Part shown: one piece after another, positions 1 through 64,000 of the stretch
How the letters are laid out: every line of letters starts with the position of its first letter
Numbering within the stretch: position 1 is the first letter of the stretch
Source: Methylacidimicrobium tartarophylax
GTDB lineage: Bacteria; Verrucomicrobiota; Verrucomicrobiia; Methylacidiphilales; Methylacidiphilaceae
Assembly: GCF_902143375.2 (NCBI RefSeq)
Contig: NZ_CABFVA020000002.1
Location: 1 to 64,000, forward strand
Direction of reading: 5' to 3'
DNA length: 64,000 nt
The notes under the pieces: model-generated
The model's input: the letters and a program-made list of their open reading frames with translations, nothing else
Database searches by the model: none
What the model was told of the DNA's origin: nothing
Position numbers and translations under genes: made by a program

Positions 1-431
1 AGCGTTCTCCTGTGGCTTGCGAACTGGACCTGTCTGCTTCGGATGACGGCATACCGCCCGATGATCCCACCCTCTCTTACCGTGCGCCAGTAGAGTAACC
101 GTAACGGCAGCCGGGCTCCCTCCGACGGATGAAATTCGGAAACGAAAGGAGCTGCACGCCCATCGCCGAATTCCGGCCGCCATCGGATCCAGATCTCTTC
201 CACTCGCCCGCTTTCGAGAGCGATTCGATTCCAGTTCGCGTCTCCCAAAAGACAGACCCTGGATACACAGAGGTTGAGGAGCTGCGGGAGCTGAGCCAAA
301 GGAATCTTGCGGGCACGCAACCCGCCCGCTCGTTCCGACAGGTCCCAGGGGCTCCAAAGCTCTTCCTGACGCTCCGCCCTTCGCTTGCGGCAGAGCAGGT
401 CGGCCAGAAGCTCGGCGCCCTCGGGCTGCAT
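1..431 (-). CDS. unidentified protein, 3' part outside window
   Basis: An open frame starts with ATG at 431, 14 nt downstream of the fmt stop, and runs to the left edge of the window without a stop (143 codons visible). The protein is rich in Arg, Leu and Trp and soluble-looking. It begins MQPEGAELLADLLC and later contains FHPSEGARLPLRLLYW and IIGRYAVIRSRQVQF. No family was recognised. The same strand and short spacing suggest co-transcription with fmt. A competing frame in the same place (77-448, overlapping the fmt stop by 4 nt) is Ser/Arg/Cys-rich and looks like a shadow, so this frame is preferred. Confidence 0.6.
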   Translation of the reverse strand, partial: MQPEGAELLADLLCRKRRAERQEELWSPWDLSERAGGLRARKIPLAQLPQLLNLCVSRVCLLGDANWNRIALESGRVEEIWIRWRPEFGDGRAAPFVSEFHPSEGARLPLRLLYWRTVREGGIIGRYAVIRSRQVQFASHRRT

Positions 432-444
432 CGACAGGCGCCCG

Positions 445-1437
445 TCAAGAAAGAGTTCCGCCAGCAGCACGACCATGGCCAAGGGCGAGCCCCTCCCCGA
501 ACACCGACCCCACGGTGAGACGAACGCCTCGCGCAAATTCCGCCGCAGGCATCCGCCGTTTCCCTTCGATCTGCACATCGCGCAAAAGCAGGCCCCCGGA
601 ACCCCCTGCTGCCACGAGGACCCCATGGGGATCGATCCGCACAACCTCACCGGGTCTTCCGGAAGCTCGAATCGACACGATGGTCCCAAAGATCTTGAGC
701 ATGCGCGCCTGTCCGCCCTCGCGAAGCCATGTATAGGCGACAGGCCAGGGATTCATCGCCCGAACATGTGCGTGAATCTCCCACTTGTCTCGGCTCCAGT
801 CGATCTCCCCATCCTCCTTGGACAATTTTTTCGCATAGGTCGCTTTTGTTGGATCTTGCGCCATCCTTTCGGCCGAGCCGGACGTCAGACGGTCGAGCGC
901 TTCCACGACGGCTCGCGACCCCAATTTCGCCAAGCGCGCCTGCAAGGTTCCCGCCGTGTCCGTGGAGCGAATCAAGAGCTTCTTGGCTAACAAAATGTCT
1001 CCCGTATCCAATCCTTCGTCCATCCAGATCACGGAGACCCCGGTCTCCCGGTCGCGGCTGCGAATCGCCGCCTGGATCGGCGCGGCACCCCGATGGCGGG
1101 GAAGGAGCGAAGCGTGCAGGTTGAGCGCAGCCTGGCTCGGGATCTCCAAGACCTCACGCGAAAGAATTTGCCCGTAGGCGACGACGACCAAGACCTTCGG
1201 TTGGAGAAAACGGATCTGCTCGATGGCGGTCGGGGAATTGATCTTCTCCGGCTGAAAAATGGGGAGATGGAGATCGAGTGCGGCGGCTTTGACGGGGCAA
1301 GGGGTCGGGAGACGGTGTCGCCCCGAGGGACGATCCACCTGAGTGATCACTCCGTGTAGCCGATAATCCCGGTGCACGGCGAGCGCTCGAAGGATGGGGA
1401 TCCCGAATTCACCCGATCCGATAAAGACGACTCTCAT
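445..1437 (-). CDS. fmt: methionyl-tRNA formyltransferase
   Basis: Transfers a formyl group from 10-formyltetrahydrofolate to Met-tRNA(fMet) in the cytoplasm, for translation initiation. The 330-residue protein starts MRVVFIGSGEFG, the usual N-terminal strand and glycine loop. It has the formyl-folate site NLHASLLPRHRGAAPIQAAI (Asn-His plus the SLLPRxRGAAPIQ loop) and, further on, GLDTGDIL. A C-terminal OB-fold-like region follows (WPVAYTWL onward). The frame could start seven codons upstream at 1458, but the family start fits ATG 1437. It lies between a zinc-ribbon gene (39 nt upstream) and an unidentified gene (14 nt downstream) on the same strand. Confidence 0.95.
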   Translation of the reverse strand: MRVVFIGSGEFGIPILRALAVHRDYRLHGVITQVDRPSGRHRLPTPCPVKAAALDLHLPIFQPEKINSPTAIEQIRFLQPKVLVVVAYGQILSREVLEIPSQAALNLHASLLPRHRGAAPIQAAIRSRDRETGVSVIWMDEGLDTGDILLAKKLLIRSTDTAGTLQARLAKLGSRAVVEALDRLTSGSAERMAQDPTKATYAKKLSKEDGEIDWSRDKWEIHAHVRAMNPWPVAYTWLREGGQARMLKIFGTIVSIRASGRPGEVVRIDPHGVLVAAGGSGGLLLRDVQIEGKRRMPAAEFARGVRLTVGSVFGEGLALGHGRAAGGTLS

Positions 1438-1476
1438 GTTCGAGACAGAAGAACGCAAAGCGAAGGCTACCGGATC

Positions 1477-1713
1477 TCACGGCCGCCGCCGGGGCCTGTG
1501 CCTGTGGCGAATCGCTGCGCTCAAGGGAGGAGGAGAAACGGCCGAAGCAGACGCCTCCCGTTGCCCAAGGGACGCTCCGCAACCTGTGCAGAGGTAGTCG
1601 TAGATCTCCTTTCCCGGCAGAACGAGGAGGAGCCGCTCCCGGACCGCCATGGGCTTGCGGCACGAGGAACAATACAGAGTCGAAGCCGAAAAACTTTCGA
1701 AGGAACGGCTCAT
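1477..1713 (-). CDS. small four-cysteine zinc-ribbon protein
   Basis: A 78-residue protein with two CxxC knuckles, YCSSC (Cys15/Cys18) and CTGC (Cys42/Cys45), about 24 residues apart, which is the spacing of a zinc ribbon. Between them is RERLLLVLPGKEIYDYL. The C-terminus is a basic tail ending RHRHRPRRRP. The function is unknown; a nucleic-acid or protein-binding role is only inference from the fold and basic tail. It is the first gene of the minus-strand group with fmt and diverges from the Sua5 gene; the 146 nt between them should hold both promoters. Confidence 0.6.
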   Translation of the reverse strand: MSRSFESFSASTLYCSSCRKPMAVRERLLLVLPGKEIYDYLCTGCGASLGQREASASAVSPPPLSAAIRHRHRPRRRP

Positions 1714-1859
1714 GCGCTAAACTTAGCCACTGCCGGCGACAAGCCGCAAGGCAATTGGTAGCCCGATGTTGCGTCGGCTGGATGCTCCATCCTTTCCCTG
1801 CTTCTTCCCGTTTCGGGGAGGAGGTGGATCGAATCGGGCGACGGAAGAGGGAGCTGATC

Positions 1860-2852
1860 ATGGAACGAGCGTTATCCTCGGAGGTCGACGCGATCCTCGA
1901 TCGAGCTACGGCCTTGTTGCGCGCGGGAGAGGCCGTCGGAGTGCCGACAGAAACAGTTTATGGACTAGCGGCCGACGCGACCAATCCCGCAGCCGTCGCA
2001 AGACTCTTCGAGCGCAAGAGGCGAGCCTGCTCCCACCCGATCAGCCTCCTTTGTGCGTCGGCGACGATGGCCTTTGGCCTGCTGACCGATCTTCCGGAGA
2101 GCGCTGTCCGGCTCGCAGAGCGTTTCTGGCCTGGCCCACTGACCATGATCCTGCGCAAGCGACCCGAGGCCGTTCTCGATCTCCTGACGGCGGGCCTCCC
2201 GTTCGTAGGGGTACGCGTCCCCGATCATCCGCTCACCCTCGCTCTTTTGGAGCGCTTCGGCCGTCCATTAGCAACCTCGAGCGCCAATCGCTCTGGCCAT
2301 ATCAGCCCGACCACGGCTACTGCCGTCCGACACGAGTTCGGGGAAGAGATCTCCCTCGTACTCGACGGCGGTCCGTGTCGTGTAGGCGTAGAATCGACGG
2401 TGATTTCCCTTGCGTTTCCACGGCCGCTCTTAGTTCGGCAAGGGGGAGTCCCGCGTGAGTTTCTGGAGGAAGAGATCGGCTCTCTCGCTTGTGAAGCGGA
2501 CCACGGACGTCCCCAACCGCCCCTCGGTCGCCTTCGCCGGCCTTATGCTCTGCGAACGCCCCTCATCCTGATCCAAGCGCCTGGAGAGGTTCCCCTCTCC
2601 GAGCGAAAGGAGGCCGGGCTTCTCGCCTGGGGGCCCTGCCAAGACGGTTTTGCCATTGCTTGCAGCCTCTCTTCCTCTTCCCAATTGGAGGAAGCGGCGG
2701 CCAATCTTTTCGGCCGGCTCCGGGAACTCGACGAAAGCGGTGTGAGCCGGATTTATGCCATGCTCGCGCCCGATCACGGTCTTGGCCGAGCGATCAACGA
2801 ACGGCTACAAAAGGCGGCCGAAGTCTCTGCTTCCCTAAGGGTAAGGGGCTAG
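1860..2852 (+). CDS. sua5: L-threonylcarbamoyladenylate synthase (Sua5/YrdC type)
   Basis: Makes L-threonylcarbamoyl-AMP from threonine, bicarbonate and ATP, the first step of the t6A modification at position 37 of ANN-decoding tRNAs. The 330-residue protein has the YrdC core: VGVPTETVYGLAAD near residue 25, KRRACSHPI, FWPGPLTMIL, ATSSANRSGH and GVESTVIS. A C-terminal Sua5 domain follows (about residue 215 on), as in the longer Sua5 rather than the short TsaC form. ATG 1860 is chosen because it is preceded by a purine-rich GGGAG at usual spacing; the frame is open to 1755 but that part lacks family sequence. The 3' end faces gyrA with 19 nt between stops. Confidence 0.92.
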   Translation: MERALSSEVDAILDRATALLRAGEAVGVPTETVYGLAADATNPAAVARLFERKRRACSHPISLLCASATMAFGLLTDLPESAVRLAERFWPGPLTMILRKRPEAVLDLLTAGLPFVGVRVPDHPLTLALLERFGRPLATSSANRSGHISPTTATAVRHEFGEEISLVLDGGPCRVGVESTVISLAFPRPLLVRQGGVPREFLEEEIGSLACEADHGRPQPPLGRLRRPYALRTPLILIQAPGEVPLSERKEAGLLAWGPCQDGFAIACSLSSSSQLEEAAANLFGRLRELDESGVSRIYAMLAPDHGLGRAINERLQKAAEVSASLRVRG

Positions 2853-2871
2853 GCAACCGCGGCGACGAGAA

Positions 2872-5472
2872 TCAGGCGAGCAGGCCCGCTTCTCCCTCCT
2901 CTTCCTGATCCTGATCCGGCACCACGCGGGCGACGCTGATCAACCGATCGCCTTGGTCAAGCTGGAGAAGGCGCACTCCTTGGGTATTGCGACCGACTCG
3001 CCGGACTCCCTTTACCGGCATGCGGACCGTAATCCCTTTCTCCGTAAGGAGCATGAGCTCATCTCCATCGACCACCGAGAGGGCGGCCACCACCTCTCCC
3101 GTCCTCTTGGTCATCTTCATGGTGATGACCCCCTTGCCGCCACGTCCCTGCCGGCGGTATTCGTCAAAGTCGGTTCGTTTGCCAAGGCCATTGGAGCCAG
3201 CCACCAAGAGCGTTGCGGCGGGATCGACTACAGCGGCCGCCACGACCCGGTCTTCCTTGGACAAGCGAATGCCCCGTACCCCGCCCGCGGTCCTACCCAT
3301 AGCGCGAACCTCCTCCTCGGGAAAGCGGATGCTCAAACCTTCTCGAGAAATCAAGACGACTTCGCGATCTCCCGTAGTGAACTTCACGTCGATCAACCGA
3401 TCGCCCTCCGAGATGTTGATGGCCCGGATTCCCTTCTTGCGCATATGGGCGAAGTCGGAGAGCGGTGTCTTCTTCACCTGGCCGAGTGCGGTACAGAAGA
3501 AGAGGAACCCCGGGCGATCCCAGGCGGCTCCCTCCTCGGAGGAGGCGACCACCCGAAGGAGGGCGGCAATCTCCTCATCCTGCGCGAGTTGGAGCACATT
3601 GGCAATGCTTCTGCCCTTGGCCGCCCGTGCCATCTCCGGAATCTCATAGACTCGCTCCACGTAGGCACGCCCCGCCGTGGTGAAGAAAATCAGGTGATCA
3701 TGCGTGGAGGCCGTGAAGAGGTGCTCTACGAAATCATTTTCTTCGGTCCGTTCTCCTTCCTGAGCCACCATCCCGATCACGCCTCGGCCACCGCGTCGTT
3801 GCAGCCGGTAGTTGGCCAAGCCCGTTCTCTTGATATAGCCTCGATGCGTCAGGGTGATCACGACCGCTTCCCGGGCCACCAGATCTTCAAAAGCGACCTC
3901 CCCTTGCGCCGGAACGATCTCCGTCCTCCTCGGGGTTGCCCGTTTGGCGGCAACCTCCAGCAACTCGGTTCGAATCAGGGCCAGGACCCGAGCTTCGCTC
4001 CCAAGAATCTCCTCGAGCTCCCGAGCACGCTCCATCAGCTTTCGATAGTCCTCAATGATCTTTTCCCTCTCGAGACCGGTGAGCTGATAAAGGCGCAGGT
4101 CGAGGATGGCGTCGAGCTGCGCGTTGGAGAGGACGTATCGGCCGTTCTCCAAACGCTCCGCATGGCGAACGACGATTCCGAAGGCTTCCACCTGCTCTCG
4201 AGTAAACTCATATCCTCCCAGTTCGATTCGAGCGGCTTCCCGATTGGCCGCCCCCCGAATCACGCGGAGAAACTCATCCAAGTTCGCCAGGGCGATCAGA
4301 TATCCCTCCAGGATCTCCGCCCGCTCTTCGGCCTTCCGGAGTTCAAAGCGGCTTCGCCGCAGAACCACCTCTCTCCGATGCTCCAGGTAGGCAAGCAGCA
4401 TCTCCTTGAGATTGAGGGTGCGAGGCCGTCCTCCGTCGATCGCCAGGGAGTTCACGGCAAAGATGGTTTCGAGGGGAGTGAGCCGATAGAGATTGTTTTC
4501 GACGACCTTGGCCAGGGCATCGCGGCGCAGTTCGATGACGACCCGGGTGTTCTCGTCGGATTCATCGCGGACGTCGCTCGCATCAATCATCTTTTCCGTG
4601 ATGAGATCGCCGATCCGCTCCACCAGGGTAGCTCGGTTCACGTTGAAGGGGATCTCGTCGACGATAAGGGTCGATCGCCCGTTCCTCCCCTCTTCCGCGT
4701 GCAGACGCGCTCTCAGTCGCACGCTTCCTTTTCCAGTCAGGAAATAATTTCGAATCCCCTCCTGGCCTACCACGATCCCTCCAGTCGGAAAATCGGGTCC
4801 TCGGACGAACTGGAGCAGATCCTCAGAGGTCAACGCGGGGTTATCGATGAGGGCACAGACACCCTGCACAAGCTCTCCGAGATTGTGCGGCGGGATGTTG
4901 GTTGCCATCCCCACCGCAATGCCCGTGCTCCCATTGACGAGCAGGTTGGGAAAAGCCGCGGGAAAGACAACAGGCTCGGTCCGTGTCTCGTCATAGTTCG
5001 GGACGAAGTCGACCGTTTCCTTGTCCATGTCCGCCATCAAAAGGGATCCAAGATGGGTCAAGCGGGCTTCGGTGTATCGCATCGCCGCTGGTGGATCTCC
5101 TTCCACCGACCCGAAGTTACCTTGTCCATCGATCAGCAGGTCGCGCATCGCCCACGGCTGAGCCATGTGCACCAGGGTGGGATAGATCGCTTGATCTCCG
5201 TGCGGGTGATAGTTTCCCATGGTCTCGCCGACGATCTTGGCGCATTTGAGATGTTTCCGATTCGGAGCCAAGCCGAGCTCATGCATCGAGTAGAGAATCC
5301 GTCTCTGCGAGGGCTTCAATCCGTCGCGCACATCCGGGAGAGCACGGGAAATGATGACGGACATCGCATAGTCGAGGAAGCAGTTGCGCATCTCCTCGGA
5401 GACGTCGCGTGACTCGAAGCGCTCCGCTCCCAGAAGCGGCCGCCCCTCTCCCTCGTTTGTCCCATCCGGCAT
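2872..5472 (-). CDS. gyrA: DNA gyrase subunit A
   Basis: Breakage-reunion subunit of DNA gyrase (A2B2), which introduces negative supercoils. It has 866 residues. The catalytic tyrosine is Tyr133 in AAMRYTEARL. The winged-helix region has KHLKCAKIVGETMGNYHPHGD. The GyrA box RRGGRG (in LQRRGGRGVIG) opens the C-terminal beta-pinwheel and marks it as gyrase rather than topoisomerase IV. The residues equivalent to E. coli Ser83 and Asp87 are Gln94 and Pro98 (GDQAIYP), so the usual fluoroquinolone contact residues are absent. It follows gyrB by 27 nt on the same strand, a gyrBA operon. Confidence 0.97.
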   Translation of the reverse strand: MPDGTNEGEGRPLLGAERFESRDVSEEMRNCFLDYAMSVIISRALPDVRDGLKPSQRRILYSMHELGLAPNRKHLKCAKIVGETMGNYHPHGDQAIYPTLVHMAQPWAMRDLLIDGQGNFGSVEGDPPAAMRYTEARLTHLGSLLMADMDKETVDFVPNYDETRTEPVVFPAAFPNLLVNGSTGIAVGMATNIPPHNLGELVQGVCALIDNPALTSEDLLQFVRGPDFPTGGIVVGQEGIRNYFLTGKGSVRLRARLHAEEGRNGRSTLIVDEIPFNVNRATLVERIGDLITEKMIDASDVRDESDENTRVVIELRRDALAKVVENNLYRLTPLETIFAVNSLAIDGGRPRTLNLKEMLLAYLEHRREVVLRRSRFELRKAEERAEILEGYLIALANLDEFLRVIRGAANREAARIELGGYEFTREQVEAFGIVVRHAERLENGRYVLSNAQLDAILDLRLYQLTGLEREKIIEDYRKLMERARELEEILGSEARVLALIRTELLEVAAKRATPRRTEIVPAQGEVAFEDLVAREAVVITLTHRGYIKRTGLANYRLQRRGGRGVIGMVAQEGERTEENDFVEHLFTASTHDHLIFFTTAGRAYVERVYEIPEMARAAKGRSIANVLQLAQDEEIAALLRVVASSEEGAAWDRPGFLFFCTALGQVKKTPLSDFAHMRKKGIRAINISEGDRLIDVKFTTGDREVVLISREGLSIRFPEEEVRAMGRTAGGVRGIRLSKEDRVVAAAVVDPAATLLVAGSNGLGKRTDFDEYRRQGRGGKGVITMKMTKRTGEVVAALSVVDGDELMLLTEKGITVRMPVKGVRRVGRNTQGVRLLQLDQGDRLISVARVVPDQDQEEEGEAGLLA

Positions 5473-5499
5473 GCGATCTACTCTCCCTTTACTCTCCGC

Positions 5500-8193
<2,694 letters not shown>

Positions 8194-8253
8194 CTACTGA
8201 AGATTGCCGGAAGATTGCGCTTTCCCTTCCCTTGGAGTAGCCTCAGGCCCGGC

Positions 8254-9006
8254 ATGGCGGTGTCTCCTGGTCAGCACATTGTCCTCGTCGTAGAAGACGA
8301 ACCCGATGTCCTGGAACTGGTCTGCCTGAACCTGACAGCCGCCGGCTTCCACACCATCCGCGCCGCGAACGGCGCCGACGGCCTTGAAAAAGCGATGAGC
8401 GGGTTGCCCGACCTGATGGTTCTGGATCTCATGCTCCCAGAGCTAGGCGGCCTGGAAGTCTGCAAGACCTTGCGCCGCAATCCGGCGACGGCGGATCTAC
8501 CCATCCTGATCCTGACCGCAAAAGTCGAACCCGCCTACCGGGTCGAAGGTCTCGAGCTCGGCGCCGACGACTATTTGACCAAGCCTTTCAGCCCACGGGA
8601 ACTGGTTCTCCGCACTCGATCGCTCCTGCGCCGCCGTGTAGAAAGCGTGCTGCCGACGGAACCGATCCGTCATGAAAACCTCGTCCTCCATCCCAAACGG
8701 CACGAGGCGTTTGTCCGCAGCCGTCGCGTCGACCTGACCGTGACGGAGTTTCGATTGCTCAACATGCTGCTTCGGGGCCGGGGGCGGGTGCACCGGCGCG
8801 AGGATCTGCTGCGAGAGGTCTGGGGATACAAAAAGGTGATGGAGATGGATACGCGCACCGTAGACACGCATGTCCGCCGCTTGCGGGAAAAGCTGGGAAG
8901 AGCCGCCCGCTACATCGAAACGGTCCGTGGGATTGGATATCGGTTCCGCACGAAGCGCAGAGGAGACGACGCGGAGGAGCCTGTTTCGCCCAAGCCCGAC
9001 CCATGA
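8254..9006 (+). CDS. phoB: PhoB/OmpR-family response regulator
   Basis: DNA-binding response regulator of 250 residues. The receiver domain has the acidic pocket VVEDEPDV, the phospho-acceptor Asp58 in LMVLDLMLPE, and TKPF with the conserved Lys. The C-terminal OmpR-type winged helix includes LTVTEFRLLNML and DTRTVDTHVRRLREKLG. ATG 8254 is chosen because the region upstream of MAVSPGQHIVLVV does not match the family; the frame opens at 8215. The last four bases overlap the kinase start (ATGA), so the pair is translationally coupled. The PhoB assignment rests on architecture and on the PhoR-like partner; targets are unknown and no pst genes are present. Confidence 0.85.
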   Translation: MAVSPGQHIVLVVEDEPDVLELVCLNLTAAGFHTIRAANGADGLEKAMSGLPDLMVLDLMLPELGGLEVCKTLRRNPATADLPILILTAKVEPAYRVEGLELGADDYLTKPFSPRELVLRTRSLLRRRVESVLPTEPIRHENLVLHPKRHEAFVRSRRVDLTVTEFRLLNMLLRGRGRVHRREDLLREVWGYKKVMEMDTRTVDTHVRRLREKLGRAARYIETVRGIGYRFRTKRRGDDAEEPVSPKPDP

Positions 9007-10412
9007 CGCTTTCCTCCTTCCTGATCGTCCTCCTTGGAACGGCTCTGGTAGCAGCCCTCCTTCAACTGCTTGCTTGGACACGATCGGCAGCCAAGCTCGA
9101 GCGCATTGCCGAAGAGATCACCCAGGGTCGGCATCCCCGCTCGTTCGTCATTTTCGGCCCCAGGAGCCTGTTTCGCGTGGCGAGCCGGTTGGAAGCAATC
9201 CTAGCCGCCAGGGAGAAGCTCTCGGAAAACATCGAGCAGCAGGGAGAGAATTTCCGCGGAGTCCTCCGAAACATGATGGAAGGGGTGGCGATCGTCGACC
9301 ACAACCACCGGGTCGAGTTGGCCAACGACGCTCTGATGAAGCAATTCGGACTCAGCTCGGAGCCGTCGGGACGCACCATCCTCGAATCCCTTCGCGTCGC
9401 CGAAATCGATCGTCTGATCAGCGAAGCCTTTGCTCGGCAAGAGGCCCGTTCGGGAGAGATCTCTCTGCGCGGCCTGCCCTCCCAAGCCGATCTCTTTCTG
9501 ATCGTCAACGCCGTGCCCATGCGGAGCGAGCCGGGCCTACCGAATCAGCTTCTCCTTGTGCTTCACGACATCACCGAGCATAAGCGGAGCCAGGAGCAAC
9601 AGAAGGAGTTTCTAGCCAACGTCTCGCATGAGATTCGCACCCCGCTCTCGATTTTTCGCGGCTACCTCGAAACGCTTTTGAATACTTCCGCCGCGCTCGC
9701 CCCAGAGGAAGTTCAGCGGGTTCTCAAAATCCTTCGACGCCACTCCCTGCGCCTGAGCAGGCTCGTCAACGACCTGCTTACCCTCTCCGCCTTGGAGCCG
9801 GCAGAGATCCACTTGGAGCGTTCCTCGATCTCCCTTTCGCACTTCCTGCGAAGGATCGAGGCCGATCTCCGCCAGCCGCTGCAAGAAAAACGGATCCGCC
9901 TCCTCGTGCGGCTTCCGGAGAACCTGTCGAAGGTCGACGGGGATCCCTTCCGCCTGGAACAGGTCTTTTACAACTTGGTGGAGAATGCGATTCAATACTC
10001 CGAACCGGACTCTCCCATTCGCATGGAAGCCGACCAGGAAGGAGAAATGATCTCGATTCGAGTGATCGATCAGGGTGTGGGCATTCCACCAGCCGACCTG
10101 CCCCATGTTTTCGAACGTTTTTATCGAGTCGACAAGACCCGGAGCCGACAAATGGGAGGAACGGGGCTCGGCCTTTCCATCGTGAAGCGAATCGTCGATC
10201 TTCACCAAGGGCGGGTCCAGATCGAGAGCGAGCCCGGCAGAGGCACCACCGTGACCGTGACCCTCCCCGCTTGGCCCGCCGTTCCCCCGGAAAGCACGCC
10301 ACACGACCGGCCAACCGTTTCGGCCGCTTCGGTCGAACACCCCGTGCGCACGCCGGAAGGCCCTTCCGTCCTTCCGCGCCTCGGGTCCGAACTTTGTAAG
10401 AATGCAGGGTAG
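9003..10412 (+). CDS. phoR: PhoR-like sensor histidine kinase
   Basis: Membrane sensor kinase of 469 residues. One transmembrane helix (residues 5-25) is followed directly by cytoplasmic sequence. There is no periplasmic sensor loop, as in PhoR. A PAS domain spans about 80-195 (VLRNMMEGVAIVDHNHRVEL). The HisKA phospho-acceptor is His209 in FLANVSHEIRTPL. The ATPase domain has the N box FYNLVENAIQYS, the G1 box VIDQGVGIP, the F box ERFYRVDKTRSR and the G2 box GGTGLGLSIVKRI, all intact. It overlaps its response regulator by 4 nt. Phosphate sensing is inferred from architecture only; phoU lies about 10 kb away on the same strand. Confidence 0.88.
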   Translation: MTLSSFLIVLLGTALVAALLQLLAWTRSAAKLERIAEEITQGRHPRSFVIFGPRSLFRVASRLEAILAAREKLSENIEQQGENFRGVLRNMMEGVAIVDHNHRVELANDALMKQFGLSSEPSGRTILESLRVAEIDRLISEAFARQEARSGEISLRGLPSQADLFLIVNAVPMRSEPGLPNQLLLVLHDITEHKRSQEQQKEFLANVSHEIRTPLSIFRGYLETLLNTSAALAPEEVQRVLKILRRHSLRLSRLVNDLLTLSALEPAEIHLERSSISLSHFLRRIEADLRQPLQEKRIRLLVRLPENLSKVDGDPFRLEQVFYNLVENAIQYSEPDSPIRMEADQEGEMISIRVIDQGVGIPPADLPHVFERFYRVDKTRSRQMGGTGLGLSIVKRIVDLHQGRVQIESEPGRGTTVTVTLPAWPAVPPESTPHDRPTVSAASVEHPVRTPEGPSVLPRLGSELCKNAG

Positions 10413-10466
10413 CAACCCGTCGGCCGAAGCGCGCCGGGATACGGCGGCTCCCCTCGCCGCTCTCCC

Positions 10467-12314
10467 TTACTCTACGGTCACGCTCTTGGCGAGGTTTCTC
10501 GGCTTGTCAATATCCCGCCCCAGGGAGAGCGCCGTGTAATAGGCCAGCAGTTGGAGAGGAACGACGGTAAGAATGGGAGCGAGAAGCTCCGAACATTGCG
10601 GGATCAGAAAGACATCGTCGGCCAGCTTCCCGATCCGATCATCCCCTTCGCTCGCAATGGCGATCACGGGACCGCGCCTGGCCTTGACCTCCGCGATGTT
10701 ACTCACGTTCTTGTCGTAGACCCCATCCTGGGGGCAGAGGAAGATGCTCGGGATCCGCTCATCCACCAGGGCAATCACCCCATGCTTGAGCTCGGCCGCC
10801 GGGTGGCCCTCGGCCCGGATGTAGGTGATCTCCTTCATCTTCAGCGCCCCTTCGAGGGCGATGCCATATTGAAACTGTCGGCCCAAGAAGAGCATGGCCT
10901 CGGCATCGGCATATTTCTCGGCGATCGCGCGGATCTCCTTGTGGCGGGAGAGAACACTTGTCACTTGATCCGGAAGCTTCTCGATCGCCTCGATCAACTT
11001 TTTCCCTTGCCGAGCGGAAAGATAGCGCAATCGACCGAGCAGCACGGCGAGCAGCAGAAAGACCAATACCTGGGAAGTGAAAGACTTGGTCGCCGCAACA
11101 CCGATCTCCGGTCCCGCGTGCATGTAGACTCCTCCCTCCGTTTCCCGGGCGATGGTACTCCCCACCTGGTTGCAAATCCCAAGGACACGCATCCCCTTCC
11201 GCTTGGCTTCCCGGACGGCGGCCAGAGTGTCGGCAGTCTCCCCGGACTGGCTGACCGCAAAAACTACGGTCTCTCCGTCGAGCGGAGCATTCCGATAGCG
11301 GAACTCGCTCGCATAATCGACTTCTACCGGAAGATGGGCCAGAGATTCGATCAGATACTCCCCCACGATCCCCGCATGACGGGCCGTGCCGCAGCCGACG
11401 ATCACGATTCGCTGGATCCGCAAGAGCTGGTGCGGATTCATGTTGAGACCGCCCAACTTGGCGGTCGCTTCCTCGAGATCCAAGCGTCCCCGCATCGCAT
11501 TGCGGATCGCCTCGGGTTGATCGAAGATCTCCTTAAGCATGTAGTGCGGATAGCCCCCTAACTCCGCCTCCGCTTCGGTTTTCTCCACTTCGCTGATCTC
11601 GAATCCTACCCTGGGCCGAGTGAGAGAGGAGATGTCGAATCCGTCGGGACGAATCGCGACGATGTCGCCATCACTCAAGTAAACAACCCGCTGAGCCTGC
11701 CCGGAGACCGCCGTGACGTCGCTGCTCAGGAAGAACTCGCCGTTGCCGATGCCCAGAATCAGAGGACTCCCCCTCCGCGCTCCAACCAGTAGGTTTGGAC
11801 AATCCGCATGAATGACGGCAATCCCGTAGGTGCCAATCACCTCCGTTAACGCCGACCGGACGGCGTTTTCTAACCTTTGAGGATCCTGGGGGGGCAGGAG
11901 GTCATACGCTTCGCCAATGAGGTGAGCGAGCACTTCGGTGTCTGTTTCCGATTCGAAATGATGACCAGAATCGGATAGCCTTTGCTTCAAAAGCTGGTAA
12001 TTTTCGATCACTCCGTTATGGACAATGGCAAGCCGATGCGACTGGTCGAGATGGGGATGGGCATTGGCGTCACTCGGAATTCCATGAGTCGCCCAGCGAG
12101 TATGGCTCACACCGATCTTTCCCGGCAGGCCCTGTTTTTGAAGGGCCAGTTCAAGCTCGGAAATCCTGCCCTTTCGCTTGACGACGCCCAACTGCCCCTT
12201 GTCCAGGATGGCGATTCCGCTCGAATCGTATCCCCTGTATTCAAGCCGGCGCAGCCCGCTCAGCAACAGCGGCTGAGCCTCCTTTTGTCCGAGATAACCG
12301 ACAATTCCACACAT
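10467..12314 (-). CDS. glmS: glutamine--fructose-6-phosphate aminotransferase (isomerizing)
   Basis: Converts fructose-6-phosphate and glutamine to glucosamine-6-phosphate, the entry to peptidoglycan and LPS amino sugars. The 615-residue protein begins MCGIVGYLG, with Cys2 as the N-terminal nucleophile of the glutamine amidotransferase domain (residues 2 to about 235, with HTRWATHGIPSDANAHPH). Two SIS sugar isomerase domains follow (for example VFAVSQSGETADTL). The C-terminus RNLAKSVTVE is the conserved tail that closes the sugar site. Length is normal. It is divergent from glgC with 44 nt between starts, so both promoters must overlap there. No glmS ribozyme was recognised in that short leader. 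Confidence 0.96.
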   Translation of the reverse strand: MCGIVGYLGQKEAQPLLLSGLRRLEYRGYDSSGIAILDKGQLGVVKRKGRISELELALQKQGLPGKIGVSHTRWATHGIPSDANAHPHLDQSHRLAIVHNGVIENYQLLKQRLSDSGHHFESETDTEVLAHLIGEAYDLLPPQDPQRLENAVRSALTEVIGTYGIAVIHADCPNLLVGARRGSPLILGIGNGEFFLSSDVTAVSGQAQRVVYLSDGDIVAIRPDGFDISSLTRPRVGFEISEVEKTEAEAELGGYPHYMLKEIFDQPEAIRNAMRGRLDLEEATAKLGGLNMNPHQLLRIQRIVIVGCGTARHAGIVGEYLIESLAHLPVEVDYASEFRYRNAPLDGETVVFAVSQSGETADTLAAVREAKRKGMRVLGICNQVGSTIARETEGGVYMHAGPEIGVAATKSFTSQVLVFLLLAVLLGRLRYLSARQGKKLIEAIEKLPDQVTSVLSRHKEIRAIAEKYADAEAMLFLGRQFQYGIALEGALKMKEITYIRAEGHPAAELKHGVIALVDERIPSIFLCPQDGVYDKNVSNIAEVKARRGPVIAIASEGDDRIGKLADDVFLIPQCSELLAPILTVVPLQLLAYYTALSLGRDIDKPRNLAKSVTVE

Positions 12315-12358
12315 AATGCGGCCCCATTATTCTTCGCGGACAACCTTCGTCAATTCCC

Positions 12359-13666
12359 ATGACTCGATCGAACGGCTCTAATTTCTCTCCCTTCGACGTG
12401 ATCACCGTGATTCTGGGCGGAGGAGCGGGTACGCGTCTCTTCCCGCTGACCAAGGAACGGGCAAAGCCTGCCGTCCCCTTGGCCGGGAAATATCGCCTCG
12501 TCGACATCCCCATCAGTCTGGCGATTCATTCGGACCTCAAGCGGATCTTCATCCTGACGCAGTTTCAGAGTTCCTCCCTGCATCGACACATTCAACAGAG
12601 CTACCGGTTTGACGACTACTCCCAGGGGTTTGTAGAACTCCTGGCCGCGCAGCAGACCATGAAAGGCTCGTACTGGTACCAGGGAACCGCCGATGCCGTC
12701 AGGCAGAACCTGAGCCACTTCACGAGTCATCCGCATGAGTTGGTGTTGATTCTGGCGGGGGATCAGCTTTACCGGATGAACTTCCGGGAATTGATCGAAG
12801 AGCACGTGGCGACCTGTGCGGATTTGACGGTCGCCGTGACTCCCGTCCGGCAGAGCTTGGTAGGCGGTTTTGGAATCGTTCGGGTGACCGAGGAGCGCCG
12901 GATCGCCTCCTTCGTCGAGAAACCGAAAGAGCCGTCGCTTCTCAAGAAGCTGGCCATCGGCGACCCGTTCGTCTCTCTGCTTCGCCTGCCTCCCGAAGAG
13001 CCGCAATATTGGGCTTCGACCGGAATCTACCTTTTCAATCGGAAGGTGTTGGCCAACGCATTAATGAGTGGGGAGCCGGACTTCGGCAAAGACGTGATCC
13101 CCCGTCTCCTTTCCAGCCATCGGGTTTTCGCCTACGTCCACTCGGGCTATTGGGAAGACATCGGAACGATTCGCGCCTTCTACGAAGCGAACCTCGATCT
13201 CTGCGAACCGCAGCCGAAGTTCGATTTTTACGACAGCCGCTTCCCGATCTATACGCGGGCACGCTACCTACCCAGCTCAAAGATCTCGCAAGCGGACGTC
13301 TCCGGTTCGCTCATTGCCGAAGGCAGCGTGATTTCGGAAGCAAAAATCAAGCACTCGCTCATCGGGATCCGAAGTATCGTTCTGCCCGGAGCGACCATCA
13401 AGGATACGCTGCTCCTGGGGAATGACTACTACGAGACCGACGCGCAGGTGCTCGGGGCGGAAGGACGAGGCCTACCCAGAATGGGGATCGGCCGGAACAG
13501 CTTCCTGGAAGGAACGATCGTCGACAAGAACAGTCGAGTGGGCGACAATGTGCGAGTCTCCCCCGCAGGAAAACCCGCGAACATGGATGGAGACTGTTTT
13601 TTTGTCCGAGACGGGCTGGTGATCATTCCCCGCGGGGGGATTGTGCCCCATGGGACAGTGATCTGA
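12359..13666 (+). CDS. glgC: glucose-1-phosphate adenylyltransferase
   Basis: Forms ADP-glucose from ATP and glucose-1-phosphate, the committed step of glycogen synthesis. The 435-residue protein has the nucleotidyltransferase signature GGGAGTRLFPLTKERAKPA, the fructose-bisphosphate/glucose contact region YRLVDIPISLAIHSDLKRI, GTADAVRQN and the sugar site FVEKPKEP. A left-handed beta-helix C-terminal domain carries SLIGIRSIVLPGATIKDT. The sequence resembles the cyanobacterial/plant type more than the enterobacterial one by eye. The start is ATG 12359, close behind the divergent glmS start. Confidence 0.94.
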   Translation: MTRSNGSNFSPFDVITVILGGGAGTRLFPLTKERAKPAVPLAGKYRLVDIPISLAIHSDLKRIFILTQFQSSSLHRHIQQSYRFDDYSQGFVELLAAQQTMKGSYWYQGTADAVRQNLSHFTSHPHELVLILAGDQLYRMNFRELIEEHVATCADLTVAVTPVRQSLVGGFGIVRVTEERRIASFVEKPKEPSLLKKLAIGDPFVSLLRLPPEEPQYWASTGIYLFNRKVLANALMSGEPDFGKDVIPRLLSSHRVFAYVHSGYWEDIGTIRAFYEANLDLCEPQPKFDFYDSRFPIYTRARYLPSSKISQADVSGSLIAEGSVISEAKIKHSLIGIRSIVLPGATIKDTLLLGNDYYETDAQVLGAEGRGLPRMGIGRNSFLEGTIVDKNSRVGDNVRVSPAGKPANMDGDCFFVRDGLVIIPRGGIVPHGTVI

Positions 13667-13759
13667 CGCCGCCCGCTCCCTCCTCGGATCCGCCGGCACG
13701 CTCCCGCTGATTCCGCAAATCGCAAACTTTTGCTTTGCCTGAGCCGCTTTTCTCGAAAA

Positions 13760-14752
13760 ATGATAGACATGTCCATTTCCGCGCCCGGCCGCCGTCGAGA
13801 GACGGTCCGTTGCCGCTGCGCGGGCACCTGCTATCCCAGCGACGGGCGGCAATCCCTTTCCTATTTCCGCTCTTTTTTCTCCGAACCGGGCGCCGCTCCT
13901 TTGCCGCCGGCTTCCCTGCCCGGTCGAGGCGATCTTCTCGGCGTTCTCTCCCCTCACATTGATTTCCGCGTCAGCCCAAGAGCGTACACTCACGCCTTTG
14001 CTCCACTGGCAAACACGCCTGATGCCGACTTCTACCTTATTTTGGGCGTGGGCCACCGTTCGAGGCTCGAATGGAGCATCGACGATCGCGATCTTCGCAC
14101 TCCGCTCGGCCGAGCCCTCGCCGAGGTCGAGTCGATTGCGTGGCTTCGCAACCGGGTGAGCTTCCCGTGCCACGATCCGGAGGCGCACGAGGGGGAGCAT
14201 TCGATCGAATTTCCCATCGTGCTTCTTCAAGCCCTTCGTGCCTTTCGAGGGAGCGATCGGCCGGTGCGCTTTCTTCCGGTTCTTTGCGGCGGGCTTTTCG
14301 ACTGGGTAGAGCAGGGGAGAGCGCCCTGCCGAAACTCGCCCTTCGACCAACTGGCGACTTTGCTCCATTCCCTGCGACAAGCTTACGGAGAGCGCATGCA
14401 GCTGATTGTCAGCATTGATGGTTGCCATATGGGCCCGCGTTTCGGACACCCGTTCGCGATCACTCCGCCACTCTTGGAACAGACCCGGCTTTGGGAGGAG
14501 GAACTCTGGCAAACCGTGGAGCAGGGGGACCTTTCCGCTTTTTTTACCCATCTGGGTCGGGAACGAAACATTCGCTTCTTCGACGGAGTCGGTGCTCTTG
14601 CGCTGCTGCTTCGCATCACCGAGTCTAAGGGGCGGTTGAAACGCACCTATTATGAGCAGTGGTTCGAAGAAGGGGATCAGTCGGTGGTCACCTTCACGAG
14701 CGGCTTGTTGCAGAGGAGCGAAGGACCGCTTACTGACGGAGCAAAGATATGA
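13760..14752 (+). CDS. Memo-like protein (AmmeMemoRadiSam system protein B family)
   Basis: A 330-residue member of the Memo/MEMO1 family, structurally related to non-haem iron dioxygenases, whose bacterial role is not settled. Family hallmarks are LSPHIDFRVSPRAYTHAF, LGVGHRSR, EGEHSIEFPIVLLQ, SIDGCHMGPRFGHPF and FDGVGALALLLR, which contain the conserved metal-site His residues. Neither usual partner (AMMECR1 protein or radical SAM protein) is in the window. ATG 13760 and ATG 13769 are both possible starts; neither has a clear ribosome binding site. The stop overlaps the gltX start by 4 nt (ATGA), implying translational coupling. Confidence 0.78.
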   Translation: MIDMSISAPGRRRETVRCRCAGTCYPSDGRQSLSYFRSFFSEPGAAPLPPASLPGRGDLLGVLSPHIDFRVSPRAYTHAFAPLANTPDADFYLILGVGHRSRLEWSIDDRDLRTPLGRALAEVESIAWLRNRVSFPCHDPEAHEGEHSIEFPIVLLQALRAFRGSDRPVRFLPVLCGGLFDWVEQGRAPCRNSPFDQLATLLHSLRQAYGERMQLIVSIDGCHMGPRFGHPFAITPPLLEQTRLWEEELWQTVEQGDLSAFFTHLGRERNIRFFDGVGALALLLRITESKGRLKRTYYEQWFEEGDQSVVTFTSGLLQRSEGPLTDGAKI

Positions 14753-16080
14753 GTAGCGTACGAGTCCGTTTCGCCCCTTCTCCCACAGGTTACCTTCATG
14801 TGGGCGGGGCGCGCACCGCCCTGTTCAATTGGCTCTACGCCCGTCACATGGGAGGAACGTTCGTCCTTCGCATCGAGGATACCGATTCTGCGAGAAATAC
14901 CGCCGATGCGGTGCGAGTCATCTTTGACGGTCTCCACTGGCTGGGGCTCGACTGGGACGAAGGACCCCTGCCCGCTGGAGGCGTCCGCGGCGATCGAGGA
15001 CCCTATTTCCAGAGCGAGCGGCGCGCCATCTACGATCGCGCACTCCGCCGGCTCCTCGATCGGGATCAAGCGTACGAAAGCGATGGGGCGATCCGTTTCC
15101 GGATGCCACGCAAGAAGATCGTGGTGGAGGACTTGATCTGCGGTGAAGTCGGTTTCGACTGTACCCTGGAACAGGACTTCGTGATTCAACGGAAGGATGG
15201 TTCTCCGGTCTTCCATCTCGTGAACGTCGTCGATGACCTCGAGATGCGGATCAGCCATGTAATCCGCGGAGAAGACCATCTTTCGAATACGCCCAAGCAT
15301 CTGGCCATCGCCGCCGCCTTAGGCGAAACCGCGCCTCGGTACGCCCATATCCCGCTCATCTTGAATCGCACCGGCTCCAAGATGAGCAAGCGGGATGTCG
15401 GCGCTTCCCTAAGCGAGTATCAAGAGGGCGGTTATCTGCCGCAAGCGGTGCGCAACTACCTCTGCCTTCTCGGGTGGTCCCTGCGGGAGAACCGTGAAGT
15501 CTTTCCGATCGAGACGGCAATCGGGAAGTTTGAGCTCAACCAGATCCATGGAAGCAATGCCCGGTTCGATGCAGACAAGCTTCTCTGGATGAACGGAACC
15601 TATATGCGGAGCCTGAGCGTGGAGGAGATTTTGCCCCATGCGCGAATCTGGCTCGAGAGGACCGGCTTCCCGATTGCGAAGTGGGAGCAGGACTACATCA
15701 AGGAGGTCGTCCTCTTGGTGAAAGAGAAAGTGAAGACCGGGAAAGAGCTGGTCGAATGGGCTCGTCCGTTTTTCCAGGAAGAGGTCTCCTTCGAAGAAGG
15801 CGCGGTCAACCGGTTTTTAAACCCTGCTGGCGTCCAAGCGCTTCGTGAGCTCCTGGACGATCTTTCGGAAGCAGCCGATTTTGCCTCTTCTGCACTGGAA
15901 GCTCGCTTTCGGAAGCTTGCGCAGGCTCACGAGACATCCGTTCGGACCTACGTCCATCCGGCACGCGTCGCCACCACCGGCCGCGAAGTAGGGCCAAGCC
16001 TCTATCACTCCCTGACGATCCTTGGCAAAGAACGGGTTCTTCACCGCCTTCGCCGAGCGATCGAGACTTTTGCCTCATGA
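14749..16080 (+). CDS. gltX: glutamyl-tRNA synthetase lacking the zinc-loop insert
   Basis: Charges tRNA-Glu for translation and for the haem pathway. At 443 residues it is short for the family. The class I signatures are intact: APSPTGYLHVGG (residues 10-20), LRIEDTD and KMSKR (211-215). In most GluRS the connective peptide has an insert of about 45 residues between AY(R/K) and the IRF strand, which in many species binds zinc. Here AYESDGAIRFRMP (about 108-120) joins the two directly. The anticodon-binding C-terminal half looks complete (LCLLGWSLRENREVFPIE; LGKERVLHRL). It overlaps memo and the next gene by 4 nt each. Confidence 0.93.
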   Translation: MSSVRVRFAPSPTGYLHVGGARTALFNWLYARHMGGTFVLRIEDTDSARNTADAVRVIFDGLHWLGLDWDEGPLPAGGVRGDRGPYFQSERRAIYDRALRRLLDRDQAYESDGAIRFRMPRKKIVVEDLICGEVGFDCTLEQDFVIQRKDGSPVFHLVNVVDDLEMRISHVIRGEDHLSNTPKHLAIAAALGETAPRYAHIPLILNRTGSKMSKRDVGASLSEYQEGGYLPQAVRNYLCLLGWSLRENREVFPIETAIGKFELNQIHGSNARFDADKLLWMNGTYMRSLSVEEILPHARIWLERTGFPIAKWEQDYIKEVVLLVKEKVKTGKELVEWARPFFQEEVSFEEGAVNRFLNPAGVQALRELLDDLSEAADFASSALEARFRKLAQAHETSVRTYVHPARVATTGREVGPSLYHSLTILGKERVLHRLRRAIETFAS

Positions 16081-16691
16081 CATGGGCCAATCGCGTCACC
16101 ATCGCGCGGCTGCTCTGCATTCCAGCCATGGCCGTGGTTCTCTGGCAGTACGGCAAGAGCCAAACGGAAGGAGCGGCAGACGATCGCTTTCGCATCGCAG
16201 GTCTTTCCCTCTTTCTGGCCGCAGCGCTCAGCGACGCGCTCGACGGATACATCGCTAGACACTGGCGACAGCAGAGCCGTCTGGGAAAGATCCTCGACCC
16301 GCTGGCGGACAAGCTCCTCTTGCTGGTCTCCCTTCTCTGCTTGACCACTCTCCCTTCTCCGCAGTCGGCTCCCCTCCCCTTCTGGTTCCTGGTCCTGGTC
16401 CTCATCCGAGACGTCTTCCTTCTCGGGGGCATCGGCTTTTTGTTCTTCCGTAAAAGAGAAGTTCCGATCCATCCCCATTGGACCGGGAAAGCAGCGACCT
16501 TTTTTTCCTTTATCACCGTGGCGGCCGCTCTTCTGAAGCTTTCTTGGGCGGCGGCGTCCTGCTGGATCGCCGCCGTCTTCCTGATCCTTTCGACCTGCTT
16601 TTACTTCGCTAGGGGATTGCGCATCCTGGTCCAAAGCGTATCTTGCTCCCCGCTTGCTTCCTCACGCAGCGGGAGCGCCAGTCTTCGTTAG
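16077..16691 (+). CDS. pgsA: CDP-diacylglycerol--glycerol-3-phosphate phosphatidyltransferase
   Basis: Integral membrane CDP-alcohol phosphatidyltransferase of 204 residues, probably making phosphatidylglycerophosphate. The full active-site motif DG-x2-AR-x8-G-x3-D-x3-D is present in DGYIARHWRQQSRLGKILD followed by PLAD. It begins MTWANRVTIARLLCIPAMAV, the usual first helix of PgsA, and has about five hydrophobic segments. The start overlaps the gltX stop by 4 nt. Other CDP-alcohol transferases share this motif, so PgsA is the most likely rather than the only reading. Confidence 0.85.
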   Translation: MTWANRVTIARLLCIPAMAVVLWQYGKSQTEGAADDRFRIAGLSLFLAAALSDALDGYIARHWRQQSRLGKILDPLADKLLLLVSLLCLTTLPSPQSAPLPFWFLVLVLIRDVFLLGGIGFLFFRKREVPIHPHWTGKAATFFSFITVAAALLKLSWAAASCWIAAVFLILSTCFYFARGLRILVQSVSCSPLASSRSGSASLR

Positions 16692-16727
16692 AAAACGAAT
16701 GGAGCGGTTTTCTGCGAAAAGCCAGAA

Positions 16728-18128
16728 ATGCCTATGCGAACTTTCGTGATCGTGGGACGTCCTAACGTCGGAAAGTCGACTCTCTTTAATCGGCTCTGTG
16801 GAAAAGAGATTGCACTGACCTATCGCGAGCCCGGAGTGACGCGCGATCCCCTTTCCGTCCGGGTTCGTTTCGGTGGCAAGCCGGCGGTTCTGATCGACAC
16901 GGGCGGAGTTGCGTTTTCCCGTGAGGAGAAGGAGCGGCCGCTTACCGATCTCACTCTGGCTACTCTCCGTCAGGCGAGCGATCTCCTCCTGGTTCTGGAC
17001 GGCCGATCCGGCCTTACCCCTCTTGACTGGGAGATCGCCGGGGTTCTGCGCAAGCTGGGCAAGAAAGTATGGGTGATTGCCAACAAGATCGATCAAGAGG
17101 AGCTCGACTCGCTGGCCGGAGAGCTCTCCGAGCTCGGCCTAGGCGAGCCAATCCCGATCTCCGCCGCCCATAACCGAGGCATTCGTCCGTTGCGAGAGAA
17201 ATTAACGGGAGAAGATCCCGTCCCTGCATCGCCCCGCGTCCCGGAAGAGCCGGCTCGACGGCTCGCCCTCCTCGGACGACCCAACGTCGGCAAGTCGACC
17301 CTCGTCAACGCGCTGATCGGCCAATCTCGCTTGCTTGTGGCTCCGGAGCCGGGAACCACTCACGACGCCATCGATATCGAGTTGGAATGGCGCAAGAAGC
17401 GATTTCTTCTGATCGACACGGCGGGATTAGCGCCACGCCACAAACAGCGGGAGGGGCTCGCGTCGAAGACGGCTGGGCGTTCCCTCCACGCCTTAGCCCG
17501 GGCCCATCTGGTGATTCTTGTGCTGGACAGCCATTCAGGCATCACGCGGCAAGACAAGAAGATTGCCGGTTGGATTCAGCGTATCGGCCGGCCTTGCGTG
17601 ATCGCGTGGAACAAGTGCGATCTTCTTCCGCAACCGACCGAGGGCAGGCGAACCGAGGCCCTTCTTGCAAAGGCGGTGAAGAGCGAGCTGCCCTTTCTGT
17701 CGTTCGCTCCCGTCGTCCCGTTGAGTGCCAGAGATGGCACCAATCTCGACCGTTTATTGGAGACGAGCCTCCGCGTCGACGAGCAAGCGGGCCAGGCGGT
17801 CTCGACCGGCGCTCTCAATCGGTTCTTCCAAAAAGCCCAGCGCCGTCTTCCCCCACCGGGATCGGGCGGGAGGCGCCTGAAAATCTATTACGCGGTAAAC
17901 GAAGCGCCACGGGATTCCGCAGCCGCCTCCCCCTTTCGCCTCCGCCTCTTTGTCAATGATCCACGGCTCCTCGTCGCCTCTTACGAGCGCTTCCTGGAAG
18001 CCCAGATCCGCAAGGAGTTCCCGCTACTGGGGCGTCCGGTCCACTGGAGCTGGAAAAAAGCGGAGGGAAGCGTTCCTAGCGAGAAGCGCCCCCTTCCAAG
18101 CCAAAGAAGGAAAAAATTCTCATCCTAA
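16728..18128 (+). CDS. der: GTPase Der (EngA), ribosome assembly
   Basis: Double-GTPase that acts in assembly of the 50S ribosomal subunit. The 466-residue protein has two complete G domains. G1 motifs are GRPNVGKST near residues 9 and 186, G3 motifs are DTGG and DTAG, and G4 motifs are NKID and NKCD. A C-terminal KH-like domain (about residues 350-450) includes LKIYYAVNEAPRDS and FVNDPRLL. An alternative start is ATG 16734. The last 53 nt overlap the 3' end of the convergent P-type ATPase gene. The tail after the KH domain is basic and low-complexity. Confidence 0.94.
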   Translation: MPMRTFVIVGRPNVGKSTLFNRLCGKEIALTYREPGVTRDPLSVRVRFGGKPAVLIDTGGVAFSREEKERPLTDLTLATLRQASDLLLVLDGRSGLTPLDWEIAGVLRKLGKKVWVIANKIDQEELDSLAGELSELGLGEPIPISAAHNRGIRPLREKLTGEDPVPASPRVPEEPARRLALLGRPNVGKSTLVNALIGQSRLLVAPEPGTTHDAIDIELEWRKKRFLLIDTAGLAPRHKQREGLASKTAGRSLHALARAHLVILVLDSHSGITRQDKKIAGWIQRIGRPCVIAWNKCDLLPQPTEGRRTEALLAKAVKSELPFLSFAPVVPLSARDGTNLDRLLETSLRVDEQAGQAVSTGALNRFFQKAQRRLPPPGSGGRRLKIYYAVNEAPRDSAAASPFRLRLFVNDPRLLVASYERFLEAQIRKEFPLLGRPVHWSWKKAEGSVPSEKRPLPSQRRKKFSS

Positions 18129-20451
18129 CCAAGGAGAGTGCGGCCAGGAAAATCGCCAGCGTTCCGAGGAGCCCGATCACCACCGTCCACGGTAAGGGCG
18201 CCATACCGACGCCGGCGATCACCAGAAGCGACACGATTACGACACCGCCAAGGGAGCCCATCCAGAGCCACAAGCCCGGAAGAGGGCCTGCCGTTTGGCT
18301 TCGTGCTCGAACGACATAGACCATACCCTGCCCGGAAAAAGCGAGCCAGGCAAAGACCAGCGTCTGGAGATGGGCCGTGTCGAGCTTGAGCCAGTAGACG
18401 CCCAGCGAGAAGATCGTGAACGAGAGAGCCAAAAGGCAGAGCGCAAAGCTCCCCGCGGTCAGAACCACGGAGCGGATCGGCCATCGGCGGCAACGGACCG
18501 GGATGCGAACACGGTCGGATGCGAGCGACATGGTGATGAAATCATTGGTCAAAAGCAGAAGCACTCCCAGGAACGGGGTGAGAACGAAGATGCCGGTGAA
18601 GAGGAGGCCTGCGGTAAGGAAGACCGCAACCTCCACCGTTTTGATGATCTTGTTCAAAATGTAGGTCAGCATTCTCTCGTAGATTTTCCGGCTCATCTCG
18701 ACCGCCGCCACGATATCCATGAGTCCCGGGCTGGTGAGAGCGATGCTTGCCGCCTCCCGGGCCACATCGCAGGCTCCGCTGACCGCGATCCCGACATCGG
18801 CTTGCCGGAGTGCCGGCGTATCGTTCACGCCGTCTCCGGTCATCCCGGTCACATGGCCGACCTTTTGCAGGCGATCCACGATCCGGAACTTCTCTTCCGG
18901 AAAGACGCCCGCGAAAATATCGCAGGAATCGATCGGATCGCTCTTTCCCTCAATCGGAGGCAAGGGAGTTCCGCAAACCCGCGAGCCGATGCCCACTTCG
19001 CGCGCAACCGCCCGGGCTGCCGCCACGGTGTCTCCGGTTACCAAAAGCACGCGGATCCCGAGCTCCTGAAGCCTCGCGACCAGGCTGCGGGAATCATTCC
19101 GAACCGGATCGGAGAAGCCAAGAAAGCCAGTCAGCCGCAAATCCCCGGGACTGCCCGCCGCCACGGCGAGAACGCGCAAGCCCCGAGACGAAAGCCTTTC
19201 TATCGTCGCGAGAGCATCCGCTGGGAACCCCCCGACGGCGTGCTCCACGGCGCTCGGGGCTCCTTTGAGGACACGGAAGCGACCGCCATTCCTCGCGAAA
19301 TCGGCACCGGAATATTTCGTCGAGGGATCGAAAGGCGTAAAAGAGACCTGATTCTCCTCCGGCAAAGGGAGACCTTCTCGTTTTGCGAGCGCAAGAATGG
19401 CGCAGTCGAGCGGATCCTCGCTCGCTTCCAGCGAGGCGATTGCCCCCCACGAGACAAGCTCGTCTCGGGTGGCAGGAGAAAGAGGCGAGATCTCTTGAAG
19501 GACCGCCTCGTTGGTCGTAATGGTTCCCGTCTTGTCGGCGACCAGAATATCCATCGTTGCCGCATTCTCGACGGCGGCCAATCGCCGGACGAGCACCCCC
19601 TTCCTCGCTAACTCCTGTGCCCCAAGGGCGCTCGTCATCGCAAAGGTCGCAGGCAAGGCGGCGGGCACGGAGGTGATCAGCAGTACGAGGGCGTACGGCA
19701 GGACTTCGCTGAGCGGAAGGGAGTGAACGAGCCCATAGCCGAAAACCAGGACCACGAGCACGCCATCGATCCCGATCAGCCAACGCACGATCTGAAAGAT
19801 CGTCTGCTCCATCTGGCTTGGGGCCCGTGCCGACGACACCAGGTCGGCGATTCTCCCAAAGGAGCTCCTCGCTCCGGTGGCAAACACTTCGCCGGTCGCC
19901 TCCCCCTTGCGGATTACCGTCCCTCCGTAGACAATGGCCCCCGCTTCCTTTCCCCGGGCAAAAGGTTCCCCGGTAAGGGAAGATTCATCGACTTCCACCG
20001 CACCCGACTGCAATCGGGCATCCGCTGGAACGACATCCCCGACCCGCAAATGAATCCAATCGCCCCGAACGATCTCGCTTAGGGGGATGCGCTGCCATAC
20101 TCGATCGCGAAACACTCGAGCCGTCCCGCTCCAGTGTCGTCGGAGGAGACGCAAAGCCCGCTCTGCGCGACTCTCCTGGAAGAAAGCCAAGGCTGCCGTC
20201 AAAAGCAAGAGCACCCCGATGCCGATCGCATCTCCGATTCGCCGCAGGACCGTTTCCACAGCGATCGCGGCTTCCAACATCCACGGGACAGGAGCCCAAA
20301 ACTTCCCGAGGAAATCGAGCAGAGGGGACCTGAGACGCTCCGGGAGCGTATTCTGCCCCTCCGCCGCAATCCTTCTTGCCGCTTCTTCGCAAGAGAGCCC
20401 ACCCGTCGGACTTCCGCCCGCAAGCTCCTTGGCAAGCTCTTCTTTCCTCAT
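18076..20451 (-). CDS. plasma-membrane proton-efflux P-type ATPase (type IIIA)
   Basis: An ATP-driven H+ pump of the family found in fungi, plants, archaea and some bacteria. The 791-residue protein has the phosphorylation site DKTGTITTNE (Asp306 from this start), the actuator motif SSLTGEP, and the hinge TGDGVNDTPALRQADVGIAV. About ten transmembrane helices are likely. ATG 20451 is chosen over the upstream GTG 20481. It lacks the CPx metal motif of heavy-metal pumps and the long C-terminal tail of yeast Pma1. In an acidophile this pump would help pH homeostasis or use reverse membrane potential; that is inference. The 3' 53 nt overlap der. Confidence 0.88.
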   Translation of the reverse strand: MRKEELAKELAGGSPTGGLSCEEAARRIAAEGQNTLPERLRSPLLDFLGKFWAPVPWMLEAAIAVETVLRRIGDAIGIGVLLLLTAALAFFQESRAERALRLLRRHWSGTARVFRDRVWQRIPLSEIVRGDWIHLRVGDVVPADARLQSGAVEVDESSLTGEPFARGKEAGAIVYGGTVIRKGEATGEVFATGARSSFGRIADLVSSARAPSQMEQTIFQIVRWLIGIDGVLVVLVFGYGLVHSLPLSEVLPYALVLLITSVPAALPATFAMTSALGAQELARKGVLVRRLAAVENAATMDILVADKTGTITTNEAVLQEISPLSPATRDELVSWGAIASLEASEDPLDCAILALAKREGLPLPEENQVSFTPFDPSTKYSGADFARNGGRFRVLKGAPSAVEHAVGGFPADALATIERLSSRGLRVLAVAAGSPGDLRLTGFLGFSDPVRNDSRSLVARLQELGIRVLLVTGDTVAAARAVAREVGIGSRVCGTPLPPIEGKSDPIDSCDIFAGVFPEEKFRIVDRLQKVGHVTGMTGDGVNDTPALRQADVGIAVSGACDVAREAASIALTSPGLMDIVAAVEMSRKIYERMLTYILNKIIKTVEVAVFLTAGLLFTGIFVLTPFLGVLLLLTNDFITMSLASDRVRIPVRCRRWPIRSVVLTAGSFALCLLALSFTIFSLGVYWLKLDTAHLQTLVFAWLAFSGQGMVYVVRARSQTAGPLPGLWLWMGSLGGVVIVSLLVIAGVGMAPLPWTVVIGLLGTLAIFLAALSLVRMRIFSFFGLEGGASR

Positions 20452-20593
20452 CGGCCCTTCTTCGGCTTCCTTCGCCCTCACCGAGTTCCCTTCACGCCCA
20501 AAGCGGCAAGGAAAAGAGTACCCGTTCGCGCAAGGCCCATGCTACATTTCTCCATGCCTGTCGGCGGAACTCCCAGCGAAGATCCGGCCCGCG

Positions 20594-21274
20594 ATGAGTA
20601 GTACCGCATCCTTCGAACTCTCTCGCATCCGGGAAACGCTGCTCCTGATGGCCAGCCTTGCCGCCCGCCACCTTCGGGTGGCGCTGCAGGCGCTCACCGA
20701 GCGAAACGATTCGCTCGCCGATCTAGTTGAAAAGCAGGACTCTGAAATCGACTCCCTGGAAGTCAAGGTTGACGATCTGGTCATCACCTATATCGCGACA
20801 CACAGCCCGGTTGCGATCGACTGTCGGTTCGTGCTCGTGGCCTCCAAGATTTCCAGCGATCTCGAACGGATCGGTGACCAAGCCGTTACGATCGCCCGCC
20901 TCGCCCGACGGCTCAACGCAGCACCTCCGCTCAAGCTCGTCTTTGATATCCCCCGGATGGCGCTGGTAGCTGAAGAAATGTATCGCGGTGCCATCGACTG
21001 CTTTATCGAGGCCAAGGCCAAGGAGGCCATCGGCATCGTGAAGAGGGACAAGGAAGTCGACGCCCTCAATAAAAAGCTTTCCGAGAATCTGCTCCAGGCA
21101 ATGCGTGAACAGCCGGGCTCGATCCCGCAAGCGACATGCCTGCTCTTGATCAGTCGTGCAATCGAACGCATCGCCGACCACGCCAAAAACATCGCTGAAG
21201 AAGTCTTTTACCTCTATCGCGCCCGAGATATCCGTCATCGAGGCTGGGCGGAAAGCGGCCGACCTACGCCCTGA
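20594..21274 (+). CDS. phoU: PhoU-family phosphate signalling regulator
   Basis: PhoU links the Pst phosphate transporter to the PhoR kinase and keeps the Pho regulon off when phosphate is plentiful. The 226-residue all-alpha protein has two PhoU repeats with the metal-binding motifs SSDLERIGDQAVTIARL and IERIADHAKNIAEEV (the E-x-I-x-D-x3-N/T pattern). The frame is open far upstream, but ATG 20594 is where family sequence begins (MSSTASFELSRIRETLLLMA) and it clears the divergent ATPase gene. No pstSCAB genes flank it, so the transporter is elsewhere. It pairs functionally with the PhoB/PhoR-like genes at 8254-10412. Confidence 0.9.
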   Translation: MSSTASFELSRIRETLLLMASLAARHLRVALQALTERNDSLADLVEKQDSEIDSLEVKVDDLVITYIATHSPVAIDCRFVLVASKISSDLERIGDQAVTIARLARRLNAAPPLKLVFDIPRMALVAEEMYRGAIDCFIEAKAKEAIGIVKRDKEVDALNKKLSENLLQAMREQPGSIPQATCLLLISRAIERIADHAKNIAEEVFYLYRARDIRHRGWAESGRPTP

Positions 21275-21337
21275 AAATCCGGGAGAGCCTAGCCTCCGTG
21301 CCTCCCGCTTCGAAGAACCTGCCCAAGCTTCAGCTGC

Positions 21338-21607
21338 TCATGGTGCGCCGCTTGCTCCATGCGGAAGATAGGGGCTACACTGTTTCCAGAGAAAATAGAG
21401 GACCGCCGCGAGGAGCAGGAGCAGCAGGAGAAATCGGTTTCGGTCCCGTCTCCGCTGTGCGCTGTGCTTCCAGTGTAGGGAGCTTTTCCCCTCCTTCGCC
21501 AGCCGCGCCTGCGCCGCCTCGCCACCTTCCGACAGAAAATGTCGCGCCCCTGGACCTCGCTCTCGTCCTTCCGAGCCAGACTCTTCCCCCTCCGGATCCA
21601 GCGGCAT
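21338..21607 (-). CDS. small single-pass membrane protein, unknown
   Basis: An 89-codon frame starts 4 nt after the stop of the coiled-coil gene and on the same strand. Its N-terminal 55 residues are charged. One hydrophobic helix follows (NRFLLLLLLLAAVLYFLW) and a short tail ends the protein. The tight spacing and the clear membrane segment argue for a real gene in an operon with the coiled-coil protein. It is not a recognised family, and the high GC means a chance frame cannot be excluded. A short frame covering the same bases in another register lacks such features. Confidence 0.4.
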   Translation of the reverse strand: MPLDPEGEESGSEGRERGPGARHFLSEGGEAAQARLAKEGKSSLHWKHSAQRRRDRNRFLLLLLLLAAVLYFLWKQCSPYLPHGASGAP

Positions 21608-21611
21608 GCGT

Positions 21612-22235
21612 CTACTTCTTCAGGAACCAGAAAAGGGAGACTCCTAGGAGAAACAGAATGAGGGGGAGGGAATAGGCAAGGCCGCTCGCGACTTTATGCC
21701 AAAAACCAAACCCTTCGTCCGTTTCTTCGAGAACTCCTCCTGCCTGAGTAGGGGTGCTCTCCCGCTCGGCAGCCTCCCACCCCAGGCGTTCGAGGCGTCC
21801 TTGGGACTGCCGCAGAGCGGCCCGAGACTGATCCACCAGAGCCAGCGCTCTGGTCAGTTCATCGGCAAGATTCGCCGGCTCCCAGGTTGCGGGCTCAAGG
21901 GCCTCCAACGAGGCGAGTTGTCCGGCAAGAGTCTTTCGAACCGAGCGGATGTCATCCAGCTCTCTCTGACCGTCCTCTTCCTGTCGCTCCAAAAGAGCGA
22001 CGCTTCGCGTCAACTCTTCGGTCACCGCTCGATGACCGACCTCGAAATCCCGCTGTTTTTTCCGTAGCTCCTCAAGCTGGCGCTTCTGGCGTTCGATCTC
22101 CTCCCGCCTCCGCTCCAGATCAAGCAGGACCTCTTGGGCCTGCTGAACCTTGATGTTCAGATCATCCACGGAGAAACGAGAGGCAAGTTCGGACTCCTCC
22201 GGCACGGATGCCGTTTCCCCAACTTTCTTGCTCAT
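21612..22235 (-). CDS. coiled-coil protein with C-terminal membrane anchor
   Basis: A 207-residue protein of unknown function. Residues about 25-165 are a long Glu/Arg/Leu-rich heptad region (VQQAQEVLLDLERRREEIER and onward), strongly coiled-coil. A single transmembrane helix near the C-terminus (YSLPLILFLLGVSLFWFL) ends in two lysines. This tail-anchored layout puts the coiled coil in the cytoplasm. It is divergent from gcvT and followed by a second small membrane protein. A structural or septum/envelope role is possible but nothing in the sequence proves it. Confidence 0.7.
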   Translation of the reverse strand: MSKKVGETASVPEESELASRFSVDDLNIKVQQAQEVLLDLERRREEIERQKRQLEELRKKQRDFEVGHRAVTEELTRSVALLERQEEDGQRELDDIRSVRKTLAGQLASLEALEPATWEPANLADELTRALALVDQSRAALRQSQGRLERLGWEAAERESTPTQAGGVLEETDEGFGFWHKVASGLAYSLPLILFLLGVSLFWFLKK

Positions 22236-22389
22236 AGCGCGATGCTTGGAATCATCCTACCGCTTCGTTTCGATCAAGCAAGCCTTCGGGAGACAAAGCT
22301 TCTGCTTCCGCTGGCGTGGAATCAGTCAAGTAAGAAGGGGAAGAGGTCTTGACAAGACAATTCGGTCTCGCCTTGACTTGCTACCGAGC

Positions 22390-23508
22390 GTGCAAGCTTC
22401 TTCCCCTCCTCTCAGAACCACCCCGTTCGACGACTGTCATCGAAAATGGGGTGCGCGAATGGGAAGCTTCGCAGGATGGGTGCTTCCGATCGTCTACACC
22501 TCGGTGGCGGAGGAAGTGCTGAGTGTCCGCCGGAAGGCCGGCCTTTTCGACATCAGCCATATGGGAGAGCTTCTTCTCCAGGGTCCGGATGTGCAGGAGC
22601 GGCTCGATCGGCTCTTGCCGAGCAACATCGCTGTCCTTCCCACGGGGCGGGGACGATACTCCATGCTGCTGAACGAAGACGGTGGCATTATGGATGATCT
22701 CTTTGTCTATCGGATCGAGCCGTCGAGATTTTTGTTGGTGGTCAACGCGTCGACCACACAAAAGGATGCTCGCTGGTTTTCTGAAAAACTGGTTCGCGCC
22801 GAGACGACCATTGCCGATGAAAGCGAGCGCTGGGGAGGCCTGGCTCTCCAGGGGCCCGAGGCTCGAAACATTCTCCGAAAGATCCTGCCCGAGCTTCCGG
22901 AAGCGTTCGAACGACGCGCTATCGTGGCTGCGTCATGGAAGGGGACCAGCTTCTGGGTGGCACGCACCGGCTACACGGGCGAGGATGGTGCGGAGCTCTT
23001 TTTTCCTGTTTCGCTCGGGGTGGGCCTCTGGGATACCCTGCTCCAGGCGGGCGCCTCGTCGGGCCTGCGCCCCTGCGGATTGGCGGCACGGGACATCCTT
23101 CGCTTGGAAGCCTGCCTGCCCCTCAACGGGCACGAGCTGAGTGAAGAGCGGACTCCGCTCGAGGCCCGCATGGGATGGGTCGTCGATTGGGAAAAGAGTG
23201 CTTCTTTCCCTGGTAAGGAAGCGCTGGCGGAGAAGAGGCGCCGAGCTCCGGACCTCTCTCTGGTTGCTTTTGCTGCTGAGCGTCCCGCTCCCCCGCCCAG
23301 AGCCGGTTATCCACTTTTGGCTGGGGAAACTGTCGTGGGAAAGGTAACGAGCGGAGGCTTTTCTCCGACGCTGGAGGCCGCGATCGGAATGGGTTACGTG
23401 AACGTGGCGCTAGCCACCGAGGGTACCCGACTCACCTATCCGGTCAGGGGCACCCGCTATCCGGTAACGCTCCATCTCTCTCCTCTCTATCGAAGCAAAA
23501 ACAGATGA
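22390..23508 (+). CDS. gcvT: glycine cleavage system T protein (aminomethyltransferase)
   Basis: Transfers the methylene of the H-protein-bound aminomethyl group to tetrahydrofolate, releasing ammonia. Family sequence begins LRTTPFDDCHRKWGARMGSF and continues with SVRRKAGLFDISHMGE, DDLFVYRI, ARTGYTGEDGAELF and GLAARDILRLEACLPLNGHE. About 372 residues if started at GTG 22390. No ATG lies between 22153 and the conserved core; the next one (about 22459) would remove conserved residues. GTG 22390 or TTG 22378 is therefore the likely start, neither with a clear ribosome binding site. A perfect TTGACA sits at 22349-22354 but no good -10 follows. It overlaps gcvH by 4 nt. Confidence 0.9.
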   Translation: MQASSPPLRTTPFDDCHRKWGARMGSFAGWVLPIVYTSVAEEVLSVRRKAGLFDISHMGELLLQGPDVQERLDRLLPSNIAVLPTGRGRYSMLLNEDGGIMDDLFVYRIEPSRFLLVVNASTTQKDARWFSEKLVRAETTIADESERWGGLALQGPEARNILRKILPELPEAFERRAIVAASWKGTSFWVARTGYTGEDGAELFFPVSLGVGLWDTLLQAGASSGLRPCGLAARDILRLEACLPLNGHELSEERTPLEARMGWVVDWEKSASFPGKEALAEKRRRAPDLSLVAFAAERPAPPPRAGYPLLAGETVVGKVTSGGFSPTLEAAIGMGYVNVALATEGTRLTYPVRGTRYPVTLHLSPLYRSKNR

Positions 23509-23903
23509 AGATTCCAACCGATCGTTTCTATTCGCAATCGCACGAGTGGTTGCTGTTCGAAGGAGGAATGGGCGTCGTCGGTGTGACCGATTATGCACAG
23601 CGGGAGCTTTCAGACATCGTCTTTGTCGAGTTGCCGACCATGGGCATGCATGTGCGACGGGGAGAAGCCGTAGCCACCATTGAATCGGTAAAAGCCGCCT
23701 CCGATATTTACGCCCCTGCTACCGGAGAAGTTAGGGAGGTCAACGCCGCCCTGACTCAGAACCCCGGCTTGATTAATACCGACCCCTACGGGCAAGGCTG
23801 GCTTTTTCGGATCCATGTCGAGGATCCAGGAGAAACCGAGCGGCTGGAATCGCCGGAGGCCTATGCAAAGCTTACCTCGGGCGCGACAGGGTCCACCCCA
23901 TGA
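23505..23903 (+). CDS. gcvH: glycine cleavage system H protein
   Basis: Lipoyl carrier that shuttles the aminomethyl intermediate between P, T and L proteins. It has 132 residues, the normal length. The lipoylated residue is Lys63 in IESVKAASDIYAP, followed by the family motif TGEVREVNAALTQNPGLIN. It begins MKIPTDRFYSQSHEWL. It sits between gcvT (4 nt overlap) and gcvP in a gcvTHP operon. The L protein (dihydrolipoamide dehydrogenase) and the lipoylation enzymes are not in this window. Confidence 0.96.
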   Translation: MKIPTDRFYSQSHEWLLFEGGMGVVGVTDYAQRELSDIVFVELPTMGMHVRRGEAVATIESVKAASDIYAPATGEVREVNAALTQNPGLINTDPYGQGWLFRIHVEDPGETERLESPEAYAKLTSGATGSTP

Positions 23904-23951
23904 GAAATGGCGGTTAGAGGACCGTTCTCCAAAGCAGCCGGGGGACCAGAG

Positions 23952-26828
23952 ATGAGCGTTCCAGAAGAGCCCACTTCCTTTCTCAAGCGGCACATCGGGC
24001 CGAGCCCCCTCGAAGAGGAGGCGATGCTGAAAATGCTCGGCTTTCCCTCGGCGGAGGCCTTGACCGACGCGATCATCCCGCGGTCTGTCCGCGCCCTCGC
24101 GCCATTGCAGTTGCCGGAAGCCCTCTCGGAACCCGACGCCCTGGTAGCTCTGCGGAATCTCGCCCAGAAAAACCGCATCTTCCGCTCGTATCTGGGAATG
24201 GGCTATTCCGCCTCGATCACTCCCGCCGTGATCCGAAGGAACGTCTTGGAGAACCCCGATTGGTATACGCCCTATACCCCCTACCAAGCGGAGATTAGCC
24301 AGGGGCGGCTGGAAGCGCTTCTGACCTTCCAGACACTGGTCGCCGACCTCACGGGAATGGAGGTAGCCAATGCATCTCTTCTCGACGCCGATACGGCTGC
24401 GGCCGAAGCCATGACTATGTGCGCTCGCATCAGCGCCATCCCGGAATCGAGGCGCTTCCTCGTTTCTTCGCTCTGTCACCCGCAAACGGTTGCGGTCGTG
24501 CAGACCCACGCGGATCCCCTTGGGATCGTGGTGGATGTCGGGGATCCATTGCGGGATGGTCTTCCCGAGGAGAATTACTTCGGCGTTCTTCTTCCCTATC
24601 CGGCAACCAACGGCATCGTTCTCGACTACACCGACACGATTACGGCACTTCGAGAGCGCCGCACGATCGTGGTGATGCATGTGGATCCTTTGGCTCTCAC
24701 CCTCTTCCGAACTCCCGGAGAGTTGGGCGCAGATATCGCCATCGGATCGACCCAGCGCTTTGGTCTTCCCCTCGGCTACGGCGGGCCCCATCCCGGCTTT
24801 CTGGCCAGCCGTTCGAGCTATCTGCGTAAAATGCCGGGTCGCATTGTAGGCATCTCTCGCGACCGGGAAGGGAGGCAGGCGCTTCGTCTGGCCTTACAAA
24901 CCCGAGAGCAGCACATTCGGCGGGAAAAGGCGACGAGCAACATTTGCACCGCCCAAGCCCTGCCCGCTGTCGTCGCCGCCTTCTACGCAATCCATCATGG
25001 CCCTGCCGGGCTCCGAGCCATTGCCGAAAGCATCCGGACACTGGCCGACCGCCTTGCGAACGGGCTCGCCGAGATCGGCCTCCCGCTTCAGCCCGGGCCG
25101 CGTTTCGATACCGTGGTCGCCCGTCTGCCCCGATGGCGCCGCGACGCCCTCCTTTGCCGCGCGCAAGCGGCCGGAATCAATCTTCGCCGGCTACCCGACG
25201 GGCTGGGGATCTCCTTGGATGAGACGACTCGGGAAAAAGACCTGCTCGATCTTTTCTCTCTTTTCGCCGAGGAGTCCGGTCGCTCCTGGCGGCCTCCGCC
25301 AGCCGAACAAGGCGCATCCTCTCCCATCCCGCCAAGCCTCCGCAGGCGCCTGCCTCTTCTCCCTCACCCGATCTTCCATCGATACAAGAGCGAGACCGAG
25401 CTTGTCCGTTATATCCGAAGGCTCTCCGCGCGCGACATCAGCCTGACTACCTCCATGATCCCCTTAGGATCGTGCACCATGAAGCTCAACGCCGCCGCCG
25501 AGATGCTGCCGATGCTTTGGGATGAATTTTCGCAGATTCACCCGTTCTGCCCACGAGAGCAGGCTTCTGGGTACCAGGAGATGCTCGGCGACCTGGAGCG
25601 CTGGCTAAAAGAAATCACGGGGATGGCTGCCGTCTCCTTTCAGCCGGCGGCGGGAAGCCAGGGTGAGTTCGCCGGTCTTCTGGCCATCCGTGCCTACCAT
25701 AGGGGGCATGGAGAGGCGGATCGGGATATCTGCCTCCTGCCGGTTTCCGCGCACGGCACCAATGCGGCAAGCGCCGCCGCGGCGGGCTTTTCGATCCTGC
25801 CCTTGCTCTGCGACCAAGCAGGGAGACTCGACCTCGCAGACCTTGGAAAGAAACTGGCCCAGGTCGGGACGCGTGTCGGGGCGATCATGATCACCTACCC
25901 TTCGACCTACGGTTTCTTCGAGGATACCCTCCCGCAGGCCATTCGCATGATTCGGGAGGCGGGAGGGCTTGTTTACCTCGACGGAGCCAATGCCAATGCC
26001 TTCCTGGGTTTGTGTCGGCCGGGAGAGTTGGGCGTCGACGTCTGCCATCTCAACCTCCACAAGACTTTCGCGATCCCCCACGGCGGCGGAGGGCCCGGCG
26101 CAGGCCCGATCGCTGTTTCACCCGCCCTTGTCCCCTTCCTTCCCTCGCATCCTTTTCTCTCCACCGCGTCGGGAGGAGCGATCGGCGCCATCAGCGGTTC
26201 TCCCTGGGGGAACGCAGGGGTCTATCCCATCACCTGGATGTTCCTCGTGATGATGGGTGCGCGCGGGTTAACCCGATGCGCGCAGGTCGCCCTTCTCTCG
26301 GCCAACTATATCGCCTACCGACTTGCCCCCTACTTTCCTCTGGTCTTTAGCAATGAGGCTGGCCTGGTGGCCCATGAGTGCATCGTCGATCTTCGGCCCT
26401 GGAAGGATTTAGGGATCGAAGTCGACGACGTGGCCAAGCGTCTTGCCGACTTCAACTTCCATGCGCCTACGGTCTCCTGGCCGATCCCCGGGACACTGAT
26501 GATCGAGCCGACCGAAAGCGAATCGAAGGAGGAGTTGGATCGGTTCTGTGATGCCATGATCATGATCCATGGAGAGCTCGAGAAGGTGCGCAAGGGCGAG
26601 TTTCCTGCGGGAGATAACCCGGTCCGGAACGCTCCGCACACTGCAACCGCCGTCGCGGCGGAAAGGTGGGACCATTCCTATTCTCGCGAAAGGGCGCTCT
26701 TTCCGCTCCCTTGGCTCAAGGAGAGGAAATATTGGCCGCCGGTCGCTCGAGTCGACGCCGTCTTCGGAGATCGTCACCCCTCTTGTACCTGGCCCAAGCC
26801 GGAGGATCCGCCTTCGGAGAAGGGTTAG
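23952..26828 (+). CDS. gcvP: glycine dehydrogenase (decarboxylating), single-chain P protein
   Basis: PLP enzyme that decarboxylates glycine and loads the aminomethyl group onto GcvH. It is a fused single-chain form of 958 residues, with the N-terminal half (FLKRHIGPSPLEEEAMLKML) and the catalytic half together, unlike the split GcvPA/GcvPB of many Gram-positives. The PLP lysine is Lys704 in HLNLHKTFAIPHGGGGPG. GSCTMKLNAAAEMLP and SAHGTNAASAAAAGF are further hallmarks. ATG 23952 (MSVPEEPTSFLKRH) is preferred; an in-frame ATG at 23907 would add 15 unmatched residues. Last gene of gcvTHP, followed by a large inverted repeat at 26905-26949. Confidence 0.95.
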   Translation: MSVPEEPTSFLKRHIGPSPLEEEAMLKMLGFPSAEALTDAIIPRSVRALAPLQLPEALSEPDALVALRNLAQKNRIFRSYLGMGYSASITPAVIRRNVLENPDWYTPYTPYQAEISQGRLEALLTFQTLVADLTGMEVANASLLDADTAAAEAMTMCARISAIPESRRFLVSSLCHPQTVAVVQTHADPLGIVVDVGDPLRDGLPEENYFGVLLPYPATNGIVLDYTDTITALRERRTIVVMHVDPLALTLFRTPGELGADIAIGSTQRFGLPLGYGGPHPGFLASRSSYLRKMPGRIVGISRDREGRQALRLALQTREQHIRREKATSNICTAQALPAVVAAFYAIHHGPAGLRAIAESIRTLADRLANGLAEIGLPLQPGPRFDTVVARLPRWRRDALLCRAQAAGINLRRLPDGLGISLDETTREKDLLDLFSLFAEESGRSWRPPPAEQGASSPIPPSLRRRLPLLPHPIFHRYKSETELVRYIRRLSARDISLTTSMIPLGSCTMKLNAAAEMLPMLWDEFSQIHPFCPREQASGYQEMLGDLERWLKEITGMAAVSFQPAAGSQGEFAGLLAIRAYHRGHGEADRDICLLPVSAHGTNAASAAAAGFSILPLLCDQAGRLDLADLGKKLAQVGTRVGAIMITYPSTYGFFEDTLPQAIRMIREAGGLVYLDGANANAFLGLCRPGELGVDVCHLNLHKTFAIPHGGGGPGAGPIAVSPALVPFLPSHPFLSTASGGAIGAISGSPWGNAGVYPITWMFLVMMGARGLTRCAQVALLSANYIAYRLAPYFPLVFSNEAGLVAHECIVDLRPWKDLGIEVDDVAKRLADFNFHAPTVSWPIPGTLMIEPTESESKEELDRFCDAMIMIHGELEKVRKGEFPAGDNPVRNAPHTATAVAAERWDHSYSRERALFPLPWLKERKYWPPVARVDAVFGDRHPSCTWPKPEDPPSEKG

Positions 26829-26904
26829 TCAGACCTAAATCCGTCAAGGGGAGGCAGCGCCTAGCGAGCGAGGAGTGCGATCTTCCTTTTTGAAAGTTGC
26901 TCTG

Positions 26905-26949
26905 GTCCGGCAGGCGAAGGAAGATGCGTACAGGAGATCCCTGCCGGAC
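26905..26949. repeat. 10-bp perfect inverted repeat after gcvP
   Basis: Arms GTCCGGCAGG (26905-26914) and CCTGCCGGAC (26940-26949) are exact reverse complements with a 25-nt loop. The repeat lies in the 188-nt space between gcvP and the flippase gene. No T-run follows, so it is not a textbook intrinsic terminator. It could be a terminator, an mRNA stabiliser for gcvTHP, or a leader element of the next gene. Confidence 0.5.
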
Positions 26950-27016
26950 GGAAGAGGGTCGTCCCCTTCTTCGGAAAGCGGTCGGGAGGTACCCGTTCTC
27001 GAGCGGCCACTCTGCT

Positions 27017-28000
27017 ATGGAAAAGTTTCGTCGTCTCGGTTGGCTTCTCCTCCGCGTCGCCGTCTCCGTGGGGCTGCTGACCCTGATCATCCAACGTGTC
27101 CCTTGGAGAGGAATCGGCCAAACCCTCCGCGAGGCAAATCCTGTCTGGCTTTTGGGGGCAATTCTCCTGGCCGGCGTACAAGTTGGTTTTGCATCGTTGC
27201 GCTGGCAGGCTCTGCTTCGGGCGCAAGAGATCGCTTTCTCTCTCGGAGAGACCATGCGGCTCACCCTGATCGGCCATTTCTTCAACGCATTTCTTCCTGG
27301 CTCCACTGGAGGAGATCTCGTGCGGATCTATTACGCCGTTCGCCTCGTTCCGAAGCAAAAGGCAGCCGCCTCGCTCTCCGTCCTTTACGACCGCTTCGTC
27401 GGCGTGGTCGTCTTGCTTTTCATCGGTTCCGGTCTCTGCTTCCCTCTCTATCCGATTCTTTCGAAAAGCTCCCTGGTCCTGGAAGTCCTGCTCGCCTTTG
27501 TGCTTGTTGCCCTGGGAATCTTTCTCGTTGCGTTGCTTGCCTGGCTTCTGCCTTCGCTGCTTCGACGACGATTTTTTCGGCTCTTGGAGAGCCACGCCCC
27601 GTTTCACAGGCTGCTCGAAGAGCTCTCCCATGCGCTTCGCCGATTTGCCGCAGACCCTAATGCAACCGGCCGAGCCGCTCTCTTTTCCTTCGCTGCTCAT
27701 GGCTCGACCTTCGGATTTGCGTGGTTTGCCGCCACGGCCCTCCAGCTACCGATTCCCTTCTGGAGCTTGGCGGGGATCCTTGCCGTGGTGAGCGTTCTGG
27801 ACGCCATCCCAATCAGCATTTCTGGACTCGGAGTACGGGAAGGGCTATTGGTTCTCTTTTTCCAGCCTCTAGGATTGGCGAGCGCGCAAGCAGTGACCTT
27901 TTCTCTGCTCTTCTTTGGAACCACTCTTTTTTGGAGCTTTGTCGGCGGAATCGTCTATTGGAAGCAGAAGGGCAAGCGGTCGGACGAGGCCACGCCTTAG
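27017..28000 (+). CDS. lysylphosphatidylglycerol synthase TM-region / UPF0104 flippase-like membrane protein
   Basis: Integral membrane protein of 327 residues with about eight hydrophobic segments. It matches the UPF0104 (LPG synthase TM region-like) family by its motifs RWQALLRAQ in the first loop, IGHFFNAFLPGSTGGDLVRIYY, YDRFVGVVVLL and SISGLGVREGLLVLFF. Members are proposed to flip lipids or glycolipids; the substrate here cannot be told. ATG 27017 starts right before the first helix (MEKFRRLGWLLLRV); the frame is open upstream but without family sequence. It precedes the nucleotidyltransferase gene by 67 nt. Confidence 0.82.
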   Translation: MEKFRRLGWLLLRVAVSVGLLTLIIQRVPWRGIGQTLREANPVWLLGAILLAGVQVGFASLRWQALLRAQEIAFSLGETMRLTLIGHFFNAFLPGSTGGDLVRIYYAVRLVPKQKAAASLSVLYDRFVGVVVLLFIGSGLCFPLYPILSKSSLVLEVLLAFVLVALGIFLVALLAWLLPSLLRRRFFRLLESHAPFHRLLEELSHALRRFAADPNATGRAALFSFAAHGSTFGFAWFAATALQLPIPFWSLAGILAVVSVLDAIPISISGLGVREGLLVLFFQPLGLASAQAVTFSLLFFGTTLFWSFVGGIVYWKQKGKRSDEATP

Positions 28001-28067
28001 GACAAACCGTCATGCCTGGGCCGACCGAGTAGCGGGTCAAGAAGCGTTGGGGACTCAAAACGAGAGT

Positions 28068-29420
28068 ATGTGGCAAACGGGGTTGCGCCTTGCGAAGCGC
28101 CTCCAGGAGGCAGGCTTTATCGCCTACTTCGCGGGTGGCTGCGTCCGCGATCGGCTTTTGGGCCAGGAGTCCCACGACATCGACATCGCCACCACGGCAA
28201 CTCCGGAAGAGGTACAGCGACTCTTCCCTCAGGCCACCGGCTTGCACGGCAGAGTCTTCGGGGTCGTACGGGTACCGTCGGCAGATTGCTCCTTTGAAGT
28301 CGCCACCTTCCGCCGAGATATCGGGACGCGCGACGGCAGGCATCCGGATCACGTGGTTTTCGCACGGCCGGCCGAAGACGCCTGTCGACGGGACTTTACG
28401 ATCAACGCTCTCTTCTTTGACCCGGTCGCCGAGCGGCTGATCGACTATGTAGGAGGTCAAGTCGACCTCGTGGAAAAAAGAATCCGGGCGGTTGGGAATC
28501 CGTCGCAGCGTTTTCGTGAAGACAAGCTCCGCTTGCTGCGCGCCATTCGGTTCGCAGCCAATCTGGGTTTTTCCATTGAGCAGGAGACTTGGCATGCCCT
28601 CCAGGATCAGGCGGCCACGATTTCTCTGGTCAGCATCGAGCGTGTTCGCGATGAGTTGGATCGCATCTGGTCAGGAGCAGCTCCGGCGCTTGGCCTCGAC
28701 CTCCTGGACCGGAGTGGGCTTCTCGCGCAGATTCTTCCCGAGGTGTCGGCTCTGCACGGCGTCGAGCAGCCAAAAGAGTTTCACCCTGAAGGTGACGTCT
28801 TCGTCCACACCCGCCTCCTGCTCGAAAGACTCCATCATGCGCCCCTTTCCTTGGCTTGGTCCGCTCTGCTGCACGACATCGGAAAGCCCGTCACCGGAAG
28901 GACGGATCCCAGCGGCCGGATCCGCTTCTTTGAACACGAGGTTGTCGGGGCGCGAATCGCCCATGCGATTCTTTCCCGTCTCCGCCAACCCAATGCCCTC
29001 ATCGAAGACGTCGTCGCGATGGTTGCCAATCATATGACTTTTAAGGATGCCAAACAGATGCGCCCGGCCACCCTCAAACGGCTGCTCGCACGCGCCACCT
29101 TTCCCCTGGAGCTCGAGTTACATCGGATCGATTGTCTTGCCTGCCACGGAGATCTGTCCATCTATGAGTTTCTGCGCACCCAGTTAGAAGAGCTCCCTCC
29201 CTCTGACATCTCTCCTCCCCGACTTCTCACCGGCCATGATCTCATTGATCTTGGACTTTCTCCTGGACCGCGTCTCGGCTCCCTTTTGGGTGCCGTCCGC
29301 GAAGCCCAGCTCAACGGGCAGATTTGCACGCGCGAACAGGCGCTTGCGCTCGCCGAGCTGCTGATCCGCTCTTCGCCCAAACCTCCCAGACCCGATAGGG
29401 ATCCCACGAAGCCGCTCTGA
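28068..29420 (+). CDS. CCA tRNA nucleotidyltransferase / poly(A) polymerase family protein with HD domain
   Basis: Class II nucleotidyltransferase of 450 residues. The catalytic head has GGCVRDRLLG and HDIDIATTATPEEV with the two catalytic aspartates, followed by RRDIGTRDGRHPDHV and RRDFTINALFFDP. The neck has GNPSQRFREDKLRLLRAIRFA. An HD phosphohydrolase domain follows (HTRLLLERL; SALLHDIGKPV). The HD domain favours a CCA-adding enzyme that can repair 2',3'-phosphates, but PcnB-like poly(A) polymerases look similar. Start ATG 28068 follows CGAGAG. The frame is open back into the flippase gene, but that part lacks family sequence. Confidence 0.85.
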   Translation: MWQTGLRLAKRLQEAGFIAYFAGGCVRDRLLGQESHDIDIATTATPEEVQRLFPQATGLHGRVFGVVRVPSADCSFEVATFRRDIGTRDGRHPDHVVFARPAEDACRRDFTINALFFDPVAERLIDYVGGQVDLVEKRIRAVGNPSQRFREDKLRLLRAIRFAANLGFSIEQETWHALQDQAATISLVSIERVRDELDRIWSGAAPALGLDLLDRSGLLAQILPEVSALHGVEQPKEFHPEGDVFVHTRLLLERLHHAPLSLAWSALLHDIGKPVTGRTDPSGRIRFFEHEVVGARIAHAILSRLRQPNALIEDVVAMVANHMTFKDAKQMRPATLKRLLARATFPLELELHRIDCLACHGDLSIYEFLRTQLEELPPSDISPPRLLTGHDLIDLGLSPGPRLGSLLGAVREAQLNGQICTREQALALAELLIRSSPKPPRPDRDPTKPL

Positions 29421-29559
29421 GGATGCTCGTTTAGGTTTCCGACTTCCTCCATCTCTTCCATCTTGATATGAGCCACGGCTTACTGCTCATTTTTTCTTCC
29501 GTTGCCGCACATTAGATCATAGCGCGCAACTCGTTGTAGCCACGCATCATGTGGAATAT

Positions 29560-29573
29560 CCCTCACTTGAGGG
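29560..29573. repeat. small palindrome upstream of HU gene
   Basis: CCCTCA-CT-TGAGGG lies 120 nt before the HU start, in the 273-nt gap after the nucleotidyltransferase gene. It could be a repressor operator or a weak hairpin. The rest of that gap shows no gene or tRNA. Confidence 0.3.
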
Positions 29574-29693
29574 TGATGCTTGCCGGACGCGGCTAACAGT
29601 TCGTTGTTCCACTTTTCCCATTGACGGCTCTCACTCCCTTTGTCACAAACAGCCAGGAAGCGCATCGAAGCAGCTTCCAGAAAGAGAGGGAAG

Positions 29694-30005
29694 ATGAAAG
29701 AAGAGAAGAAGCAGAAGAAGAACAAGCACTGGAATCGCGTCGACCTCGTCCAACATGTTCAAGAGGAAATGGGGAAGGAGACGACGAAGGCTCTCGCCGA
29801 ATCCGCGGTCGGAGCTGTCTTAGATGCCCTCAAGATGGGGATCCGCAAGGCGAGCACAGTGCAGCTCATCGGCTTCGGTACCTTCCGGGTCGTGCATCGG
29901 AAAGCCCGGATGGGAGTAAATCCGAAAACCGGCGAACGCCTCAAGATCAAGGCCTCGAAGTCGGTACGTTTCGCTCCCGGCAAGGGATTGAAGGCAGGGC
30001 TTTAG
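29694..30005 (+). CDS. HU-family DNA-binding protein
   Basis: Histone-like nucleoid protein of 103 residues. The HU/IHF fold is seen in HWNRVDLVQHVQEEMGKE, the signature GFGTFRVVHRKARMGVNPKT (beta-arm with the conserved Asn-Pro) and KASKSVRFAPGKGLK. The first 14 residues are a lysine-rich extension (MKEEKKQKKNK) not found in E. coli HU. ATG 29694 follows GAGAGGGAAG. A TTG at 29640 in the same frame would add 18 residues. The 3' end faces groEL, with a hairpin between the two genes. Confidence 0.9.
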   Translation: MKEEKKQKKNKHWNRVDLVQHVQEEMGKETTKALAESAVGAVLDALKMGIRKASTVQLIGFGTFRVVHRKARMGVNPKTGERLKIKASKSVRFAPGKGLKAGL

Positions 30006-30104
30006 CGGAAACGCAGGGCCCCTGCTGCGATCCGCCCCTGCTTTGGCTCTGTAGGAACCACCGGGGTGGCACTTTCGCCGCCTTTCCCCGGACGCCGACA
30101 AAAG

Positions 30105-30140
30105 AAAGGCCGGTGTCCCCAATAGGGACCCCGGCCCTTC
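30105..30140. terminator. bidirectional hairpin between HU and groEL
   Basis: AAGGCCGGTGTCCC and GGGACCCCGGCCCTT pair as a long, nearly perfect GC-rich stem around the loop CAATA. It lies between two convergent genes (HU plus, groEL minus), flanked by A-rich bases on the left that read as a T-rich tract on the minus strand. Likely terminates both transcripts. Confidence 0.7.
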
Positions 30141-30190
30141 CTGATCAGATTCGAGCAACCTGTTAACGCACGGATGCTCTTTCTCTACTC

Positions 30191-31870
<1,680 letters not shown>

Positions 31871-32164
31871 CTACCCCACAACCGCAAGCACGTCGTCTTC
31901 CCGAAGGATCTGGTAGGCTTCTCCATCGATCTTCACTTCGGTGCCGCCGTACTTGCTGATGAGGACACGCTGATCTTTTTTAAGTTCGATCGGAATGCGC
32001 TTCCCTTCCTCCAAGCGGCCCGGACCGACGGCTACCACCGTTGCTTCCTGCGGCTTTTCTTTGGCGGTGTCTGGAATGATGATTCCTCCCTTTTTCGTCT
32101 CCTGCTCCTCGACCAGCTTAACGAGGACTCGATCCCCCAGGGGTCGAATATTCACTTCAGCCAT
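31871..32164 (-). CDS. groES: co-chaperonin GroES
   Basis: 10-kDa lid of GroEL, 97 residues, normal length. It starts [20 protein letters not shown]. The mobile loop [17 protein letters not shown] that docks on GroEL is present. The tail [11 protein letters not shown] closes the barrel. A strong ribosome binding site AAAGGAGAAG lies just before the ATG. It sits 85 nt after dnaK and 54 nt before groEL on the same strand. Confidence 0.97.
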
Positions 32165-32249
32165 TTCTTCTCCTTTGTTATCTGTTCCTCTGCTCTATCG
32201 CGGGCCCCGGTTTCCCAACCAGCCCGCCCTAAAAACTCCTTGGCAAGCC

Positions 32250-34205
32250 CTACTGCTTTTTATCCTTGTCCTTATCCTTATCGATCATTTCGAAGTCGGC
32301 CTCGATCACGTCGCCCTTTCCGGCCGACTCCTCCCCCGGAGGCTGTGGCGGCGGCGCTCCGGTCCCTTCGGTTCCGGCCGCCTGCGCTCCGGACGCGCTC
32401 GCCCGATACATCTCCGCCGAGACCGCTTGAATCTTCTCGTTGAGCTCGTTCAGCGCGGCTTGCAGGGCGGCCGTATCCTCACCAGAAAGCAGGCCGCGCA
32501 ACCGGGAGATCGCATTCTCGATCTCCATCTTCCGGGCCGAATCGATCCTCTCGCCGTGTTCCCGCAGAAGCTTTTCAGCCTGATAGGCGAGATTATCCGC
32601 ATTGTTCTTGGTTTCCGCTGCTTCTTTCCGCTTCTTGTCCTCCTCGGCAGCGGTCTCCGCCTCCCGAGTCATCCGATCGATTTCGTCCTTGGACAGTCCA
32701 CTGGAGCCGGTGATCGAAATCTTCTGCTCCCGCCCTGTGCCGAGATCCTTTGCCGAAACATTCAGAATGCCGTTCGCATCGGTGTCGAAAGTGACCTCTA
32801 CCTGCGGGACTCCTCTCGGGGCCGGTGGGATTCCATCCAGGTGGAAGACTCCCAGGAGCTTGTTGTCGCGAGCCATCGGCCGCTCCCCTTGAAGCACCTT
32901 GATCTCGACGCTAGGTTGATTATCCGAGAAGGTACTGAAGATCTGCGACTTCCGAGTCGGGATCGTGGTATTGCGCGGAATCATGGGGGTGGCGATGCCA
33001 CCTGCCGTCTCGATTGCCAGCGTCAGCGGTGTCACGTCGAGAAGAAGCACGTCCTTCACTTGACCTCGCAAGACTCCTCCTTGGATGGCCGCTCCCACGG
33101 CAACCACCTCGTCGGGATTCACCCCCTTGTGAGGCTCTTTGCCGATCAGCCTGCGAGCCGTCTCCACGATCTTGGGCATACGTGTCATCCCTCCGACCAG
33201 GACCAGTTCGTTGATCTCCGAGGCGGAAAGCTTGGAGTCCGCCAAACAGCTTGTGACCGGCCGGATCGTACGCTCGGCCAGAGCGTCGGTAAGCTGCTCG
33301 AGCTTTGCCCTCGTCAGCTTCTTCTGGATATGCTTCGGTCCCGTCTGATCCGCTGTGATGAAGGGAAGATTGATCTCGTAGTCCGTGGAGGAGGAAAGAG
33401 CGATTTTCGCGCGCTCCGCCTCTTCCTTGAGGCGCTGCACCGCGTCCGGCTGGCGACGCAGATCAATGCCGGCCTCCTGCTGAAACTCCTGGATGAGCCA
33501 GTCCATGATCGCGGCATCCCAATCATCGCCTCCTAGATGGGTATCGCCGTTGGTCGCTTTGACCTCGAAGACTCCTTCTCCGATTTCCAAAACGGAGATG
33601 TCAAAGGTTCCCCCGCCAAGATCGTAGACTGCGATGCGCTCGTCCTTCTTTTTCTCCAACCCATAAGCAAGGGATGCAGCCGTCGGCTCGTTGATGATGC
33701 GAAGAACCTCCAGCCCCGCAATTCGCCCCGCATCCTTGGTAGCCTGCCGTTGGCTGTCGTTGAAATAGGCGGGAACCGTGATCACGGCCTGGGTGATCTT
33801 CTCTCCGAGCTTCGCTTCCGCATCCGCCTTCAATTTCATTAAAATGAAGGCCGAAAGTTCCTCCGGGCTATACAAACGCTTATCCGCCCCAATCTCCACC
33901 TCGACAGCGCAGCCTCCCCCTTTCCCTTCCACAACCCGGTAGGGGACCCGCTTCACCTCTTCCTGAACTTCCGAAAATCGTCGTCCGACGAAGCGCTTGA
34001 TCGAAAAGATCGTATTTCGCGGATTGGTAATCGCCTGTCGCTTCGCTGCCTGTCCCACGAGGCGCTCACCCGTCCTCGTGAATGCCACGATCGATGGAGT
34101 AGTTCTCGCCCCTTCCGAGTTCTCCAAGACGACCGGTTGTCCTGCCTCCATTACTGCCATGCACGAATTGGTCGTGCCCAAATCGATTCCGAGGACGTGC
34201 GCCAT
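32250..34205 (-). CDS. dnaK: chaperone DnaK (Hsp70)
   Basis: 651-residue Hsp70. The ATPase domain shows [29 protein letters not shown] and [13 protein letters not shown]; the substrate domain follows [14 protein letters not shown]. The C-terminal lid ends in an alanine/proline/glycine-rich linker and a lysine/aspartate repeat tail ([10 protein letters not shown]). Start [10 protein letters not shown] is typical. grpE and dnaJ are not adjacent; groES and groEL are. No CIRCE element was found upstream; a 10-bp palindrome TTAGCGCTAA lies at 34244-34253. Confidence 0.97.
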
Positions 34206-34243
34206 ACTATTTCTGTCGCAAAAAGTGTTCCAAGTCGGGCTGA

Positions 34244-34253
34244 TTAGCGCTAA
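34244..34253. promoter_or_regulatory. TTAGCGCTAA palindrome upstream of dnaK
   Basis: A perfect 10-bp palindrome 39 nt before the dnaK start. It shares TTAG/CTAA ends with the HrcA site (CIRCE) but lacks the GAGTGC half and the 9-nt spacer, so it is not CIRCE. It might be an operator; there is no further evidence. Confidence 0.25.
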
Positions 34254-34309
34254 CTACACATCTCCAACATGTTGCTTTAGTTTTCCTGCCGAAAGGCCTT
34301 AACGGGAAG

Positions 34310-34340
34310 TGCGTCAGAATGACGCAGCTATTGCGTCATT
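34310..34340. terminator. triple TGACGCA repeat hairpin at the mpl stop codon
   Basis: AATGACGCA (34318-34326) and TGCGTCATT (34332-34340) form a perfect 9-bp stem around a 5-nt loop that contains the mpl stop codon (34328-34330). A third copy, TGCGTCA at 34310-34316, could pair with the middle arm instead, giving two mutually exclusive hairpins. There is no T-run. A terminator or 3'-end stabiliser is the likely role. Confidence 0.45.
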
Positions 34341-35782
34341 ATGTCCCGGCGGGCCTGCAGCGCGGCTGCCAGTTTCTCATGAATCCCGTCGAAGCCGCCG
34401 TTGCTGAATACCACAACGACATCTCCCTTTCGGGCTAGAGTGGCCATGTGGGTGGCAATCGCGCTTGCGTCCGGTTCGAAAAACGCGAGCTTCCCTTTCT
34501 GCCGAAGATCTTCGGTGACTCTTTGCGGATCGAGTCGATCCGCCGGCGGAAGCTGATCCTTCCTGGCCACGTCGGCGATAAAGACGCCGTCGGCGCCCTG
34601 CAGAGCCTCCGGAAGCGCCTGCTGAAAGATCGCACGGCGCGTTGTATTACTCCTCGGCTCGAAAATCGCCCAAATGCGCCTCTTCGGAAAACGGAGACGG
34701 AGCGACCGGAGCGTCTCCCGAATGGCTGTGGGATGGTGGCCGAAGTCATCGACGATCGCAATTCCTCCCAGCTCCGCTCGAACTTCGCCCCGCCGCCGCA
34801 CGCCCTGGAAATGGGGAAGCCCTTCTTCGGCGATGGAATCCAGAGAAACTCCGCCGTGGACGGCTGCGGCGATCGCCATGGCCGCGTCGCGCACATAGAG
34901 CTCTCCCACGAGCGGGATGCGGAGCCGCCGGCCGAGCATTGCAAATTCGGAACTCTCTTGGGTATAGCGAACGTTGCGGATCGGGATCTCCGCCTTTTCC
35001 CCGAATCCCACGCTGATTACGGGAGCAAGGCTGGCCTCACAAACCGCCAAGCTGTTCGGGTCATCCGCATTCACGATGATTCGTCCGTTCCGCGGTACCA
35101 GATGAACCAGCCGCCGAAACGAGAGCAGAATCGCTGCGAGATCCGGGAAGATATCCGCATGATCGAACTCGATATTGTTGATCAGAACGACTTCCGGCAG
35201 GTAATGGAGGAACTTGCTTCGCTTATCGAAGAAGGCGGTGTCGTACTCATCCCCTTCCAAGACCCAAATGTCGCCTTTCCCATTGTGGGCACCTGCTCCA
35301 AAATTCCCGGGAAGTCCGCCAATCAAAAAAGAAGGATCTGCTCCGGAGGCGGCGAAGAGCCACGCCAACAGGGAAGCCGTCGTCGTCTTCCCGTGGGTGC
35401 CGGCAACCACAAAGTTCCGTGTCTTCCGGAGAAAAACAAATTTGAGAACTTCCGGGAGAGAGAGATAGAAACGCTTTTGCTCCAAGACGGCCTCTAGCTG
35501 CGGATTGCCTCTCTTGATCGCGTTTCCCACGACGAAGGTTGTTTCCGGATCCTCGGGGAGATTTTCCGGTCGATATCCTTCATGAAGCGCAATGCCGCGT
35601 GATGCCAGAAACGTAGAAAGAGGCGGATAGACATTCTGATCCGAGCCGCCGACGTCCCAGCCCCCCTCCCGCAACATGGCGGCCACCGCCCCCATAGCCG
35701 TGCCACAAATGCCAAGGAAGTAGTAGCGCGACCGGTTTCCGGTCTCTCCCCCGAAGAGCCGGCAGGGGGTGCTAGCTAGCAT
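34328..35782 (-). CDS. mpl: UDP-N-acetylmuramate:L-Ala-gamma-D-Glu-meso-DAP ligase (peptidoglycan recycling)
   Basis: Mur-family ATP-dependent ligase that joins recycled murein tripeptide to UDP-MurNAc. It has 484 residues. It shows YYFLGICGTAMGAVAAML and GSDQNVYPPLSTFLASRGI at the N-terminus, the P-loop GTHGKTTTASLLAW, the Mur motif LINNIEFDHADIF, and VDDFGHHPTAIRETL in the C-terminal domain. The GNAIKRGNPQLE stretch after the first domain is characteristic of Mpl rather than MurC. Length fits Mpl. It follows a DICT-like gene by 167 nt on the same strand. A hairpin at its stop codon may end transcription. Confidence 0.88.
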   Translation of the reverse strand: MLASTPCRLFGGETGNRSRYYFLGICGTAMGAVAAMLREGGWDVGGSDQNVYPPLSTFLASRGIALHEGYRPENLPEDPETTFVVGNAIKRGNPQLEAVLEQKRFYLSLPEVLKFVFLRKTRNFVVAGTHGKTTTASLLAWLFAASGADPSFLIGGLPGNFGAGAHNGKGDIWVLEGDEYDTAFFDKRSKFLHYLPEVVLINNIEFDHADIFPDLAAILLSFRRLVHLVPRNGRIIVNADDPNSLAVCEASLAPVISVGFGEKAEIPIRNVRYTQESSEFAMLGRRLRIPLVGELYVRDAAMAIAAAVHGGVSLDSIAEEGLPHFQGVRRRGEVRAELGGIAIVDDFGHHPTAIRETLRSLRLRFPKRRIWAIFEPRSNTTRRAIFQQALPEALQGADGVFIADVARKDQLPPADRLDPQRVTEDLRQKGKLAFFEPDASAIATHMATLARKGDVVVVFSNGGFDGIHEKLAAALQARRDIMTQ

Positions 35783-35949
35783 AGCCGAGGCCGTCCACTC
35801 GCATAGCTCACCATGGAAATCGAGGGTTCCGCGTACGAACGAGCGGAAACTGCCGTGTGAAGACCGAAGTCATCCCTACGGATCAACTCGTGCCTCGGGT
35901 TTTGCGCCTGGTGAAGCATGCCGGCTTGGTGTCGCTGCCCGTCCACCTC

Positions 35950-36660
35950 TTAGGAAAGCCCGCCGAACACGCCGCTCGTCCGCATCCACTGACTCTTGAC
36001 GAAGTCATTGATGGCTCGAAGCGGGGGAGTGGGCAGCGGAAAGAATCCTTCCCAATGGCGAACCAACTTCTCTAAGCCGCAACTCAAAAGGTTGAATCGC
36101 CAGCGCACCGATTCCACGACATAGGGATCGAAGCTGCAAAATCCGACGTAACGCTCTTGGCAGGCAAGCGGCTCTCGCTCCCCATTGCCCTTGGCCCGGC
36201 CGAGCTGCTTGCAGCAGACGAGGGCGGACCGGCCTACGCCGGAGAACAGATAGAGCCGATATTTCGCCAATCGTGGATGCACGGAGACGACAAAATCAAT
36301 TTTGGAGCAGCGCTTAGGTGGTGTGCCGGGAGCCCACACCCGTACGCGGCAAGGCTTCTTGGCAAGCTGCGCATACCTTTCCCGCAACGGGGAAAAAGCG
36401 TCGAGATCCGGGAAGAGCACGATCAACTCTCCTCCTTCGGAGTGGAGGGCCAACTCTTCCACCGCATGCCCCATGGCGCGCACCTGATTGCCACCAAAAA
36501 CGTGAAGTTGATCCTCGTTGGGGGCTTCTACCAGAGAGTGAGGCACCAACTGACCTTTTCCGGCCTCCCGCAAGCGCACCGCGTAACGTCCTGGACAATA
36601 TAGTGCTAGAGAGCAGCGAAACGCCTGCTCGAAAGAGCGAACAGTATCAGTCTCCTCCAT
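35950..36660 (-). CDS. DICT-like sensory domain protein, function unknown
   Basis: A 236-residue soluble protein. The central part resembles the DICT domain seen next to signalling modules in cyanobacteria and haloarchaea: ELIVLFPDLDAFSPLRERYA, then LAKKPCRVRVWAP, then an RLAKYRLYLFSG strand, then ERYVGFCSFDPYVVESVRW. No output domain (GGDEF, kinase, helix-turn-helix) is attached. The C-terminal 50 residues (KLVRHWEGFFPLP onward) are not assigned. The match is by eye from residue pattern and is moderate. The start lies 9 nt after the tadA stop, so the two are probably co-transcribed. Confidence 0.55.
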   Translation of the reverse strand: MEETDTVRSFEQAFRCSLALYCPGRYAVRLREAGKGQLVPHSLVEAPNEDQLHVFGGNQVRAMGHAVEELALHSEGGELIVLFPDLDAFSPLRERYAQLAKKPCRVRVWAPGTPPKRCSKIDFVVSVHPRLAKYRLYLFSGVGRSALVCCKQLGRAKGNGEREPLACQERYVGFCSFDPYVVESVRWRFNLLSCGLEKLVRHWEGFFPLPTPPLRAINDFVKSQWMRTSGVFGGLS

Positions 36661-36669
36661 GACAATTGA

Positions 36670-37164
36670 CTACCCTAAGTAACGTGCCCGTTTCGCAGAA
36701 GCAACTGCCTTTTTCCGTCGACGAACCTCGGCAAAGAAATCTTGCAGAAGAGAGAGGGATTGCCCAGCGAGCAACCCTCCGGAGATCGTCACCTGCTTGC
36801 TCGCTCCTTCCCACAACCGCCACCGGCTTTCCACAGCCCCAAACCTCGGGTCGGCCAAGGCATAGACAATTCGGGAAATCCGCGTTTGGAGGACCGCCCC
36901 TGCGCACATGGGGCACGGCTCTTTGGTCACATAAAGCGTACACCGCTCCAACCGCCAATCGCCCATCCGGCTCTGCGCTTCCCGGATGGCCTGCATCTCC
37001 GCATGCGCCAACGCGTCCCGAAGGCGCTCGACCGAGTTCGCCCCTCGGCCCGCGACCGCGCCGCCGCAAACGACCAGTGCTCCGATGGGCACCTCCCCCT
37101 CTGCTCCCGCCTGGCGGGCAACCTCCAGAGCCGTTTCCATCCAGCGCCTGTCCTCAGATTCCAT
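36670..37164 (-). CDS. tadA: tRNA(adenine34) deaminase
   Basis: Zinc deaminase converting A34 to inosine in the tRNA-Arg(ACG) anticodon. The 164-residue protein has the catalytic AHAEMQAI (His ligand and the proton-shuttling Glu) and the second zinc motif PCPMCAGAVLQ. It begins WMETALEVARQAGAEGEVPI, typical of TadA; GAVVCG-like VPIGALVVCGGAV is present. The C-terminus ends in a lysine/arginine-rich helix (FFAEVRRRKKAVA). It is on the minus strand, opposite ygfZ, and 9 nt ahead of the DICT-like gene. Confidence 0.93.
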   Translation of the reverse strand: MESEDRRWMETALEVARQAGAEGEVPIGALVVCGGAVAGRGANSVERLRDALAHAEMQAIREAQSRMGDWRLERCTLYVTKEPCPMCAGAVLQTRISRIVYALADPRFGAVESRWRLWEGASKQVTISGGLLAGQSLSLLQDFFAEVRRRKKAVASAKRARYLG

Positions 37165-37329
37165 CTTTTCTCCGTCGCCCCGTCGAGGCTAAGCTATTCG
37201 GCGTCATGCCGCGAGCCGACATTGCTCAGAACTTTTGCAGTCGAAGCAGGCACCCCGACACCCGCACGCTGGATGGTGTGAGCGGGAGTGGCAAGCCCAT
37301 CTCTGTGTGCGCTATGGGAGGATGAACTC

Positions 37330-38211
37330 ATGAACCTTGAAGCACTCTATGACGAGATTCTTTCCGGCAAGACCGCTTGGGCGACGATCCCGGATCGCGC
37401 TCTCTGGAAAGTCACGGGCGCCGACCGTGTTCGCTATCTCAACGGCCAAGTCACGAACGACGTCGCCGCCCTGGCGCCCGCCTCAGCGATCTATGCCGCG
37501 ATTCTGACGGCCAAGGGTAAGCTGCTTGGGGATCTCTGGATCGGCGCCTCGGAAGACGCGCTCTGGATCGATGGACCGGCATCCGAGAAGGAATCCCTCG
37601 AAACCCGTCTGCGGCGATTCCTCGCCGCCGACGACGTGGAGTTCGAGCGGCCGGTCGGATGGACACTGACCCGAATCTTTTCTGCCTCTGACCTCACGTT
37701 CCCGAGGGAAGCCGTCGCCTTCCGCAGCCCGCGCTTCGGTCTCCGCGGCTGGGATCTCTGGTCTCCCGATACAACAGCCGTCCAACTCGGTCTCCCTGTT
37801 CCGGAAGCTCTCTTGGATTCATTCCGGCTGGAAGCCCGGCTGCCTCAGTGGGGAGCCGAGCTTCAGCCCGGGGATCTGCCTCAGGAAGTGGGGATGGATC
37901 CGCTTGCGATCTCCTACCAAAAAGGCTGCTACGTCGGCCAGGAAGTCGTTTCGCGCCTACACCACATTGGACACGCGAACCGCTCACTCGTCCTTCTGGC
38001 CGCACCGCCGCTTTCGGAGAGGCTCCCGATCGGAGCGCCGCTCTGCCAAGACGGCCAAGAGGCCGGCAAGATCACCAGCGTCGCGTACTCTTTTGCACGC
38101 AAAGCCGAGCTTGCCCTTGGCATCGTCAAGCGCGCCTCCGCTGCCCCCGGCAGCAGGTTTCAGGTCGGCGGCTCCGTCTGGGAAGTGATCGAACCGCTGC
38201 GGGCAGCTTAG
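37330..38211 (+). CDS. ygfZ: folate-binding protein YgfZ (tRNA modification / Fe-S cluster repair)
   Basis: GcvT-related folate-binding protein needed for maintenance of some iron-sulfur enzymes. The 293-residue protein carries the family signature YQKGCYVGQEVVSRLHHIGH with the conserved Cys. Upstream is the NGQVTNDVAAL loop common to GcvT-fold proteins. ATG 37330 is chosen over GTG 37288 because it has a strong GGGAGG ahead of it. It is monocistronic and divergent from tadA. Confidence 0.9.
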   Translation: MNLEALYDEILSGKTAWATIPDRALWKVTGADRVRYLNGQVTNDVAALAPASAIYAAILTAKGKLLGDLWIGASEDALWIDGPASEKESLETRLRRFLAADDVEFERPVGWTLTRIFSASDLTFPREAVAFRSPRFGLRGWDLWSPDTTAVQLGLPVPEALLDSFRLEARLPQWGAELQPGDLPQEVGMDPLAISYQKGCYVGQEVVSRLHHIGHANRSLVLLAAPPLSERLPIGAPLCQDGQEAGKITSVAYSFARKAELALGIVKRASAAPGSRFQVGGSVWEVIEPLRAA

Positions 38212-38302
38212 CCTGCATGTCTCACTCCCCGCCAAAATCGATGCGTTCGATCTCCCGCTCCCTTCCTATTGGCTCCGTGTCCAGTCCGAGCGGGCACCTC
38301 GA

Positions 38303-38716
38303 TCACGCTCCGGAAATCGCGTGCTGATCGGCCTTTTCGGTCTCGACCGGGGTATAGATATACTTGCCGTCGACCCTCTTCTCTAAATGCTCCACCTTCT
38401 TTCCGGTCGTGTAAAACCAGCTATACAAATTATTGGCCTTCACCGCCAGCTTCGCAGAGAGCTCCTTCACAGTGAGTCCCTCGGATCCGGCGGCAGCCAA
38501 CGCTTCCAGAACGGCTGTTTTCAGCTTCCCGGGATATCTTCCGGCCCTGCCGGGGATCCGCCCCCTGGTCATCAGTCCTCCGCGGCCGCGGCCTTCGGCC
38601 GGAAGATATTGGAGCCTCTCGTTGATCTCAGAGACTCTTTCCAAAAGACTCTCCTTTTCCTGCACAAGCCTCGCGATCTCGTTCAGTTGTGCGCTTGTAA
38701 TCTGTGTAAGCTTCAT
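38303..38716 (-). CDS. coiled-coil plus winged-helix-like small protein, unknown
   Basis: A 137-residue protein. The N-terminal 45 residues form an amphipathic coiled coil (MKLTQITSAQLNEIARLVQE onward), then a Gly/Arg-rich linker (AEGRGRGGLMTRGRIPGRAG). The C-terminal half looks like a winged helix: LKTAVLEALAAAGSEGLTVK, then ELSAKLAVKANNLYSWFYTT, then a wing KRVDGKYIYTPVE. Binding to DNA or RNA is inferred from this fold and the basic linker. ATG 38716 is preferred over an upstream ATG at 38752. It lies 38 nt after the TPR gene on the same strand. Confidence 0.6.
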   Translation of the reverse strand: MKLTQITSAQLNEIARLVQEKESLLERVSEINERLQYLPAEGRGRGGLMTRGRIPGRAGRYPGKLKTAVLEALAAAGSEGLTVKELSAKLAVKANNLYSWFYTTGKKVEHLEKRVDGKYIYTPVETEKADQHAISGA

Positions 38717-38754
38717 GCAACTTAGTAAGACTCGCATGGAGAACCGATGCAATA

Positions 38755-39108
38755 CTATTTTTCCCGAGTCTCCTGCTCACTTGTCTGTTGCTTCCAAGAA
38801 TAGAGTCTGGCTTTGAGAGCGGCCTGTTCCGCTTCGGCGATCCGCTGCTGCTTCTGATAAGCGAGCGACATCGTCGTCCAAATCAAGGGTTCCTCCGGCC
38901 GCAAGGCCGCAGCGCGTAGTGCGGCATCAATTGCCTCTGGGTAGTTTCCCGTCTTATAGAGGGCCACGGCCAAAGCCTGCTGCGCATCGAAAGAGGAAGC
39001 GTCTTGATTGGCCGCCTCTCGATAGGCTAGGACCGCTCTTTCCAGATCTCCCACGGCAAGCGCCTCATTCCCCTTTTCCACGAGCTCTCGTGCACGAGGA
39101 TCCGTCAT
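38755..39108 (-). CDS. TPR-repeat protein
   Basis: A 117-residue soluble protein with about three tetratricopeptide repeats: ELVEKGNEALAVGDLERAVL, then DAQQALAVALYKTGNYPEAI, then LIWTTMSLAYQKQQRIAEAE. No signal peptide or other domain. ATG 39108 follows GGAGAAAGA at proper spacing; the frame opens upstream inside the cobA-hemD gene without TPR sequence. The partner protein is unknown; TPR proteins act as scaffolds. Confidence 0.75.
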   Translation of the reverse strand: MTDPRARELVEKGNEALAVGDLERAVLAYREAANQDASSFDAQQALAVALYKTGNYPEAIDAALRAAALRPEEPLIWTTMSLAYQKQQRIAEAEQAALKARLYSWKQQTSEQETREK

Positions 39109-39226
39109 TTTTCTTTCTCCGATGTTTCCGCTCCGTCGATTGCCGTTTGCCGGCTCGATCGTGCTCGCAGCCGGTGAAGCGGCTTTCTTCCGTGCCGCAG
39201 ACTCTGCCCAGTGGTCACACTTGCTC

Positions 39227-40756
39227 CTATTGCTCTTTCCGCGCAAGGCCGAGGAGGCAGGCCACGAGCCCATCGATGGAGTGCTCCGAAGCCTCTGCGG
39301 CAACCACAACGCCGAGCCGCTGCAGGGCCTGAGTCGTGACCGGGCCGATACTCAATGCCTGCGGAGAAGAGGCACCCTTACCGGGACGAAGATCGAGCTT
39401 CTGCCAATTCTCGGCAGCGCTCGAACTCGCAAAGAGAATCCAATGGGCTCCTTCTTCCAAGAATCTGCCTCTCGCCCCAGTGCGATCGCCCATCTCGGGC
39501 TCTGTATCATAGAGCACCCACTCTTCCACATGAGCTCCCAATCGCCGAAACGAGGCCGGCAACTCCTTATTTCCCAGAGCACTTCGGGCCAAGCAGATCC
39601 GCGAACCACACAATTCCTCGGGAGCGAAGGAGTCCGCCAGCGCAGCCGTCGTATAGCTTTCGGGAACCCGATCCACCGCGAGATGAAACCGAGCGACGGC
39701 GGCGGCGGTTGCTTTTCCGACCGCAGCAAAGCGAAGCTTGCCGAGCGCTCGCAGATCTCCCGCCGTCTCGAAGACATGGTGCAGGAAGAGGCCGGCTCCG
39801 ACGGGGCTCGTGAGGATGACCCAGGAAAAGTCGGCAGCCAGACGTCGGATCAGGTCTCTTTGTGAATCGCGGAGAGGACGAGGCACGATCCGTATCGTCG
39901 GAATCTCCAGCACGTCCGCGCCCAGTTCTCGCAGCCTCTTTCCCAGGCAGCTCGATTCGCTTCGGGTGCGCGTCACGACTACGCGCTGCCCGAAAAGAGG
40001 AAGTTCTTCCCGCCAAGAGAGCCGGTTCCGTAGCTTCACGACCTCCCCGACCACGATCACGGAAGGAGAGTGGGCGGAGAACTCTCCGCTTGCCGCTTCG
40101 CGTAGGGTGCATTCCCGCACCTCTTGCCTTCCTGTCGTTCCCCATCGGATGGCCGCAACGGGGCATTCCTCCTGCACTCCTCCTTCGAGCAGCCGTTGAC
40201 AGATTTCTGCGAGCCTTTCTGTCCCCATCAGAATCACCTTTGTGCCCTTGAGGCCCCCCAAAGCCGCCCAATCCACCGAAGCTTCCGGTTTCATGGGATC
40301 CTCATGGCCGGTGGCAATCGTCACTTCGGAGGCAATGCCGCGATGAGTGAGCGGAATCCCGGCATAGGCCGGAGCGCCCAAGGCCGAGCTTACCCCCGGA
40401 ACGACTTCGAAGGGAATGCCTGCGGCGGCCAGCGCCTCCCCCTCTTCTCCTCCGCGCCCAAAGAGGAGGGGATCTCCCCCCTTCAACCGAACCACCCGCG
40501 CTCCTTCCAAGGCGCGGCGAACGAGCAGTGCCTCGATTTCTCTTTGAGAAAAGGCTTGGCGTCCGCTCGATTTCCCGACGAAAACGATTTGCGCCTTGGC
40601 ATTCGCCCATTGCAAAAGCTCGGAGGCACTCAGCGCGTCGTAAAACACATAGTCAGCCACCGCGAGGAGATCGCGCGCACGAAGCGTCAGGAGCCCGGGA
40701 TCGCCTGGGCCGGCACCCACCAGATAGACTTTTCCCTGCAATTTTCCCGCGCTCAT
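39227..40756 (-). CDS. cobA-hemD: fused uroporphyrinogen-III C-methyltransferase / uroporphyrinogen-III synthase
   Basis: A 509-residue fusion. The N-terminal 250 residues are SUMT (CobA): VYLVGAGPGDPGLLTLRARD, VRLKGGDPLLFGRGGEE and PGVSSALGAPAYAGIPLTHR. It methylates uroporphyrinogen III at C2 and C7 to make precorrin-2 for sirohaem or cobalamin. The C-terminal 240 residues match uroporphyrinogen-III synthase (HemD), starting RVVVTRTRSESSCLGKRLRE and including VILTSPVGAGLF. The fusion is common in several phyla. It overlaps hemC by 4 nt (ATGA) and shares its operon. Confidence 0.92.
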   Translation of the reverse strand: MSAGKLQGKVYLVGAGPGDPGLLTLRARDLLAVADYVFYDALSASELLQWANAKAQIVFVGKSSGRQAFSQREIEALLVRRALEGARVVRLKGGDPLLFGRGGEEGEALAAAGIPFEVVPGVSSALGAPAYAGIPLTHRGIASEVTIATGHEDPMKPEASVDWAALGGLKGTKVILMGTERLAEICQRLLEGGVQEECPVAAIRWGTTGRQEVRECTLREAASGEFSAHSPSVIVVGEVVKLRNRLSWREELPLFGQRVVVTRTRSESSCLGKRLRELGADVLEIPTIRIVPRPLRDSQRDLIRRLAADFSWVILTSPVGAGLFLHHVFETAGDLRALGKLRFAAVGKATAAAVARFHLAVDRVPESYTTAALADSFAPEELCGSRICLARSALGNKELPASFRRLGAHVEEWVLYDTEPEMGDRTGARGRFLEEGAHWILFASSSAAENWQKLDLRPGKGASSPQALSIGPVTTQALQRLGVVVAAEASEHSIDGLVACLLGLARKEQ

Positions 40757-41688
40757 TGGATCGCCCCGCCAGAGTCGGGCGGAGATCCCGCCTCGCTCAG
40801 AATCTCCTCCGCAAGCGCCTTCCCGAGAGATTCCGCTTCCTCCGCTCGACCTACTCTTCTTTTTCGATAGTTACGCCTGCGGGCTTCGATCCAAACCACC
40901 CCTTCCAGGACGAGCTCCTGCCTTTGGACGGTCGCCTTCGCCCCCACTGCTGAACGGCAACCGCCCCCCAAGCCCCGGAGAAACGCCCGCTCGGCAGCCA
41001 CCTCCCATCCCACTGCGTCGTCATGGAGCGGACAAAGAAGACGTCCGACCTCCTCGTCCTCGATCCGCGCCTCGATCCCCAGCGCTCCTTGGCCTGGCGC
41101 CGGCAGCATGACCTCGAAGGGGAAATAAGCCAAATGGCAGCCGCTCTCCAAGAGTCCCAGCCTCTTCAAGCCGGCGGCGGCGAGAACCGTTCCGGACCAA
41201 CTCGGGTTCGCTTCGAGCTTGCGCAGGCGGGTGTCCACATTGCCTCGAATTTCGCAAAAGGAGAGATCCGGACGCAGCTCTCGGAACTGTTGGATCCTTC
41301 TCGGACTCCCCACGGCCACCGTCGTTCCGGGAAGAGCGGCCTCCCAGTGCGAAAACCTTCGGCTCACCCATACATCTCTGGCATCCTCGCGCGGGGAAAC
41401 AGCGGCGATTCTCAATCCCTTCGGGAGCTCGGTCGCAAGATCCTTCATGCTATGGACCGCAAGATCGATCTTCCGACAGAGCAAGGCGCTTTCCAGCTCT
41501 TTGGTAAAAATCCCCGTTCCCGGCAGTGATGCTTCCCCTCGTTCCGACCAGCGATCTCCCGCCGTTTCGAGAAAGGAGATCACGAAACTCTGTCCGGTGA
41601 ACAGCCCCTCGAGAGCGCTCTTCACCCATTCCGCTTGCACTCTGGCCAGCCCGCTGCGACGGCTCCCGATGACAAGCGGCCGAGTCAT
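40753..41688 (-). CDS. hemC: hydroxymethylbilane synthase (porphobilinogen deaminase)
   Basis: Condenses four porphobilinogen units into hydroxymethylbilane. The 311-residue protein begins MTRPLVIGSRRSGLARVQAE. It has AVHSMKDLATELP, the arginine-rich substrate site RGNVDTRLRKLE, and the cofactor cysteine in GLGGGCRSAVGAKA. ATG 41688 is chosen; the frame opens at 41793 but that part belongs to the overlapping hemA. The start overlaps the hemA stop by 4 nt and the stop overlaps cobA-hemD by 4 nt, so all three are translationally coupled. Confidence 0.95.
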   Translation of the reverse strand: MTRPLVIGSRRSGLARVQAEWVKSALEGLFTGQSFVISFLETAGDRWSERGEASLPGTGIFTKELESALLCRKIDLAVHSMKDLATELPKGLRIAAVSPREDARDVWVSRRFSHWEAALPGTTVAVGSPRRIQQFRELRPDLSFCEIRGNVDTRLRKLEANPSWSGTVLAAAGLKRLGLLESGCHLAYFPFEVMLPAPGQGALGIEARIEDEEVGRLLCPLHDDAVGWEVAAERAFLRGLGGGCRSAVGAKATVQRQELVLEGVVWIEARRRNYRKRRVGRAEEAESLGKALAEEILSEAGSPPDSGGAIQ

Positions 41689-42752
41689 GCCGTACGAAAG
41701 TCTCCCATGACATTCGGACCGTGCGACCGCTTTTGACGCTGCTCTGCCCACTTCGTGAAGCGTTCGATATAGGGCTCGAGCAGTCGGCGACATCGGGCGA
41801 TTTCGGCGGTTCGATCCTCTCGATTCTGTCGGGCAATCGATTGCAAGTCGTCGATGTTATACAAGTAAAGCCCGTCCAGAGCATTGACGGAGGGGTCGAT
41901 ATCCCGTGGCACAGCCAAATCGATCAGAAAGAGAGGGTCCCCTTTTCTTCTGCTCAGCAGAGGAAGAAGCTTCTCCCGGGTGAGAATGTAATGGGGGGCG
42001 GACGTTGAGCTGATGACGATGTCGACGTCTGCGCTCCGTTCCAGGAACTCCGACCAGAGAATCGCCTCCCCGTGGAGTTCTTTCATGAGTTCGCATGCCC
42101 GACCATAGGTGCGGTTCGCCACGAGAAGGAGGCTCACTCCGCGCCCCTCAAGAGCGCGCAACGTTTTTTCGCTGGTCTCCCCCGCTCCAAGCACCATGAC
42201 CGATCGTCCCGAGAGATCCCCGAAAAGTCGTTCGGCGAGCTCCACGGCGACCGAGCTTACCGAAAGGTTCCCCCGGGTGATGAATGTTCTCGACCGCGCC
42301 GCCTTCGCGGCGGAGAAGGAAGTCTGAAAAAGACGGTTGAGCCAAAGCCCGGTCGTCTGTAGTCGATGCGCGGCTTCGTAGGCCGCCTTCACCTGCCCGA
42401 AAATCTCCGTCTCCCCGATCACCATCGAGCGGAGGCCGGAAACCAGTTCGAACAAGTGTTCGACGCAAGCGCGCCCTTGTCGAAATTCAGAGTAGGTCCC
42501 CCAATCCGCCTGAAAGCCATGGTAGCTCTCCAGGAAGTGGCTCCAACCCGCCCGACATCGCTTCGCATCCAGGGTGATTCCCACATATTCCACTCGGTTA
42601 CAGGTAGAGACGAGGACCGCTTCCTCCAAACCCAGCTCCTGCCGGAGGAGAGGAAGTGCACGGGTCAATTCCTCGGAACGGAACGCGATGCGCTCGCGGA
42701 GCTCCAAAGGGCTTTTTTCAAAATTCAGCCCGCCACCCACGAGAAATTGCAT
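41685..42752 (-). CDS. hemA: glutamyl-tRNA reductase, short form
   Basis: Reduces glutamyl-tRNA to glutamate-1-semialdehyde, the first step of C5 haem synthesis. The catalytic Cys51 is in VLVSTCNRVEY; the NADPH domain shows SVMVLGAGETSEKTLRALEG and SSTSAPHYIL; VPRDIDPSVNALDGLYLYNI is present. The protein has 355 residues, some 60 shorter than E. coli HemA; the C-terminal helical dimerisation domain stops after IERFTKWAEQRQKRS. ATG 42752 is preceded by GGGGAGAT, better than the upstream start at 42815, which would overlap the ccsA stop. Followed by hemC with 4 nt overlap. Confidence 0.94.
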   Translation of the reverse strand: MQFLVGGGLNFEKSPLELRERIAFRSEELTRALPLLRQELGLEEAVLVSTCNRVEYVGITLDAKRCRAGWSHFLESYHGFQADWGTYSEFRQGRACVEHLFELVSGLRSMVIGETEIFGQVKAAYEAAHRLQTTGLWLNRLFQTSFSAAKAARSRTFITRGNLSVSSVAVELAERLFGDLSGRSVMVLGAGETSEKTLRALEGRGVSLLLVANRTYGRACELMKELHGEAILWSEFLERSADVDIVISSTSAPHYILTREKLLPLLSRRKGDPLFLIDLAVPRDIDPSVNALDGLYLYNIDDLQSIARQNREDRTAEIARCRRLLEPYIERFTKWAEQRQKRSHGPNVMGDFRTA

Positions 42753-42781
42753 ATCTCCCCGTCTCTGATTCACCGCTTCCT

Positions 42782-43627
42782 TCACCGTTCGCAGAGCGGC
42801 CCGCTCGCCCCGCATCCCGGCAGATGACTTCCGAAATCATGGGCGCGACTCCAACTATTGATGAGCCAAAACGTCAAGAGGACAAAAAGGAATCCGCATA
42901 CCATGCCTTGGGCGATCCTCCGTGGACTCCAGTGGAGAATCCCGCGTGCGCACACCAGGACAAGATAGAGCAGCCAGACCCCCACTGACCAGAAGAGCTT
43001 TACCCAATCCCAGTTGCCCCGCGCCGAAAGCAGTACTCCGACCAAGAGGCCCGCGGTCAGCAGGACAAAACCGAGATACAGAAGCCTTCTTTGCACGACA
43101 AGCAAGTCTCCCAGAGCGGGAAAGGTGCAAAACCATCCGGCCACTCGCCGGCTCTTCAACGTCCGATCCTCGAAAAGATAGAGAAGAGCCGCCACCGCGC
43201 CGATCCCGAGCGCCCCGTAAGCCAGAAGCAGGGCGGTTCCATGAACTTCCAGGGGCCACCCCAGCTTCGGCAACGGCTTTGCCCGGTCGATCGGGGCGAT
43301 CAAGGCGGCAAAATCCAGAAGAGAAACGACCGGAGCCGTGCAAAATCCGAGCACGGAGAGCCGGTAGGCCGATCCCACCAGCAGATACATCAAGAACAAT
43401 GCCCAGCCCAAGAACGCCACCGTCTCCAACAAATTGGTGATCGGGCAATGACCGATGCTTCTTCCCCGAAGATAGAGAAAGACCGACTGACATCCCCAGG
43501 CAGCCAGAAGGAAGAGGTCGATCAGCCGGCCGCTCTCCTTGGAGCGCGAGCCGCACATATAGGCTCCGCGCAAGGCACCGAGGAAAGCAAAAAGCCCTGC
43601 CAACCCCAGCCAGAGCCGATCTTCCAT
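42782..43627 (-). CDS. cytochrome c assembly (CcsA/HemX-family) membrane protein
   Basis: Integral membrane protein of 281 residues with about eight hydrophobic helices. It belongs to the CcmC/CcsA/HemX group that handles haem for c-type cytochromes or sits beside hemA. Family traits include PITNLLETVAFLGWALFLMY near residues 60-80, a lone WDW in RGNWDWVKLFWSVGVWLLYL and histidines at helix ends. The full tryptophan-rich WWD motif is reduced to NWDW, so HemX-like regulation of HemA is also possible. It lies between yqeY (11 nt) and hemA (29 nt) in the haem operon. Confidence 0.78.
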   Translation of the reverse strand: MEDRLWLGLAGLFAFLGALRGAYMCGSRSKESGRLIDLFLLAAWGCQSVFLYLRGRSIGHCPITNLLETVAFLGWALFLMYLLVGSAYRLSVLGFCTAPVVSLLDFAALIAPIDRAKPLPKLGWPLEVHGTALLLAYGALGIGAVAALLYLFEDRTLKSRRVAGWFCTFPALGDLLVVQRRLLYLGFVLLTAGLLVGVLLSARGNWDWVKLFWSVGVWLLYLVLVCARGILHWSPRRIAQGMVCGFLFVLLTFWLINSWSRAHDFGSHLPGCGASGPLCER

Positions 43628-43638
43628 CCTTTGCCCCC

Positions 43639-44100
43639 TTACGAACCTTGGGCTTTCAAAAGTCGATCGGCTACCTCCCGAATCCGCTTGCCATCGGTCC
43701 GACCCTCGGCCTGCTGCAGGACAGCCTTGATGACCGCGCCCAATTGGGCTTTACCCGTAGCCCCCACATCGAGGATCGTGCGGCGAACCAGCGATTCCAG
43801 TTCTTCCGGAGAGAACGGTTCGGGAAGAAACTCCCGCAGGATCTCGATTTCGGACTCCTCCTGCCGGGCGAGATCCGCTCTCTGCCCCCTCCGATACTGC
43901 TCAATGGAATCCTCTCTCTTCCGAATCTCTTTGGCGATCACAGCGATCACCTCGGAATCAGTCGGCGCTCCGGCCCGCCCCTTTTCCAACTCGGCGTACT
44001 GGATGGCGGACTTGAGCAGTCGCAAGGCGGAGGTCCGAGCCGCATCCCGTTTTCGCATTGACTCCTTGAGCTCCTCATTGATTCTTAATAAGAGCGACAT
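43639..44100 (-). CDS. yqeY: GatB/YqeY domain protein
   Basis: A 153-residue YqeY-family protein. The family is related to the tail domain of amidotransferase GatB and may bind tRNA, but its role is not established. It starts MSLLLRINEELKESMRKRDA and has TSALRLLKSAIQYAELEKG, EFLPEPFSPEELESLV, and the C-terminal GKAQLGAVIKAVLQQAEGRTD, then RKIREVAD-like GKRIREVADRLL. The first gene of the minus-strand haem block and divergent from lptF with 58 nt between. Confidence 0.9.
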   Translation of the reverse strand: MSLLLRINEELKESMRKRDAARTSALRLLKSAIQYAELEKGRAGAPTDSEVIAVIAKEIRKREDSIEQYRRGQRADLARQEESEIEILREFLPEPFSPEELESLVRRTILDVGATGKAQLGAVIKAVLQQAEGRTDGKRIREVADRLLKAQGS

Positions 44101-44158
44101 TCTCAGGAGCGTAGCATCCTCTCCTCCTCCGAGGCAGCCGTAAAATTATCGAAGTCGG

Positions 44159-45277
44159 ATGAAAACGCTCTACCGTCTTCTCTTTCTCGATCTCCTGAAA
44201 ATCAGCCTGACGAGTACAGCCATTCTCACCTTCTTCCTGGTCTTGGCCAACGTATTTCGCGATGTCGCCGACCTCATCATCCATCACGAAGTTCCCCTCT
44301 GGGTGATCGCCAAGCTCGTTCTCTCCCTCGTCCCGTTCGTCTTGACCTTCACACTTCCCTGGGGGCTGCTCATGGCCGTTCTCTTTCTCTTCGGTCGAAT
44401 GTCGCAGGACCACGAGCTGATCGCCCTGAAATCCGCAGGGATCGGGATCGGCCCGCTCCTCGCCCCCGTGATCTGGTTCGCTCTCGCATACAGCCTCTTC
44501 AGCTTTTCCATCAACGCCTATGTCGGACCCAAGAGCCGCCACGCGTTCAAAGAGATCTTCTCGGACGTTCTCTTGCAAAATCCGCTCTCCTTCTTCGAAA
44601 GCGGAAAGTCGATCGACCAGTTCGACGGCTTCCGGCTCTACGCGAGCAGACGCGCCGGCGTCCGCCTTCATGACGTCTACATATGGGAAGTCGATAGCGC
44701 CTTTCGCCCCCTCCGCGCGATCCGGGCCGACGAAGCAGAGATCAACGCCGACATCCCTCACCAGCGGATCATCCTCACGCTGCGGAGCAGCCGTCAGGAG
44801 GAGCGGAACGTGGCCAACCCCGAGGATGTGCAAAGCATCGTCGCCGGCTCGCGCGCCCTGCAAGTCCCCTACGAGATCTCGCTGGGCACTCTCTTCGATC
44901 GCCTGACCGTCCGAAAGAGCATCGGACTTTCGACCCTCGGCGAGATCGGAGAGCAAGTCCTTGGAAATCGAGTTTCCTCCCTTGCGCTCAACCCCACCCC
45001 GCTCTTGACCGAACTACAAAAGCGTCTCGCGATTTCGCTCTCCTGCTTTACCTTTGCCATCGTCGGCGTGCCTCTGGCCATCCAGGTTCACCGGCGGGAA
45101 AGCTCCGTGGGCGTCGCGCTAAGCTTGGTGATCGTGCTGGCCTATTACGCGATCGTGCTCTTGGCGGACGCGCTCAAGGCAAAGACCCCTCTTTTCCCGG
45201 AGCTCATCATCTGGATGCCGAACATCGTCTTCCAGGCCATCGGCTTCCTCTTGATTTGGCGGGTCAACCGGAGGTAA
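44159..45277 (+). CDS. lptF: LptF/LptG-family LPS export permease
   Basis: Inner-membrane permease of the LptB2FG ABC transporter that extracts lipopolysaccharide. The 372-residue protein has three N-terminal helices, the conserved cytoplasmic stretch MSQDHELIALKSAGIGIG that couples to the ATPase, a periplasmic beta-jellyroll of about 170 residues, and three C-terminal helices. Only one permease is present; the second one and lptB are elsewhere. It is monocistronic, divergent from yqeY and convergent with the proline-rich gene. It supports a Gram-negative envelope. LptF and LptG are hard to tell apart by eye. Confidence 0.88.
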   Translation: MKTLYRLLFLDLLKISLTSTAILTFFLVLANVFRDVADLIIHHEVPLWVIAKLVLSLVPFVLTFTLPWGLLMAVLFLFGRMSQDHELIALKSAGIGIGPLLAPVIWFALAYSLFSFSINAYVGPKSRHAFKEIFSDVLLQNPLSFFESGKSIDQFDGFRLYASRRAGVRLHDVYIWEVDSAFRPLRAIRADEAEINADIPHQRIILTLRSSRQEERNVANPEDVQSIVAGSRALQVPYEISLGTLFDRLTVRKSIGLSTLGEIGEQVLGNRVSSLALNPTPLLTELQKRLAISLSCFTFAIVGVPLAIQVHRRESSVGVALSLVIVLAYYAIVLLADALKAKTPLFPELIIWMPNIVFQAIGFLLIWRVNRR

Positions 45278-45313
45278 TCGCTCCCGAGGCAATCGCCTGC
45301 AGCGCTCTCTTTC

Positions 45314-45610
45314 CTACGGAACATAGGGTTCGTCCGGTTGGAACTGGGGCATTTCCGGAAAGTAGGGCTCCGGGAGAAAGGGTGGCTCGGAGGGCCCTTT
45401 GGGTGCTCCCGGCTCCTGCTCCCCCTCATGCGATGTTCCCGGCTGGTGACCGGGCCGCGTCTCCGGCTCCTGACCCGGTTCCGGATCCTCGTCCGATTGG
45501 AGTCGCTGAATGCCCTCCGCAGAGAAGCCGAAGAGCTTGCCGGGACCAATCGAAAGGGCACCCCCGAGCAGGCAGCAGAAGAGAACACCGCGAAGGAGTT
45601 GGATTTTCAT
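45314..45610 (-). CDS. small secreted proline-rich protein, unknown
   Basis: A 98-residue protein with a signal peptide (MKIQLLRGVLFCCLLGGALS) and a mature part that is largely Pro, Glu and Gly, with repeated PEP/EP/PFLPEPYFPEMP units ending FQPDEPYVP. No globular fold is expected. The start ATG 45610 is chosen because it places the signal peptide at the N-terminus. It lies 53 nt after the Xaa-Pro peptidase stop; a proline-rich product beside a prolidase-type enzyme may be coincidence. Could be an envelope or surface protein. Confidence 0.5.
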   Translation of the reverse strand: MKIQLLRGVLFCCLLGGALSIGPGKLFGFSAEGIQRLQSDEDPEPGQEPETRPGHQPGTSHEGEQEPGAPKGPSEPPFLPEPYFPEMPQFQPDEPYVP

Positions 45611-45663
45611 CGGAGAGGAGCTTCCGTCGAACCAGCCAATCCAGCACTCTCCCCTTCCCAGCG

Positions 45664-46767
45664 TCAAGGAATTTTGAACTCTTCGGGAGAACGCGTCAGG
45701 TTCCGAATCGCTCCCCTTTCTACCACCACGAGGTCTTCCAAGCGGACGCCGCCGATCTCCGGATAGTAAAGCCCAGGCTCAACCGTCATGACTTGGCCCG
45801 CCTGAAAGCGGCCGGCCGCAAAGCGAGGCGGCTCATGGATCTCCAGTCCCAGGCTGTGCCCGGTTCCATGGAAAAAACCAACCCATCTGCCTCCGCGGCG
45901 CTCGGTAGGATAGCCCGCTTGGGCAAACCGGCGGAGAAGATGACGATGCAAGGCCCGGCCGTCTGTGCCCTCCCTCATCGTCTCCAATACCCACCGTTTG
46001 CCGGCCGCAACCGTGTCGTAAAGGCGCTGCAATGCTTCCGACGGCTCTCCTTTCACGAAGGTGCGGCTCAGATCCCCATAATAGCCGCTCGCCCGGCTCC
46101 GGGGAAAGAGGTCGATGACAATCGCCTCGCCGGCATGCAAGGGGCCGCTCCCCTGTTCATGGGGATCGCACGCCTGCAATCCGCCCGCAACGATCGACTG
46201 CTCCGCTATCCCGCCGCGCCGCGCGATCACCGCTTCGATCTCCCCCCGCAGCCGTTCCGAGGTCAGCTCCTCTTCTTTCCATCGGAGCCGCCGCTTTGCG
46301 TCCGGACGGCTCTCTCGAAGAATTTCCCGAGCTCGCTCCATCCCCGCTTCGGCAGTCCGCAATGCTTCGGTGATCCACCCGATCTCCTCTTCGCTCTTCC
46401 GCTGACGCTCGGGGAAAAAAGGCCCCTGCCGAACGCGGAACCGCAACCCTTGCTTCCCGGCGCGGTCGGCAACTCCCAAAGGAAAGGTTTCCGGGACTTC
46501 CGCCACCCGAAAACGGAGCCTCTGCGCCAAAGCCAAGAGAAGTTCTACCGGATCCGACCGCTTCCCTTCCTCGGGAACCAACTCCTCGGCCGGGATCAAC
46601 TCATCCACGCGCGCCGTCCTGCGCGCGCGATCGATCTCCAAAGGACCAAGAACCGCGTAAGTCCGCCCACCTTTCTCCGCCCAGAAAAACGGATCCGGGA
46701 TCACCATGCGGACCGCATACCGAAGATCCGCTTCGCGCTCGCTGGAACCGTAAAGAACCCTTGCCAT
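45664..46767 (-). CDS. Xaa-Pro aminopeptidase / M24 metallopeptidase
   Basis: Cytoplasmic M24 peptidase of 367 residues that removes an N-terminal residue ahead of proline. All five metal ligands are visible: Asp in VIDLFPRS, Asp in GDLSRTF, His in GTGHSLGLEIHEPP, Glu in TVEPGLYYP and Glu in VRLEDLVVV. The N-terminal creatinase-like domain (about residues 1-150) is divergent. It follows the TolC-like gene by 6 nt, so the two probably share a transcript. Confidence 0.88.
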   Translation of the reverse strand: MARVLYGSSEREADLRYAVRMVIPDPFFWAEKGGRTYAVLGPLEIDRARRTARVDELIPAEELVPEEGKRSDPVELLLALAQRLRFRVAEVPETFPLGVADRAGKQGLRFRVRQGPFFPERQRKSEEEIGWITEALRTAEAGMERAREILRESRPDAKRRLRWKEEELTSERLRGEIEAVIARRGGIAEQSIVAGGLQACDPHEQGSGPLHAGEAIVIDLFPRSRASGYYGDLSRTFVKGEPSEALQRLYDTVAAGKRWVLETMREGTDGRALHRHLLRRFAQAGYPTERRGGRWVGFFHGTGHSLGLEIHEPPRFAAGRFQAGQVMTVEPGLYYPEIGGVRLEDLVVVERGAIRNLTRSPEEFKIP

Positions 46768-46773
46768 CCGTCG

Positions 46774-48453
46774 TTATCCGCTCTTCTTCCCCGCCGGATG
46801 AGCCTCCGAAGAGGCAGAGGGGACTTTCGGCTGCGCCGCCATCGCTCGCATCGAGTAGTCCTTCCAGCCTCCGCCCAGGGCCCGAATCAGGGAGACAAGG
46901 GCGATATAGCGCGTTCCCAGGACCTGCACGTCGAGCAGTTGGGCGCTCAGCCAGACGCGCATCGTCGTGTCTACCTCGATGTAGTTGACCATCCCTTCCT
47001 TGAAGCGGACCAGAGAGACGTCGTACTGCTGCTTGGCGAACGTGACCGTCCGGTTCTGCGCTTCCTGCTGATCGAGGAGAATCTTGATGCCCGCCAGGGC
47101 GTCTTCCGTTTCCTGGAAGGCGACTAGCACCTGTTGCCGGTAGTTCGCCACCGCTGCCTGGTACGCGGCTCGCGCGAATTCGAGTCCTGCGACCAGCCGC
47201 CCCCCCTCGAACATGGGAATGTTGACGAAGGGGCCCATCGACCATAAACGGCTCGATCCATTGAACAGGAGAGAAGCCGAATCGCTCAAGAGCGCGCCGA
47301 CCGCGAAGAGATTCACCGACGGGAAAAAGGCTCCGAGCGCCATTCCGATCGTCGCATTCGCGCGGGCCATCTGCCGCTCGGCTTGGGCTACGTCCGGACG
47401 CCGCTGGAGGAGATCCGACGGGAGATAGGCGGGGAGGATCGGAGGGGCGTCCCGCAAGGGGTTGGGGGCCACCCGCACGGTAGAAGCCGGCTTGCCCAAA
47501 AGGGTCGCAATTGCGTTTTCGGTCTGGGCCCGCGTCTTCTGCAGGCCGATATACTGGGACTGGGCGGTCGCCAGGTCGGTCTTGGCTCGTGCCAGGTCGA
47601 GCTCGTTGGCCACCCCGCCGTCGTAGCGGCTCTGAACCAAGTAGAGGTTATCCCGAAAGACATCGACCATGTACTTGTAGACCGCGAGCTGCGAATCGAT
47701 GTAGCGGATCAAGTAATATTGGATCGCCAGTTCCGCGTGGAGGGAAAGGATGACGGTTTCGTAGGCGGCCTGCGATGCCTGTGCGCTCGCCTTGGCCGCC
47801 TCGAGTCCTCGCCGCAGCTGTCCCCAAATGTCGACCTCATAGACGGCGTAGCCCGGGATCGCAAACTCCTGCCAGGAAAGCGGCAGACCCACCTGGGTCT
47901 GGCCGACCACCTTCCCGTTCACCACGGTAGGTTGTTCGTGCTGGTGCAAGTAGAAAGGCTGATTCTGGGAAAAACTGATATTGGAATAAAAGGGAGCGAC
48001 GCCGACGTTCGGGAAGAAATTGGCGAGCGCCTGACCCACCTGCGCCCGAGAGCCCGTCGCTTGGGCGAAGGCCAGCTTGATCTGCTGGTTGCCGATGGAG
48101 AGCTGGCTTTCCAACTGGTCAAGGACCGGATCGTCGAAGAGCTTCCACCACTCCCCCTTGGCGATCGCATCCTGGGGCAAGGCTTTCCTCCAGCGGATAT
48201 TATGGGAGACACCTTCGGTCTGCGGTTGCGCCGATTGACCATTCTGGCCCGTATGTACCTTCTCGCCAGCCGTCGACTCTCCCCACTTGAAGCTGGTTGG
48301 AGTCTCCACGGTCGGCCGCTTATAGTCGGGTCCGACCATGCAACCGCTGGAAAGGCCGAGTGCCGCCCAAAGAAGACATGCCCGAAGAGCCGATCTTCGG
48401 CTTCGTTCCTTCCTCTGGTTCTGGTGATTCGGAAGTAAACGTTTACTCACAGG
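46774..48453 (-). CDS. TolC-family outer-membrane efflux lipoprotein (NodT/OprM type)
   Basis: Outer-membrane exit duct for an RND-type efflux pump. The 559-residue protein has a lipoprotein signal ending LGLSSGC, lipidated on that Cys, followed by MVGPDYKRPTVETP typical of NodT/OprM proteins. Two OEP repeats make up the rest, with long helical hairpins. GTG 48453 is chosen over ATG 48555 because a good sigma-70 promoter (48486-48515) lies between them. No RND pump or membrane-fusion gene is next to it, so its partners are elsewhere. It precedes the Xaa-Pro peptidase by 6 nt. Confidence 0.86.
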   Translation of the reverse strand, partial: PVSKRLLPNHQNQRKERSRRSALRACLLWAALGLSSGCMVGPDYKRPTVETPTSFKWGESTAGEKVHTGQNGQSAQPQTEGVSHNIRWRKALPQDAIAKGEWWKLFDDPVLDQLESQLSIGNQQIKLAFAQATGSRAQVGQALANFFPNVGVAPFYSNISFSQNQPFYLHQHEQPTVVNGKVVGQTQVGLPLSWQEFAIPGYAVYEVDIWGQLRRGLEAAKASAQASQAAYETVILSLHAELAIQYYLIRYIDSQLAVYKYMVDVFRDNLYLVQSRYDGGVANELDLARAKTDLATAQSQYIGLQKTRAQTENAIATLLGKPASTVRVAPNPLRDAPPILPAYLPSDLLQRRPDVAQAERQMARANATIGMALGAFFPSVNLFAVGALLSDSASLLFNGSSRLWSMGPFVNIPMFEGGRLVAGLEFARAAYQAAVANYRQQVLVAFQETEDALAGIKILLDQQEAQNRTVTFAKQQYDVSLVRFKEGMVNYIEVDTTMRVWLSAQLLDVQVLGTRYIALVSLIRALGGGWKDYSMRAMAAQPKVPSASSEAHPAGKKSG

Positions 48454-48485
48454 TTTTCCACCCAACTCGTCCCCAGGAACATCGG

Positions 48486-48515
48486 GATATACGTTCCCGC
48501 GAGCGGCTGGGTCAA
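48486..48515 (-). promoter_or_regulatory. sigma-70 promoter of the TolC-like gene
   Basis: On the minus strand TTGACC (48515-48510), an 18-nt spacer and TATATC (48491-48486) form a near-consensus promoter. Transcription would begin about 48479, leaving a 26-nt leader before GTG 48453. This excludes the upstream in-frame ATG at 48555 as the main start. Confidence 0.6.
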
Positions 48516-48706
48516 GCGGAAGCTTCCCCTGGCTCAGGCCTTGGTCGATTTGCAATGCCGCGCTATCTTCTCTTAAGCCAAGGCGCCGCTGTCAATGGCA
48601 GAATGTTCCTCGATTTTCTTCCCCGCAAAATCCGCCCATGCTTTGAACCTCGAACGCCCCTGATCTTTCCCCATGACAAGCAGTTCCCGATCCTGGACAA
48701 GAACGG

Positions 48707-51700
48707 ATGACCTCTAATCGACCTACGCCGCAAGGGTCGTTTATCTCCCTCCGCGGAGTTCGAGTTCACAACCTCCGTTCGATCAGCTTGGAGATTCCTC
48801 GGAGCAAGCTCACGGTGATTACGGGACCCAGCGGCTCGGGGAAATCGTCGCTGGCCTTCGACACGCTCTATGCCGAAGGCCAGCGACGCTACGTGGAAAC
48901 TTTATCGCCCTACGTCCGTCAGTTCCTCGAACGGAGGGAAAAGCCGGAATGCGAGGCGATCGAAGGGATTCTCCCGGCAATCGCTGTCGGTCAGGGTGGC
49001 GGCGCGGCCACATCCCGAAGCACGCTCGGAACGATGAGCGGCATCCTGGATTATCTCAAGTCGGTTTACGCCCGTGTGGGAAGACTCCACTGCCCTCACT
49101 GCCAGCTTCCCGTCGAAGAGGCCTCTTCCGCTACGATCGCGCAAAGAATTTTAGAAACGTTTTCCGGCGAGGAGATCGGAATCGGGTTTCCGGTCGAATT
49201 TCCGGAGGGGATGCCCCGGCAGGAGGCCTTCTCCTTCCTGCGTTCTCAGGGCCTTCTGCGGGTATGGGAAAAAGAAAATCTCGTCCGCACGGATGAGGAC
49301 TCCGGCGGGGGTATTATCGCCGACGGCCGACTGCTCGTTGCGTTGCGCCTGCTGCGCGTCGAGGAGAAGAGAAAAAGCCGCCTTGCCCAGGGTATCGAGG
49401 AAGCGATGCGACTTGGCAAAGGAAAGGTAGCGATCCGTACGGAGCGCGGCGAGAATCTGACCTTCACCGACCGGCGGATCTGTCCCGGATGCGGAGAGGA
49501 ATTTCCCTTACCCAGCCCGGCTCTCTTCTCCTTCAACAATCCGCAGGGCGCCTGTCCGAACTGCCATGGTTTCGGACGGATCGTGGAGTTCGACTTAAAC
49601 CGAGCGATTCCGGATCCGAACCGATCGGTGAGAGGCGGAGCGATCCAGCCCTTCCGCTCAGACTCGTTGTCATGGTGGCAGGGGAAGGTCGAGAAGATCT
49701 GCTTGCGCCGAGGGATTTCGATCGACACCCCGTTCTCCCGGCTCTCTCCTGCAGAGCAAGAGTTCCTCCGCGAGGGCGAACGTCCCGAGCAGGAAGCGGA
49801 AGAAGCCGTGGAAGCCGGGTTCTGGTGTGGTGTACGTGGCTTTTTTTCCCTTCTCGAAAAGAAGGCCTACAAGACGCACGTCCGCGTCTTCCTTTCCCGT
49901 TACCGCGACTACCGCGCCTGCCCCGACTGCGGGGGAACCCGTTTTGCGGCCTTGGCGCGCGCCTACCGTCTCCCTTTCCCTTCCGGAGAACTTTCGATCG
50001 CAGAGTTCTGCGAACGGCCTGTGCAAGAGGCGAGGCGGCTGCTCGCCTCCCTTTCGCTTCCGCCGGCCGATCTCGCCACACGCCGCGCCTGGGAAGAGAC
50101 CCTGATCCGTCTGCAGTACCTGGAGGAAATCGGACTCGGCTATCTTTCTCTCGACCGGGCGACCCGCTCGCTTTCGGGCGGAGAGATCCGGCGAGCGAAC
50201 CTGACGATCTGCTTGGGGAACCGCTTGGCCAATACCCTCTTCGTCCTGGATGAGCCAACCATCGGACTCCATCCGCGGGACGTCGACCGGCTGCTTGGCG
50301 TGATGCGCCATCTGCGAGACCAAGGCAACACCGTCGTCGTCGTCGAGCACGAGGAGATTGTGATCCGAGGCGCAGATCATCTGGTCGAACTCGGCCCGGG
50401 AAGGGGGTCGGAGGGAGGTGCCGTCGTCTTCGCCGGCTCGCCTGCCGAGATCCTCGACTCCTCCCGCTCCTTGACCGGCGCCTATCTTTCGGGACGAAAG
50501 ACGATTCCCGTGCCCTCTTCTCGTCGACCGATCGATTCCGCGCCTTGGCTTCGATTGTCGAGCGTCCGGGTGCACAACCTTCGCGATCTCTCCGTCGATC
50601 TTCCCCTCGGTTGCTTCGTGGCGGTCACCGGCGTCAGCGGCTCCGGCAAAAGCAGCCTCATCCACGACGCCCTTGCCTCGACGCTCCGCGCCGCCCTTTC
50701 CCATCCGGACAAGCCGGCAACCTTCCAAGGGGAGACGGCTGCCATCGCCGGATGGGAGAGACTTTCCGCCCTTTACGAGGTCGATCAATCCCCGCTCAGC
50801 CGGACCCCACGGTCGAATCTCGCCCTTTACGCGAAGGCGTGGGAGCCCATCCGTGGACTCTTCGCCCAGACAGAGGATGCTTTCTCGCGCGGTTTAACCC
50901 CTCTTTCGTTTTCCTTGAACGCCGGCGACGGCCGCTGCCCGCACTGCGAAGGATCCGGTGTCGAACGCGTCGAGATGCAGTTTCTTGCCGATGTCTTTCT
51001 CCCCTGCCCGATCTGCCAGGGCAAACGCTTCCAGCCCCATGTCCTCGCCGTCCGCTTTCGGGGGAAGAGCTTGGAAGAGTTTCTCTCCATGAGCGTCACC
51101 GAGGCCCTTCTCCTCCTCCGTCCGGAAGCGACGCCATCCTTGCTAGAAGAAAAGCTCTGCCGCCAAGCGGTTCGCCGACTCGAGGGCCTAGCGGAGATCG
51201 GCCTCGGCTATCTCCGTCTCGGCCATCCCTTGAGCCAACTCTCCGGAGGGGAGAGCCAGCGCCTGAAGATCTTGAATCATCTGGCTGGTGGCATCGACGC
51301 CGTAGGCGAACGCGCCCATGCGCGAAGAAAGCGCGGCGGCACCGCGACTGCCGCGCTTTTTCTTCTCGATGAGCCGACGACAGGCCTTCATGCCGATGAT
51401 CTTCCCGCCCTTCTGCGCCTTTTCCAGCGGATCGTCGACCAAGGAAATACCCTTGTCGTGGTCGAACACAATCTTGATCTGATCCGCTGCGCGGATTGGG
51501 TGATCGAACTCGGGCCGGAAGGAGGTGCCGACGGAGGCAAGGTGGTGGCCGCAGGCAGTCCCGAAGCGATCGCCTCCCATCCAACGAGCCATACAGGCCG
51601 CTTTCTTCGTCCGCGGCTTGCGGGTGACGCGAAAAAGACGGAGACGGCCCGCCTCCAGGAAGGGCCCGCCTCGCCACCGCCGGCCACGGTCCCCGCTCGC

Positions 51701-54286
51701 CCGGATCGGCTGTCGATCCGAAACGCGAACCACCACAACTTGCAGTCGCTCTCCTTGGACATTGCGCTCGGCAGCTTCACGGTCCTGACCGGAGTCAGCG
51801 GCTCCGGGAAGTCTACTCTTGCCTTCGACATCCTTTTCACGGAGGGCCAGCGACGCTATCTCGACTGCCTGTCGGGCTATGCGCGCCAATTTGTCGAACA
51901 AATGGAGAAGCCCGATGTGGAATCGGTAAGCGGCCTGCCGCCGACCGTTGCCATCGAACAGCGGCTCACCCGACCGGGAACCAAGAGCACCGTCGCGACC
52001 GTCGCCGAGATCTTCCCCTTTCTGCGGCTACTTTACGCCCGGCTCGGCATTCCCGCCGACCCGGAAACCGGGGAGAGGGCCCAACGGCAAACCCTGGAAG
52101 CCCTTCTTGCGGAAGTCGCCCGACGCCTGGTTGTTCCCCAACGCCTGCTTGCCCCGCTGGTCCGCGGCCGAAAAGGAAACTACACGGCACTCGCCCGCTG
52201 GGCGGCGCGCAAGAAGGTTCCCGGCCTGCGCATCGACGGACGATGGGTCGATCCACTCCGCTTCCGCGGGACCTACCGCTACCGAACGCACTCGATCGAC
52301 GCCTGGCTCGGGACACTTTTACCCGGCTCTGCGGATGCAGAGATCGAACGCCTCGTTGCCGAAGCCCTCTCTCTGGGACGGGAGAGCATCCTCTTGGTCG
52401 ATCCGCAAGGAGCCGATTCGCTCCTCAGCACCCGTTACTTTTGTCCGGGCAGCGGGCGCTCGTTCGACGAGCTCGAGCCGCTCCTCTTCTCCTTTCACTC
52501 CCCCTTCGGCTGGTGTCCGGTTTGCCAGGGCTACGGTGCGGCACCGGATCGAGAAAACGGGGACGAGGAAGAGGAGACCCCCTGCCCGAGCTGCCGTGGA
52601 ACCCGGCTCAATCCTGTCGCCGCCGCCGTGCGTCTTCCTCTGGATTCGGGAAAGACCGGTGCGGGTCCAACGCTCCCCGAGATCTGCCGGCTTTCCGTCA
52701 AGGAAGCGACCCATTACTTCTCCCGGATTCAGCCGGTCGGCCGGGAAGCCCCCATTCTCTCCAAGATCGTTCCCGAGGTCATGACTCGCCTCCGCTTCCT
52801 GGAGCAGGCAGGACTGTCCTACCTGCAACTCAACCGCTCGGCCTCGACTCTCTCCGCCGGCGAGTTGCAACGCATTCACCTCGCCGCCCAACTCGGCAGC
52901 AATCTCCAAGGAGTCCTCTACGTGCTCGATGAGCCAACGATCGGGCTGCATGCGCAAGAGAATGCCCGTCTGCTCGACACGCTGGACGAGCTACGGGGCA
53001 AGGGAAACACCTTGGTCGTCGTCGAACACGACGAAGAGACGATCCGGCGCGCGGACCGCGTGATCGATCTGGGGCCGGGGGCGGGGCGATTCGGCGGCCG
53101 AATCGTAGCCGACGGGCCTTGGACAAGCTTCGCCGATGATCCCGCCTCGGTGACGGGCCGGCTTCTCGGGTCTCCGCTTCGCCATCCACTCGCCGGCAAG
53201 CGTAGACCCTGCGGCCGTTCCGAGGCTTGGCTGCGCATCGAAGGAATCCAGGCGAACAACCTGCGCAATCTCTCCCTCGCCATTCCTCTTGGAAAGCTCG
53301 TCGTCATCTGCGGCGTGAGCGGGTCAGGAAAGAGCACCCTCTTGCATCAGGTCCTCTTTCCGGCGGTCCGCCGCTCCGTCGCGAGGAACCAGCCGGATCG
53401 CAAGAAGCCGCTGCGGCCATGCTGGAAAACTCTTTCCGGCGTCAATCTTTTCGCCGCCGCCGTGCTGGTCGATCAATCCCCGATCGGCAAAACAAGCCGA
53501 TCGACTCCCGCAACCTATCTGGGAGTGTTTGACCAGATCCGCGAACTCTTTGCCTCGCTTCCAACCGCGCGGGAGCGGGGCTATGGACCCGGACGCTTCT
53601 CCTACAACACCCCCGCCGGACGATGCCCTGCGTGCCAGGGGAACGGCACTCTCGCCGTCGAGCTCCCGCTTCTTCCGCTCTTCCGGATCCCTTGCCAAAG
53701 CTGCTCGGGAAGCCGCTACAACCCCCAAACCCTCGAGATCGCATACCGCGAAAAGACCATCGCGGAGATCTTGGAAATGACCGTGGAAGCCGCCGCATCC
53801 TTCTTTGCGGGCGTTCCCCGAATCCACCGATCCCTTGACCTCGTCGCGGAAGCAGGCCTGGGCTATCTGACCCTCGGACAACCAAGCCCCACCCTCTCCG
53901 GAGGCGAAGCGCAGCGGCTCAAGCTCGCCACCGAGCTTGCGGCATCGCTCGTTCGCCCCCTCTCCCGATCCCTGGCACCCACGCCTCCGAGACGCTGCCT
54001 CTACCTTTTGGAGGAACCGACCATCGGACTGCATCTCGCCGACGTGGAGAAGCTTCTTCGGCTTTCTCAGAGGTTGGTCGATCTCGGCCACACCGTCGTC
54101 ATCGTCGAGCACCATCTCGACGTGATCGCCGAAGCCGACTATGTGATCGAGCTCGGTCCCGGAGCGGCGGAAGCCGGAGGCCGAATCGTCGCCTGGGGCC
54201 CACCCGAAAAGATCTCTAGGACCAAGAGATCGCCGACCGCTCCCTTCCTGCGACCCGTCTTGGATCGTTCGGACAATCCGGGTTGA
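48707..54286 (+). CDS. uvrA: tandem double-length UvrA (excinuclease ABC subunit A)
   Basis: Damage-recognition ATPase of nucleotide excision repair. At 1859 residues it is two UvrA-like units fused head to tail. Walker A loops sit at residues 40 (GPSGSGKSS), 642 (GVSGSGKSS), 1029 and 1536 (both GVSGSGKST), so four ABC ATPases. Signatures are LSGGE in three and LSAGE in the third. Zinc motifs include [16 protein letters not shown] and [38 protein letters not shown], and [12 protein letters not shown]. Normal bacterial UvrA is about 940 residues. A double-length UvrA is known in Chlamydiae and Verrucomicrobia. Monocistronic, divergent from the TolC-like gene. Confidence 0.95.
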
Positions 54287-54347
54287 ACGGCTCGAGCCCG
54301 CCCATTTTCGGATTTCCCGAACGGAGTCTTTTGGGCAAGCTTATCTT

Positions 54348-55997
54348 ATGAAAGAATCGCCGAGCATCGCGGAGTATCTGACCGGTCGTCTCAAGGGCGA
54401 GGGAATCGAATATGTATTCGGAGTGCCGGGCGATTACGCCCTGCCCCTCTTCTCTACCTTTCGAAAGGGAGGAATCGAGACCATCAACACCTGTGACGAA
54501 CAGGGCGCGGGCTTTGCGGCCGACGCCTATGCTCGTGTCCGAGGCATGGGCGCCGTCTGCGTCACCTACTGCGTCGGTGGCCTGAAAATCGCGAATGCGG
54601 TGGCGGAGGCGTATGCGGAAAAATCGGCGGTGGTCGTCCTCAGCGGCGCCCCCGGGATGGCCGAGCGGAAGAAGGACCCACTCCTCCATCATAAGGTGCG
54701 CAATTTCGACACCCAGCGGAAGATCTTCGAGGAGATCACGGTCGGAGCGACCGTTCTCGACAATCCCGATACGGCGGCGTCCGAAATCGACCGGCTGCTC
54801 GATCTCGCGCGCCGCTACCATCGGCCGGTCTACATCGAGGTGCCGCGAGATCTCATGCTGGCGCCCTGTCGTCCTCCCTCGACGCGGCGCGAATCCGAAG
54901 AGAGCGATCCACAAGCCCTGGCGGAGGCATTGGAGGAGGCCCGGCAAATGCTCCTGGCTTCCCGCTGCCCCTTGATTCTGGCCGATGTAGAACTCCACCG
55001 CTTCGGCCTGCAGAAGGAGCTGGTGCGGCTTACGGAGACGACGGGAATCCCCGTGGCGGCCACCCTCCTCGGGAAATCGGTCATCGCGGAAACGCATCCC
55101 CATTACATCGGCGTCTACGAAGGAGCCACGGGGAGAGCCGAAGTCAACGACTATGTCGAAGCGAGTGACTGCCTCCTCCTCTTGGGAGTCTTTCTCACTG
55201 ACATCACGGTGGGCGGCAGCTCGTCCTCGTTCGACATGAGCCGCTCCATCTATGCGACCAGCGAGAAGCTCTCCATTCGCCACCACTCGTTCGAAGGGGT
55301 CCGATTAGAAGACTTCGTTCGCGGTCTCTTGAAGCTCGGCATTCAAAAAAGGGTTTTGCCGGGCATCGCTGCACGCCAAACCGAGCCGATGACGAGGAAT
55401 TCAGCTCGTCCTCAGGATCGGATCACGGTTCAATCGCTCTTTGCGGAAGTCAACCGGATCCTGAGCCGCGAAATCATCGTTATCGCCGATGTCGGCGAGG
55501 CGCTCTTCGGCGCTTCGGATCTGGTCATTCGCGAACCGACCGAGTTCCTGAGCCCCGCCTATTACGCATCCTTGGGATTCGCCATTCCCGCCTCGCTGGG
55601 GGCCGCTCTTGCCAATCCACGCTTGCGCCCGCTGGTTCTCGTGGGAGACGGTGCCTTTCAAATGACGGGAATGGAGCTCTCCACCGCAGCCCGCTTCGGC
55701 TTGAGTCCGATCGTCGTGCTGCTCAACAATCGCGGGTATTCTACCGAGCGACAGATTCTCGACGGGCCGTTTAACGATCTACTGGAATGGAACTACTGCC
55801 GACTCCCCGAGCTTTTGGGATCCGGCCGCGCCTGTCAGGTCCGTACCAACCAGGAACTGGAAGAGACTCTTCAAGCCGCATTAGCCCAGAAAGATTCCTT
55901 TTGGCTGATCGAGGTGCGCCTCAACCCTCACGATCGCTCCCCCGCCCTGGAACGGTTGGCGAAACGCCTCGCCCCGCAACAGCGGGCCGACCATTAA
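54348..55997 (+). CDS. thiamine-diphosphate 2-oxoacid decarboxylase (pyruvate/indolepyruvate type)
   Basis: A 549-residue enzyme of the pyruvate/indolepyruvate decarboxylase branch. The cofactor-activating Glu51 lies in DEQGAGFAADAY. A His-His pair (114-115, LLHHKVRNFDT) typical of decarboxylases is present. The ThDP/Mg site is GDGAFQMTGMELSTAARFGL followed by LLNNRGYSTER, with the second catalytic Glu. It would release an aldehyde and CO2 from pyruvate or an aromatic 2-oxoacid; which cannot be said. The stop overlaps by TAATG the open frame of the response regulator, suggesting coupling. Not acetolactate synthase, which lacks the HH pair. Confidence 0.85.
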   Translation: MKESPSIAEYLTGRLKGEGIEYVFGVPGDYALPLFSTFRKGGIETINTCDEQGAGFAADAYARVRGMGAVCVTYCVGGLKIANAVAEAYAEKSAVVVLSGAPGMAERKKDPLLHHKVRNFDTQRKIFEEITVGATVLDNPDTAASEIDRLLDLARRYHRPVYIEVPRDLMLAPCRPPSTRRESEESDPQALAEALEEARQMLLASRCPLILADVELHRFGLQKELVRLTETTGIPVAATLLGKSVIAETHPHYIGVYEGATGRAEVNDYVEASDCLLLLGVFLTDITVGGSSSSFDMSRSIYATSEKLSIRHHSFEGVRLEDFVRGLLKLGIQKRVLPGIAARQTEPMTRNSARPQDRITVQSLFAEVNRILSREIIVIADVGEALFGASDLVIREPTEFLSPAYYASLGFAIPASLGAALANPRLRPLVLVGDGAFQMTGMELSTAARFGLSPIVVLLNNRGYSTERQILDGPFNDLLEWNYCRLPELLGSGRACQVRTNQELEETLQAALAQKDSFWLIEVRLNPHDRSPALERLAKRLAPQQRADH

Positions 55998-56086
55998 TGG
56001 TTGAGGAAGCTGCCGATCCGACCCTTGGTACGTCGCAACATCCACCGCAACTCGAGCAGCCGGAAACCGATCCCACGGATGGGAAG

Positions 56087-56773
56087 ATGAGAATCCTGAT
56101 TGCCGAGGATGAGCGAAAGATCTGGAAGCATCTGAAGGCAGCCCTGCAGGCCGAGGGTTACACGGCCGAGGTGGCGGAGGATGGCGAAGAGGCCCTCTGG
56201 TTGGCGCAGAACTATCCCTTCGATCTGCTCGTCCTCGATCTCATGCTTCCCGAGCGTGACGGCATCTCCGTGGTTCGCCAGTTACGACGGTCCGGATCGC
56301 GCCTGCCGGTGCTCTTCCTCACTGGTCGTGCAGACGTAGAAGACCGGGTGCGAGGCCTGGACGCAGGAGCCGACGATTACCTGGGCAAGCCCTTCTCGAC
56401 CCAAGAGCTTCTTGCGCGCGTGCGCGCTCTCCTGCGTCGCCAGAGCCCGACCCTGGCGAGCCGATTGCGCTTCGAGGATATCGAGATGGACCTGGTGGCC
56501 CGCACCGTCACCCGCGGCAGCCAGCGCATCGACCTGACCAATCGGGAGTTTGAGTTGCTGCGCCTCTTGATCGAACATGCCCCCAACGCCGTGAGCAAAG
56601 CACTCATTCTGGAAAAGATGTGGGATCGCTGTTTCGATTCGGAAACCGCGCTGGTGAACGTCCACGTCAACCACCTACGCCAAAAGCTCCATCTTCCGGG
56701 AAAGCCTCCCCTGCTCCAGACGATCCGTGGGATAGGGTTTGCGCTGCGGCCGGCTCCGTCCGCTTCGCCATGA
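56087..56773 (+). CDS. OmpR-family response regulator
   Basis: 228-residue response regulator. The receiver domain begins MRILIAEDERKIWKHL and has the phospho-acceptor Asp51 in LLVLDLMLPERDG and GKPF with the conserved Lys. The OmpR winged helix has IDLTNREFELLRLLIEHAPN and ALVNVHVNHLRQKLH. ATG 56087 follows GATGGGAAG; ATG 55997, which overlaps the decarboxylase stop, would add a 30-residue acidic lead. It overlaps its kinase by 4 nt. The target genes may include the decarboxylase upstream or the TonB genes downstream; that is inference. Confidence 0.88.
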   Translation: MRILIAEDERKIWKHLKAALQAEGYTAEVAEDGEEALWLAQNYPFDLLVLDLMLPERDGISVVRQLRRSGSRLPVLFLTGRADVEDRVRGLDAGADDYLGKPFSTQELLARVRALLRRQSPTLASRLRFEDIEMDLVARTVTRGSQRIDLTNREFELLRLLIEHAPNAVSKALILEKMWDRCFDSETALVNVHVNHLRQKLHLPGKPPLLQTIRGIGFALRPAPSASP

Positions 56774-57738
56774 ACCGTCGATGGCTCACGGTGACGGCTG
56801 CATTCGGCTTGGGATTCCTCGGCGTCTCTACCGCCTTCCATTGGGCCGCCGCCGCACGCGAAGCGCGCTTCCTGAAAACCGCGGAGCATCGGCGCGAGCT
56901 TGTCCGATGGGAAGCCGGCTATGCCCTGGCCATGCTGGCCACCTTCCTGGGGATCGGGCTCTTGGTCGCCACCGCCGGCAGACGTCCGCTCCGAGCCCTT
57001 CGGCGTCAGCTCTCCCTGCTCGATCCGCAAAGCCCCTGGCAGCGCGTCCATTCCGACGAACGGGATCCCGAGGTCGAGGCCTTGATCCAGGAAATCAACC
57101 GGCTGCTCGAGCGGGTCCAAGAGGTTCTGGCCGAAGTCGATCGTTCTTCCGCGCGGCTCGCCCATGAGCTCAAGCTGCCTCTTACCCTGGCGCGTCTCCG
57201 GATGGAACGGGTCGTGGATCGCGTCGATCCGGCTATCGCCGAACAGATTGAAGCAGAGCTCGACCGGCTCGGACATCACCTCGAGCGCGCGCTCCTCCTG
57301 GCGCGAGCGGAGAAAGGAGGTCTTGTTCTCCGTTGGGAGCGGCTGCGCGTCGATGATCTCATGGAAGAGCTCTTGGAGGGGTTTCGGCTGTTGGCCGAAG
57401 CGGAAGGACGAACCCTGGAGATCCGCACGGAACCCGCGGAAGCCGACGCGGACCCCACCTACCTCAAGCAGATCCTTTATAATCTGGTGTCGAACGCGCT
57501 GCACCATGGACGCGGCCCGATCTTCCTCCGCCTTCGCCGTGCTCGCGACCGCATCGTGATCCGAGTCGGCAACCGAATCAAGCGGAGCGGAGGAAAGGGG
57601 TCCGGGCTCGGCGTCGGGAAACGGATCGTCGCGGCTCTTGTCCACAGCCACGGCAACATGAGGATCGCCTACCGCCTCTTTCGGGAGTGGCACTGCGCTC
57701 GGCTCTCCATCTTTCCCAAGACGATCCGCGAAGATTGA
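56770..57738 (+). CDS. sensor histidine kinase with degenerate ATPase boxes
   Basis: A 322-residue membrane kinase. Two transmembrane helices (about 5-25 and 50-68) bracket a short periplasmic loop. A HAMP-like linker follows, then the H box LAHELKLPLTLARLRME with His132 (the usual ELRTPL is ELKLPL). The N box is YNLVSNALHHG. The expected G1 box (DxGxG) and F box are missing: VIRVGNRIKRSGGKGSGLGV jumps straight from the strand to the G2 box. This shortened ATPase domain should bind ATP differently or poorly. It overlaps the response regulator by 4 nt. Confidence 0.8.
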   Translation: MNRRWLTVTAAFGLGFLGVSTAFHWAAAAREARFLKTAEHRRELVRWEAGYALAMLATFLGIGLLVATAGRRPLRALRRQLSLLDPQSPWQRVHSDERDPEVEALIQEINRLLERVQEVLAEVDRSSARLAHELKLPLTLARLRMERVVDRVDPAIAEQIEAELDRLGHHLERALLLARAEKGGLVLRWERLRVDDLMEELLEGFRLLAEAEGRTLEIRTEPAEADADPTYLKQILYNLVSNALHHGRGPIFLRLRRARDRIVIRVGNRIKRSGGKGSGLGVGKRIVAALVHSHGNMRIAYRLFREWHCARLSIFPKTIRED

Positions 57739-57755
57739 GGGGCAAGACGCCCCTC
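57737..57755 (+). terminator. hairpin at the end of the kinase gene
   Basis: GAGGGGC-AAGAC-GCCCCTC is a perfect 7-bp stem starting inside the kinase stop codon. No T-run follows, so it may be a weak terminator or an mRNA end. It opens the 242-nt gap before tonB. Confidence 0.45.
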
Positions 57756-57980
57756 CCCGACACGAGCCAGCCAAGCACAGTCGAGGGGACGGGATCGCGG
57801 GCGAGTCCGAAACTTGAAGAAAAGTTAAACTTGTCGTGCCTCCTTTCTTAAAGGGCGCCGTCGTAAGCTCCTCTCAGATTGAAAGAGTGCTCTGGGTGAT
57901 TCTCACGGGGTCCGCCGGCCGATTGTCGGTGTCTTCTCGGAGGATCGACTCCGAGCGGGAAAGCGGAAAGGAGAGTCGCC

Positions 57981-58709
57981 ATGATCCTTCTCCAAGAGCG
58001 CAAGACGCAAGCAATCTGGCATCGACCAGGAAGTCTTTTGGTGGAGCTTTCCGGTGCGGCACCACAAGCGTCCCTGCCGTCGACCGCCCCACTTCCGAAA
58101 AGCCGGGGAATCGATCCCTTCGAGGAAGACCCGACCGAGCGACGCGAGCGGACCGCCGGCTGGATGCTCTCCCTCGTTTTTCATGCGGCCCTCATTTTGG
58201 GTGCCGGGATCAGCTTGGCCCCCAAGATCAAGCAGGCAGCCGCACCTCTCTTCCCCCCGGCGTCGGTCGACCTCGTGGCGGCGCCGGAACCGATGAAACA
58301 GGCTGCTCCGGAGCCTCCGCCGGTCAAGCCCGACGACATGGCGCAAGCGGTGGTGCGCAAGCCGCAGCCGAAGAAAGTAATCATTGCTCCCAAGCCCAAG
58401 GCCGCTCCGGCGGTCGCGTCCGCCCCGCGCCCAACCCAACTCGCGCAACCCGACTACCTGCGCAATCCGCCGCCCGTCTATCCTGACACCGCCCGGCAGA
58501 AGAAGGAGCAGGGGGTGGTCTACGTCTGGGTGAAGATTTCGCCCGTGGGAGGAGTGGAAACGCTGCGAGTGGTCCGCAGCTCGGGCTTCTCGGATCTCGA
58601 TCAATCGGCGGCGGTCGCCGTCGAGCACTGGCGCTTTCATCCCGCCCTGGCGGGAGTGAAGCCGGTCGAGTCCCAGGCGGTCGTGCCGGTTCGCTTCTAC
58701 CTCCAGTAG
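57981..58709 (+). CDS. tonB: TonB-family energy transducer
   Basis: Transmits proton-motive energy from ExbB/ExbD to outer-membrane receptors. The 242-residue protein has a single helix (GWMLSLVFHAALILGAGISL, about 60-79), a Pro/Ala/Lys-rich periplasmic spacer, and a C-terminal TonB domain (YPDTARQKKEQGVVYVWVKI, then SSGFSDLDQSAAVAVEHWRF). The first 58 residues form an unusually long cytoplasmic extension. ATG 57981 has a strong AAAGGAG ahead. exbB and exbD are not in the window. It is 105 nt ahead of the receptor gene. Confidence 0.9.
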   Translation: MILLQERKTQAIWHRPGSLLVELSGAAPQASLPSTAPLPKSRGIDPFEEDPTERRERTAGWMLSLVFHAALILGAGISLAPKIKQAAAPLFPPASVDLVAAPEPMKQAAPEPPPVKPDDMAQAVVRKPQPKKVIIAPKPKAAPAVASAPRPTQLAQPDYLRNPPPVYPDTARQKKEQGVVYVWVKISPVGGVETLRVVRSSGFSDLDQSAAVAVEHWRFHPALAGVKPVESQAVVPVRFYLQ

Positions 58710-58718
58710 CGGGAGGAC

Positions 58719-58735
58719 GCCCTTCGTAGAAGGGC
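58719..58735 (+). terminator. hairpin after tonB
   Basis: GCCCTTC-GTA-GAAGGGC is a perfect 7-bp stem 10 nt after the tonB stop. A short TTCCTT follows instead of a T-run. It may attenuate readthrough into the receptor gene. Confidence 0.45.
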
Positions 58736-58756
58736 TTCCTTGGGCAGTAAGAATGG

Positions 58757-58785
58757 TTGACAAGGACGCCCTTCCCGGCAAAGAG
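58757..58785 (+). promoter_or_regulatory. possible promoter of the TonB-dependent receptor
   Basis: A perfect -35 box TTGACA lies at 58757-58762. At 17 nt spacing the -10 is AAAGAG (58780-58785), which is poor. The location, 30 nt before the receptor ATG and past a hairpin, suits a separate promoter, but the weak -10 leaves it unproven. Confidence 0.3.
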
Positions 58786-58814
58786 ACCCTTAAGCCGGCA
58801 CACACGCTCCCGCC

Positions 58815-61625
58815 ATGCCCACGCTTCGCTTATCGCCAGGTGCGATTCTCGCCCTTCTTCTCCTGGTCGTGGGATTCCCTACTCCGGTCTTGAGCGCCGA
58901 ATCGGGCCCGGGCAGCCCGTCCGAGGCTGCGGCTCCTCCCGCCGAAGCAACCCAACCTGAAGCCGCACCGATGCCCGGTTCTGCCCAAGCTCCGGCGGAG
59001 AGCTCCCCCAGCCCCCCCGGGGGAACTCCGGAGGGGACCCAGGAAGGGGAACCGGCAGCGGCTCCGCCTTCCGGTGCGGCACCCGAAGCGCCCACCTCCG
59101 GACCGGAAGCTCCGCCCGCCGCCGCCACGCCCGAGACCGCTCCTCCCATCACCATTCCCCAGGGTCCCCTGCCCGGGGGAGAGCTTCCCGCCGGACTTGG
59201 CCCGGTGCTGGGCGAGGTCGACGTCTCGGGCGCCACCCCTTATGAGACGGTCGTCCCGGCCGAGGAGCCGGTTGGCGTGCTCGGGCCGGAAATGAGCGTC
59301 ATGGAGACTCCTCGGACCGTCCAGGTGGTGAACAAGGAGGAGATTCAGACCATTAACGCCCAATCGGTCAACGATCTGGCCGCCTTCGTCCCCGGGATCA
59401 ACCCGACGCAGATGACCGGGAGCCCCGTCTCGGAGCCGGTCATCCGGGGTCTTCCCGGGACAGCCTACCGGAACGGAATGCTCGTCGGCTTCAGCCAGTC
59501 GGCCCAGTGGGGCCCGCTCATGAACATGAACGCCTACGACAACCTCGACGTGGTCACCGGGCCGGTCAGTATTGTCTTCGGCCCCCAGGAGATGGCGGGG
59601 GGATTTGCCAACGAGGTCACCAAGCAGCCCTATTTCGACAAGTTCCGGGGAACCGCCAGCTACACGGGCGGCATGTACGACACCAACTTCTGGAACATCG
59701 ACATCGGGGGACCCATCATCAAGGATAAGCTCGCCTACCGAGCCGACTACTTCGGACAGGACGGCTACGCCCCCTACAACTACTATGACGGAGCCTACCT
59801 CCAGCGCCAGTGCGCTCTCTTCGCCCTCTCCGCCAAGCCTTACGACAACCTCTCGATCGACTTCAACACCGAGTTCGACGTCAACCACCTCAACACGGTC
59901 GCGGGCCTCAATCGCCCCGACCAAGCCCTGATCAGCGACGGCCTTTATCAGACCGGCTCGCTCGTTGGCTGGTACGGCCCTCCGGGCGTCCTTCACCCGG
60001 GGCTCGGCACCGCCCCCCCCGGCGCAGGCTACGCAATGGACTGGGGGCCGCAGGAGCCGATCAGCCGCCGGTCCAACCTCTTCGCCAATTCGGAGAATTC
60101 GACCCAGCAGCTCTACTACGTCGCCCAGGCGATCGAAACGCTCAAGATCGACGACAATCTCTCGCTCGTGAACAACTCGATGTTCGAGTACTTCAGCACG
60201 TATATCGATCAGGCGATTCCGTCTACCTTCTGGGCTGAGCTGCCGGCGGGCTACGACTTCGACGACCGGCTGGAGATCCGGGCCTCTTTCGATACCCCGA
60301 TCGGGAAGAGCAAGAAGCCCGCCACCGCCTTCGATCAGACCGCGGAGGAAGAAACTTCCACCTGGAAATTCCACCATGCGATCGATGCCGGCCTCGAGTT
60401 CCGCTTCTTCAGCGATACGGAATATTCCGGCGCCTGGCATTCGCCGATCAACATCTGGAACATGACCCAGCCGCTCACCTCGAGGGATTATTCTCCACTG
60501 ATTCCCTATTCCACGGCGATCTCGGCGCCCTATAGCAACCCGTATCTCACCGACATCCCGGTCCCCGGCTATCCGGGAGCCTACTACAACGTCTTCAACT
60601 ACCTCTCGACCTCAGACACCTTTTACGAACTCTCGCCTTTCTACCAGCACAAGCTCGACTTCACCGATCAGTGGAGTCTTCTGCTCTCGGCAAGGATGAA
60701 CGCCTACTTCATCCAAGCCTCCCCGCCGCCGGGAACCCCGAGCGATCTTTCGGCCATCGCCCCTTCTTTAGGTCTTCCGAGCTTGACCCCCACCTCGATG
60801 AGCATGGTCCAGCCCGAAGTCTCGATCAGTCCCAGCTACAAGCCCTTCCCGTGGATGACCAACTACTTCACCTTCTTCTACGGGCAGACCACCCTTCTGA
60901 GCCAGTTCGGGAGCTTCGCTCCCTCCTATCCCTCTTCCTACTACCATCAGAACAATTTTCTCTACGAACTGGGAACCAAGCTCAACCTCCTGCACGACCG
61001 GCTCTTCCTGGGGTTTTCCGCCTACATGCAGAGCGGCTACATCCCCGCGCAGGTCATCCCCGGGGGGCCGATCGCCACCGCCCAAGCGGACATCAGCGGG
61101 ATCCAGCTCAACGGCAGCTACCAGCCCAACCGGAACTTCTGGCTCAACTTCGGCTACGCCTACATCGCCGCACAGGAGCAGTGGGCGGGACTCTCCCAGG
61201 GTCCGTTGGCGGAGCAGCCCTACTCGACCTCGGTCGCACGTCAGTACAGCCTGCCGGTCGATCCGATGCTCAACATGGCGGCAGCCAACTACCAGTTCAT
61301 CGGCTTCCCGACCAACTACGGCAACCTGATGGCGACCTACAAGCTCGACAACGGCTTCGGCATCTCCCTCTGGGGGATCACCGAGAGCGGAAATTACATC
61401 TTCTACACCTATTCAACCCGGATTCCCACCTGGTATACCCTGAACGCCCGCATCTTTTATGCCGCCAAGCGGTGGGAAGCGAGTCTCTATATCTACAACG
61501 TGACCAATGAGCAGTATTGGCTTCCCGGAGCTCCCGGTTTCAGCAACGCACGCTACTTGAACTACGACTACATCGTTGCCCAGCTCCCTTTCTGGATCCA
61601 GGGAACGGTTCAGATCAATTTTTGA
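58815..61625 (+). CDS. TonB-dependent outer-membrane receptor
   Basis: A 936-residue outer-membrane transporter. A signal peptide (about 1-28, ending VLSA) is followed by a Pro/Ala/Gly/Glu-rich segment to about residue 125, not usual for such receptors. A TonB box candidate ETVV is at 144-147. The plug domain follows (METPRTVQVVNKEEIQTINA, NDLAAFVPGIN, VIRGLPGTAYRNG and a GPVSIVFGPQEMAGGFAN motif). The rest is beta-barrel sequence with Tyr/Phe-rich strands, ending GTVQINF with the terminal Phe needed for assembly. The ligand is unknown; siderophore-type receptors are the nearest by plug sequence. Paired with tonB. Confidence 0.88.
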   Translation: MPTLRLSPGAILALLLLVVGFPTPVLSAESGPGSPSEAAAPPAEATQPEAAPMPGSAQAPAESSPSPPGGTPEGTQEGEPAAAPPSGAAPEAPTSGPEAPPAAATPETAPPITIPQGPLPGGELPAGLGPVLGEVDVSGATPYETVVPAEEPVGVLGPEMSVMETPRTVQVVNKEEIQTINAQSVNDLAAFVPGINPTQMTGSPVSEPVIRGLPGTAYRNGMLVGFSQSAQWGPLMNMNAYDNLDVVTGPVSIVFGPQEMAGGFANEVTKQPYFDKFRGTASYTGGMYDTNFWNIDIGGPIIKDKLAYRADYFGQDGYAPYNYYDGAYLQRQCALFALSAKPYDNLSIDFNTEFDVNHLNTVAGLNRPDQALISDGLYQTGSLVGWYGPPGVLHPGLGTAPPGAGYAMDWGPQEPISRRSNLFANSENSTQQLYYVAQAIETLKIDDNLSLVNNSMFEYFSTYIDQAIPSTFWAELPAGYDFDDRLEIRASFDTPIGKSKKPATAFDQTAEEETSTWKFHHAIDAGLEFRFFSDTEYSGAWHSPINIWNMTQPLTSRDYSPLIPYSTAISAPYSNPYLTDIPVPGYPGAYYNVFNYLSTSDTFYELSPFYQHKLDFTDQWSLLLSARMNAYFIQASPPPGTPSDLSAIAPSLGLPSLTPTSMSMVQPEVSISPSYKPFPWMTNYFTFFYGQTTLLSQFGSFAPSYPSSYYHQNNFLYELGTKLNLLHDRLFLGFSAYMQSGYIPAQVIPGGPIATAQADISGIQLNGSYQPNRNFWLNFGYAYIAAQEQWAGLSQGPLAEQPYSTSVARQYSLPVDPMLNMAAANYQFIGFPTNYGNLMATYKLDNGFGISLWGITESGNYIFYTYSTRIPTWYTLNARIFYAAKRWEASLYIYNVTNEQYWLPGAPGFSNARYLNYDYIVAQLPFWIQGTVQINF

Positions 61626-61696
61626 GGGCTTCCCGTGGCGCAGAAGAAGCCATCCCAGGAGAGCGGTCAAGCGGCCTCTTCGGCCGACGGGTGCGC

Positions 61697-62245
61697 TTAC
61701 TTGCGGGAATGGTTTCCCGCAGCTTGTCCCTCGGCGGCGGCCTCCTCATCGGACTTCACGATCAGCTCATCGAGCAGAGGAGCCATCGCGAGCTCCAAGC
61801 GAAGAAGGGAAGCCTTGCGAGGATCCCCCTCCCCGCAGCTCGACATTCCGGCAAAGAGGTAAAACGAGAGTTCCTCACGATCCGTCTCGGAGAGCGTGCG
61901 CAACATCCGCACGGCAAGAGCCGGATCCGCCGAAACCGCATACGCGGTCAGCATCGCGGCCTCCACATCCTCGATCGCCAACAGCTCTCTTGCTCCCAGA
62001 AGGAGCGCGCGCATCGTCGCCTCGGCTTTGGGCCCACCCTCGACCAGAGAGGCTCGAACTTGCCGCAAGAGCGGCCGAAGCCTCTGGTCGAGCAGGCCGG
62101 GATACTCGGGAAGCGGGGCTTGGCGCAGGGCAGCTCCGGCGCTCTTGAGTTCCGATTCGAAATAGGAAGGATTTTCGGCCGCCCGGAGCGGGCCTCCGAC
62201 CAAGGCGATCCCGCACAGGCCGATGCACATCCATTGCTTCCTCAT
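61697..62245 (-). CDS. small exported protein after hpnE, unknown
   Basis: A 182-residue protein with a signal peptide (MRKQWMCIGLCGIALVGGPL, cleaved after about RAA) and an alpha-helical mature part. It contains two near-repeats of the kind LLxAREL-x-AIEDVEAAML and ELSFYLFAGMS, suggesting a helical repeat fold. The start overlaps the HpnD-HpnE stop by 4 nt (ATGA), so the two are translationally coupled. A periplasmic role linked to hopanoid or isoprenoid lipids is possible but unproven. No family was recognised. Confidence 0.7.
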   Translation of the reverse strand: MRKQWMCIGLCGIALVGGPLRAAENPSYFESELKSAGAALRQAPLPEYPGLLDQRLRPLLRQVRASLVEGGPKAEATMRALLLGARELLAIEDVEAAMLTAYAVSADPALAVRMLRTLSETDREELSFYLFAGMSSCGEGDPRKASLLRLELAMAPLLDELIVKSDEEAAAEGQAAGNHSRK

Positions 62246-64000
62246 GATCCCCTTCGCTCTTGTCTGGCCTCCGCCATCCCCCATTCTCCGCTGGGGACCG
62301 GCGGCAATGCCTTCTCCTCTCCATCCGCCCGGTTCATCGCCCGGACGGCCGAGATTCCACTCTGAACGGCACCTTCTATGGTGGCGGGGAGACCGGTGTT
62401 TGTCCAATCTCCGGCAATCCAGAAGTTGCGCCACTCGGTCCGCGGTCCGGGCCGCATCGCGCATGCCTCCGGGCTGAGGGAAGGAGTACCCCCTTGCGCA
62501 CGATAAAGAAAGGAATGGAGGAGATGGACTTCGGCGGCTCCCGGCAACCGTTGCCGGATCTCCTCCACGACTCGATCCGCAACGGCCTCCCGCGAAAGCT
62601 CTTTCCACGACTGGGCAGCGCTGATGACGACTGCGTAGGCATGGCCGCGAGTCGCCGCCTTCCCCAAGATCTCTTCACGGCAAAAGAGCCAATGGACGGG
62701 CGAGTCGAGGAAGCCGACTACGATCTCCCGGGTGAGCGGCCGATCCGTCCAGAGGTAGAGGTTGAGGATCGGTTCCTCCCCGATGGAGCGGCAGATCTTT
62801 TGCAGTGCGCTTCCCTCGGGCAGGAGGGAGCGCAGGGCGTTCCACGGGAGGGCGCTGACCGCCTGATCGACCTCCCCGCGCTCTCCGCAGGCATCCTCGA
62901 TGGCCTCCAGCCGGCCGCCGGAAAAGAGGAGCCGGCTCACCGGGGAACGACAGGAGAGGCTCCCTCCACAAAAGCGCAGAAGTCGTTCGCACTCCTTGGC
63001 CAATAGATCGCCGAGATCCCCTCGGCAAAAGACCAGGGCTGAATCCTTTCGGCTCCCCAAGAGAGACCGGCGGATGACGGCCACCAGCATCCGGGCCGAC
63101 GCGCGGGAAAGATCCTGGTTGCAGGCGGCCAGGCAGAGGGGCTCCCAAAGTGCCCGGACGATCCCTTGCGGCTGCTTTCTGCGCCGAAGCCAGCGTTCCG
63201 CGGTTTCTTCGGGGAGAGGAGCCCGACCGAAAAGCAACGAGCCGATCAGCCGGATTGCCGCCCAGCGATCTTTCCACGAGATCTCGCGATAGCCGAGAAA
63301 GGCTCCCAGAAGATGCCAAGGAGAAGGGAGAGGCCAAGCTTCCAGGAGGCTTTCGCCCGCTGCACCGCGAAAAGGAATCCGGAGCGGATCGATCCAGAGT
63401 AACTTCTTCTCCGCACCCAAGGAACGGAGCAGACGGAGAGTCTCCCGGTAGCAGCCCATGAGGAGGTGCTGCCCGGTATCGAGCCTCTCGCCCGACTTTG
63501 CCTCGAGGAAGCTCCCCGCCCGGCCGCCGACTTGCGCTCGCGCCTCCCGCAGCGCAACTCGATCTCCGGAGAGCGTGGCCTCCACTGCGGCCGCCATGCC
63601 CGCAAAGCCGGCTCCCAAGACCATCACCCGCCGGGGAGGATTCCAGGAGAGACGGCGCTGACGGGAAAAGGCAAAGAGCGCCGCAGCCATCCTTCCGGCG
63701 CGCTCGAACTTTCCCATCCGGCTTGCGCCGGAGAAGATCCGAAACTCCGCCTTCCGAATCTTCTCAAGGATGGCTTCGTAGACTGCTCGCATCGCCTCGG
63801 AGGCGACGAGCCTCCGCTGATCCTCGGGATGAATCCACCGATGTGACCGAGCAAAATAGTGCTTCGCACGAAGGTATTGAAAGAGGCAGAGGTCGTGCAT
63901 CTCTTCGCTCCACCTCCCGAGCAGAACATCCTCCACGCCGAGACCGAATTCGGCGAGCTCCTCCTCCGGCAGGTAAACCCGGCCGACGGCAGCATCCTTC
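62242..64000 (-). CDS. hpnE: HpnD-HpnE fusion: presqualene/squalene synthase domain joined to hydroxysqualene dehydroxylase (5' end cut)
   Basis: The frame is open to the right edge of the window. The first visible residues GRVYLPEEELAEFG and the next about 90 (YLRAKHYFARSHRWIHPED, then MRAVYEAILEKIRKAEF) match the C-terminal part of a squalene/phytoene synthase (HpnD type). With no stop, SWNPPRRVMVLGAGFAGMAA opens an FAD domain of about 470 residues with VGGRAGSFLEAKSGERLDTGQH and the closing FWIAGDWTNTGLPATIEGAV, the hydroxysqualene dehydroxylase HpnE. HpnC/HpnD/HpnE together make squalene for hopanoids. Only the end of the HpnD part is visible. The last 4 nt overlap the next gene. Confidence 0.85.
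   Translation of the reverse strand, partial: KDAAVGRVYLPEEELAEFGLGVEDVLLGRWSEEMHDLCLFQYLRAKHYFARSHRWIHPEDQRRLVASEAMRAVYEAILEKIRKAEFRIFSGASRMGKFERAGRMAAALFAFSRQRRLSWNPPRRVMVLGAGFAGMAAAVEATLSGDRVALREARAQVGGRAGSFLEAKSGERLDTGQHLLMGCYRETLRLLRSLGAEKKLLWIDPLRIPFRGAAGESLLEAWPLPSPWHLLGAFLGYREISWKDRWAAIRLIGSLLFGRAPLPEETAERWLRRRKQPQGIVRALWEPLCLAACNQDLSRASARMLVAVIRRSLLGSRKDSALVFCRGDLGDLLAKECERLLRFCGGSLSCRSPVSRLLFSGGRLEAIEDACGERGEVDQAVSALPWNALRSLLPEGSALQKICRSIGEEPILNLYLWTDRPLTREIVVGFLDSPVHWLFCREEILGKAATRGHAYAVVISAAQSWKELSREAVADRVVEEIRQRLPGAAEVHLLHSFLYRAQGGTPSLSPEACAMRPGPRTEWRNFWIAGDWTNTGLPATIEGAVQSGISAVRAMNRADGEEKALPPVPSGEWGMAEARQERRGS

Follow-up and report, generated by a model that had tools for sequence, protein, structure and literature searches.

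Fusion of the squalene-pathway genes hpnD and hpnE is a conserved trait of a lineage within the Verrucomicrobiota

In Zymomonas and Rhodopseudomonas, squalene is made by three separate enzymes that act in the order HpnD, HpnC, HpnE (PMC7839719). HpnD produces presqualene diphosphate, HpnC is the hydroxysqualene synthase, and HpnE is the hydroxysqualene dehydroxylase that yields squalene (PMC10152446). The genome studied here encodes the same three families, which presumably carry out the same chemistry, but HpnD and HpnE form one polypeptide instead of separate enzymes, and hpnC is unlinked from the fused gene throughout the family to which the genome belongs. The HpnD and HpnE enzymes themselves are well known; their fusion, referred to as HpnDE, is the variant part.

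Gene fusions have been described for related enzymes. HpnCD fusions occur in subdivision 2 of the Acidobacteria and in some Actinobacteria and Alphaproteobacteria (PMC5462960). They resemble HpnDE in joining two neighboring squalene-pathway genes, but HpnCD combines consecutive steps, whereas HpnDE combines steps 1 and 3 and is found in a different phylum. Carotenoid synthesis offers CrtIB in the rhodopsin operons of Opitutales (PMC10284914) and CrtIBY in thraustochytrids (PMC10016063), in which a head-to-head prenyl synthase is likewise fused to an FAD-dependent enzyme of the amine-oxidase fold from the same pathway; these fusions differ from HpnDE in having CrtI first, the reverse order, in acting on C40 carotenoid substrates, and in joining consecutive steps. 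The hpnCDE genes of acidophilic methanotrophic Verrucomicrobia very probably correspond, in related organisms, to the genes analyzed here; the main text of that report lists them as "hpnCDE," and the words "fused" and "hpnD" are absent from it (PMC9543262). We found no report of an HpnD-HpnE fusion in the open-access papers searched, and the fused proteins are very probably already present in sequence databases under domain names.

The window, which is the whole stretch of DNA analyzed, covers 64,000 bases of a contig that extends to base 75782, and the source genome totals 2.33 Mb. On the minus strand, the hpnDE frame (62242 to 64000) is open from the window edge to a TGA at 62244 to 62242. 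Reading the contig past base 64000 located the start of HpnD, an ATG at contig base 64497, so that the complete gene is a single 751-amino-acid (aa) open reading frame (ORF) (L003:743-2998, minus strand; G000:C2:62245-64497). Both domains are complete in this frame, which bears out the proposal of the initial annotation that HpnD and HpnE are encoded as one continuous polypeptide. Based on HMM bounds, the HpnD domain comprises residues 2 to 271 (Pfam, 11 to 257), and its C-terminal part occupies 63685 to 64000 of the window. It is followed by an interdomain linker of 16 residues (272 to 287; 63637 to 63684), the HpnE domain with its FAD amine-oxidase fold (residues 288 to 723; 62329 to 63636), and a C-terminal tail (residues 724 to 751; 62245 to 62328), all on the minus strand. 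The junction had been placed at around 63670 to 63710; it lies slightly to the left, at about 63637 to 63684.

The Pfam matches of the protein consist of SQS_PSY at residues 11 to 257 (2.6e-70) and Amino_oxidase at residues 298 to 721 (1.2e-33). The HpnE model (NCBIfam TIGR03467) scores 378 bits against a curated cutoff of 283.05, matching residues 291 to 720 (62338 to 63627 on the genome) over model positions 1 to 427 of 430. The HpnD model (TIGR03465) scores 268.9 bits, about 10 below its equivalog cutoff of 278.6, and is the top synthase family by about 100 bits; fused proteins of the same clade (L052, L055, and L058) exceed the cutoff. The HpnC model (TIGR03464) reaches 169.4 bits on the fused protein, under its cutoff of 250.45. 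Among 16 aligned fused proteins, the Asp-rich catalytic motifs are invariant (D43/D44/D47 and N160/D164/D168; residues 43 to 47 and 160 to 168, mostly past the window edge), as are the FAD-binding GxGxxG motif (residues 295 to 300, with glycines 295, 297, and 300; 63598 to 63615, minus strand) and the C-terminal AGDW...E708...SG FAD motif. An AlphaFold2 model built from only 16 sequences has a pLDDT of 89.9 and a pTM of 0.90, with low confidence solely in the C-terminal tail (pLDDT of approximately 35). Judged by family scores and motifs, the hpnDE product is an HpnD-HpnE fusion with two predicted catalytic activities.

The remainder of the pathway is found elsewhere in the source genome. Only two of its proteins belong to PF00494, and a single HpnE exceeds the cutoff, so the fusion is its sole HpnD and its sole HpnE. 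The separate, single-copy HpnC (P0002) scores 316.9 bits against the cutoff of 250.45 and is encoded on a different contig from hpnDE (G000:C26:8558-9373). A squalene-hopene cyclase (SHC; 457.7 bits) and HpnH (542.9 bits) are also encoded. This context bears on the alternative that the fusion makes C30 carotenoids through a CrtM/CrtN-like synthase and desaturase instead of squalene. HpnD and CrtM belong to the same superfamily, as do HpnE and CrtN; PDB sequence matches to the HpnD part include CrtM structures as well as HpnC structures, the top PDB match of the HpnE part by Foldseek is rice phytoene desaturase, and, as noted above, crtIB fusions in the reverse order have been reported from Verrucomicrobia (PMC10284914). 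A published residue difference separates HpnD (Arg15) from CrtM (Ser19) (PMC7839719); we dropped it as a diagnostic because its position is ambiguous in our alignments. Against a carotenoid product stand the 378 bits of the oxidoreductase part with the HpnE model, compared with only 34 bits for the crtI family, and the genomic setting, in which no other gene is of the HpnD or HpnE type and HpnC, SHC, and HpnH are all encoded. We regard carotenoid synthesis as very unlikely.

HpnC is retained alongside the fusion almost everywhere. It scores over the cutoff in 41 of 44 fusion genomes, and SHC is present in 43 of 44; HpnC is partial or broken in G018 and G028, and G048, which carries an apparently independent fusion, has no HpnC over the cutoff. 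The near-universal retention of HpnC implies that the fusion acts beside HpnC instead of taking its place. G028 had offered a candidate HpnC-HpnD-HpnE triple fusion, with the first part of hpnC continuing into hpnDE in a 1,038-aa frame (L078:1368-4481, contig C79), which we rejected because hpnC there is broken: query residues 17 to 247 match one frame and residues 323 to 348 another, giving the look of a broken gene or a MAG error. The initial annotation had suggested that the fusion would keep hydroxysqualene in place between the final two reactions, which does not agree with the pathway, since HpnD and HpnE catalyze steps 1 and 3. As the HpnC reaction lies between them, direct hand-over from HpnD to HpnE is not expected, and the fusion alone cannot retain hydroxysqualene unless HpnC docks.

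The continuous hpnDE frame is present in 7 of 7 genomes of the genus and 13 of 13 of the family. A class-wide search of 189 genomes with the HpnE model returned 38 genomes over the curated cutoff, in 37 of which the match and HpnD share a frame of 724 to 1,065 aa. The remaining genome (G021) has the gene split by contig ends, with HpnD closing one contig and HpnE opening another. No stand-alone HpnE over the cutoff was identified among the 189 class genomes, and a phylum-wide sample added one further fused genome (G352) and none with separate genes. The fusion is distributed across the family of the source genome (f1), seven other families of the order (f2 to f6, f8, and f9), and three further families of the class (f21, f24, and f45), with named relatives including "Candidatus Methylacidiphilaceae" UBA1321, Methylacidiphilum sp. 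Phi, and a Puniceicoccales MAG. Judging from its relatives and a G+C content of 60.6%, the source genome probably belongs to Methylacidimicrobium or something close to it. One genome, G033, carries a stand-alone HpnE-like gene on contig C53 that scores 227.7 bits, below the cutoff; the fused protein of the same genome (L070:2525-4936) is 804 aa long, its HpnE domain being interrupted by additional sequence.

The occurrence of the same fusion across the order and several other verrucomicrobial families indicates a real, old, and lineage-specific trait. One alternative was an assembly or sequencing indel that artificially joined two genes. Close relatives with a stop codon and a new start at this site would have pointed to it; none of the fused genes has such a pair. 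The identical frame recurs in independent genomes and many families, including single-contig genomes (G005, G006, G007, G010, G011, G012, and G019), and an artifact of this kind has practically no chance of being correct. The fusion had also been described as a departure from standard gene organization. Separate hpnC, hpnD, and hpnE genes are indeed usual elsewhere, but the departure belongs to a whole clade and is not a quirk of a single genome.

A continuous ORF could still yield two enzymes through internal initiation or cleavage of the linker. In-frame ATG codons do lie near the linker in most members of the genus, but they are missing near the junction from most fused relatives outside it, and among 40 fused genes only 1 combines a start with a suitably spaced Shine-Dalgarno-like site, so that no conserved internal start exists at the junction in this set. 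The linker is also short and conserved, at 14 to 19 aa in the main clade, with 21 aa in L064 and 24 aa in L098. Within the genus, its dN/dS of about 0.05 to 0.15 resembles that of the domains, although these are rough values from few linker sites, and the linker is under purifying selection. The low-confidence C-terminal tail evolves fast, with a dN/dS of about 0.8 to 1.3 within the genus. Production of two enzymes from the fused frame is thus highly improbable.

We favor a joint reading, with a probability of roughly 0.87, of a bifunctional HpnDE that works with a separate HpnC to supply squalene for hopanoids, arose mainly once, and has been retained, with 1:1 supply and co-location as its most likely benefit. 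The N-terminal HpnD domain would convert two molecules of farnesyl diphosphate to presqualene diphosphate, the separate HpnC would convert this to hydroxysqualene, and the C-terminal FAD-dependent HpnE domain would strip the hydroxyl group to give squalene, from which the squalene-hopene cyclase would form hopanoids. Neighboring hpnD and hpnE genes would have been joined in frame, mainly once in Verrucomicrobiota, and kept since. The most likely effect would be that the first and last enzymes of the pathway are made in a constant 1:1 ratio and kept in the same place, rather than that one passes its product straight to the other. The single frame, its conservation, the family assignments, the intact motifs, and the single-copy status are computed results, whereas the catalytic activities, the stoichiometry, and the benefit are predictions.

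A more elaborate possibility is that HpnDE serves as a two-ended scaffold on which HpnC docks, with both intermediates handed from HpnD to HpnC to HpnE within a squalene-making complex. The fusion skips the middle enzyme, and yet HpnC is retained in nearly all fusion genomes; the linker is conserved in length and sequence, and the pTM of the predicted structure may point to a fixed arrangement of the domains. In most other fusion families, moreover, hpnC lies directly upstream of the fused gene. However, co-occurrence of HpnC is expected from the pathway alone, and hpnC is unlinked from hpnDE throughout family f1, at distances of about 480 kb in G001 and G005 and about 240 kb in G006. This pattern suggests that the fusion predates the separation of hpnC from the locus, or that hpnC became unlinked once HpnD and HpnE were already joined. 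We consider the scaffold doubtful, though worth keeping in view; it extends the main explanation and does not contradict its enzyme assignments. If true, it would provide a bacterial analogue of the one-enzyme eukaryotic squalene synthase, reached by another route.

Outside the Verrucomicrobiota, HpnD and HpnE genes remain separate in the loci surveyed. Our scan of a genome collection covered the best 80 of at least 594 candidates, a biased sample, in which 53 loci contained both HpnD and HpnE; none of these 53 loci carried a fusion of the two. The loci belong to Pseudomonadota, Nitrospirota, Acidobacteriota, Myxococcota, Planctomycetota, Omnitrophota, Elusimicrobiota, and Ignavibacteriota. 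The two genes mostly adjoin, with a median of 18 nucleotides (nt) from the HpnD stop to the HpnE domain, and a predicted overlap of the two is present in 14 of the 53 loci. Given an adjacent hpnC-hpnD-hpnE gene order, fusion of the latter two would be a small step. In one of the 53 loci, from an Omnitrophota MAG (L112:3950-5677), a single frame of 576 aa encodes both HpnC and HpnD; the Acidobacteria report of HpnCD fusions does not mention this phylum (PMC5462960).

The main set of fused proteins forms one clade in both the HpnD domain tree (97/93) and the HpnE domain tree (98/98), which argues for one main origin of the fusion in Verrucomicrobiota as the likely history. The fused HpnD domains have their closest relatives among verrucomicrobial synthases that stand alone. 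For the acidophilic methanotrophic Verrucomicrobia, hpnCDE has been proposed as gained from other acidophilic lineages (PMC9543262), and our hpnD tree, with its limited sampling, sits uneasily with that proposal, for hpnD at least. One fused protein, L064 (G048:C28, L064:2013-4262), from another family of the class, falls outside the main clade in both domain trees. Its HpnD part clusters with L074, another verrucomicrobial synthase, its HpnE part is long-branched, and its scores of 229.6 bits for HpnD and 200 bits for HpnE are both under the cutoffs. From its placement in the two trees, L064 looks like a second, independent fusion.

These observations have consequences for both enzymology and annotation. 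HpnDE offers a natural and long-conserved system in which to ask whether the squalene enzymes of bacteria work together as a complex, and the fusion of a nonconsecutive pair predicts either a docking role for HpnC or a plain benefit of stoichiometry. Within Verrucomicrobiota, the presence of the fusion can mark genomes for hopanoid synthesis, and annotation pipelines designed for two separate genes may be misled by it. Combined with hpnC, hpnDE could also be used directly as a one-gene component for producing squalene.

The gene downstream of hpnDE had been considered a possible member of the same pathway. This 182-aa ORF (61697 to 62245, minus strand), which begins with an N-terminal signal-like stretch, does overlap the hpnDE stop by 4 nt (ATGA), as initially annotated. 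Pathway membership of the exported protein finds no such backing: the ORF has no Pfam or NCBIfam match, it follows hpnDE in 7 of 7 genomes of the genus and adjoins it in this genus only, and even there conservation does not extend to the 4-nt overlap. Based on reading of their translations, the neighboring genes convergent with hpnDE encode a TonB-like protein (57981 to 58709, plus strand) and a 936-aa TonB-dependent-receptor-like protein (58815 to 61625, plus strand), and the divergent neighbor upstream of hpnDE (L003:3254-4225, plus strand; contig positions of about 64753 to 65724) has the look of the deoxyhypusine synthase family.
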